A DNA stretch of 36,949 nucleotides, taken from positions 1 through 36,949 of the forward strand of contig OMIX01000073.1 in the NCBI GenBank assembly GCA_900299195.1. Direction: 5' to 3'. A program made the translations under genes and the position numbers. This DNA is from Deltaproteobacteria bacterium. Lineage in GTDB: Bacteria > Bdellovibrionota > FAC87 > UBA2466. Below, one piece after another: positions 1 through 36,949 of the stretch (positions within the stretch are counted from its first letter, which is position 1; the number at the start of each line of letters is the position of its first letter). Below the pieces are notes generated by a model. That model searched no databases and was not told where the DNA came from. It worked only from the letters and a program-made list of their open reading frames with translations.

Positions 1-16
1 AAAAAATGGATTTCAT
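1..16 (-). CDS. 5' end of a downstream gene, cut by the window edge
   Basis: On the minus strand the ABC ATPase stop codon sits in an ATGA overlap, and the overlapping ATG opens a frame reading M-K-S-I-F before the window ends. Genes after an ABC-2-type ATPase in this arrangement usually encode the membrane permease, but only five codons are visible, so the product is inferred from position alone. Confidence 0.4.
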
Positions 17-966
17 AGAGATGTCTCCAAACTTTGTGTGTTGTCATTTGCTTTAAAAAGACTTTCCTCAAGGTTTTTTCTCTGGCTGTTGATTCCTAAT
101 ATTTTCGCAGGAGAGGACACGATTTTTGAAAGGACTCGGGATAAATGCTCAGGTCCCGTTACAGAAAAACTTTTTCCGATGGCTAATTGTCTGCTGGGGC
201 AATCAAAAAAAAGCTGGGACTCAAGATCTTCAGGGAGATTTTGAATGACAATGTCATATTTAGGTTCTACTGAAGAAACGATAGATTCAATGGAACCATA
301 GGTCTTTAGTTTCCCTTTTTGTAATAGCGCTACCGACTTACATAAAGTTTCAACGTCCTCGAGAACATGAGAGCTAAAAAATATGGTGGTCGCAGGGTTT
401 TCTGTGTGGATCGTACTAATAATATTTCTGACTTCCATTCTTCCAAGAGGATCGAGTCCACTCATCGGTTCATCAAAAATGAGAAGGGCGGGATTGTTAA
501 GAAGAGCCTGCGCGATTGCGAGTCTTTGAGACATTCCTTTGCTGTAGCCCTGAACTCTTTCATTAGCTGCATGTTTTAAGTTCACCAAATCTAACAAGAA
601 CTCTATTTTTTTGATCAGCTCGTTTCCGACCAAACCAAGAAGCTTTCCATAGTAACTTAGGATATCTCGGCCTGAGAGAAATTTTTGGAATCTTGGATTT
701 TCAGGTAGGTAACCAATAAAAGTCCTGGCCTTTTGATTTTCGGTGGATTCTCCGCAAATCAGAATTTCTCCTCTTGTTGGCTTCAAAAAGCCTAAAATCA
801 TTTTCATGGTAGTCGATTTTCCCGATCCGTTTGGGCCCAGTAAGCCCACTACTTCACCGGGAGCCACTTCCAAACTGAGAGAGTCAACGGCTATTTTGTT
901 TTTAAGAAACCCAGTTTTAAAAATCTTAGTGACTTCAGTAATTACGATGCAAGGATTTTGACTCAT
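13..966 (-). CDS. ABC transporter ATP-binding protein (ABC-2 export type)
   Basis: Cytoplasmic ATPase subunit of 317 residues expected to energise a membrane permease. All motifs are present in order: Walker A GPNGSGKST near residue 45, signature YSKGMSQRLAIAQALL near 142-157, Walker B LLIFDEP followed by the D-loop, and the switch histidine in SSHVLEDVE near 200. The roughly 100-residue C-terminal tail matches the layout of GldA/CcmA/NatA-like exporters. The start codon overlaps the stop of the upstream gene at 963-966, and its own stop overlaps the next ATG, so it is the middle gene of a translationally coupled minus-strand operon. The substrate cannot be told from the sequence. Confidence 0.9.
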   Translation of the reverse strand: MSQNPCIVITEVTKIFKTGFLKNKIAVDSLSLEVAPGEVVGLLGPNGSGKSTTMKMILGFLKPTRGEILICGESTENQKARTFIGYLPENPRFQKFLSGRDILSYYGKLLGLVGNELIKKIEFLLDLVNLKHAANERVQGYSKGMSQRLAIAQALLNNPALLIFDEPMSGLDPLGRMEVRNIISTIHTENPATTIFFSSHVLEDVETLCKSVALLQKGKLKTYGSIESIVSSVEPKYDIVIQNLPEDLESQLFFDCPSRQLAIGKSFSVTGPEHLSRVLSKIVSSPAKILGINSQRKNLEESLFKANDNTQSLETSL

Positions 967-1913
967 TGGGTACTTTTCTCCTTTGACTGATCGGGAATAA
1001 AAATCCCCACCGATTCGAGCGACTTAATTTGACTGAGATCCTTAGGGAGGATCTCTTTCCTGTCTTGAGAAAGCCGAAAAGTGAATTTTTCAGCCAGCAA
1101 TTTTCTATCCATGGTTTCTAAGGGGGACTGAGAATCTACTAACGAACTTAATTCCCGGCTACTTGATACGACCAAATCCTGTAAATCGGAAATACTACTA
1201 GGAGGGGCACCTTTTTGCCTGGAATAGGAGTTCAAAGCTTCCGTCCAATAACTTTTTTGGATTTGATAGTTCAAACTTCGGATCCGTAGGACCAATCTTT
1301 CTCGGCCTTCGGGAGAGTTCAATTGAGGAAGTAAATCCAAAGATTTTCTTAAGGCTTGAAAGTAACTTCCCGATTCAGAAAGTAGGCGAATGCCCAGGGA
1401 TGAAATCCAAGCCGGGGCTTGGGCCATTGAAGAGGCTTTAAGGATCAAGGGAGCAGCTGCAGAATAATCTTTCAATTCGAGAAAGTAATGGCTTCCCAGA
1501 AGATACCAAGCCCTCCAGTAATCAGGTCTTTTTTTAACCCACTTTTCAAGCAAAATTTTTCCGCCAATTTTATCTCGTCTTAAGACAGAGATAAAAATAG
1601 CCCCATAATCGTAGGCTCGGTTATTATTAGGATCCAAAGTAGTGATGGCATCTAACTGAGTAAATTCCCAACTGACTTCATCATTTGATACAGGTTTGTA
1701 ATTACTTTTTTGAAGTAACTGAATCCAAATACTCGCGCCTATCAAAGCGTTAAAGCCAAAAGAATATTTTTCTACTGAGTGGCTTTGATAAGAGGCGAGA
1801 AGAGGTTTTAAATCAGGGCTAGACGGCGGGTGAATCAGGGGCTTAGATTGAAAGTAAAGTTTGGCCCACAAGCAAAGTCCTACCCCTATGATTGGTATTC
1901 CAAGCTTTTTCAT
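963..1913 (-). CDS. Membrane-anchored helical-repeat (TPR-like) protein
   Basis: Protein of 316 residues with a short hydrophobic N-terminal segment (about residues 5-21), likely an uncleaved anchor or signal peptide. The rest is probably outside the cytoplasmic membrane. The middle (about 85-200) reads like degenerate TPRs: it has the phrase LDPNNNRAYDYGAIF and alternating helices rich in W, A and L such as YWRAWYLLGSHYFLELKDY. No catalytic motif is seen. It is coupled to the ABC ATPase by a 4-nt overlap, so it may be an accessory subunit of that transporter. No clear Shine-Dalgarno precedes the ATG; a 6-bp stem (1922-1927 with 1938-1943) lies just upstream instead. Function unknown. Confidence 0.75.
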   Translation of the reverse strand: MKKLGIPIIGVGLCLWAKLYFQSKPLIHPPSSPDLKPLLASYQSHSVEKYSFGFNALIGASIWIQLLQKSNYKPVSNDEVSWEFTQLDAITTLDPNNNRAYDYGAIFISVLRRDKIGGKILLEKWVKKRPDYWRAWYLLGSHYFLELKDYSAAAPLILKASSMAQAPAWISSLGIRLLSESGSYFQALRKSLDLLPQLNSPEGRERLVLRIRSLNYQIQKSYWTEALNSYSRQKGAPPSSISDLQDLVVSSSRELSSLVDSQSPLETMDRKLLAEKFTFRLSQDRKEILPKDLSQIKSLESVGIFIPDQSKEKSTQ

Positions 1914-1975
1914 GAGTATTTTAGTAGTAATTCTAATCTACTAGGGGATTTTCGGTAAGAAAAATTAGGGATGAG

Positions 1976-2080
1976 GTAATTTTGAGGGAGAAGGGGATCC
2001 ACCTACCATCGGCAACAGGTTTTGGGGGGTGAATGGAAATGGGAAGGCTAGGTAGCTCCTGACTTCTCACCTCAAATTAC
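1976..2080. other. Long imperfect inverted repeat; possible structured RNA
   Basis: The arm at 1976-1993 pairs with 2063-2080 over 17 base pairs with one single-base bulge on each side (GTAATTT, GAGG, GAGAAG). The helix can continue inward through GGGG with CTCC, then ACCTACC (2001-2007) with GGCTAGGT. This gives a rod of about 105 nt with an open apical part. The size resembles small bacterial SRP RNA, but the conserved GGAA-type apical loop and flanking motif are absent. Transcription and strand are unknown. Confidence 0.4.
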
Positions 2081-2197
2081 TTTTCAAAAAACATGTCCTC
2101 GATTTAAAACTAACTTCCAACTTCGAGAACAATTCTGTAGTAAGCAATCGGTGTGCCAACATTAACCTGTAATAGGATTAAAAAATGCATGGGTTTC

Positions 2198-2214
2198 GTG
2201 CCTAAATGAGGCAC
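2198..2214. other. Small perfect hairpin GTGCCT-AAATG-AGGCAC
   Basis: Six-base-pair stem with a five-base loop, followed by TTTCGTCT rather than a true T-run, so at best a weak terminator. It could be the end of a short transcript reading rightward out of the hairpin element. Confidence 0.25.
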
Positions 2215-2250
2215 TTTCGTCTAAGTAGGTTCAAGATGGATTTTCTCTGA

Positions 2251-2270
2251 TTGGAACCATTTTGGAACCA
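2251..2270 (+). repeat. Tandem pair of TTGGAACCA with 11-bp period
   Basis: TTGGAACCA occurs at 2251-2259 and again at 2262-2270, one helical turn apart, about 240 bp upstream of the gene at 2504. The spacing suits a dimeric regulator, but two copies could also be chance. Confidence 0.3.
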
Positions 2271-2503
2271 CTTCTTTGTCTTTTAAAATATCAATAAATT
2301 CGAATGTTTGTGAGGGGACTATGCTAATCTTTTGAGACCACCTTCAAGGCGTTTCTTAATCTCATAGCTGTCATTGTTTTTTTCGAAAGCCAATAAGTTA
2401 CACAGTCCACTCCAAGAATTCATAACTAACTATTTGAAAATAAAGAATAAAAAAAAGCGATTTTGGGGCACCGTATTTGCTTCCTTTCAAGGGTTGAGGG
2501 AAC

Positions 2504-2992
2504 ATGAAGTCTTTATTATTCAAAAAACGAGATTTACGGGCATTCAAGTTTCACATTCTTCTGCTGCTTCTTCTGGAAGTTTTAGTGATTTCAGGTTGGG
2601 TGGTTTACAAGCCTTTACAAGAAAAAATCAGAGGTGGGTTCATCGTTAAAAACGGTAAAAACTACATCGTATTTTGGGTAACGGATGAGAGAAATCAAAG
2701 AATGTACAATGAACCGAGCCTTAAGAAAGCTATTCAATTCGCTCAAGACGAGCTTGGGTTAGAAATGGCCAGCGATAGACTTTCGGCTTATCCCCTGGAG
2801 TTCCAGTGGTTGAAAAACAATGTGAGTGACTTTACCTTCTATTGGAAGACGATGAACACCGACTTTTTTAATCGACTTACTTTTACTTCTGAAGAAGAGG
2901 CTAAACTATTCCAATCGATGGTTCTTAAGGGGGCTTATAGTCCGTCTCCTATTGGTCACGCCTTGGCATTATTCCCCTCAAAGAAAAATTAG
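2504..2992 (+). CDS. Unknown protein with one N-terminal membrane segment
   Basis: Predicted protein of 162 residues: a basic N-terminus, then a hydrophobic helix (about residues 17-36, leucine-rich) and a soluble domain of about 125 residues containing FIVKNGKNYIVFWVTDERN. The inside-positive orientation suggests the soluble part is periplasmic. GAGGG lies just before the ATG, which supports the start. It precedes the aminopeptidase by 71 bp on the same strand and may be cotranscribed. I do not recognise the family and see no catalytic motif. Confidence 0.65.
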   Translation: MKSLLFKKRDLRAFKFHILLLLLLEVLVISGWVVYKPLQEKIRGGFIVKNGKNYIVFWVTDERNQRMYNEPSLKKAIQFAQDELGLEMASDRLSAYPLEFQWLKNNVSDFTFYWKTMNTDFFNRLTFTSEEEAKLFQSMVLKGAYSPSPIGHALALFPSKKN

Positions 2993-3063
2993 CAATACTG
3001 TTGTCAATTGAGTCATTGCCTTCGTAAAATAGGGCCTTAAACCACTTTTGATCAGGGGGCCCT

Positions 3064-4599
3064 GTGAACTTGCCTAAGTTTGAATTTGTGACATCGATAG
3101 AAGCGACTAAATCACCTGCTTTGCTATTGGGTTGGTATCAAACACCAGCTCAAGACAAAGAAAGTTCGCCCGTCCCTTTATATAAAGGCAAACGAAGTAA
3201 AGAAATAGATGATCTGGCGGGTAAAATTAAAAACGCTAAAAGCTTTTTGGGGAAGAAAAATGAGATTAGCTTTTTACGGTTTTTTTCTTTCGCCGGATAT
3301 TCCAACGTTTTCCTGTTAGGGTTGGGAGATCCTAAAAAATGTAATATGGAAGTTATTAGGCAGGGTGGGGCTGCATTATGTCATGTCCAAAAGAGAGAAA
3401 AAATAGCAAAAGTCGCTATTCAAACTGACAGTGTTTTTGCTGGAGTAAGACCGTCTGAGATTAATACGGCAGTTCAAGCTTTTTGTGAGGGCTATTTACT
3501 AGCTGGTTATGAGTATAAAGATTTGAAAAAACCCGAGGTGAATCCCTTTGTTCATGAGGGATTGGTTTTTTTAGGAATGAAAAGTGCTGCTTTAATCAAG
3601 GCTGCCGAGAGAGCGAGTGCTTTAGCGGGAGCTGTCAATTTTGCTCGTTCGTTGGGAGATCGCCCGGGAAATGTATTAACTCCTACTGAGTTTAGTCGCC
3701 TAGTAGAAAAAATGTCCAAGGAACGTGGGATCAAATGTACCATTTTGGGTCGAAAAGAAATGGAAAAGGAGAAAATGGGACTTCTTCTCGGGGTGGCTCA
3801 GGGTTCGGCAGAAGAACCCAAACTGATTATTCTTGAGCACATGAAAGGTAAAAAGTCTGAAAAGCCTGTAGCCTTAGTAGGGAAGGGGCTCACCTTTGAT
3901 AGTGGTGGAATTTCATTAAAACCTGCAGACCGAATGGAAGAGATGAAATACGACATGATGGGAGCTGCTACTGTGGCTGGGGTTTTTCAAGCTTTAGCCG
4001 ATCTTAAGATCTCAAGAAATGTAGTTGGGGTCATTGCAGCTACTGAGAACATGCCAGGAGGACGGGCTCAAAAACCTGGAGATGTTCAAAAAAGCATGAG
4101 TGGAAAAACGGTCGAAATTATCAATACGGATGCTGAGGGTCGACTCATTTTGGCAGATGCGATGGAGTATGTTCAGAAGTATTTTCAACCTCAGGCGATG
4201 GCCGATTTCGCTACTTTAACCGGAGCCGTTGTTGTCGCATTAGGTACTGTGACTACCGGGATTATGGGTAACAGCTCAGCGTTAATAGAAGATGTAAAAA
4301 AATTCTCTAAAGTGACAGATGAGCGAGTTTGGGAGTTACCCCTCTATGAGGAATATGAGGAAGATTTAAAAAGTGCAACTGCAGATATCCGAAACAGTGG
4401 AAATCGTGAGGCGGGTTCGAGCAAAGCAGGAACTTTTCTTAAGTTTTTTGTGAACTCTAATTTACCCTGGGTTCATTTTGATATTGCGGGAAGTGCTTGG
4501 CATCGAAAAGACATCAATTACCATCCAACGAAGGGTGCTTCGGGTGCCATGGTCAGGCTTGTGACTCATTGGATGGAAAATTGGCGCCAACCTAAATAA
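3064..4599 (+). CDS. pepA: Leucyl aminopeptidase (M17 family)
   Basis: Cytosolic di-metal aminopeptidase releasing N-terminal residues from peptides; 511 residues is usual for PepA. The C-terminal catalytic domain carries the metal and catalytic motifs: VGKGLTFDSGGISLKP (lysine and aspartate), KYDMMGAA, and the family signature NTDAEGRL, whose aspartate, glutamate and arginine are all intact. The N-terminal macro-like domain (about residues 1-170) is more divergent, as is normal. The start is a GTG preceded by AGGGGG four bases upstream; no better ATG lies nearby. In a proteolytic bacterium it would finish the breakdown of imported or prey-derived peptides, but that role is inferred. Confidence 0.95.
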   Translation: MNLPKFEFVTSIEATKSPALLLGWYQTPAQDKESSPVPLYKGKRSKEIDDLAGKIKNAKSFLGKKNEISFLRFFSFAGYSNVFLLGLGDPKKCNMEVIRQGGAALCHVQKREKIAKVAIQTDSVFAGVRPSEINTAVQAFCEGYLLAGYEYKDLKKPEVNPFVHEGLVFLGMKSAALIKAAERASALAGAVNFARSLGDRPGNVLTPTEFSRLVEKMSKERGIKCTILGRKEMEKEKMGLLLGVAQGSAEEPKLIILEHMKGKKSEKPVALVGKGLTFDSGGISLKPADRMEEMKYDMMGAATVAGVFQALADLKISRNVVGVIAATENMPGGRAQKPGDVQKSMSGKTVEIINTDAEGRLILADAMEYVQKYFQPQAMADFATLTGAVVVALGTVTTGIMGNSSALIEDVKKFSKVTDERVWELPLYEEYEEDLKSATADIRNSGNREAGSSKAGTFLKFFVNSNLPWVHFDIAGSAWHRKDINYHPTKGASGAMVRLVTHWMENWRQPK

Positions 4600-4623
4600 A
4601 GTGGCAGAAGCCTTCGATATTTG

Positions 4624-4629
4624 TATAAT
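4624..4629 (+). promoter_or_regulatory. Perfect -10 box (TATAAT) before the SLBB gene
   Basis: TATAAT sits 25 bp upstream of the ATG at 4654. The expected -35 position (about 4601-4606, GTGGCA) is a poor match, so activity may need an activator. It would give a very short 5' leader containing CAGGGG as the ribosome site. Confidence 0.45.
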
Positions 4630-4653
4630 AATTTAAATCTCAGGGGCCATTCC

Positions 4654-5154
4654 ATGATCATAAAAAATGTAGTTACTTTAGCTGTCGTCTTTTCGCTTGT
4701 TTTTTCTTCGGTTGGATTAAGGGCAGAATCTTTAGATGATAAGTTCACTCAAATTACTCCTACCCACTCACCTGGCTCGGGCGAGTTTGTTCATGGTACG
4801 GGATATGGAAAACTTTTGATGAGGGTCAATATGTATGGAGCTATCCCTCAACAAGGGGTTCACTACTTTCCAGAGGGAACTGACCTCATGTTTGCGATTT
4901 CCTATGCGGGTGGATACACCGATATGACCAAGCTCAACGGAATTAAAATTCGACGACGAAATGTAAAAGAAATAATTAGCGTAAACCTTGAAGATCTCAT
5001 TGAGGATGGAGAAAAAATTCCCAAGCTTTTGGACGGAGATGTGATTTCAGTTCCCTACAATTGGAGAAGGGATATGCAAACTTTCTTTACCATTACTGGA
5101 TTTATCTCGGGTATTACCGGATTCGCTTTAGCGATGATAGCTTTGACAAAATAA
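4654..5154 (+). CDS. Exported SLBB-domain protein (polysaccharide-export-like)
   Basis: Predicted protein of 166 residues from the ATG at 4654, chosen because it begins a clear signal peptide (MIIKNV, hydrophobic core, cleavage likely after LRA) with CAGGGG upstream. The mature part (about 45-130) has the SLBB fold pattern seen in Wza/Wzb-associated export proteins: VNMYGAIPQQGVHYFPEGTDL, AISYAGGYTD, a basic strand, then LLDGDVISVP. A C-terminal hydrophobic helix (about 140-163) should anchor it. SLBB domains bind glycans or help form export channels. It stands alone, without the Wzc/Wzx genes expected of a capsule operon. Confidence 0.75.
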   Translation: MIIKNVVTLAVVFSLVFSSVGLRAESLDDKFTQITPTHSPGSGEFVHGTGYGKLLMRVNMYGAIPQQGVHYFPEGTDLMFAISYAGGYTDMTKLNGIKIRRRNVKEIISVNLEDLIEDGEKIPKLLDGDVISVPYNWRRDMQTFFTITGFISGITGFALAMIALTK

Positions 5155-5158
5155 AAAA

Positions 5159-5186
5159 CGGGAGAAACTCTTAAGAGTTTCTCCCG
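5159..5186 (-). terminator. Strong intrinsic terminator of groESL
   Basis: A perfect 12-bp stem (CGGGAGAAACTC with its complement) around a TTAA loop. Read on the minus strand it is followed by TTTTTT, a textbook terminator for groEL. On the plus strand the following TCTCGTT is a poorer U-tract, so it may partly serve the convergent SLBB gene too. Confidence 0.9.
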
Positions 5187-5220
5187 TCTCGTTGATTCCT
5201 TTTAAGGGAATGGGGGATGA

Positions 5221-7186
<1,966 letters not shown>

Positions 7187-7269
7187 GATTTTTTCCTCCT
7201 TAAAAAAGTGTTTAGAATGAACCCCGAAGGGCTTTCCAAACTTTTCACCCATTCAAAAACGAACGCACC

Positions 7270-7298
7270 AATATTGGTAAGTATTGGGTAAAAGTCAA
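7270..7298 (-). promoter_or_regulatory. Probable groES promoter overlapping a palindrome
   Basis: On the minus strand TTGACT (7293-7298) is followed after 17 bp by AATATT (7270-7275). The -10 region lies inside a perfect 12-bp palindrome ACCAATATTGGT at 7267-7278, a plausible operator. The CIRCE heat-shock element normally found before groE is not seen. Confidence 0.45.
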
Positions 7299-7355
7299 GA
7301 AAAGTAATGGGGGGAAAAGGTAAAAAAATAATAAATACAGTGGGTTAAGTAAAAA

Positions 7356-7619
7356 TTAATTTGTTGCGCAGGCGGGTTTTCCGCATCCTCCGGTGGATGC
7401 CCCGCAAGCCCCACTAGGGGTAGAATCTGAAGAGGACGAGGGCTTTTTGTAGTCGGTGTTGTACCAACCGCTTCCTTTAAGTTGAAAACTTCCCAATGAC
7501 ATGAGTTTTCCTACCGGTTTTCCACACTCTGGGCAATCGGACAAAGGCCCATCGGAAAATTTCTGAATGACTTCAAATGTTTTCGCACAACTTTCACATC
7601 GATATTCATACATTGGCAT
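7356..7619 (-). CDS. FmdB/regulatory zinc-ribbon protein
   Basis: Small protein of 87 residues beginning MPMYEYRCESC, the typical start of the FmdB-type putative regulatory family. It has two zinc-ribbon knuckles, C8-x2-C11 and C29-x2-C32, then the usual GSGWYNTDYKKP segment and a tail rich in Ser, Gly and Cys. The start at 7619 is chosen because GAGGTG lies just upstream and the family begins MPxYEY. The molecular role of the family is not well defined; a regulatory or assembly function is usually assumed. It is transcribed away from dnaK, from its own promoter. Confidence 0.88.
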   Translation of the reverse strand: MPMYEYRCESCAKTFEVIQKFSDGPLSDCPECGKPVGKLMSLGSFQLKGSGWYNTDYKKPSSSSDSTPSGACGASTGGCGKPACATN

Positions 7620-7642
7620 AACACACCTCAATTTCTCCCCTT

Positions 7643-7671
7643 TAATTTGCTAATTTTTGAAATAGAGTCAA
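7643..7671 (-). promoter_or_regulatory. Promoter of the FmdB-type gene
   Basis: TTGACT (7666-7671, minus strand) and AAATTA (7643-7648) are separated by 17 bp. They lie just upstream of the ribosome site of the zinc-ribbon gene. Confidence 0.5.
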
Positions 7672-7688
7672 GCCCCTTCCTTTTTGGG

Positions 7689-7718
7689 TTGACTTAAAAA
7701 AAAGTGAACCCATATTAC
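7689..7718 (+). promoter_or_regulatory. Promoter of dnaK
   Basis: TTGACT (7689-7694) and TATTAC (7713-7718) are 18 bp apart, giving a leader of roughly 85 nt before dnaK. It looks like a housekeeping sigma-70 type site. No CIRCE element is visible. Confidence 0.55.
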
Positions 7719-7809
7719 CGCTCGTATAGATAAAGAGTCGAAAAGATTCGGCCCTAAGCGCTCTGTAAAAAGTTAGCGTCCAGGCCTATCCAGTTTAAGG
7801 AGAATAGAT

Positions 7810-9711
7810 ATGAGCAAAATTATCGGAATTGATTTAGGAACGACCAACTCTTGTGTGTCGGTGATGGAAGGCGGCGATGTTAAGGTCATTGCCAACGAAG
7901 AAGGCGGTAGAACCACTCCTTCCGTAGTGGCTTTTACTAAAGATGGCGAAAAATTGGTGGGAACCGTAGCTAAGCGGCAAGCGATCACCAACGCTGAAAA
8001 TACGGTTTACTCGGCGAAACGCTTTATGGGGCGTCGTTATGACGAAGTCACTGGGGAAACTCAATTAGTGCCCTACAAAGTAGTTAAGAGCGGAAATGAT
8101 GTCGCGGTTGATATTAGGGGAAAAAATTACTCAGCCCCTGAGATTTCTGCGTTGATTCTTCAAAAATTGAAAAAGTGTGCTGAAGATTATTTGGGTCAGG
8201 AAGTGAAAGAGGCTGTCATTACTGTTCCGGCCTACTTCAATGATGCTCAACGGCAAGCTACCAAAGATGCGGGGCGAATTGCCGGTTTGGATGTAAAGCG
8301 AATCATCAATGAACCTACCGCTGCTGCTTTGGCTTATGGTTTAGATAAGAAGAAGGAAGAGAAGATCGCTGTTTACGATTTCGGGGGAGGTACTTTTGAT
8401 ATCTCTATTCTCGATGTGGGCGATAACGTAGTCGAAGTGAAATCGACTAACGGGGATACTCACTTAGGTGGAGATGATTTTGATCAAAGAATCATCCAAT
8501 GGTTGATTGCTGAGTTTAAAAAAGATCAAGGCATCGATTTGAGTAAAGATAAAATGGCTCTTCAGCGACTTAAAGAAGCTGCTGAGAAGGCAAAGATTGA
8601 ACTGTCTTCTTCTTTAGAAACAGAAGTTAACTTACCTTTTATTACTGCCGATGCGAGTGGTCCAAAACACTTACAAGTCAAATTGAGTCGAGCCAAATTT
8701 GAACAGCTCATTGATGATTTAATTCAAAAGTCGATTGAGCCGTGTAAGCAAGCGCTTAAAGACGCGGGGTTACGGGCCGATCAAATTGATGAAGTGGTGC
8801 TAGTAGGGGGCTCAACTCGTGTTCCGAAAATCCAAGAAGCGGTTAAAAAGTTTTTTGGAAAAGAACCCAACAAGAGCGTAAACCCTGATGAAGTGGTGGC
8901 GATCGGTGCTGCCATTCAAGGTGGAGTGTTGGGTGGACAGGTTAAAGACCTTCTACTTTTAGATGTGACTCCGCTTTCTTTGGGAATTGAAACACTAGGA
9001 CATGTCTTTACTAAGTTGATTGAGAGAAACACAACAATACCGACAAAGAAAACACAAGTGTTCTCAACGGCAGAAGACAATCAAACGACTGTTGAAATTC
9101 ATGTGCTTCAAGGAGAACGAGAGTTCGCTTATGACAACCGAACGTTGGCAAGATTCCAACTTACCGGTATCGCAGCAGCTCCCAGAGGAATTCCACAAGT
9201 TGAGGTCACTTTTGATATCGACGCCAACGGAATTGTTCATGTCGCTGCGAAGGACCTAGCCACAGGAAAAGAGCAGTCCATTAAAATTACGGCAAGCAGT
9301 GGGCTTAGCGAGGCTGACATCCAAAAAATGGTCAAAGATGCTGAAGCTAATGCTGAGCAGGATAAGAAGAAGCGTGAACAGGTTTCTTTGAAAAACAACT
9401 TGGATAATCTGGTCTATAACACTGAAAAGCTTCTTAAAGAAAATGGCGATAAGATTCCCGCAGAGATGAGAGGGGATGTTGAAGCCGCAGTCAACGATGG
9501 AAAAGAGGCTGTTAAAAAAGAAGACTTTGATCAGATGCAAGCTTGTTTGGATAAACTAACCGCCGTGTCTCATAAGATGGCAGAAGCGATGTATAAGACT
9601 TCCGCCCAACAAGGGGACGCTGGGCCACAAGGGCAAGGTTCTTCTGAATCTAACGGAAAAAAAGAAGATGAACCGATCGAAGCCGAATTCCGTGAAGAAA
9701 AGAATGACTAA
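7810..9711 (+). CDS. dnaK: Chaperone DnaK (Hsp70)
   Basis: ATP-dependent cytosolic chaperone of 633 residues, full length. Signatures seen are [14 protein letters not shown] at residue 4, [17 protein letters not shown] near 190, and [17 protein letters not shown] near 335. The substrate-binding beta domain follows ([13 protein letters not shown]), then a helical lid and a tail ending EFREEKND, close to the EEVD-type acidic ends of this family. The ATG has AAGGAG upstream. Its usual partners grpE and dnaJ are not adjacent: the neighbours are the FmdB-type gene (divergent) and enolase. Confidence 0.98.
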
Positions 9712-9736
9712 TTTTAAAAGCTAGAGCTCTTAAAAT
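9711..9736 (+). terminator. Weak AT-rich hairpin after dnaK
   Basis: ATTTTAA and TTAAAAT flank AGC/GCT with one A-C mismatch, giving about ten pairs. Only TTTC follows, so termination would be incomplete and readthrough into the eno leader is likely. Confidence 0.3.
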
Positions 9737-9744
9737 TTCAGTTT

Positions 9745-9831
9745 AAACCCTCGGGTGTTGCCGCCTTTAGATTTTTACTCGACCAGAGAGTAGAGATTGA
9801 TTTAGGATACAGCACATCGAGGGTTTTTTTT
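9745..9831 (+). promoter_or_regulatory. Structured leader of eno (SD-sequestering or attenuator-like)
   Basis: AAACCCTCG (9745-9753) pairs perfectly with CGAGGGTTT (9818-9826). Just inside, GTGTTG (9755-9760) pairs with CAGCAC (9810-9815) with one G-U. A small hairpin TACTC/GAGTA sits in the interior. The 3' strand runs into eight T (9824-9831) that touch the enolase ATG at 9832. GAGGG in that 3' strand is the only ribosome site available, so folding would hide it. No close promoter match is visible inside the element. Confidence 0.5.
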
Positions 9832-11139
9832 ATGTCATATAAGATTGCAAAAATTCACAGTCGAGAAATTCTAGATTCTAGAGGTAATCCTACTATTGAA
9901 GTTGAGCTGACTTTAGCTGACGGAAGTTGGGGACGAGCCATGGTTCCCTCGGGTGCCTCTACGGGAGAACATGAGGCTCTAGAGTTGAGAGATGGTGATC
10001 CTAAGCGATTTCTTGGGAAGGGAACCTTAAAAGCTGTTCGAAATGTGAATGAGGGCCTGAGCCAATTGCTTCAAGGTAAGGGCTTTTCCAGTGTTAGAGA
10101 ATTGGACCAGGTAACCTTGCAAGCGGATGGCACTTCACAAAAGGCGAATTATGGCGCGAACGCCCTATTGGGAATTTCTTTGGCGTTTGTACATGCGGTG
10201 GCTGCCCAGCAAAAGAGGCCTTTGTTTTTCGTAATGAATGAAATGTTAGGGCTTTCTGAGCAAGATTTGAGACTTCCCGTTCCGTTAATGAACATTCTAA
10301 ATGGCGGATTACACGCCAACAACGGTCTTGAGATTCAGGAATTCATGATTGTTCCTCATGGTTTTGAGAGTTTTCACGAAGCTCTAAGAAGTGGTTGTGA
10401 GATTTTTCAACATTTAAAAAAGAAGCTTCATGACTTACACCTCTCTACGGCTGTGGGAGATGAAGGGGGATTTGCTCCCGTTTTAAAAAATAATGAACAG
10501 GCCTTGGAGTTCATTTCTGAGGCAATCGAAAAGGCCGGATATCGATTAGGTAAGCAAGTTTCTTTGGCTCTAGATGTAGCGGCGAGTTCTTTTTTTGATA
10601 AAGCGAGTGATAAATATTCTCTCAGTTTTAGTGGAAAATCCAAAATTTCAAAAGAAGAGTTAATGAATTATTACGGGACCCTTCTTGAGAAATATCCGCT
10701 TGTCAGTATTGAAGATGGTTTAGATGAAAATGATTGGAGTGGCTGGAGGCAGTTGACCGAAAGATTTGGAAACCGAGTTCAATTGGTGGGAGATGATCTT
10801 TTTGTAACTCAGCCCCTGAGGGTTGCTAAGGGAATTGCTGAGAAAGTAGCTAACTCGGTTCTCATTAAGGTCAATCAAGTGGGTACATTAAGTGAAACTT
10901 TTGACACGATGTTAGCCTGTAAAAAAAATCAATACACTTCTGTTGCTTCTCATCGATCTGGGGAAACTGAAGATGTGACTATTGCGCATTTAGCCGTCGG
11001 GAGTGGATGTGGGCAAATCAAAACGGGCTCAGTGTCTCGTTCCGAACGGACTGCGAAATACAATGAACTTCTAAGAATTGAAGAGTGGGCTCAAACAAAT
11101 AAAAGAAGTATTCCGTTTGAGAATGTCTTTGGACGTTAG
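9832..11139 (+). CDS. eno: Enolase (phosphopyruvate hydratase)
   Basis: Glycolytic enzyme converting 2-phosphoglycerate to phosphoenolpyruvate; 435 residues. The motifs are complete: substrate loop SGASTGEHEALELRD near 40, GDEGGFAP near 210, metal-binding SIEDGLDENDW near 290, LIKVNQVGTLSET near 343 with the catalytic lysine, and SHRSGETED near 373. The ATG follows directly on the eight-T run of the leader, with GAGGG as the only Shine-Dalgarno. Its stop codon overlaps by four bases the stop of the convergent DUF962 gene. Confidence 0.97.
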   Translation: MSYKIAKIHSREILDSRGNPTIEVELTLADGSWGRAMVPSGASTGEHEALELRDGDPKRFLGKGTLKAVRNVNEGLSQLLQGKGFSSVRELDQVTLQADGTSQKANYGANALLGISLAFVHAVAAQQKRPLFFVMNEMLGLSEQDLRLPVPLMNILNGGLHANNGLEIQEFMIVPHGFESFHEALRSGCEIFQHLKKKLHDLHLSTAVGDEGGFAPVLKNNEQALEFISEAIEKAGYRLGKQVSLALDVAASSFFDKASDKYSLSFSGKSKISKEELMNYYGTLLEKYPLVSIEDGLDENDWSGWRQLTERFGNRVQLVGDDLFVTQPLRVAKGIAEKVANSVLIKVNQVGTLSETFDTMLACKKNQYTSVASHRSGETEDVTIAHLAVGSGCGQIKTGSVSRSERTAKYNELLRIEEWAQTNKRSIPFENVFGR

Positions 11140-11438
11140 AGCTTTCCAGTAAGAAATAAAAAGGCCATTCGAAAGTCTGAGATAAATGACCACCAAGGGT
11201 AGTTCCATGCTGCGGGGCGGTTTTTTTCGATTAGAAAGTGGGAAAACCAAGCAAAACCGTACCCTGCTAAAAAGGCTCCGCCAAAAAGACTCCAAGATTG
11301 GGTTAGGATACTGAGGGAGAGAAGAATCAGCCCTAATATGAGGCCTACCACATGAAATAATTTAGTGGTCCTTTTTGAGTGCAGTTGAAGGTAAATAGGC
11401 CAGAACTCGTCAAAAGTCTTTATCGAGTTATTTTTCAT
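11136..11438 (-). CDS. DUF962 / Mpo1-like membrane protein
   Basis: Small integral membrane protein of 100 residues with the DUF962 pattern: an N-terminal FDEFWPIYLQLHSKRTTKLFH, two central hydrophobic helices, then GYGFAWFSHFLIEKNRPAAW and a final WSFISDFRMAF. The conserved histidines match those of yeast Mpo1, an iron-dependent dioxygenase in fatty-acid alpha-oxidation. That activity is inferred for this bacterial relative. The start ATG lies in a small ATCCT-AAA-AGGAT hairpin without a separate Shine-Dalgarno. It is convergent with enolase. Confidence 0.85.
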   Translation of the reverse strand: MKNNSIKTFDEFWPIYLQLHSKRTTKLFHVVGLILGLILLSLSILTQSWSLFGGAFLAGYGFAWFSHFLIEKNRPAAWNYPWWSFISDFRMAFLFLTGKL

Positions 11439-11490
11439 CCTTTTAGGATACCCCCTTGCATCGATTTTTTAAAGAGAGCAAAATAGGGGC

Positions 11491-11973
11491 ATGGGGATGG
11501 CTGCGTATAAAAGAGCACAAGATCTAATCCGAGAAGGCTTAAGCTTAGCTCATGCGGGTCAACCTGAGAGAGCTAAAGAGATTTTTAAATCCAGTTTAAC
11601 GGTTCATCCTACGGCTGAAGCTATTACTTACTGGGGTTGGATGGAACATCAGCTTGATGATACTGAAAAAGCTATTGAGTTGTGTAAAAAGGCTATCGCT
11701 TTAGATCCCGAATTTGGAAACCCCTACAATGATATTGGCTCCTATCTGATTTCTCAGGGACAGCTAGATGAAGCCATTCCTTGGCTGAAGCGAGCCATGA
11801 AAACAAAAAAATATGAGTTTAGGCATTTTCCTCACGTTAATCTGGCTTATATTTTTATCGAAAAAAAAATGTTCATGAAAGCGCTTAGAGAGCTTCAACA
11901 AGCTTTGGACTTCATGCCCGGAGATCCTGATCTGACTGCAAAGATCAACGAGCTTCGTAAGGAAATTAATTAG
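11491..11973 (+). CDS. TPR-repeat protein
   Basis: Soluble protein of 160 residues built of about four tetratricopeptide repeats, for example AITYWGWMEHQLDDTEKAI, AIALDPEFGNPYNDIGSYL and QLDEAIPWLKRAMKTKKYEF. TPRs form protein-binding superhelices; no enzymatic domain is present and no signal peptide is evident. The ATG at 11491 is used; a second ATG six bases later is possible. It shares one base with the next gene (TAGTG), so it is coupled to the metallopeptidase and may be a scaffold for it. That partnership is inferred from the overlap only. Confidence 0.85.
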   Translation: MGMAAYKRAQDLIREGLSLAHAGQPERAKEIFKSSLTVHPTAEAITYWGWMEHQLDDTEKAIELCKKAIALDPEFGNPYNDIGSYLISQGQLDEAIPWLKRAMKTKKYEFRHFPHVNLAYIFIEKKMFMKALRELQQALDFMPGDPDLTAKINELRKEIN

Positions 11974-13085
11974 TGCACCTACCTAAATACACCGCCAGAG
12001 TTTCCATAGTTTTGGCTTCCCTGGTGGTGATTTCCAGCGTGATTTATCAGAGATACTCTCAATGGGAGCACCAAAGAAATATTCAAAACTCTGCGGATAA
12101 AACGGAGGATTTTAATCCGGTTTTGGATAGCAAGTCCGACGGGTCGTGGGAATCCTCTCCTCTGTGTCGGGGGTTCTACAAAGTGATCTGTCAGGGGAAA
12201 GAAATCGTTACAGATCCCACGGGGATTGTTCAACCTGACGTGAGAGGAGAAGTTGAGGCCCTGAGACTTTACGAAATGATCCTTCACGAACATCCAAGCT
12301 GGACCAACGAGCAAGTTGATGAAGAGCTAGTCAAGCGCATCTACACTCCAAAAAGAAAGAGAATGCTCGAAGAAATTTTTCAATGGATTCAAGTTCGAAT
12401 GATTCGTCTTATCAGGAAACAATCCAGTTCTATTTTTTCTGCTGAAGCTAAAAAGCTACTTGTGTCTCGGATTGAAAATATCAGATTAGAAATCCCTCCT
12501 CCTGCTCAACTTTATGCTAACGAACCGGATCTGTTTACTAAGAACGATGTTTATTATGAAAGTATCTCTGCAGAGAGACGAATCATTCGAGTGGGAGGCG
12601 CTTATCTTTTATCGGCTAAAAGTTGGTTTAATCGCGTGTTTACGATAGCCCATGAGATGAGTCATTCGATTGATCCATGTGAATTGGTCAATGAGAAGTT
12701 TTCTTCAGTAGGGTACCAAAATTTGTTGAACTGTTTTCAGGAACTTAATTTGTTAAAAGCTGAACAGGTTAAAGATCGTTGTGTGAAAAATCATTTTTTG
12801 GGTGAGCTTTTTGCGGATTGGCTAGCTACTCAAATCGCTGTTCAGGCTTTGGAGGTTTATTCAAGTCGATTTAAAACTTTGGATGAAATTTCTAACTCCG
12901 TGATTAATTCAGTTAAAGATCTTTGTCATCAAGAGAGCTGGCTCACTCAAGAAGTGGAATCTCATCCACCGCCGAAAGACCGGATTGAAAAAATATTTGG
13001 TTCTCACCCCGGACTTCAGTCTTTACTGAGTTGTCCAGGAGAACATAAAACCATTCGCTATTGTACTTTTGAAGGGAAAAAATGA
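11973..13085 (+). CDS. Membrane-anchored M13-like zinc metallopeptidase
   Basis: Protein of 370 residues with an N-terminal membrane anchor (about 8-25). The catalytic core resembles the C-terminal half of the M13 (neprilysin) family. It has H227-E-M-S-H231, then G-E278-L-F-A-D282 with the ExxAD spacing of the third zinc ligand, and ESHPPPKDRIEKIFGSHP followed by LLSCPG, which parallels the M13 ending. Full M13 enzymes have about 650-700 residues; here most of the helical N-terminal lid is missing, so access to the site should be more open. It starts with GTG overlapping the TPR stop by one base. The catalytic domain probably faces the periplasm. Distant M48-like membership is the alternative. 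Confidence 0.78.
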   Translation: MHLPKYTARVSIVLASLVVISSVIYQRYSQWEHQRNIQNSADKTEDFNPVLDSKSDGSWESSPLCRGFYKVICQGKEIVTDPTGIVQPDVRGEVEALRLYEMILHEHPSWTNEQVDEELVKRIYTPKRKRMLEEIFQWIQVRMIRLIRKQSSSIFSAEAKKLLVSRIENIRLEIPPPAQLYANEPDLFTKNDVYYESISAERRIIRVGGAYLLSAKSWFNRVFTIAHEMSHSIDPCELVNEKFSSVGYQNLLNCFQELNLLKAEQVKDRCVKNHFLGELFADWLATQIAVQALEVYSSRFKTLDEISNSVINSVKDLCHQESWLTQEVESHPPPKDRIEKIFGSHPGLQSLLSCPGEHKTIRYCTFEGKK

Positions 13086-13591
13086 TGAGTTTCATTCCTA
13101 AATTGGGAAGATTGTTAGGGACGATTTGTTTGTGTTTAGGAGCCTTATCATCTTGGGTGGGATGTTCGTCGACTCAAGTGGGAAAATACGCCAGCCAGGA
13201 AGATTTGCTGGAAGATTATTTAAGTCAATACAAGTCGACCTCTTTGGAAATTATTTTTGATCGAGGTCATAATTCGCATCGAATCGTAGCTCTTTATCGA
13301 GAACCTTTGTCGGATCTCCAAATTTACCGGGACAAACAGCTTTATAAAAGTTTGAAAATTGAAGATTCTAAATTTAAGGGTATTTTAGGTCGGAGTCTTG
13401 AAACTGCTGGGGCCTTAGTGAGAAAGCCAGCAGCAAAAGAGGTGGGGCTTTGCCGAACCCCATTTTTTATTTCCATCAAAAAGACTAACGATTCTTTTTC
13501 GGTTCAGGGGTGTCGAGCGACTGAAGAGGGCTTAGCTTTTGGTAAGTTAATCTCCGAAATTGAGCATTTGGCTAACTCAATCCAGTTTTAG
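13082..13591 (+). CDS. Small exported protein, possible lipoprotein
   Basis: Protein of 169 residues with a hydrophobic leader ending SSWVGCSS. The cysteine could be a lipidation site, but the residue three before it is tryptophan, an unusual lipobox. The mature part is mixed alpha/beta with two further cysteines (GLCRTPFF and VQGCRATEE) that could form a disulfide. Start codons ATG-ATG overlap the metallopeptidase stop, so it belongs to the TPR-peptidase-lipoprotein operon. I do not recognise the family. Its stop overlaps that of convergent rsmG. Confidence 0.65.
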   Translation: MMSFIPKLGRLLGTICLCLGALSSWVGCSSTQVGKYASQEDLLEDYLSQYKSTSLEIIFDRGHNSHRIVALYREPLSDLQIYRDKQLYKSLKIEDSKFKGILGRSLETAGALVRKPAAKEVGLCRTPFFISIKKTNDSFSVQGCRATEEGLAFGKLISEIEHLANSIQF

Positions 13592-14382
13592 TTGTTTTCA
13601 TAATCTGAGTCTTTCGACTCTTCGGCATCTTGGGACGACTCACTCTCAAAAGGCTTTAATTTTTCATAAACTACAAGCCTTCGGGAATGGCCGGTATGAG
13701 GCAATTCGTAACGTTTATCTAAAGTCAGTTTAAAGTACTCTCCGAAACGTTTTCTAACCTCAGAGATTTCGGGGTCCACCGCTGGCCCTTTAAGAAATAT
13801 CAGCTTTCCGCCTACTTCAAGACAACCGGAAGTTCTTAGCATGGTCTTATCGATGGTTTCTACGGCTCGAGTGATCACTGCCTTCATCGGGGTGCGAAAA
13901 CTTCGACTTACCACTTTGTGCTCAAAAACATCCACATTCTTAAGCTTTAAACTGTGTATGACCTCTTTTAAAAAGGCTATCCGTTTGGGGCGAGGTTCAG
14001 CCAATGTTATTTTTAAGTGAGGGTATCGAATTTTTAACGGAATTCCTGGGAAACCGGCTCCGGTCCCAACGTCAACGATAGGGTAAGGCAGTTCTAGGAA
14101 CTTACCCACAATCATGCAGTCGACATAATGCTTGATGATAATAGGTTCAAAGCCAATAATTCGGGTCAATTCCTGGTCGGTGTTTCTAGCCCTTAAAAGA
14201 TTATGAAAGGTCCAAAGTTGATGAATTTGTTCCTTATTTAGCTTGATCTCACTTCTTTTTAGCAGTTCGATCATAGAGTTTAGAGTAGGCGGGAGTCTCT
14301 TTTCTATGGTTCGGTTTCTTGAAAAAGGCTTTTGTTTTGAAGAGCCCGACGATTTTTTAGATTTTGGGGGATAGCTTTTCAT
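13588..14382 (-). CDS. rsmG: 16S rRNA (guanine-527-N7)-methyltransferase RsmG
   Basis: SAM-dependent methyltransferase (formerly GidB) acting on G527 of 16S rRNA. The SAM site reads PIVDVGTGAGFPGIPLKIRYP around residues 100-120, followed by ITLAEPRPKRIAFLKEV. The 264-residue protein has an unusually basic N-terminal extension of about 35 residues (KSKKSSGSSKQKPFSRNRT) and an acidic tail (SSQDAEESKDSDYENN), both absent from the compact E. coli enzyme of about 207 residues. Its ATG overlaps the ATG of the divergent gene on a CATG. It is not next to mnmG/parA here, unlike in many genomes. Confidence 0.92.
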   Translation of the reverse strand: MKSYPPKSKKSSGSSKQKPFSRNRTIEKRLPPTLNSMIELLKRSEIKLNKEQIHQLWTFHNLLRARNTDQELTRIIGFEPIIIKHYVDCMIVGKFLELPYPIVDVGTGAGFPGIPLKIRYPHLKITLAEPRPKRIAFLKEVIHSLKLKNVDVFEHKVVSRSFRTPMKAVITRAVETIDKTMLRTSGCLEVGGKLIFLKGPAVDPEISEVRKRFGEYFKLTLDKRYELPHTGHSRRLVVYEKLKPFESESSQDAEESKDSDYENN

Positions 14383-15109
14383 GAGTGTTCTGAGCTATAG
14401 AGAATTCGATATGGAGTCGTCAAGTATATTGAGCCAAAATTTAAAAGTCCTTTACGAAGATTCTCAAATTATTGTGGTTTTTAAGCCCCATCGGGTTTTG
14501 ACCCAAGGAGATTCTACTGGGGATCTATCTCTATTTGAAGCTGTAAAAGGTTGGATCAAAGAAAAATACTCCAAGCCTGGAAATGTTTATTTGGGGCTGG
14601 TTCACCGGTTGGACCGCCCTACCGCTGGATTGGTGGTGTTTGCTAAAACAAGCAAATCGGCTAGTCGTCTTTCTGAACAAGTTCGTCAACATGGGGTGAG
14701 AAAACGGTATCGGGCTTGGGTGTCCCGAGAAGTGAAGCCGAATCAGGGGACTTTAATTCACTATCTCTCCTTTGATGAAAAAGAGAAGAAAAACCGAGCC
14801 TACCTTCAGCCTCAAGAAGGAAGACAAAAAGCGATTCTTAACTACGAGGTCAAGCGACGAGAGGGCAAAATCTTTCTGGTTGAAGTTGAGCTGGTAACTG
14901 GGAGAAAACATCAGATTCGAACTCAACTTTCTGCTATCGGCTCACCTATTTTAGGCGACGGTAAATATGGCTCTAAAGAAAAGTTTAGAGAAGGGGCTAT
15001 TGCGTTAGAATCTTGTTATCTGAGTTTTGTCCATCCCACCAACCAACAATGGGTTGAGTTTTCGATTTCTGAAGATGAATCCGCTATTATTGGAGGCTTC
15101 CTCGATTGA
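14381..15109 (+). CDS. RluA-family RNA pseudouridine synthase
   Basis: Converts uridine to pseudouridine in rRNA or tRNA. The protein has 242 residues with no S4 domain, so it is the compact RluA/RluC-like catalytic type. The catalytic motif is VHRLDRPTAGLVVFAKTSKSA with the active aspartate near residue 80, followed by GRKHQIRTQLSAIGSPILGDGKYG. The target site cannot be assigned. The start is uncertain: the ATG at 14381 overlaps the rsmG start, while an in-frame ATG at 14411 is also possible. The stop overlaps the next gene's TTG start by three bases. Confidence 0.88.
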   Translation: MSVLSYREFDMESSSILSQNLKVLYEDSQIIVVFKPHRVLTQGDSTGDLSLFEAVKGWIKEKYSKPGNVYLGLVHRLDRPTAGLVVFAKTSKSASRLSEQVRQHGVRKRYRAWVSREVKPNQGTLIHYLSFDEKEKKNRAYLQPQEGRQKAILNYEVKRREGKIFLVEVELVTGRKHQIRTQLSAIGSPILGDGKYGSKEKFREGAIALESCYLSFVHPTNQQWVEFSISEDESAIIGGFLD

Positions 15110-16086
15110 ACGTAAGTTTAGAGAAGGCATTAGAGAAATCCCTAAGGACCCGTGAGCAGCTTTTTCAACTGTCAGCCAAAGAAAACACCGATTGTTTTAG
15201 GCTTCTCAATGGATCTACCGAGGGAATTCCCGGAGTTATTGCCGAGCAATATTCTAAAGTAGCCATTCTTCAGTGGCATGAGGGCAAGAGTTCTTGGGAT
15301 AGAGCTCATTTAGAGTCCATTGGGGCTTGGTACGGCAAAAATCTGGGAGTGAAAAGTGTTTATTTAAAAAAATTCATTAGCGACCGTTCCTCTCAAGTGG
15401 CAGACAAAAATTACTATAGCGCCAGCCCCATTTGGGGAGAAATCAGTGAACCCAAAATTATTTGTCATGAACGAGGAATGCAGCTTGAGATACATCCTTA
15501 CGATGGGTTTTCTACTGGAATCTTTTTAGACCAAAGAAACAATCGTGAGTTTTTACAGGGGGTGGGAGCTCATCAACAGGTTCTTAATTGTTTTGCTTAT
15601 ACGTGTGCTTTTAGTCTGGCTTGTGCTTTGGGGGGAGCTCAAGTCACTAGCGTAGATGTGTCTAAAAAATATTTAGACTGGGGGAAACGGAATTTTGAGT
15701 TGAACCAAGTCAATCTAGCCCATCACCCATTTTACGTGGTGGATGTTTTTGAACAGTTTAAAAAGGCCAAGAAGCTAGGTAAAGAATACGGGCTTATTAT
15801 TTTGGATCCACCTAGTTTTTCCAGAAATGATCGGGGCGGAGTATTTTCGGTAAGAAAAGATTTGGAGTTGCTGGTAGAAAAAGCTGTCGAAGTGTTGGCT
15901 CCTAAGGGAGTTTTGTTTTTTTCCTGTAATTTATCGATTATTAACTCAGTTGATGTAGCACGAACCGTTCAAAAAGTGATGCAACAGATGAATAAAAAAG
16001 CAAACCCAATTCACCTACCAAAAGTGCCCGTTGATTTTGAAAACTCTGAAACCGCTCTGGCAGCTTGTTGTTTTAGGTTAGGGTAG
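15106..16086 (+). CDS. RlmI-like class I SAM methyltransferase (rRNA type)
   Basis: Predicted 23S rRNA cytosine-C5 or related methyltransferase of 326 residues. The N-terminal part DCFRLLNGSTEGIPGVIAEQ matches the central EEHEE domain of RlmI, and the C-terminal Rossmann domain has NREFLQGVG, NCFAYTCAFSLACALGGAQV, VDVSKKYLDWGKRNF and LIILDPPSFSRND. E. coli RlmI has about 396 residues with an N-terminal PUA domain; that domain is absent here. The start is a TTG preceded by GGAGG eight bases upstream and overlapping the previous stop, so it is coupled to the pseudouridine synthase. The exact base methylated is inferred only from similarity. Confidence 0.83.
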   Translation: MNVSLEKALEKSLRTREQLFQLSAKENTDCFRLLNGSTEGIPGVIAEQYSKVAILQWHEGKSSWDRAHLESIGAWYGKNLGVKSVYLKKFISDRSSQVADKNYYSASPIWGEISEPKIICHERGMQLEIHPYDGFSTGIFLDQRNNREFLQGVGAHQQVLNCFAYTCAFSLACALGGAQVTSVDVSKKYLDWGKRNFELNQVNLAHHPFYVVDVFEQFKKAKKLGKEYGLIILDPPSFSRNDRGGVFSVRKDLELLVEKAVEVLAPKGVLFFSCNLSIINSVDVARTVQKVMQQMNKKANPIHLPKVPVDFENSETALAACCFRLG

Positions 16087-16089
16087 TCC

Positions 16090-16779
16090 TTAAAAAACAG
16101 CCTCTCGGGTATCGATTAAAGTTTCCGAGGTGGTTTGCCCATCGATCATTTTAATCGTTGAGAAGTTTCCGTCTCCATCAAATGAGTTGAGATAGAGTTT
16201 CCCGTCTTCGGTTTCAAATAAAACTGTGTATTCGCCCGGAGGCAGTTGAACTTTAAAGAGCCCCTTTTCATCGGAAGTCACTACTGAAAAAACTTTGGGC
16301 CCATTGGCCAAAGGAGTCAGGAAGGGGTTCCCGTTGCCTTTGATTTTTCCTTTATAGATGTGCAGTTTAGTTTTTAGAGGAAGTTTTTGGGCAGTAGATG
16401 AGAACTTTCCGCGCCTTGGAGTAAAATTGCCTACCCATTTTTCGATTCTACCTGAAAAAATCGGTTCTAAAACAGAGGGTTGTCGGGATGGACGAGAAGG
16501 AAAGGTTTGGGTTTGATTCGACGGGGCTGGGGCGTTTTCTGCAGGGGCAGAAAGGGAAGGTTGAGAAGGTCGGATGGGTCGGTCTGACGAACTGGGTTCA
16601 GTATGAAGTGCCGCTGGTTCTCTTGAAGATAACTGTTTAAGCTCTTGTTGTTGTCTAATGTCTGAACGTTTTTGTGAGGTGTTCAGGGGTCTCTCAGCCT
16701 TAACTTGGCCACTGATAAGTCCGAGTCCCACTAGAAGGATTAGAGTGTCTACTGAAAGGGAGCGACTAATGTTTAGCAT
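16090..16779 (-). CDS. Secreted protein with a carboxypeptidase-regulatory-like fold
   Basis: Exported protein of 229 residues: signal peptide (about 1-28, cleavage likely after VKA), then a Ser/Pro/Gln-rich low-complexity linker (about 30-110) and a C-terminal transthyretin-like beta-sandwich. The last domain shows the pattern LHIYKGKI, VTSDEKGLFKVQLPPGEYTV and LYLNSFDGDGNFST. Such domains are usually adhesive or structural, not catalytic. GAGG lies six bases before the ATG. The rplC terminator lies just upstream, so it has its own promoter; TTGCAT about 45 bp before the start is a weak candidate. Function unknown. Confidence 0.7.
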   Translation of the reverse strand: MLNISRSLSVDTLILLVGLGLISGQVKAERPLNTSQKRSDIRQQQELKQLSSREPAALHTEPSSSDRPIRPSQPSLSAPAENAPAPSNQTQTFPSRPSRQPSVLEPIFSGRIEKWVGNFTPRRGKFSSTAQKLPLKTKLHIYKGKIKGNGNPFLTPLANGPKVFSVVTSDEKGLFKVQLPPGEYTVLFETEDGKLYLNSFDGDGNFSTIKMIDGQTTSETLIDTREAVF

Positions 16780-16841
16780 ACGTTATCCTCTGCAACTTAC
16801 TCTACACCCTCTGTGGAATGCAATTCGAGCACCAAAAAAAA

Positions 16842-16859
16842 GGGGCCCTTTAGGGCCCC
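16842..16859 (-). terminator. Intrinsic terminator of rplC
   Basis: GGGGCCC-TTTA-GGGCCCC forms a very stable 7-bp all-GC stem. On the minus strand it is followed by eight T, so it ends rplC transcription before the next minus-strand gene. Confidence 0.9.
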
Positions 16860-16888
16860 CTTTTCTTTAAGTCTACAGGACTTTCAAA

Positions 16889-17563
16889 CTATTTAGTCAG
16901 AGTCCTTCCGGTGGGTTGCTTGGTTGAACGATTAGAAGTCCTAATCACTAGCAATCCATTATCGGCTCCTGGAACAGCCCCTTTGAGAAGAAGGAGGTTT
17001 TGTTCCGGTCGAACTTCGACCACTTTTAAATTGTTCATGGTGCAACGGACATCTCCGGTGTGTCCTGGCATTCCTTTGTTTTTAAGAACTTTACCAGGGA
17101 ATGTGTTACTTCCGTTAGAACCCCCGTGACGGAAATACTTGTGACCTCCGTGAGAAGCGTCACATCCGTGGAAGCCCCAACGTTTGATCACGCCCTGAAA
17201 TCCTTTACCACGACTTGTTCCGGTAACATCAACGCGGTCACCTTTTTCAAACATTCCGACTGAGAGAGCTTGCCCTGGTTTGATTTGGGTTACATCATCA
17301 GTATTTTCTAATCGAAGTTCCTTCGTCACGGCTCTAGCTTGAACTCCGGCTTTTTTGAAATGTCCCAATTCAGCTTTACCCACATTTTGGGGCTTTTTTT
17401 CTCCAAAAGCGACTTGAAGAGCTGTGTAGCCATCTGAATCCTTTGTCTTAACTTGGGTAACAAAACAGTTTGAAGTATCAACGACTGTCACTGGAATGAT
17501 ATTTCCATTTTCATCGAAGACTTGGGTCATTCCCACTTTTTTTCCAACAATTCCTAATTTCAT
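16889..17563 (-). CDS. rplC: 50S ribosomal protein L3
   Basis: Ribosomal protein binding near the peptidyl-transferase centre, 224 residues from the ATG of MKLGIVGKKVGMTQVF. AAGGAAAG lies upstream and decides the start over an in-frame codon 21 bases earlier. The core SRGKGFQGVIKRWGFHGCDASH and KYFRHGGSNGSNTFPGKV is recognisable, although the segment after FRHGGS differs from the common SIGQRT form. In most bacteria rplC is the second gene of the S10 operon; here it stands alone with its own promoter and terminator. Confidence 0.96.
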   Translation of the reverse strand: MKLGIVGKKVGMTQVFDENGNIIPVTVVDTSNCFVTQVKTKDSDGYTALQVAFGEKKPQNVGKAELGHFKKAGVQARAVTKELRLENTDDVTQIKPGQALSVGMFEKGDRVDVTGTSRGKGFQGVIKRWGFHGCDASHGGHKYFRHGGSNGSNTFPGKVLKNKGMPGHTGDVRCTMNNLKVVEVRPEQNLLLLKGAVPGADNGLLVIRTSNRSTKQPTGRTLTK

Positions 17564-17621
17564 ACTCTTTCCTTGATTCTTCACCGAAAAACAATCATTT
17601 CTTACGGTAATTAAGCTCCTG

Positions 17622-17651
17622 TTTATAAATGCAAGTTAGCTAGTTACGCAA
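17622..17651 (-). promoter_or_regulatory. Probable rplC promoter
   Basis: On the minus strand TTGCGT (17646-17651) and TATAAA (17622-17627) are 18 bp apart, about 60 bp before the ATG. A second -35-like TTGACA lies at 17670-17675 without a good -10 partner. Confidence 0.45.
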
Positions 17652-17767
17652 CTGTTTTATTCAAACTTGTGTCAAAGTTTGTCCTTTGAAAATGAAAAGT
17701 GAGGGTAGGGGTCGGTTTTTGGGCTTAATTTTGAGCTGCTAATAACAAAAAGTAACGGATCCTGTCA

Positions 17768-17773
17768 TATAAT
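17768..17773 (+). promoter_or_regulatory. Perfect -10 box (TATAAT) before the C25 protease gene
   Basis: TATAAT lies 80 bp upstream of the ATG at 17854. The -35 position has no good match, so the promoter may be weak or activated. Confidence 0.4.
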
Positions 17774-17853
17774 CAGCTTCTTAATAGCCAGACCCTTTTC
17801 TCCAATTTAGGATAACGCTGCGTCCTGTATTTGTGGTAGAACGGAGGCAGGCA

Positions 17854-20040
17854 ATGAATCAGGTTTTTAAAAGTTTAGCGTGGGTATTAGTTTTTGGGCT
17901 TTTTCCGGGATTTTTGGTAGGGGCCAACCCTCTATTTTTTCAAAGGCAGTTACCGACGGAATTTTTAAAAGCCGCCCCACTGGCTAGACCTAGAGATTTT
18001 AGAGCTCTAGAGCGGTTTTCGTTGGGCAATTTACAAGTCACAACCCATCGAGAAAATTCGGTAGATCTTCATTTGCCCCAAGCTCGACCCCTAGCTTTTA
18101 GTGGAATGCCTAAAGTTCCTCAATTATTACGAGTGTTTAAGATCGGAGCACGTCAAAGAGCCCAAGCCTATTTAGAGAATATTGTGGTTGAGGAAAGTTC
18201 AACAGCTTTACCTGTATCAAAAGTGAGTGAAGCTTACGTTTGGAGTATAAAGAGAAAATTAAAATTCAATTCGAAGCCTGGTGGGCGTTATTTTCCTGGG
18301 CAGCTTATTCAGAGTCGACAAAATAGAGATTCCTTATTTGTGAATCTTTTTCCAGTGCAGGTTGATTTGTGGACAGGAAAGATTCTTAAAGTAACTTCAG
18401 CAGATATTAAAGTGGCTTACTCGGAAGAGCCGCTCACCCTCGTGACTGAATTGGTCGAGTCCCCTTCAATTATTGTAACTTCTTCCAAACTTCAAAGGGG
18501 TGCTGAACTATTGAAAAAATACCACGAGGAAAAACTGGGGATTAAAACATCAGTAGTGACAGTGGAGGAAATCGCTGCCAGTGAGACTCCTATTGGGGAA
18601 GAACTGTTGCCTTCAGGGTATAAACTTTTAGACCAAAGGGATAATGCCGTGAAACCTTATCAACCCGATAAGGACACGGGGTACAATTACGAACTGGCGA
18701 GAAAGATTTCTCATTACCTCCAAAAACGGATGCATGATTCTAGTCCGTTAAAATATGTCACGATTTTGGGTAATTCTCAGATAGTCCCTCCTAGTTATTA
18801 TTTCGCCTATTATGTAGAGGTAAGTCGAAATTTTACTCCGACCGATGCGTGTTATGGAGCTGTTGAAAAGTGCACAGAACCTAAAGTAGCGGTGGGGCGT
18901 CTTCCCTTAGTCAGTGAAGAAGAAATTAAAAATTACATTGCTAAAGCAGAATCTTGGAGAGCTTTTTCTGAACAAAGTTCCCAAGAGTTATCACTTTTCG
19001 GGGGAAAAGCTTTTCCGCAAGCTGATATTTATGTGGGAGAATTAGGGACCCTAGGTGCTATCCAAGACCCCAAACTAGATTGGCAGGGGGTCAGGAAAAA
19101 CTTTAAAACGCAAAAACGGTATTTGAGAGAGGGTTTAGCTGAAGTTGTCAAAGGAGAATCTCAAACCCCGTTTGCGTATCACTTGGACCACGGCAATGGA
19201 AATGAATGGTATGTGGAGAACGAGTTTATTTCGTCCAATGATGTGGTTAGCTTGAGCGCTAAAGCCAGTGCGAATCGGCCGAGTGTGATGGTTTCTGTGA
19301 GTTGCACTAATGCTGCTTTTGATGAGCAGATCACTAATGAGTCGATTTTTGAAGATGCCAACCGGGGAAATGTATCGATTGGGACGAGTTTAGTTCGGTC
19401 GAGTGCGGGTGTGGTAGCTTACTTAGGCTCGGCTCGACCTGCGATTGGAATGCCGGTTTATCAATTTGATGATTTTGGAAATGTTGAGCTAACCGGGACC
19501 AATTATGGGCTTCAAATACTCGAATCATTCTATCAGAAATATGGAATTTACCGACGGGGAAGAGTTGGGGATTTTAGTTTGAAAGCCTTACAAGCTTTTG
19601 TTTTTGAAAATGGAAATAACATGGAAACGGATGAAAACCTTTGGAGTTATTTCATAACGGAATTGTTAGGGGATCCAGTTATTCCTCTTCCCAATCGAGT
19701 TAAAAGCAGTGAAAGCTTTGAACCGGGAAAATCCGCTTTGAAGCTTGATAACTCGGTGGGGTTTGGATTTCCTGTTTTGAGGCTTAAAGATTTTACAGGG
19801 GGGCGACTCCCTTTATCGTTGGCTAAGCCTGTTGAAGCTACTTTATTGAAGATATTGGAAAACGATTTTGGCGGGTACTTGGGGGAAGAGCTAATTTCTA
19901 CTCAAGTGATTAATGAGTCCGAAGAGGCTGGCCTGTCGTTAGACGCCAGTAATACCTTGTCGGAAGGTAAATACTTTTTGAGACTTGAAAATACCTTGGG
20001 AGTTCCTAGAGAAAGACAAATTTACTTTTCGGTAGAATGA
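17854..20040 (+). CDS. Secreted gingipain-like cysteine protease (peptidase C25)
   Basis: Predicted exported cysteine endopeptidase of 728 residues. GGAGG six bases before the ATG fixes the start, and residues 1-24 form a signal peptide (cleavage likely after VGA). A propeptide-like region (about 25-200) precedes the C25 domain. Landmarks of C25 are YVTILGNSQIVPPSYY, DACYGAVEKCTEPKVAVGRLP, the catalytic histidine in HLDHG (H446), the catalytic cysteine in MVSVSCTNAAFD (C484), and the terminal LLGDPVIPLP. The His-Cys spacing of 38 is near that of gingipain R. The C-terminal 90 residues look like a small beta domain; no clear type IX sorting domain is seen, so the export route beyond Sec is unclear. 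Specificity cannot be predicted. Confidence 0.88.
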   Translation: MNQVFKSLAWVLVFGLFPGFLVGANPLFFQRQLPTEFLKAAPLARPRDFRALERFSLGNLQVTTHRENSVDLHLPQARPLAFSGMPKVPQLLRVFKIGARQRAQAYLENIVVEESSTALPVSKVSEAYVWSIKRKLKFNSKPGGRYFPGQLIQSRQNRDSLFVNLFPVQVDLWTGKILKVTSADIKVAYSEEPLTLVTELVESPSIIVTSSKLQRGAELLKKYHEEKLGIKTSVVTVEEIAASETPIGEELLPSGYKLLDQRDNAVKPYQPDKDTGYNYELARKISHYLQKRMHDSSPLKYVTILGNSQIVPPSYYFAYYVEVSRNFTPTDACYGAVEKCTEPKVAVGRLPLVSEEEIKNYIAKAESWRAFSEQSSQELSLFGGKAFPQADIYVGELGTLGAIQDPKLDWQGVRKNFKTQKRYLREGLAEVVKGESQTPFAYHLDHGNGNEWYVENEFISSNDVVSLSAKASANRPSVMVSVSCTNAAFDEQITNESIFEDANRGNVSIGTSLVRSSAGVVAYLGSARPAIGMPVYQFDDFGNVELTGTNYGLQILESFYQKYGIYRRGRVGDFSLKALQAFVFENGNNMETDENLWSYFITELLGDPVIPLPNRVKSSESFEPGKSALKLDNSVGFGFPVLRLKDFTGGRLPLSLAKPVEATLLKILENDFGGYLGEELISTQVINESEEAGLSLDASNTLSEGKYFLRLENTLGVPRERQIYFSVE

Positions 20041-20042
20041 TC

Positions 20043-20408
20043 TTAAGACCCCGGCTTGACTACTCTTAAAAATCTTTCCAGAAATTCCGAATCGGTTTCT
20101 TTGATGCTTTCTTTGGATTCGATATCCAACTCTTTAGTGATTTCTAAAAATCGTTCTTCGTTCTCGACCCCTTCTTTAATTTTTTCAATGTAACTATCAG
20201 GATATTTCTTAGCTAGTTTATCGACAAAATGGTTCAGGCGAGCTTCTGCTTTAAGCTGATTGTTTAACTTAATTCTTTTCCAATTCGCCAAGTAGTGAAG
20301 ACGACAGTAACCACTAGATTCTGCGATGGATTTGCATTTGGCTTGAGAACAGGGTTTTGTAGCTGTTTTTTTTAAGGGTTTATGGCTTTTTTTAAGTGCT
20401 GTTTTCAT
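20043..20408 (-). CDS. Small basic protein with a C-C-C-H zinc-finger-like motif
   Basis: Protein of 121 residues. A lysine-rich N-terminus leads into C20-x4-C25-x9-C35-x2-H38 (SSGYCRLHYLANWKR), a pattern seen in many small DNA- or RNA-associated bacterial proteins ending in YCxxHY. The remainder (about 45-121) is highly charged and helical, probably a coiled coil. TTAGGAG before the ATG supports the start. It ends two bases from the stop of the convergent C25 protease. Nucleic-acid binding is inferred from the finger and the charge; I do not recognise a named family. Confidence 0.7.
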   Translation of the reverse strand: MKTALKKSHKPLKKTATKPCSQAKCKSIAESSGYCRLHYLANWKRIKLNNQLKAEARLNHFVDKLAKKYPDSYIEKIKEGVENEERFLEITKELDIESKESIKETDSEFLERFLRVVKPGS

Positions 20409-20789
20409 ATGGGATCTCCTAATTTAACCCTAGCAATAAATTGTGAAGGAATTATGAAAACATAGCTTTTATGGAATTAATTGTTGTAACAGGAGAGCCC
20501 TGAAGAAAAGAGCCCTATTTAAAACAAAAAACAAGAGACTCAACCCACTGAAGATTCTTTCGTGAGCATCATTTGAGCCCTTGTGGGTGGTTAAAATTCA
20601 CCAGTTGGGTGATTGAGTTTAAGACGGTAAAAACATTGTAGTTCCCAAAGCTTAGTTAATTTCAGATTTTTATTTTGAAAAAAAGTGCAACTCGTTGAGA
20701 GTTTTTGAGCCCGGAGTCGTGGGCCCATTGATTGCTCTTTCAGGAGAGTAAATATTTAACTTTCTAAGAGAAGGTGTGGGTGAACTTCA
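20409..20789. other. 381-bp intergenic region
   Basis: Divergent non-coding region between the zinc-finger gene and the lipid-enzyme operon. It holds the candidate hairpin at 20538-20618. No convincing -35/-10 pair and no protein gene are seen. Confidence 0.5.
20538..20618 (+). other. Possible switching hairpin upstream of the lipid operon
   Basis: ACTCAA, CCCA and CTG (20538-20550) can pair with CAG, TGGG and TTGAGT (20602-20618) with small bulges. Part of the same 5' segment, ACCCAC (20543-20548), can pair instead with GTGGGT (20583-20588). The two folds exclude each other. The evidence is pairing potential only. Confidence 0.28.
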
Positions 20790-22073
20790 ATGAAGTCAAG
20801 ATTATTTAAAAATGGGCTAGCAGTTTTGGGGATAAGTTTCATTTTTACCATTGAACCCGCATGGGGGGCTCCAAGCTTTTGCGAAAAACTCTATAGCCTT
20901 TTGGGCCTCGGTTCAAAGAAAACAGAAGAGATTAATCACCAAGCTGAAGACATGAAAAGACCACCTGGAGAACTTTTGAGTCCGTTTAGTAAAGACATGA
21001 TGGCCCTTAGAAAGATTAGAGAGACTAAGGACAAAGAGGAAAAAGAACGGCTCTATGATGAGTACACAACAACATTTCCAGAAAAATGGTATGACAAGTA
21101 TTTTACTTGGGCTGCAAACGGGATGGTGGGCGGGCTTGCTCTGAAAGCTGCCGCAGGATACACCGGAGATCCGAATTCGCTTTTGTACGGTCCTGCAGCC
21201 GCTTTGACCGGTTATTATTTAGCTGATATCGGAAGTCAGGGACTACATAAAGCTCTCGATAGTTTTCTTTCAGATCGTCACCCCGTTTGGGGGGCGATGG
21301 TTCGCGCGTTTCGTGTTCATCATGATGTTCCGACCAATTTGAACCAAAACACCTACGCAGGAACTATTTCCCCTGTGGCGAAGGGTCTATTTCTTCCCAT
21401 TGCAGCCTCTTTAGCTACGACCTCAGATCCCACTACAGCCTTGTTTCTTTCGACCCTCTACTTTGGGGCTCTTCATGGGGTTGAGTTTCACAGGCAATCT
21501 CATCGGCCTGGCGGTCCAAGCAATAAGTTAATGAAATGGATACAAGACAATGGATTTGCAATTTCAAGAGAGCAGCACGCCGAGCATCACCGCCCCCCCT
21601 TTGGTGGGCACTATTCAGTTTTAAACAACTGGGCAGAACCCTTATTTGCTTACACCGGGGTATGGGACAAGTTAGATCGCTTGTATTGGAAGGTTTATAA
21701 GAAAATGCCCTACAACTGGATAACCAGTCCCAAGGATATCCCAGAAGATATCAGAAAAGAACTGACTCAAAAATTGGACTCTCTAATTCCCCAAGAATTG
21801 ATGGCAGCTCGAGAGGGCTATCCTCATCGTTGGCCTAAGAACGATCCCGAGTTTGCAAAAGCCGTGGATAAAGCAAATGTTCAATGGCGCCAACACTACA
21901 TTGAACACCGACAAAGATTTTTTAGAACTCTAGCGATGGTGGATGGGCATTATGACCAAGCACAACGAGAGTGGGCAGAGGAACAAAAATCACCTGAGAT
22001 GGAATGGATCTACCGCGGAGAGCTTCGCCCGTTGTTTGAAGAGGATAACGCTGTTGATGAGTCAATGAAATAG
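20790..22073 (+). CDS. PEDS1/CarF-type (Kua/TMEM189) lipid desaturase homologue
   Basis: Predicted membrane di-iron enzyme of 427 residues related to plasmanylethanolamine desaturase, which makes the vinyl-ether bond of plasmalogens (human PEDS1, myxobacterial CarF). The histidine clusters occur in family order: H153 after DIGSQGL, FRVHHDVP (H177, H178), H229 and HRQSH (H234, H238), EQHAEHH (H263, H266, H267), H274, then YSVLNNWAEPLFAYTGVWDKLD, matching the family ending. Hydrophobic segments at about 108-148 and 195-228 would span the membrane. Unusually, it has an N-terminal signal-peptide-like leader (cleavage likely after AWG) and about 110 extra C-terminal residues. It heads a three-gene operon with an acyltransferase and a lipase-fold protein. 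Substrate is inferred. Confidence 0.8.
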   Translation: MKSRLFKNGLAVLGISFIFTIEPAWGAPSFCEKLYSLLGLGSKKTEEINHQAEDMKRPPGELLSPFSKDMMALRKIRETKDKEEKERLYDEYTTTFPEKWYDKYFTWAANGMVGGLALKAAAGYTGDPNSLLYGPAAALTGYYLADIGSQGLHKALDSFLSDRHPVWGAMVRAFRVHHDVPTNLNQNTYAGTISPVAKGLFLPIAASLATTSDPTTALFLSTLYFGALHGVEFHRQSHRPGGPSNKLMKWIQDNGFAISREQHAEHHRPPFGGHYSVLNNWAEPLFAYTGVWDKLDRLYWKVYKKMPYNWITSPKDIPEDIRKELTQKLDSLIPQELMAAREGYPHRWPKNDPEFAKAVDKANVQWRQHYIEHRQRFFRTLAMVDGHYDQAQREWAEEQKSPEMEWIYRGELRPLFEEDNAVDESMK

Positions 22074-22086
22074 GGTGGGGGTAGTT

Positions 22087-23022
22087 ATGAATCGAATACG
22101 AATCATTTTAGTCGGTCTTGTTTTCTTGGCCTATTCCGAACAAGTAGCACATGCGGGCCTTTGCGAAAAATTAGCCCTACTGAGTCAATCTATTTCGGTC
22201 GGAGTTGAAGACGGCTATCAGGCGCGAGTCCAAGTTTCGGGCGAACGCAACTCCATGAGTATTTCAGTGGAAAGAGGACTCAATGGTGTCGCCCAGCCTG
22301 TGATTCTTTCAAGCGTTTCAGAGATTCTTAAAAATTTACATCAAGACTCAAGACCCCTTCCGGTGTTTCAAAAAGCTGCTGATGCTATGGGATTGAAAGT
22401 GATAACAGATGGACGGGCCTTAAGCGAAATTCCTGAATCCGGGCCATTACTCATTATCGCAAACCATCCTCTCTCGGGAGTGGATGGCATTGCGTTAGCC
22501 GGAGAAATATCAAAGGTTCGTAAAGACACTAAAGTTGTTTTGAACCAGATGTTGCAGGCCGTTCCTGGAGTAAAAGAAGCCACCATTGGAGTGGATGTGA
22601 CCAACCCAGCTTCTCGGGCTAATGCCCAGGCTTTTCGTGAAATGAATACCTGGGTAAAAGACGGACATGCGCTGATCATATTCCCGGCTGGAAATGTCTC
22701 TCGAAGGCAACCCGACGGGAGCATTGCGGATACTGAGTGGAGTAAAAGCATTGTTAAGATAACCCAAAGAAATGGAGCGCAAGTTTTGCCAGTTTTTGTG
22801 CATGGACAGCCGGGTTCTATCTTTAATGCCCTCGATCGAGTGAGCTCATCAGCCGCTAGTTCTTGGATTCCAAAAGAAATCCTTCGTCAGAGAGGGTCCA
22901 CAGTTCATTTAACTTTGGGGGCGCCCATTTCCGCTGAAAAGGTGAAAGTGTTTGAGGATGAAAGGGAGGCGGTCGAATTTTTAAGGAGAGAAACCTACCA
23001 GTTGGGAGAGAAGAAGCGGTGA
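22087..23022 (+). CDS. PlsC-type lysophospholipid acyltransferase with signal peptide
   Basis: Predicted glycerolipid acyltransferase of 311 residues of the OlsA/hemolysin-like branch. The catalytic block is ANHPLSGVDGIAL (His and Asp with five residues between, as in this branch), followed by the acceptor motif FPAGNVSRRQPDGSIAD and the downstream VLPVFVHGQPGSIFNALDR. The N-terminus is a typical signal peptide (cleavage likely after AHA), odd because PlsC enzymes normally use cytoplasmic acyl donors; it may instead be a membrane anchor. GGTGGGGG precedes the ATG at 22087. It lies 13 bp after the desaturase and overlaps the next gene by four bases. Confidence 0.85.
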   Translation: MNRIRIILVGLVFLAYSEQVAHAGLCEKLALLSQSISVGVEDGYQARVQVSGERNSMSISVERGLNGVAQPVILSSVSEILKNLHQDSRPLPVFQKAADAMGLKVITDGRALSEIPESGPLLIIANHPLSGVDGIALAGEISKVRKDTKVVLNQMLQAVPGVKEATIGVDVTNPASRANAQAFREMNTWVKDGHALIIFPAGNVSRRQPDGSIADTEWSKSIVKITQRNGAQVLPVFVHGQPGSIFNALDRVSSSAASSWIPKEILRQRGSTVHLTLGAPISAEKVKVFEDEREAVEFLRRETYQLGEKKR

Positions 23023-24038
23023 GAATGTTAGCCGTCATTCTGCAGATGCTGATTATTGGTTTTCTTCTGAGTTCTGTCGAGCTTAGGGCAGAACTTAGTC
23101 AAACAGCCTTTGCCGATGCTTTTAAACGATTTTATGGTGATTCCCAACTTCTCCCAAACGAAGAAAATCGTGAGAAACATAAGGACACGGTGTTTGTTTT
23201 AGTTAAAGGGTTTGGGGGGGATGAGCAGCCAGTTTCTTATTTTTATTTGTTGCCACTCAAAAAGGAGATTGAACGCCTAACTCAGTCTGTGGGGGAGACC
23301 GATCCGAAGAAAAAACGAGTTTTTGTTTTGGAGGGGAATTCAAAAACTGGATTCTTACCTAATGCTGTGAAACTTCAGACTGAGATGGAAGCTATCTTAA
23401 GAGAGATTCCAAAAGAGAGTAAAATTTATATTGTGGGCCATCGCAAAGGAGCAGTGGAGTCTTGGACAATGTTAATGAATTCTCCACAGATTTCTCAAGA
23501 ACGGCTTGCGGGAGCTTTGTTTTTGCAAGCGCCATTCCAAGGTAGCCCTTTTGCAGATTTTGTTATGTCAGGAAAAAATGCCGCTGACATAGAGACCTTC
23601 TCAGCAGATCCTATTCAATATATTTTGCGAACGGTTCTTTTATGGCGTGGCGCGAAGCCAACTTACAAAGAGGCGATTCAAGATATGACAACTCGGAATG
23701 CCTCAAATCATGTGGAAAGAGTTTTAGATCATCAAGGAAAAGATAAACAGGGTGATTTTTGGTCAAAGACTTTATTTCTGTGGACAAAGCATCAAACCCC
23801 GACCCTTCTTAAGTACTTTTTTCCTCCCAACAATGCCGTGATGGATACTTGCGCTAGAGCTCTGACCAAAATTTCTGGCAATCCGAATAATGATGGATTT
23901 GTGATGGTTCCCAACGCACAACTTCCTGTGCCACTCCAGGAGCGAACCCTCGTGTTGGACGGGTTTCATCATTCTGGATTCGATGTTGGCCGAGCCGGAA
24001 GAGCCCTAGGGAGGGCCTTGTTTTTATCTAACCCTTAA
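23019..24038 (+). CDS. Exported lipase-fold alpha/beta hydrolase lacking its nucleophile
   Basis: Protein of 339 residues with a signal peptide (cleavage likely after LRA). The alpha/beta-hydrolase frame is clear: TVFVLVKGFGG for the oxyanion-loop strand, KIYIVGHRKGAVES for the nucleophile elbow, LFLQAPFQGSPFADF next, and a C-terminal GFHHSGFD that would carry the catalytic histidine. The elbow normally reads G-H-S-x-G; here the serine is arginine (codon CGC), so classical hydrolysis is not expected unless the base is an error. The start may be GTG at 23019, overlapping the previous stop, or the in-frame ATG at 23025. It is the last gene of the lipid operon and may now bind rather than cleave lipid. 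Confidence 0.75.
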   Translation: MRMLAVILQMLIIGFLLSSVELRAELSQTAFADAFKRFYGDSQLLPNEENREKHKDTVFVLVKGFGGDEQPVSYFYLLPLKKEIERLTQSVGETDPKKKRVFVLEGNSKTGFLPNAVKLQTEMEAILREIPKESKIYIVGHRKGAVESWTMLMNSPQISQERLAGALFLQAPFQGSPFADFVMSGKNAADIETFSADPIQYILRTVLLWRGAKPTYKEAIQDMTTRNASNHVERVLDHQGKDKQGDFWSKTLFLWTKHQTPTLLKYFFPPNNAVMDTCARALTKISGNPNNDGFVMVPNAQLPVPLQERTLVLDGFHHSGFDVGRAGRALGRALFLSNP

Positions 24039-24177
24039 ATAGTGTCGGATGTGAAAGGATAGCGCTCGTACGCTTGATAGTAGACACCGACGATTACTTA
24101 ATAGGAAGAGGGCAATAAAAGATTCCTGGTCGAGGTTCTAAAAATAGATTAAACCATAGAAAACTTACCTATTCTTT

Positions 24178-25305
24178 ATGAAATCTAAATCGCTTTTGGG
24201 GCAAGTAGCTCTTCTTACTTTGGTAACTGCATTGTTTGTGTCTCCCTATCTTTATATTCATGGGACAAACATTGTGACCCACACTTATGCTTTTGGAAGC
24301 CGTCAATTTTGGCTGGCACTTTCTCCCTACGCGGATCCTAAAGGGGCGGGAGATTGGTTTAAGTATTCTCCGTTTTTCGCTTGGGCCTATTCCCCTTTTG
24401 CTGCGATGAAAAATACCCATCAAGCAGTTTCTTGGGGAATTTTTAATATGTTTTGTTTTTGGTGGGGCATTTCTCTTTGGTTCCCTTGGAAAAATCTTTC
24501 TTCAAAAGGCATGTGGCTTGCGTTTCTTTTTTGCTCTATGGAGGCAGACGGGTCTTTTCGGTATCAGCAAATGAATGCGGCTTTGGTGGGGCTATCTCTA
24601 GTAGGGCTGTATTGGTTTAAAGAAGAGAAATGGACACTTTCGGGATTTGTTCTGGCGGTAGTGACTAATGTTAAAATTTTGCCAGCACTCTTTTTATTGG
24701 GGCTTTTGTATCCCTTAAGGAAAAAATATGTTTGGGGTATCGGTTTGGGGGTGTTGGTTTGTTTGGTCGTTCCCATTTGGGTGTGGGGATGGAAGTTGAC
24801 TTGGCTTTACCATCAAGATTGGTACGGCCTTCTACGAAGAGATACCCAAACTGATGGAATTTTAGATGTCGCCACCGTTCTTAAAAAACTGGGGCTGTCT
24901 CACAGTAAAATGTGGGTTCTTTATCCTCTGGCAGCGTTTTCAGGGATTCTGTTTTTGGGTCAAAGAGTCGTTCAAAAACCTTTTTCATGGGAACTTTGGA
25001 TTTCATTGGGTCTTTTAACCTTGCTTCTAGTGAATCCCAGAACCGAGTCTCCCACTTTTGTTTTAGCAGCTCCAACTTATCTTTTTCTTCTTCAAGTTAT
25101 TTTAGGAAAATCTGGGCCAGAAAAGATAACTTCATTAGTTTTTTGGTCGGCTGGAGTCTTTTTAATCACTTTTTGTATGAATGATCTTTGGCCTAAAGTG
25201 ATTTGGAATCCAGGTTCTTGGCTTCATTTTAACAAGACCTTGGGGGTTTTTATTTTGTGGCTAGAGACAGCTTTGCTAATATTGATACCTCAAAGGAATG
25301 CTTGA
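24178..25305 (+). CDS. GT87 / DUF2029-family integral membrane glycosyltransferase
   Basis: Polytopic protein of 375 residues with about nine to ten membrane helices. The early loop SPYADPKGAGDWFKYSPFFAW and the later RYQQMNAALVGLSLV match the GT-C type GT87/DUF2029 family, whose known members transfer mannose or arabinose from polyprenyl phosphate carriers to lipids outside the membrane. No Shine-Dalgarno is visible before the ATG. The convergent neighbour at 25340 resembles a polyprenyl-phosphate sugar synthase and could supply its donor, a pairing that is inferred. Acceptor unknown. Confidence 0.82.
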   Translation: MKSKSLLGQVALLTLVTALFVSPYLYIHGTNIVTHTYAFGSRQFWLALSPYADPKGAGDWFKYSPFFAWAYSPFAAMKNTHQAVSWGIFNMFCFWWGISLWFPWKNLSSKGMWLAFLFCSMEADGSFRYQQMNAALVGLSLVGLYWFKEEKWTLSGFVLAVVTNVKILPALFLLGLLYPLRKKYVWGIGLGVLVCLVVPIWVWGWKLTWLYHQDWYGLLRRDTQTDGILDVATVLKKLGLSHSKMWVLYPLAAFSGILFLGQRVVQKPFSWELWISLGLLTLLLVNPRTESPTFVLAAPTYLFLLQVILGKSGPEKITSLVFWSAGVFLITFCMNDLWPKVIWNPGSWLHFNKTLGVFILWLETALLILIPQRNA

Positions 25306-25339
25306 ACTATTTTCCAATGAACAGAATCAGAGTCAAGGA

Positions 25340-26137
25340 TTACGCGGGAACCTTGGCTAAAGTTTCTAATTTTCCTGCAGCCCCTTTCATGATTCTTCTA
25401 AACTGAAAAAGTTCTCGAAAGTATTCGCAACCTAAATTGAAGAGTTCATAGAGTGAAGTTGAGCTTTTTCCAAGTTGCCTTTTTCGAAATGGAATTTTGA
25501 CTTCAGTGATTTTTCCCGGAAACTCCTTAGCTACAAAAACAGAAAGAGCCAAATTGGTAGACTTCCAATCGGCAGGAAGCATTTTTAAGAAATAATGAAG
25601 TTGTTCTTGTCGAATGAGTCTGAAAGGAACATTTGGGTCATTCAAATCAACCTTACAAATCCATCGAGTGAGCGTTTTTAGAGCGTTAGAAAAAAATCTT
25701 CGAGAGAAGCTGTCTAATTGGTGAGTTCTGTGGGCAATCACCATTTTGTTGTTTTCTCGGTGTTCCCACAATCTAGGTAAGTCTTCAGGCTCGTAGCGAC
25801 CATTGAGATCGCATTGAAGAATGAATTGCCCCCGGGCCATTGAGTAACCTCGACGAATAGCCTGGCCGTGCCCCGTGTTTAGCTGGTGGATCACACGAAG
25901 TTGGGCGATTTCTCTTCGTAACTTATCTAATACCCGTCCTGTGCCGTCAGAAGAGCCATCGTTGATCACAATGAGCTCGTACTCTACCCCCATTTCTATT
26001 AAACTTTGATTCCAGTCACGAATGACTGATTCGACAATATCCCCCTCATTGAACACGGGTAAAACGATAGAGATGTCGATATGTTGGGGGCCAGTTCGAT
26101 AAGAAATTCTGTCAAAAGGGTAGTGTTGATTTTCCAT
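25340..26137 (-). CDS. GT2-family glycosyltransferase (dolichol/polyprenyl-P-sugar synthase-like)
   Basis: Predicted cytoplasmic glycosyltransferase of 265 residues with the GT-A fold. The start DISIVLPVFNEGDIVESVI, YELIVINDGSSDGTGRVLD and QLNTGHGQAIRRGYSMARG define the nucleotide-sugar site. The usual DxD is replaced by QCDLNGRYEPEDL, where D-L-N likely serves for metal binding. No C-terminal membrane helices are present, unlike GtrB-type enzymes. It could make a polyprenyl-phosphate sugar for the adjacent GT87 enzyme. It is divergent from guaB. Confidence 0.85.
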   Translation of the reverse strand: MENQHYPFDRISYRTGPQHIDISIVLPVFNEGDIVESVIRDWNQSLIEMGVEYELIVINDGSSDGTGRVLDKLRREIAQLRVIHQLNTGHGQAIRRGYSMARGQFILQCDLNGRYEPEDLPRLWEHRENNKMVIAHRTHQLDSFSRRFFSNALKTLTRWICKVDLNDPNVPFRLIRQEQLHYFLKMLPADWKSTNLALSVFVAKEFPGKITEVKIPFRKRQLGKSSTSLYELFNLGCEYFRELFQFRRIMKGAAGKLETLAKVPA

Positions 26138-26235
26138 AGTTTTATTGGAGTTTAGCGTCGGTTCCTATTATAGCTTTTTTTGTTAAGAATCCCAAGGCTG
26201 AGTCACTTGACGCGGGATTAAAGGAGAAGTATTTT

Positions 26236-27720
26236 ATGCGTACTTTGCCAATGAAATCTTTTGATTCATTACTGGAAGGGCTTACTTTCGACGATGTCCT
26301 TCTTGTGCCTCGATTTTCGGAAATCTTACCCACTCAGGTCGACACTCAGAGCTCACTCACTCGTGAGATTCGACTCAAAATACCCTTGATTTCTGCTGCA
26401 ATGGACAAAGTCACAGAGAGTCAAACGGCTATTGTGATGGCGCGCCATGGAGGGGCTGGGGTTATTCACCGAAACTTACCTCCTGATAGACAAGCATTTG
26501 AGGTCGAAAAGGTTAAAAAAAGTGAGAGCGGAATGATTTTAGATCCCATTACTTTGGGGCCGAGTCAGACAGTTCAGGATGCTATCACTTTAATGAAAAA
26601 ACATGGAATTTCGGGATTCCCCATCACCGAGTCGGGAAAATTGGTCGGAATCGTGACCAATAGGGATTTAAGATTTGAAGAAAATTTAAGGCGTCCTATT
26701 CGCGAAGTGATGACGGGTGGAGAAAAACTCATCACCGGCCAAGAAGCGATTTCGATGGCTGACGCCGTGAAGTTGATGCACAAACATCGAATTGAAAAGC
26801 TTCCGATTGTAGACAAGGCTCAGAATTTAAAGGGTCTCATCACGATTAAAGACATGATGAAGACCATCAAACACCCACTAGCTAACCGAGATTCTAAAGG
26901 GCGTTTACGTTGTGGGGCTGCAGTAGGGGTGGGCCAGGAGGCTCAAACCCGAGTGGAATTGCTTCACAAAGCGGGAGTCGATTTTGTGGCGGTAGATACG
27001 GCTCATGGAGATTCCAAAGCCGTTTTAGATATCGTGAAGTGGATCAAACAAAATTATAGTGCTTTGTCGGTGGTGGCAGGGAATGTGGCGACTGCAGAAG
27101 GTGCCACCCATTTGTTTGAAGCCGGAGCCGATGCCATCAAAGTAGGAATGGGTTCTGGCTCGATCTGTACTACTCGAGTGATTGCTGGAGTGGGTCTTCC
27201 TCAATTTACAGCGATTCGTAATTGTGCGCCTGTTGCCAAAAAATTCGGCCGGTGTTTGATTGCCGACGGAGGAATCAAATATTCGGGTGATATTGTAAAG
27301 GCATTAGCGGCGGGTGCCGATGTGGTCATGATGGGTAGCTTGTTTGCGGGAACAGACGAAGCCCCAGGTGACATGGTTTTTTACCAAGGTAGAACTTACA
27401 AAACTTATCGAGGGATGGGTTCACTTGAGGCGATGAAAGAGGGGAATCGAGATCGTTATGGGCAAGGTTCGGTGGAGTCTCACGAGTTGGTTCCTGAGGG
27501 AATTGAGGGGATGGTCCCTTATCGTGGAGAACTGGCCCAAGTGGTGTTTCAGTTGGTTGGGGGAGTGAGAGCCGGATTAGGTTATTTAGGGTGTCGAGAT
27601 TTAAACGAACTTAGAGAAAAAGCGGAGTTCGTCCGAATTTCCCCTCAGGGACTTAAAGAGTCCCACGTACACGATGTTTATGTCACAAAAGAAGCTCCTA
27701 ACTACAAACCCAATGACTAA
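26236..27720 (+). CDS. guaB: Inosine-5'-monophosphate dehydrogenase
   Basis: Oxidises IMP to XMP with NAD, the committed step of GMP synthesis; 494 residues. The N-terminal [15 protein letters not shown] leads into two CBS domains (about 105-215), then the catalytic barrel with the active-site loop [11 protein letters not shown] (catalytic cysteine), the phosphate-binding [20 protein letters not shown] and the flap region [16 protein letters not shown] lies upstream of the ATG. A 6-bp stem, AATCCC with GGGATT (26188-26219), sits just before the ribosome site. Its stop overlaps the guaA start. Confidence 0.97.
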
Positions 27721-29272
27721 GACTCATCAAACGAATTCGACTGAAGATGTTCCTGTTGTTATTTTGGATTTTGGTTCGCAATTTACTCAATTGATCGCTC
27801 GAGCCGTAAGGGCTCTTGGGGTCTACTGCGAGATTGAGCCTTTTTCGGTCGATTTGAAAAAGCTTAAGGCTAAAAACCCAAAAGCTATTATCCTTTCAGG
27901 TGGTCCCTCGAGTGTAAAAACTAAGTCCGCCCCTAAAATTGCCGAAGCTCTTTTTGAATGGAATTTGCCTGTTTTGGGAATTTGTTACGGAATGCAGTTA
28001 ATTTCCCACATGAAATCTGGAAAGCTTGAGAGTGGAAGGGCGAGAGAGTACGGCCATTGTGAAATTGAAGTTGTAAAAAACTCAGGCCTTTTTCAAGGGT
28101 TTAAAGTAGGGCAACTTCTTCCGGTTTGGATGAGTCACGGCGATAGCGTGGGAGAAGTTCCTGCTCAGGGTGTAGTTACCGCGAAAAGCCAAAAGTGTGT
28201 GGTAGCTTTTCAATACGAGAATCTGCATGCGATTCAATTCCACCCCGAGGTGGCTCACACTCCCATTGGGACTCAGATTATTTCAAATTTCCTATTCAAA
28301 ATTGCGAATTTAAGTCCTAACTGGAAAATGGAAAAGTTTCTGGAAACCCACCAACGTCAAATTTTGGCTCAAGTAGGAGAATCTCAAGTCGTGGGTGGAG
28401 TGAGTGGAGGGGTGGACTCTACAGTTTTGGCCGTTTTTCTAGGGAAAGTTTTGGGGAAACGATTTCATCCGATTTTGATTGATAATGGATTGCTTAGGAA
28501 AAATGAAGCCAAAGAAGTCGAAGCTTTCTTGAAAAAATCGGGAGTTAACCTCAAAGTGGTTGATGCAAGCCAGCTTTTTTTAAAGAAACTAAAAGGGGTC
28601 ACCGATCCTGAGAAGAAAAGAAAAATTATTGGCAAAACTTTTATCGAGGTTTTTGAAAAAGAGTGTCGCAAAATAAAAAATGCTAAATTTTTAGCTCAGG
28701 GCACTTTGTACCCTGATGTGATTGAGAGTGTTTCAGTCAAAGGTCCCAGCCACACCATCAAAACTCATCATAATGTGGGTGGGTTGCCGAAAAACATGAA
28801 GTTGAAATTGATAGAGCCTTTTCGGGAGTTATTTAAAGACGAGGTTAGGCAGTTGGGGAGTCAGTTGGGGATTCCGCAGGGTGTGCTCGAAAGGCATCCG
28901 TTTCCAGGTCCTGGGTTAGCGGTAAGAATTCTAGGAAATATCACTACTGATCGACTTGATTTGCTCCGCGAAGCCGATTCTATTTTTGTGGAGGAGTTAA
29001 AGGACAAGAGTTTATATCAAGAAATTTGGCAGGCATTTGCTGTCTTGTTACCTATTCAAACTGTAGGAGTCATGGGAGATGCTAGGACTTATGAATCGGT
29101 GGTTTCCTTGCGAGCTGTAACGAGTCGAGATGGGATGACGGCAGATTGGTACGGATTTGAAAAAGAGGCTTTGGGACGGATTGCTAACCGTATTATCAAT
29201 GAGGTTCCGGGAATTAATCGAGTGGTTTATGATGTTTCATCTAAGCCCCCCGCTACGATTGAGTGGGAATAA
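27713..29272 (+). CDS. guaA: GMP synthase (glutamine-hydrolysing)
   Basis: Amidates XMP to GMP; 519 residues from the ATG at 27713. That start overlaps the guaB stop by eight bases and gives the expected length; an in-frame ATG farther upstream is inside guaB. The class I glutaminase domain has GICYGMQLISH with its cysteine and HPEVAHTPIG. The ATP pyrophosphatase loop is GGVSGGVDSTVLAV near residue 220, and the C-terminal dimer domain ends YDVSSKPPATIEWE as in all GuaA. No Shine-Dalgarno is seen, consistent with coupling to guaB. Only five bases separate it from the next gene, a tryptophan-catabolic gene. Confidence 0.97.
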   Translation: MTKTHQTNSTEDVPVVILDFGSQFTQLIARAVRALGVYCEIEPFSVDLKKLKAKNPKAIILSGGPSSVKTKSAPKIAEALFEWNLPVLGICYGMQLISHMKSGKLESGRAREYGHCEIEVVKNSGLFQGFKVGQLLPVWMSHGDSVGEVPAQGVVTAKSQKCVVAFQYENLHAIQFHPEVAHTPIGTQIISNFLFKIANLSPNWKMEKFLETHQRQILAQVGESQVVGGVSGGVDSTVLAVFLGKVLGKRFHPILIDNGLLRKNEAKEVEAFLKKSGVNLKVVDASQLFLKKLKGVTDPEKKRKIIGKTFIEVFEKECRKIKNAKFLAQGTLYPDVIESVSVKGPSHTIKTHHNVGGLPKNMKLKLIEPFRELFKDEVRQLGSQLGIPQGVLERHPFPGPGLAVRILGNITTDRLDLLREADSIFVEELKDKSLYQEIWQAFAVLLPIQTVGVMGDARTYESVVSLRAVTSRDGMTADWYGFEKEALGRIANRIINEVPGINRVVYDVSSKPPATIEWE

Positions 29273-29277
29273 ATTTT

Positions 29278-29709
29278 ATGTCTAAACCAAAAATTGAACC
29301 TGTTTTTTGCCCTGAAGCTCCCAAACCCTTGGGGAACTATTCTCATGCGGTGACTTATGGGGAATTGATTTATGTTTCTGGCATTGCTTCTAGAGATTTT
29401 GTGACTGATCAGGTGCCAGGTTTAAAAATGGGGGAAAAGGGTGCTAAGATCTCTTATGACATCAAGCTTGAGACGCAGGCGACTTTGGAAAATATTCGAA
29501 AAATTTTAATTTCTGCAGGAAGTGATTTGGAACATGTGATTGAAGTGAACACCTATTTACTGGATATGCGAGATTTTAAAGCTTACAACGAAGTTTTTGC
29601 ACTATATTTCCCAAACCATCGTCCAGCACGAACCACGATTGCTGTAGCGGGGCTACCTGGTAACATCGCTATCGAAATGAAAGTGATTGCCGTAAAAAAA
29701 TCAGCTTAA
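29278..29709 (+). CDS. amnD: RidA-family protein, probable 2-aminomuconate deaminase
   Basis: Protein of 143 residues of the YjgF/YER057c/UK114 family: APKPLGNYSHAVTYGELIYVSGI at the start, ETQATLENIRKIL in the middle and the closing PARTTIAVAGLPGNIAIEMKVIAV. General RidA proteins hydrolyse enamines. The longer insert DQVPGLKMGEKGAKISYDIK and the position directly before the semialdehyde dehydrogenase point to 2-aminomuconate deaminase, releasing ammonia to give 4-oxalocrotonate. The specific activity rests on context. The ATG at 29278 is chosen because the frame upstream overlaps the guaA end. Confidence 0.82.
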   Translation: MSKPKIEPVFCPEAPKPLGNYSHAVTYGELIYVSGIASRDFVTDQVPGLKMGEKGAKISYDIKLETQATLENIRKILISAGSDLEHVIEVNTYLLDMRDFKAYNEVFALYFPNHRPARTTIAVAGLPGNIAIEMKVIAVKKSA

Positions 29710-29722
29710 AAGAAATAATGCT

Positions 29723-31249
29723 ATGGAAAGTTTATTCAAATCCTTAGAAGACGAAATTGTTTCGGGAAAAGATATCTCGGTTCCTGAGTTTTTAAAGACT
29801 TGGCTTTCAAAGCCTAAACTGAATTTTATAGGCAATCAACTGTGTGAGTCCAACTCAAAGAAAGTGTTCTGCAATACCAACCCGGCCACGGAAGAAGACT
29901 TAAATTGGGTCGTGCTCTCCGATAAAGTAGATGTTGAAAAAGCCATCACCGTAGCTAGAGAGGCTTTTAACAAAGGAGATTGGGCGAAGTTAACTCAGTC
30001 TCAACGGGCTCAGGTAGTCAAAAAGTTAGGGGATTTGATCTTACAACACCGAGCGCCCTTAGCCATTTTAGAAAGTCTGGATACGGGTAAGCCCATCTTT
30101 GAAACTTTCGAAGGGGATATCCCCCGAGCTGCGAGCAACTTCCATTTTTTTGCAGATTTCGCCAAAGAGGAGGAGACACTCCAATTTCAAAATGGCTTAG
30201 ACGAACATCAGGCCTTTCGTGAGCCCTTAGGGGTGGTGGCCTTAATCACACCTTGGAATTTGCCTCTCTATTTGGAGACCTGGAAAATCGCTCCGGCACT
30301 GATGATGGGCAATAGCATTGTTTTAAAACCCTCGGAGTTAACGCCTCTTACGGCGTGTTATTTTGCTGAATTGACTTTGCAAGCTGGGTTGCCCCCCGGT
30401 GTTTTCAATGTGATTCATGGATTTGGAGATAAAGCCGCAGGTGAGTTTTTGGTGAGCGATCCTAGAATCGATGCGATTTCATTTACTGGAGAAACCTCGA
30501 CGGGCAGAGCCATCATGCGTTCGGCAGCCGTAGGGCCCACTCGGGTTTCCTTTGAACTTGGAGGAAAAGGGGCTACCGTCATTTTTGAAGATGCCGATAT
30601 CGAAATGGCTGCGACTGAAACTTTGAGGGCGGGGTTTAGAAACCAAGGACAGATATGCCTTGCCACTCCTAGGGTGTTTGTCCATGAGTCTGTCTATTCT
30701 AAATTTAAGGAACTTTTTGTTGAGAAAGCTAAGCAGATCAAAGTAGGAAATCCCCTTAATTATTCAACGAGGATGGGGTCTTTGATTGGGAGAGAGCACT
30801 GGGAAAAAGTGATGAGTTACGTCTGTAGAGTGGAAGAACCTATGAAAGTGCTTCTAGGGGGAGATAGACCCAAGGAGATCAAAAAAGGGGCATTTTTGGG
30901 CCCGACAATTTTAGAAAATGTTCCGTTGGATCATAAGATTAGCCGAGAGGAAATCTTCGGCCCTGTCGTTTCGATTTATTCCTTCTCGGATGAAAGTGCG
31001 GTGGTTCGAGAAATCAATTCTACTCAATACGGTTTGTCGGCTTCGATTTGGACACGAAATACAGAAAGAGCTCAACGGGTCGCTCGGTCCATTCATGCCG
31101 GGCTGGTTTGGATTAATTGTTGGTTTGCTCGAGACTTGCGAGTTCCTTTTGGCGGACAAAAGCGAAGTGGTGTGGGGCGTGAGGGAGGCAAGCACAGTTT
31201 GGATTTTTTTAGTGAGTGGAAAAGTGTCTGTTTAAGGAGAACTCAATAA
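29723..31249 (+). CDS. amnC: Probable 2-aminomuconate 6-semialdehyde dehydrogenase
   Basis: NAD-dependent aldehyde dehydrogenase of 508 residues. Conserved landmarks are LITPWNLP with N179, SFTGETSTG, VSFELGGKGA with the general base E278, and NQGQICLATPR with the nucleophile C312. The sequence style is that of the ALDH8/hydroxymuconic-semialdehyde branch, and its neighbours (deaminase, decarboxylase, hydratase) fix the likely substrate as 2-aminomuconate semialdehyde. The N-terminus is about 20 residues longer than typical. The stop overlaps the next ATG by one base (TAATG). Confidence 0.9.
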   Translation: MESLFKSLEDEIVSGKDISVPEFLKTWLSKPKLNFIGNQLCESNSKKVFCNTNPATEEDLNWVVLSDKVDVEKAITVAREAFNKGDWAKLTQSQRAQVVKKLGDLILQHRAPLAILESLDTGKPIFETFEGDIPRAASNFHFFADFAKEEETLQFQNGLDEHQAFREPLGVVALITPWNLPLYLETWKIAPALMMGNSIVLKPSELTPLTACYFAELTLQAGLPPGVFNVIHGFGDKAAGEFLVSDPRIDAISFTGETSTGRAIMRSAAVGPTRVSFELGGKGATVIFEDADIEMAATETLRAGFRNQGQICLATPRVFVHESVYSKFKELFVEKAKQIKVGNPLNYSTRMGSLIGREHWEKVMSYVCRVEEPMKVLLGGDRPKEIKKGAFLGPTILENVPLDHKISREEIFGPVVSIYSFSDESAVVREINSTQYGLSASIWTRNTERAQRVARSIHAGLVWINCWFARDLRVPFGGQKRSGVGREGGKHSLDFFSEWKSVCLRRTQ

Positions 31250-32052
31250 TGGCTTTATCTCAACCACAGTTATTAGAAATTGCAGACAAACTGGATAAAG
31301 CGGAAGCTACCTGTCAACCCATTCCGCCTTTGGTGGAAACTTACCCCGCCCTCGAAGAAAAAGATGCCTATCAAATTCAGTGGATGGTGGCTTCCAGAGC
31401 ACTTCGAGCTCAACGACATCTTTTAGGTTATAAAATCGGGTTGACTAGTTTAGAGGCGCAAAAGCACTTTCGGGTTTTCGAGCCTGATTACGGTCATCTT
31501 TTTGATTCGATGTCGATTAACGAGGATTCTGAAATCGATCTTTCACAACTGATTCAGCCTAAAATTGAGGGGGAAATCGCTTTTGTTTTAGGAAAAGATT
31601 TAAGAGGTCCTGGAATCACTCCGGCTCAAGTGATGCGTGCCATCGATTATGTAACGACCAGTTTTGAGATTATTGATAGTCGAATTCAAAATTGGAAAAT
31701 TACAGCGAGAGATACCATAGCAGACAATGGATCTTCGTCTAGATTTGTTCTGTCGGGGATGAAGCGTCGATTAGAAGGACTCAGTTTGCCCCATTTAGGG
31801 ATGGCCCTTTATAAAAATAATGACGTCGTAGTTACAGGTTCAGGAGCTGCAGTGATGGGAAATCCCTTGAATGCCGTAGCCTTTTTAGCCAACACGCTCG
31901 CTAAACATGATCGAGGATTACTTGAAGGGCAGGTCATATTATCCGGAAGTATTGGGGGCATGGTGACGATGCAAGCTGGAGACCATTTTAGTGTAGAGAT
32001 TCAAAAGTTAGGTCGAGTCTCTGTTCGTTGCAAAGGAAAACTCAATGAATAA
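31249..32052 (+). CDS. amnF: 2-oxopent-4-enoate (2-hydroxypenta-2,4-dienoate) hydratase
   Basis: Adds water to 2-hydroxypenta-2,4-dienoate to form 4-hydroxy-2-oxovalerate; 267 residues. Both this and the next gene belong to the hydratase/decarboxylase superfamily. This one matches the hydratase (XylJ/DmpE) side in FEPDYGHLFDSM, IQPKIEGEIAFVLGKDL, IDSRIQNWKITARDTIADN and VILSGSIGGM. AAGGAGAA before the ATG at 31249 settles the start. It overlaps the decarboxylase gene by eight bases; the two enzymes are known to work as a complex in meta-cleavage pathways. Confidence 0.87.
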   Translation: MALSQPQLLEIADKLDKAEATCQPIPPLVETYPALEEKDAYQIQWMVASRALRAQRHLLGYKIGLTSLEAQKHFRVFEPDYGHLFDSMSINEDSEIDLSQLIQPKIEGEIAFVLGKDLRGPGITPAQVMRAIDYVTTSFEIIDSRIQNWKITARDTIADNGSSSRFVLSGMKRRLEGLSLPHLGMALYKNNDVVVTGSGAAVMGNPLNAVAFLANTLAKHDRGLLEGQVILSGSIGGMVTMQAGDHFSVEIQKLGRVSVRCKGKLNE

Positions 32053-32815
32053 CCAAGCGATTGCAGAGTTGCTGCGTAATGCGATGTTAAATCGGACTCC
32101 GGTCACTCAGATTAGTAAAATAAGGCCAGAATTTTCTTTGTCAGATGCAAATGAGGTACAGGAAATCGGATTTAATTTAGCGCAAGCTCAGGGAGAGAAG
32201 TTGGCGGGTTATAAGATGGGCTTGACGTCAAAAGCCAAGCAACGGGATGTGAATGTATTTGAACCTATTCGCGGATACATGTTGGCTAGTACTGAAATCC
32301 CAAAAAATGGGATTGTGAAAATGAATTCTAGGATTCATCCCAGAGTGGAACCCGAAGTGGCCGTAGTGCTCAAAGAAGAATTGCGGGGTCCTGGAGTGAC
32401 GTTACGAGATGTTGTGAGATCCATCGAGGGCATTTACCCAGCTCTTGAGATTGTCGATAGCCGGTATGAAGGTTTTATTTTTAAACTTGAGGATGTCATT
32501 GCCGATAATACTTCGGCCGCAGGTTTTATGGTGGGGAGAGTGAATCTGTTGCCACAAATAGATGAACTCAACCTCATGGGAATCACTGTAAGAAAAAATG
32601 GGGCCATCGTCGAAACGGGAGCTCCAGCGGCGGTATTGGGAGATCCTCTTTTGTCGGTAATGTCTTTAGCCAATAGTTTAGCTGAAGAAGCCAAAAGTAT
32701 TCCTGCGGGTTTGGTGGTTTTAACTGGAGGAATCACTCAGAGTGTTTCGTTTGTGAAAGGGGATAAAATCGAAGTGGAATGGCCTCAGGAAATTCTTTCT
32801 TTTATTGCTGAGTAG
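32045..32815 (+). CDS. amnE: 4-oxalocrotonate decarboxylase
   Basis: Decarboxylates 4-oxalocrotonate to 2-hydroxypenta-2,4-dienoate; 256 residues. It is assigned to the decarboxylase (XylI/DmpH) side by GYKMGLTSKAKQ, IHPRVEPEVAVVLKEEL, LEIVDSRYEGFIFKLEDVI and VVLTGGITQSVSFVKGD. It feeds the hydratase encoded just upstream. Its ATG overlaps the hydratase stop, and only seven bases separate its own stop from the fusion gene. The following aldolase and acylating acetaldehyde dehydrogenase, needed to reach pyruvate and acetyl-CoA, are not in this window. Confidence 0.87.
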   Translation: MNNQAIAELLRNAMLNRTPVTQISKIRPEFSLSDANEVQEIGFNLAQAQGEKLAGYKMGLTSKAKQRDVNVFEPIRGYMLASTEIPKNGIVKMNSRIHPRVEPEVAVVLKEELRGPGVTLRDVVRSIEGIYPALEIVDSRYEGFIFKLEDVIADNTSAAGFMVGRVNLLPQIDELNLMGITVRKNGAIVETGAPAAVLGDPLLSVMSLANSLAEEAKSIPAGLVVLTGGITQSVSFVKGDKIEVEWPQEILSFIAE

Positions 32816-32822
32816 TAAATCT

Positions 32823-34403
32823 ATGTTCGATAGAACCCAACTATTTTCTTTAAAGCGTGGTGGAATAGTCGAAAACCGTATTCATGGGGAAATAGTCGTT
32901 CATGACGGGGAACGGGTGATTTTTCAGACCGATGATGTTTTAGGTGAATACCCCATGAGATCTCTTTTGAAACCGTACCAATTTTTGGCAACAGGGTTAG
33001 GAGATAAAGAAATAGATTCAAAATACGTTCCTTCGTTGGGATCCATTTCAGCCAGTGCCGAACAGGTGGAATATTTAAAAAAATGGTATTTAGATAAAAA
33101 ACACCAAGATCTTATTTCTAAACTTAGATTAGCGCCTTGTTACCCTGCAGATGAACAGAATCGAGCGAAGATTAAAGAAAAAGGGGAAGGGCCGTCCCCT
33201 TTTTTTCATATGTGTTTTTCAAAACATTTGGCCATTCTTGAGAGTTGTGTCCAAAATGGCTGGGATCTCACGACTTATTACCAAATGGACCATCCCTATC
33301 ATCAAAGATTAATTCAGATAGTTTCGGAAGTTTTAGAGACCGATATTTCTAAAAATCGTTTCTGCGTCGATGGCTGCAAATTACCGTCCCCTATTTTTTC
33401 AATGGGGGATATGGCAAAGCTTTATCAGCGACTTGCCGCAGCTGAAGGGGATACCTCACTTCATAAGATACAGCAAAAAATGTTGAAACACCCTTCCTGG
33501 ATTGGGGGACCGGAGCGAATCGATACTCTGTTGATGCAACGAAATCCCGGGTTGATTGCGAAAGAGGGAGCTGATGGACTTTTGGGTCTGGCTATCCTTC
33601 CTACTTTTAATTATCCACGAGGATTGGGGATTGTGGTTAAAATTTGGGCTGGGTACTATCCCAAATTAGCCGCTCTTGCTTTGGTGCCTTTATTTAAAGC
33701 TCTGGGTTTGAAAACGGTGGAAGAGGTCTCTTCTGACCATCAGATTGAATTTCACTATGAACCCTTTCAAAAACCGACGGGTAAATATTGGGATATCAGT
33801 CCTGAATTAAGTGAGTCGATTGCGGTGTGGCCCGGGGATGTAAAGTTTCAGCAGAGAAAGTCCCTTGATGTTGAACAAGGTGACCACTTAACTTTATCTA
33901 GTTTCTCGACGACAGTTCATGTAGGGGCTCATACTGATGCTCTTAACCATTTTGAAAAGAACAGTCACGGAATTGAAGCCCACTCGTTGAATCCCTACTG
34001 GGGCAGTTGCCAAGTGATGGAAGTGAAAAAAATAGAGGATAAACGGATCGAAATTTCAGACATTCAAAATAAAAAAATATTGGCTCAGCGGCTATTGTTT
34101 AAAACAGGTTCGTTTCCTAATCCTCATCAGTTTAATGAAGATTTTTGTTATTTCTCACCCGAAGTGATTGAGTATTTGTCTAGGCACGGAGTCATTTTAG
34201 TGGGCATTGATACCCCATCGATAGATTCTTTTCATTCGAAAGAATTGCCTGCCCACCATGCCACTGCCCAATGGGGTGTTCATATTTTAGAAGGGGTGGT
34301 GTTAGACAATATCGAGGAGGGGATGTATGTGCTATCCGCTTTGCCTCTTCGAATTAAAGGGTCGGATGCGAGTCCAGTCAGAGCTGTTTTGACCCCAAAA
34401 TAA
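32823..34403 (+). CDS. kynB: Fusion: asparaginase-II-type amidase + kynurenine formamidase (KynB)
   Basis: Single uninterrupted frame of 526 residues. Residues 1-305 match the asparaginase II family: IHGEIVVHDGERV at the start, the S47-x2-K50 catalytic pair in MRSLLKP, S76 and S78 in SISASAEQ, C131 with K134-H135, D183-G-C185, and K247 in AKEGADG. Residues 320-526 are a full KynB, which hydrolyses N-formylkynurenine to kynurenine and formate. The metal ligands H366, H370, D372, H376, H478 and E490 are all present, as is IDTPSIDS. Normal KynB is about 210 residues and stands alone. The start is the ATG at 32823; an in-frame TTG 18 bases earlier overlaps the previous gene. Last gene of the gua-amn operon. 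Confidence 0.9.
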   Translation: MFDRTQLFSLKRGGIVENRIHGEIVVHDGERVIFQTDDVLGEYPMRSLLKPYQFLATGLGDKEIDSKYVPSLGSISASAEQVEYLKKWYLDKKHQDLISKLRLAPCYPADEQNRAKIKEKGEGPSPFFHMCFSKHLAILESCVQNGWDLTTYYQMDHPYHQRLIQIVSEVLETDISKNRFCVDGCKLPSPIFSMGDMAKLYQRLAAAEGDTSLHKIQQKMLKHPSWIGGPERIDTLLMQRNPGLIAKEGADGLLGLAILPTFNYPRGLGIVVKIWAGYYPKLAALALVPLFKALGLKTVEEVSSDHQIEFHYEPFQKPTGKYWDISPELSESIAVWPGDVKFQQRKSLDVEQGDHLTLSSFSTTVHVGAHTDALNHFEKNSHGIEAHSLNPYWGSCQVMEVKKIEDKRIEISDIQNKKILAQRLLFKTGSFPNPHQFNEDFCYFSPEVIEYLSRHGVILVGIDTPSIDSFHSKELPAHHATAQWGVHILEGVVLDNIEEGMYVLSALPLRIKGSDASPVRAVLTPK

Positions 34404-34406
34404 AGT

Positions 34407-34420
34407 AGGTGCGAACCTAT
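34407..34420. terminator. Small hairpin between convergent genes
   Basis: TAGGT-GCGA-ACCTA, a 5-bp stem capped by a GNRA-type loop, fills the 17-bp gap between the fusion gene and kynA. No T-run follows on the plus strand; on the minus strand it is followed by CTTTATTTT. It is weak as a terminator for either gene. Confidence 0.35.
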
Positions 34421-35212
34421 TCAATACCCCGGAGATAAATGAGTTCTCAACTCCCATAACTCGGGAAAGAATCTTTTAGATAACGTTTGGGTTAAGTAAG
34501 CGACTCCTAGTGAGCCACCCGTGCCTTTTTTCATTCCGATCATTCGCTCTACCATTTGCACATGACGAAATCTCCAAAGTAACAACTGTTCATCATAATC
34601 AATAAAAGCTTCGCAAAGAGAGCGTAGATCGTGGTGCTTAGGATTTTGATAAATCTCTAAAAGACCGGTACGAACGGCGTCCGCATCGAGTGTGGTCACC
34701 AATTTTCGTTGGACTAAAAGTTTTTTGAAGGATTGGGGAAGATTCCCTTCCTGAGCAAGTTCACTTAATTTGGGGAGCCATTCTGGTTCTAACGGAGCAA
34801 ATTTTCGATACTCTTCGATTGAAGCCCCCGAGATAATTTCAAGTTCCCTAAACTGTAAACTCTGAAATCCACTGGCTGGGTTCAGATTGGATCTGAATTT
34901 ATTGAAATCGGTCGGGGTCATCGTCTCTAGAATATTGAGTTGTTGAACCAGAACTTTGAATATTTCAGAAACTCTCTTTAAAGTGTGAAAGCAGGCTATA
35001 AGGTCATTGCTTTCTAAAGACTGAATCAGAGATCTAAGCTCAAACAGAACCAGTTTAAACCAAAGCTCATAGACCTGATGAATGATAATAAAAAGCGGTT
35101 CATCGTGAGCTGCGGGTTGTGCGATTGGGTTTTGAAGTTCAAGAAGTTCTTTGACTTTTAAGTAGGAAGAATAGGTTAGCTCTTTGCCCTGGGTTGGAAT
35201 TTTAGGATTCAA
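34421..35212 (-). CDS. kynA: Tryptophan 2,3-dioxygenase
   Basis: Heme enzyme opening the indole ring of L-tryptophan to N-formylkynurenine, the substrate of the convergent KynB domain. The predicted length is 263 residues from a TTG at 35212, chosen because GGAAGG lies five bases upstream and LTYSSYL, where the family begins, follows shortly; an ATG at 35299 would add 29 non-family residues. Active-site residues are present: H45 in IIIHQVYELWFK, R107 in FNKFRSNLNPASGFQS, the heme ligand H217 in WRFRHVQM, and the GTGGS loop at 230-234. It overlaps the response-regulator gene by 11 bases and has no promoter of its own in sight. Confidence 0.95.
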   Translation of the reverse strand: MNPKIPTQGKELTYSSYLKVKELLELQNPIAQPAAHDEPLFIIIHQVYELWFKLVLFELRSLIQSLESNDLIACFHTLKRVSEIFKVLVQQLNILETMTPTDFNKFRSNLNPASGFQSLQFRELEIISGASIEEYRKFAPLEPEWLPKLSELAQEGNLPQSFKKLLVQRKLVTTLDADAVRTGLLEIYQNPKHHDLRSLCEAFIDYDEQLLLWRFRHVQMVERMIGMKKGTGGSLGVAYLTQTLSKRFFPELWELRTHLSPGY

Positions 35213-36608
35213 GGTTGCCTTCCCATCCACCGTATTCACGCGGATTGATATTGTATTTTTTAATTTTCCTAAGCAGCGTATTTTTAGGAATGTTTGCAAT
35301 TTCAGCCGTTAAGTTGATTCGACCACTGTTTTTGCGTAAAGCTTGAACGATAAATTCTCTTTCAAAAGTTTCTTTCCCTTTTTCCCAGTCGAGATTGTCA
35401 TTTTGCAAAGAGGCTTTTCGAGCTGCATTCTGTTTTTTTGCAGCCTTTTTGATGTATTCAGGAAGACTGGCGAAAGTAAGAATAGAGGAAGATTCTACGA
35501 CGAAACCGTGTTCGATGGCATTCTCAAGTTCTCGAATGTTTCCTGGCCAGTGAAAAGTTTCTAAGGCAGACAGCGCGTCAGGAGCGATCATTTGAATTCT
35601 CTCACCATGCTCTACATTGAACTTTTCAATGAAATGATTCACAAGCCCAATAATATCATCGCGCCGCTCGCGCAGTGGAGGAAGAAAAATCGGCATGACG
35701 TTAAGCCGGTAGTAAAGATCCTCTCGGAACTTTCCGTCCTGTATCATTTTTTCAAGGTCGCGGTTGGTCGCTGCGATAATTCGAACATCCGATTTAATTT
35801 CCCGAGAACTTCCTACGGGGGTAAAAGAATGGTCTTGCAAAACTCGAAGTAACTTCACTTGAGTAGCTGGACTCGTATCTCCGATTTCGTCTAAAAACAA
35901 AGTGCCTTTGGCTGCGAATTGAAATTTACCAATGTGCCGCTGGTCTGCGCCCGTAAAAGCGCCTTTTTCATGACCAAACAACTCACTTTCGATTAAAGTT
36001 TCGGGAATAGCCGCACAATTGACTGCGACAAAGGGGCCATCTTTTCTTGGACTGTTGAAATGAATCGCTCGAGCTACCAGCTCTTTGCCTGTTCCATTTT
36101 CTCCGCGGATAAGAACTGAAGTGTTGACCCGAGTGAGCTTTTCGACCACTTGAAACACTCGCTTCATTTCTCGGCTTTGACCCACACATTCTCTACCTTC
36201 GCCGGGAGTCAACATGGGCGCCGACAAACTGATCTTGTGGATCATGTCATAGGCTTGTTTAGCTTTGGAAACCAATTCGATCAATGTTTGTTCGTTGATG
36301 GGTTTTTCAAGGTAATCAAAGGCCCCTTCGCGCATCGCTTCGACGGCATCTTTCACGTTAGCATGAGCAGTGAGTAGGGCGACTGTAGTTGAAATTTCAT
36401 GGTCTCGAATATGTTTAAGGAGCTCTAGGCCGGTCATGCGCGGCATGCGAATATCACAAAGGACCAAGGAAAAGGGGGTGTGAGCCAATTTTTGGGCGGC
36501 TTCAAGGCCATCACTGGCTTCATCAACCTCATATCCTCGAGAGGAGAGAAGGCTCGCAACTTGTTTGCGTAAGGCTTCTTCGTCATCTACGACCAAAATG
36601 GAATACAT
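35202..36608 (-). CDS. NtrC-family sigma-54-dependent response regulator
   Basis: Transcription activator of 468 residues. The receiver domain (about 1-120) has the acidic pair D8/D9, the phosphorylation site D52 in CDIRMPRMTG, and K104 in YLEKP. The AAA+ domain (about 145-375) has Walker A GENGTGKE, the sigma-54 contact loop GAFTGA, FLDEIGD and the closing HWPGNIRELENAIEH. A Fis-type helix-turn-helix ends the protein (INLTAEIANIPKNTLLRKIKKY). It should activate sigma-54 promoters on phosphorylation. The start is the ATG at 36608; an upstream TTG in frame is less likely. kynA overlaps its 3' end, and the kinase gene lies upstream. Its signal is unknown. Confidence 0.95.
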   Translation of the reverse strand: MYSILVVDDEEALRKQVASLLSSRGYEVDEASDGLEAAQKLAHTPFSLVLCDIRMPRMTGLELLKHIRDHEISTTVALLTAHANVKDAVEAMREGAFDYLEKPINEQTLIELVSKAKQAYDMIHKISLSAPMLTPGEGRECVGQSREMKRVFQVVEKLTRVNTSVLIRGENGTGKELVARAIHFNSPRKDGPFVAVNCAAIPETLIESELFGHEKGAFTGADQRHIGKFQFAAKGTLFLDEIGDTSPATQVKLLRVLQDHSFTPVGSSREIKSDVRIIAATNRDLEKMIQDGKFREDLYYRLNVMPIFLPPLRERRDDIIGLVNHFIEKFNVEHGERIQMIAPDALSALETFHWPGNIRELENAIEHGFVVESSSILTFASLPEYIKKAAKKQNAARKASLQNDNLDWEKGKETFEREFIVQALRKNSGRINLTAEIANIPKNTLLRKIKKYNINPREYGGWEGNLES

Positions 36609-36652
36609 TTGGAACCCCAACCTGCTTAAATTAACCGATTTTAAGCGCGATA

Positions 36653-36681
36653 CTTATAACAGAATGCTATAAAAATCGCAA
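36653..36681 (-). promoter_or_regulatory. Promoter of the response regulator-kynA pair
   Basis: On the minus strand TTGCGA (36676-36681), 17 bp, then TATAAG (36653-36658) with TG one base upstream, an extended -10. It lies between the kinase stop and the regulator ATG, so the pair can be transcribed apart from the kinase. Confidence 0.6.
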
Positions 36682-36769
36682 TGGTACGGATTTTTATCTG
36701 TTGGTAAGTGATTAATAATATTGATTAAATTTCTTTTAGGGTTGTTAACAGTAGGAGGGGGCTTATCTT

Positions 36770-36949
36770 CTATTTAATGGGCAGGGAAAAAGTAACAATG
36801 GTTCCACGTCCAAGTTCGCTTTGGATTTCTAATTTTCCATTATGGAGTCTGACAAAGTAATTGGCTAGGTAAAGTCCCAACCCGGTTCCGGGTGTTTTTT
36901 CTAATACTTTGGGGGAACGAAAAAATTTTTCAGTGACTCTAGGCAAGTC
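36770..36949 (-). CDS. Sensor histidine kinase, C-terminal end only
   Basis: The last 59 codons of a gene running in from the window edge. They contain the ATP-lid G box TPGTGLGLYLANYFVRLHNG and the usual end GRGTIVTFSLPIK, diagnostic of the HATPase domain of histidine kinases. The gene ends 161 bp before the response-regulator ATG on the same strand, so it is the likely cognate kinase. The sensor part lies outside the window. Confidence 0.9.
   Translation of the reverse strand, partial: DLPRVTEKFFRSPKVLEKTPGTGLGLYLANYFVRLHNGKLEIQSELGRGTIVTFSLPIK

Follow-up and report, generated by a model that had tools for sequence, protein, structure and literature searches.

Analysis of a 36,949-nucleotide stretch of DNA (called the window below; contig C73 of a 2.83 Mb draft genome from a freshwater Bdellovibrio relative) revealed a single gene in which an asparaginase-II-type domain (AspII) is joined to a domain of kynurenine formamidase type (KynB). 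The fusion is a genuine two-domain protein and a new combination of already known domain families. With confidence that stands about midway, we propose that it would act as a bifunctional tryptophan-catabolic hydrolase, whose AspII part would come from an aryl-L-aspartate branch leading to 2-aminophenol. Judged from gene content, gene order and exclusion patterns, tryptophan breakdown via 2-aminophenol in bacteria and archaea looks like an apparently undescribed route.

One open frame encodes two hydrolase domains

The fusion gene was found at positions 32823-34403 of the forward strand, on which all features below lie unless stated otherwise, as an uninterrupted ATG-to-stop frame of 526 amino acids. 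An in-frame TTG at 32805 offers an alternative upstream start (532 amino acids), and the ATG is kept as the start among relatives. In Pfam, the N-terminal part matched PF06089 Asparaginase_II (residues 10-303, positions 32850-33731; E 1.6e-50, 172 bits, cut-off 25) and the C-terminal part matched PF04199 Cyclase (residues 324-468, E 1.6e-17), while in NCBIfam residues 321-524 (33783-34394) were aligned with model positions 1-204 of 206 of TIGR03035 arylformamidase (E 1.4e-57). The gap between these borders leaves an inter-domain linker of residues 304-320 (33732-33782), with low pLDDT at about residues 317-319. An AlphaFold2 model built from ten sequences (mean pLDDT 76, pTM 0.60) was fair in the first domain, where most blocks had pLDDT 71-95, and partly poor in the second; Foldseek matched it to the class-3 asparaginase ReAV (E 1.7e-20) and to KynB structures (E 1.2e-12). 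A first-pass annotation, made from the letters of the window, had described one frame with two amide-hydrolysing domains and an architecture of which no example had been described; the domain and structure searches agreed with the former claim, and the literature searched contained no description of such a protein.

Because the window is one contig from a draft genome, we considered whether the fusion might be an artefact of assembly or of a frameshift. At the junction, both other forward frames were interrupted by stops. Eight other genomes, each from its own assembly, and the Polyangiaceae locus L061 also had stop-free fused frames with the same domain order, and all readable congeners were fused, none split. 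An artefact is thereby ruled out, and we give it practically no credence.

Besides the window's genome, the fused gene was complete or nearly so in G001, G002, G003, G009, G010, G012, G013, G014 and L061, and it was incomplete in G004 and G005, where it reaches the contig end. G001-G005 belong to the window's genus, G010, G012 and G013 to one genus, G009 to another and G014 to another family, so that the carriers span four genera from two Bdellovibrionota families plus one Polyangiaceae MAG. The congeners and other carriers are MAGs, several of them lake-derived. In the AspII tree, the AspII parts of the fusions formed a single clade (support 100/99), with G014 as sister of the window's genus (97/93). 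No fusion was found in the plasmid collection, and stand-alone KynB was common among relatives within the phylum.

The C-terminal half is a KynB-like domain

The C-terminal domain was matched to the KynB of PDB entry 4cob (E 2e-38). As the first-pass annotation had claimed, all six KynB metal ligands are kept, and they were invariant in ten fusions. H366, H370, D372 and H376 (33918-33950) would form the binuclear metal site, and H478 and E490 (34254-34292) would be the other ligands; the metal ligands of BaKynB include His50, His54 and Asp56, comparable to the first group, and Glu173, comparable to the second (PMC4243253). The score against TIGR03035 was 195 bits, under the curated equivalog cut-off of 223.05, and most stand-alone KynB matches in related clusters likewise fell under this cut-off. 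We filed the C-terminal half as a divergent KynB-like domain because of the six ligands and the full-length match, with the sub-cut-off score as a caveat; on these grounds its identity as KynB is probable but not certain, and it is very probably a working enzyme of this kind.

The N-terminal half keeps the class 3 asparaginase site in a separate clade

The closest solved structures to the AspII domain were ReAV and ReAIV, and phmmer matched it to ReAV in the PDB (E 2e-16). In ReAV, zinc and Arg47 bind the substrate by its alpha-amino and carboxyl groups while Ser48 attacks the side-chain carbonyl, and roles have been described for Zn, R47, S48 and K51 (PMC12292245, PMC12951835). The first-pass annotation had listed the asparaginase II catalytic residues as retained, and each was matched to ReAV by alignment: S47, K50, C131, K134, D183, C185 and K247 correspond to S48, K51, C135, K138, D187, C189 and K263. 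By their alignment with ReAV R47/S48/K51, R46-S47-L-L-K50 (32958-32972) would supply the carboxylate anchor, the nucleophilic serine and the base lysine (roles from PMC12292245). C131-F-S-K134-H135 (33213-33227) includes the Cys and Lys zinc ligands and a fusion-specific F132, and D183-G184-C185 (33369-33377) the active-site Asp and the other zinc-ligand Cys, so that the Cys-Lys-Cys zinc site (C131, K134, C185) is present. K247-E-G-A-D-G (33561-33578) holds the lysine of the second tandem within the clade's KEGADG signature. Also retained were R46, H135 and a Tyr that corresponds to ReAV Y156. For ReAV S80, two alignments disagreed between S74 and S76 (33042-33050), either of which may be the second-tandem serine and both of which were invariant in the fusions. 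By each structural feature tested except this alignment-ambiguous second serine, the AspII domain belongs to the PF06089 fold family.

The positions of ReAV His81, Ser136 and Gly137 were, however, substituted in 18/18 full fusion rows, while the His and the Gly were retained in 67/67 other rows. The AspII domain also fell outside the asparaginase references with support of 100/99, in a tree whose references were ReAV and two canonical-like sequences only. Because it does not group with these references, the name L-asparaginase is withheld, and we treat the domain as part of a separate PF06089 clade and not as an ordinary asparaginase.

These results bear on the reading of the AspII half as an ordinary class 3 L-asparaginase, which would split Asn into Asp and ammonia and be fused to KynB because both serve amino-acid breakdown. 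Such a reading accommodates the retention of the ReAV residues for catalysis, zinc binding and substrate anchoring and the choice of ReAV and ReAIV as nearest solved structures, and it needs no further enzyme for its substrate, hence is compatible with the window's genome. It fits poorly with the three substituted positions and with the grouping of AspII among kynurenine-linked proteins, apart from the canonical references, as well as with the gene neighbourhoods described below; we consider it unlikely, though a contender to be taken seriously. The earlier suggestion that ammonia would be released from Asn or Gln was thus not supported as stated. For Gln, the characterised class 3 enzymes ReAV and ReAIV show no glutaminase activity (PMC10917881), and a glutaminase role was rejected; for Asn, the tree, the substitutions in every full fusion and the neighbourhoods, which point to a kynurenine-derived aryl L-aspartyl substrate, all speak otherwise.

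Two further roles were considered and rejected. AspII as a replacement of 2-aminomuconate deaminase is made superfluous by RidA, whose gene already lies in the operon of the fusion and also in most clusters. AspII as the deformylase of N-formylkynurenine conflicts with its fold, which grips the alpha-amino-acid end and attacks the beta-carbonyl, distant from the formyl group; KynB is moreover retained by most relatives (five Poseidoniales genomes had no KynB match).

The window operon and the classical route of its host

Four genes precede the fusion: a RidA-family 2-aminomuconate deaminase (amnD-like, 29263-29709; best PDB match 6izh, E 3.8e-23), a 2-aminomuconate 6-semialdehyde dehydrogenase (AMSDH, amnC-like, 29723-31249; best PDB match 4i1w, E 1e-128), a 2-oxopent-4-enoate hydratase-like gene (amnF-like, 31216-32052; best model TIGR03220, E 2.1e-77, below cut-off) and a 4-oxalocrotonate decarboxylase-like gene (amnE-like, 32045-32815; best model TIGR03218, E 3e-66, below cut-off), which ends just ahead of the fusion start. 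Convergent with the fusion, on the reverse strand, lies tryptophan 2,3-dioxygenase (TDO, 34421-35299; PF03301, E 2.7e-59). The window thus holds the lower pathway amnC, D, E and F together with TDO (29263-32815 and 34421-35299), in the order RidA-AMSDH-hydratase-decarboxylase-fusion-TDO, and the convergent fusion/TDO pair recurred at Bdellovibrionota fusion loci.

Several features of the surroundings were also recorded. The TDO frame overlaps the end of a same-strand NtrC-type regulator gene (35202-36620); this NtrC-TDO pair is kept in most relatives and may reflect sigma-54-linked control. Directly upstream of the kynurenine operon lies guaB-guaA (26236-29272), a neighbourhood retained in several relatives. 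Farther upstream, the window encodes a peptidase family C25 (gingipain-type) protein of 735 amino acids (17833-20040) and, at 20790-24038, a lipid-desaturase-domain protein followed by an acyltransferase-like and a lipase-like frame, the latter two recognised by eye.

Contig C42 of the same genome carried one cluster with HAO, ACMSD, KynU and KMO. The window's organism therefore encodes a classical route that takes tryptophan as far as the 2-oxopentenoate stage and leaves no step for the AspII domain.

AspII genes elsewhere are mostly accompanied by LLM and 2-aminophenol genes

With the AspII alignment of the fusions as query, a scan of 84,980 species genomes kept 80 loci, 70 after the fusions were set aside. 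Near the AspII gene in these 70 loci, a gene for a luciferase-like monooxygenase (LLM) was found in 55, AMSDH in 54, LigB in 48 and RidA in 43. The LigB pair of the Oligoflexus locus L069 was matched to solved structures of 2-aminophenol 1,6-dioxygenase (beta E 4.6e-117, alpha E 7.5e-60), and 2-aminophenol is therefore pointed to as the intermediate. TDO was detected in 27/28 AspII-clade genomes as against 2/14 controls. Both this association and the presence of LLM and 2-aminophenol dioxygenase as neighbours at most loci argue against an ordinary asparaginase. Poseidoniales archaea carried the same gene set, and the genome of the cultured species Sulfidibacter corallicola contained both LLM and TDO.

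LLM was present in G010, G012, G013, G014 and L061, and in all of these except G014 it lay directly upstream of the fusion. In G014, the order LigB-RidA-AMSDH-hydratase-decarboxylase-LLM ran up to a contig edge, and the fusion, with a truncated start, stood at another contig edge beside TDO; this order is identical to that of the window except that the window lacks LigB and LLM. The LigB of G014 includes an alpha-type protein. In G010 and G013, LLM was seen to occupy the place of the amn-like genes beside guaB-guaA.

The presence of LLM and that of kynureninase excluded each other. The LLM-bearing close relatives had neither KMO nor KynU, and KynU was found in 0/30 LLM genomes versus 8/11 AspII genomes without LLM (Fisher p 1.7e-6, a value that ignores shared ancestry). 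Kynureninase scored above its family cut-off in 2/28 AspII-clade genomes, both without this LLM. Apart from the window's genus, G009 and two Obscuribacterales genomes (G074, G080) combined an AspII gene with KynU while lacking this LLM. The MsnO8-like LLMs of three other Melainabacteria genomes belong to a different subfamily and were not counted as this LLM.

LLM is distant from every characterised enzyme and, as a single sequence, had no match in the PDB. Its model (pLDDT 82) took the luciferase fold and was matched to type II Baeyer-Villiger enzymes and also to alkanesulfonate monooxygenases. The former group includes bacterial luciferases and diketocamphane monooxygenases (PMC8706424). For LLM, we infer Baeyer-Villiger chemistry from pathway logic; its distance from known enzymes and its match to sulfonate monooxygenases count against the proposal.

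Some loci showed arrangements of their own. A 2-aminophenol dioxygenase alpha-like subunit fused to a RidA 2-aminomuconate deaminase domain was observed at positions 9382-10878 of L069, and the same was seen in many loci. The Poseidoniales genomes (G072 and G083-G086, with loci including L078) carried TDO, with LLM, AspII and AMSDH at the loci and LigB in most, and these five genomes gave no TIGR03035 match. In the Melainabacteria loci L065, L089 and L112, which lie outside the fusion clade, the AspII and KynB genes were immediate neighbours, followed in L065 and L089 by a BtpA-like gene. TDO was found beside arginase-family and beta-eliminating-lyase genes, with KynB nearby, at positions 2600-5726 of L048 and 9953-13000 of L049, whose genomes (G051 and G045) also had an LLM/AspII/LigB cluster elsewhere. 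At most LLM-linked loci, among them L067, L073 and L078, the zinc-ligand lysine (ReAV K138) was replaced, by Glu in 47/67 non-fusion rows and by His in 5; in the His rows both cysteines were also replaced, by Ser and Asp. These replacements suggest a different metal site in the LLM-linked AspII clade.

A proposed route from kynurenine to 2-aminophenol

Domains, residues, neighbourhoods and co-occurrence were read from the sequences, and from them we infer the entire chemistry of the new branch and the activity of the fusion in the window's genome today. The overall route would lead from tryptophan through formylkynurenine and kynurenine to an aryl aspartate, made by LLM, and from there, by way of AspII, to Asp and 2-aminophenol and on to aminomuconate. 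The KynB domain would remove formate from N-formylkynurenine, KynB before LLM being one possible order. LLM would insert oxygen between the kynurenine ring and the ketone in a Baeyer-Villiger reaction, and the beta-(2-aminophenyl) ester of Asp would result. Kynurenine combines an aryl ketone with an L-aspartyl-like side chain, and 2-aminophenol, the product to which AmnBA points, has a hydroxyl group on the ring where that side chain stood. This insertion followed by hydrolysis would yield exactly 2-aminophenol and L-Asp. By general chemistry, an aryl ester bearing an ortho-amino group should rearrange to the anilide; the ester could accordingly shift to N4-(2-hydroxyphenyl)asparagine, and this would explain the recruitment of an asparaginase-fold enzyme. 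In the AspII site, zinc (C131/K134/C185) and R46 would grip the alpha-amino and carboxyl groups of the L-aspartyl substrate, and K50 would activate S47 for its attack on the beta-carbonyl, with release of L-Asp and 2-aminophenol. AmnBA would then open the 2-aminophenol, and the product would pass through the AmnC/D/E/F steps, for which the window operon still has the genes.

Persistence of the fusion in the window's genus

No LLM was detected in the window's genome and AmnB had no match there; neither was found in the window's genus, save for an unrelated LLM-family match in G004. With the full KMO/KynU/HAO/ACMSD set present, the proposed aryl aspartate substrate is therefore left without a known source in the window's genome, and this counts against the proposal. 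On the simplest reading, the ancestor of the genus would have had the 2-aminophenol branch and then lost LLM and AmnBA, and the genus would now reach the shared 2-aminomuconic semialdehyde via KMO/KynU/HAO/ACMSD. Since AspII is kept with KynU and without LLM in G009 and the two Obscuribacterales, its role may not depend on LLM.

The same losses could mean that the AspII domain is a leftover that has stopped converting any substrate and now does no more than support the structure or dimerisation of KynB, and this is the more conceivable in a phylum where KynB acts alone in many relatives. Against this, every AspII catalytic residue was invariant across the window's genus and in G009, and Ser-Lys tandems are not required for a purely structural role. 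No window-genus-specific change was found at the AspII catalytic sites. The AspII/KynB divergence ratio was 0.95-1.34 in the window's genus (four members, without LLM) versus 1.26-1.38 in the LLM-bearing genus, so AspII did not diverge faster relative to KynB. By these measures, the constraint on AspII in the window's genus is not relaxed; the unchanged catalytic residues and the lack of excess divergence indicate that the domain is probably still an enzyme there, and we regard a leftover as improbable.

It is also conceivable, with a still smaller chance, that AspII hydrolyses another kynurenine-pathway metabolite in KMO/kynureninase genomes and that the LLM link is a second use. The domain does stand beside or fused to KynB in two lineages that are unrelated to each other, have kynureninase and lack LLM, namely the window's genus with G009, and the Obscuribacterales G074/G080. 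Yet G035, G039 and G057 had the KMO branch and otherwise complete clusters with no AspII gene, and we know of no L-aspartyl amide or ester in the KMO/kynureninase branch. We would lean, about as far as an evenly tipped balance allows, on the reading that the fusion unites two hydrolases of the 2-aminophenol route and has stayed active in a genus now using KMO/kynureninase instead, where its AspII domain would probably still cleave an L-aspartyl compound.

Comparison with known systems

The literature searched, mostly outside subscription journals, contained no description of the fusion, of a route from kynurenine to 2-aminophenol, or of kynurenine in connection with Baeyer-Villiger chemistry. 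Obligate predatory bacteria have been reported to possess TDO in all cases, with later kynurenine genes unrecognised, and a pathway of unknown kind was suggested (PMC4646340). If the proposal is true, the genes would have been overlooked in predators since their families carry no kynurenine label. It would likewise mean a second way to cleave kynurenine, replacing kynureninase in many bacteria and marine Poseidoniales archaea, and would give a concrete substrate to a PF06089 clade presently annotated as asparaginase.

The C-terminal half shares with bacterial KynB (4cob, 4co9, 4cog) the whole domain length, the six ligands and the adjacency to tryptophan dioxygenase, but the fusion carries an additional N-terminal enzyme domain of 320 residues and scores below the TIGR03035 cut-off. 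With ReAV and ReAIV of Rhizobium etli, the AspII domain shares the fold, the Ser-Lys pair, the Cys-Lys-Cys zinc site and the substrate-holding Arg and Asp; it differs from them in overall sequence (about 20-22% identity in structural alignment), in the changed H81, S136 and G137 and in an Asp in place of C249, and only AspII is fused to KynB and set in a kynurenine context. LLM belongs to the fold class of type II Baeyer-Villiger monooxygenases such as diketocamphane monooxygenase, but at very low identity and as a separate family, absent from the window's genome. The classical route from kynurenine through 3-hydroxyanthranilate to 2-aminomuconate (KMO, KynU, HAO, ACMSD) has its lower pathway in common with the window operon, whereas it requires no asparaginase-like enzyme, and relatives with the classical route alone were without the AspII domain. 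The amnBACDFE cluster for 2-aminophenol breakdown in Burkholderia xenovorans LB400 has been described with no link to tryptophan or kynurenine (PMC3790839). Its C, D, E and F functions are also found in the window operon and the clusters of the relatives add the B and A subunits; in contrast to LB400, those clusters are tied to TDO, KynB, LLM and the AspII protein.
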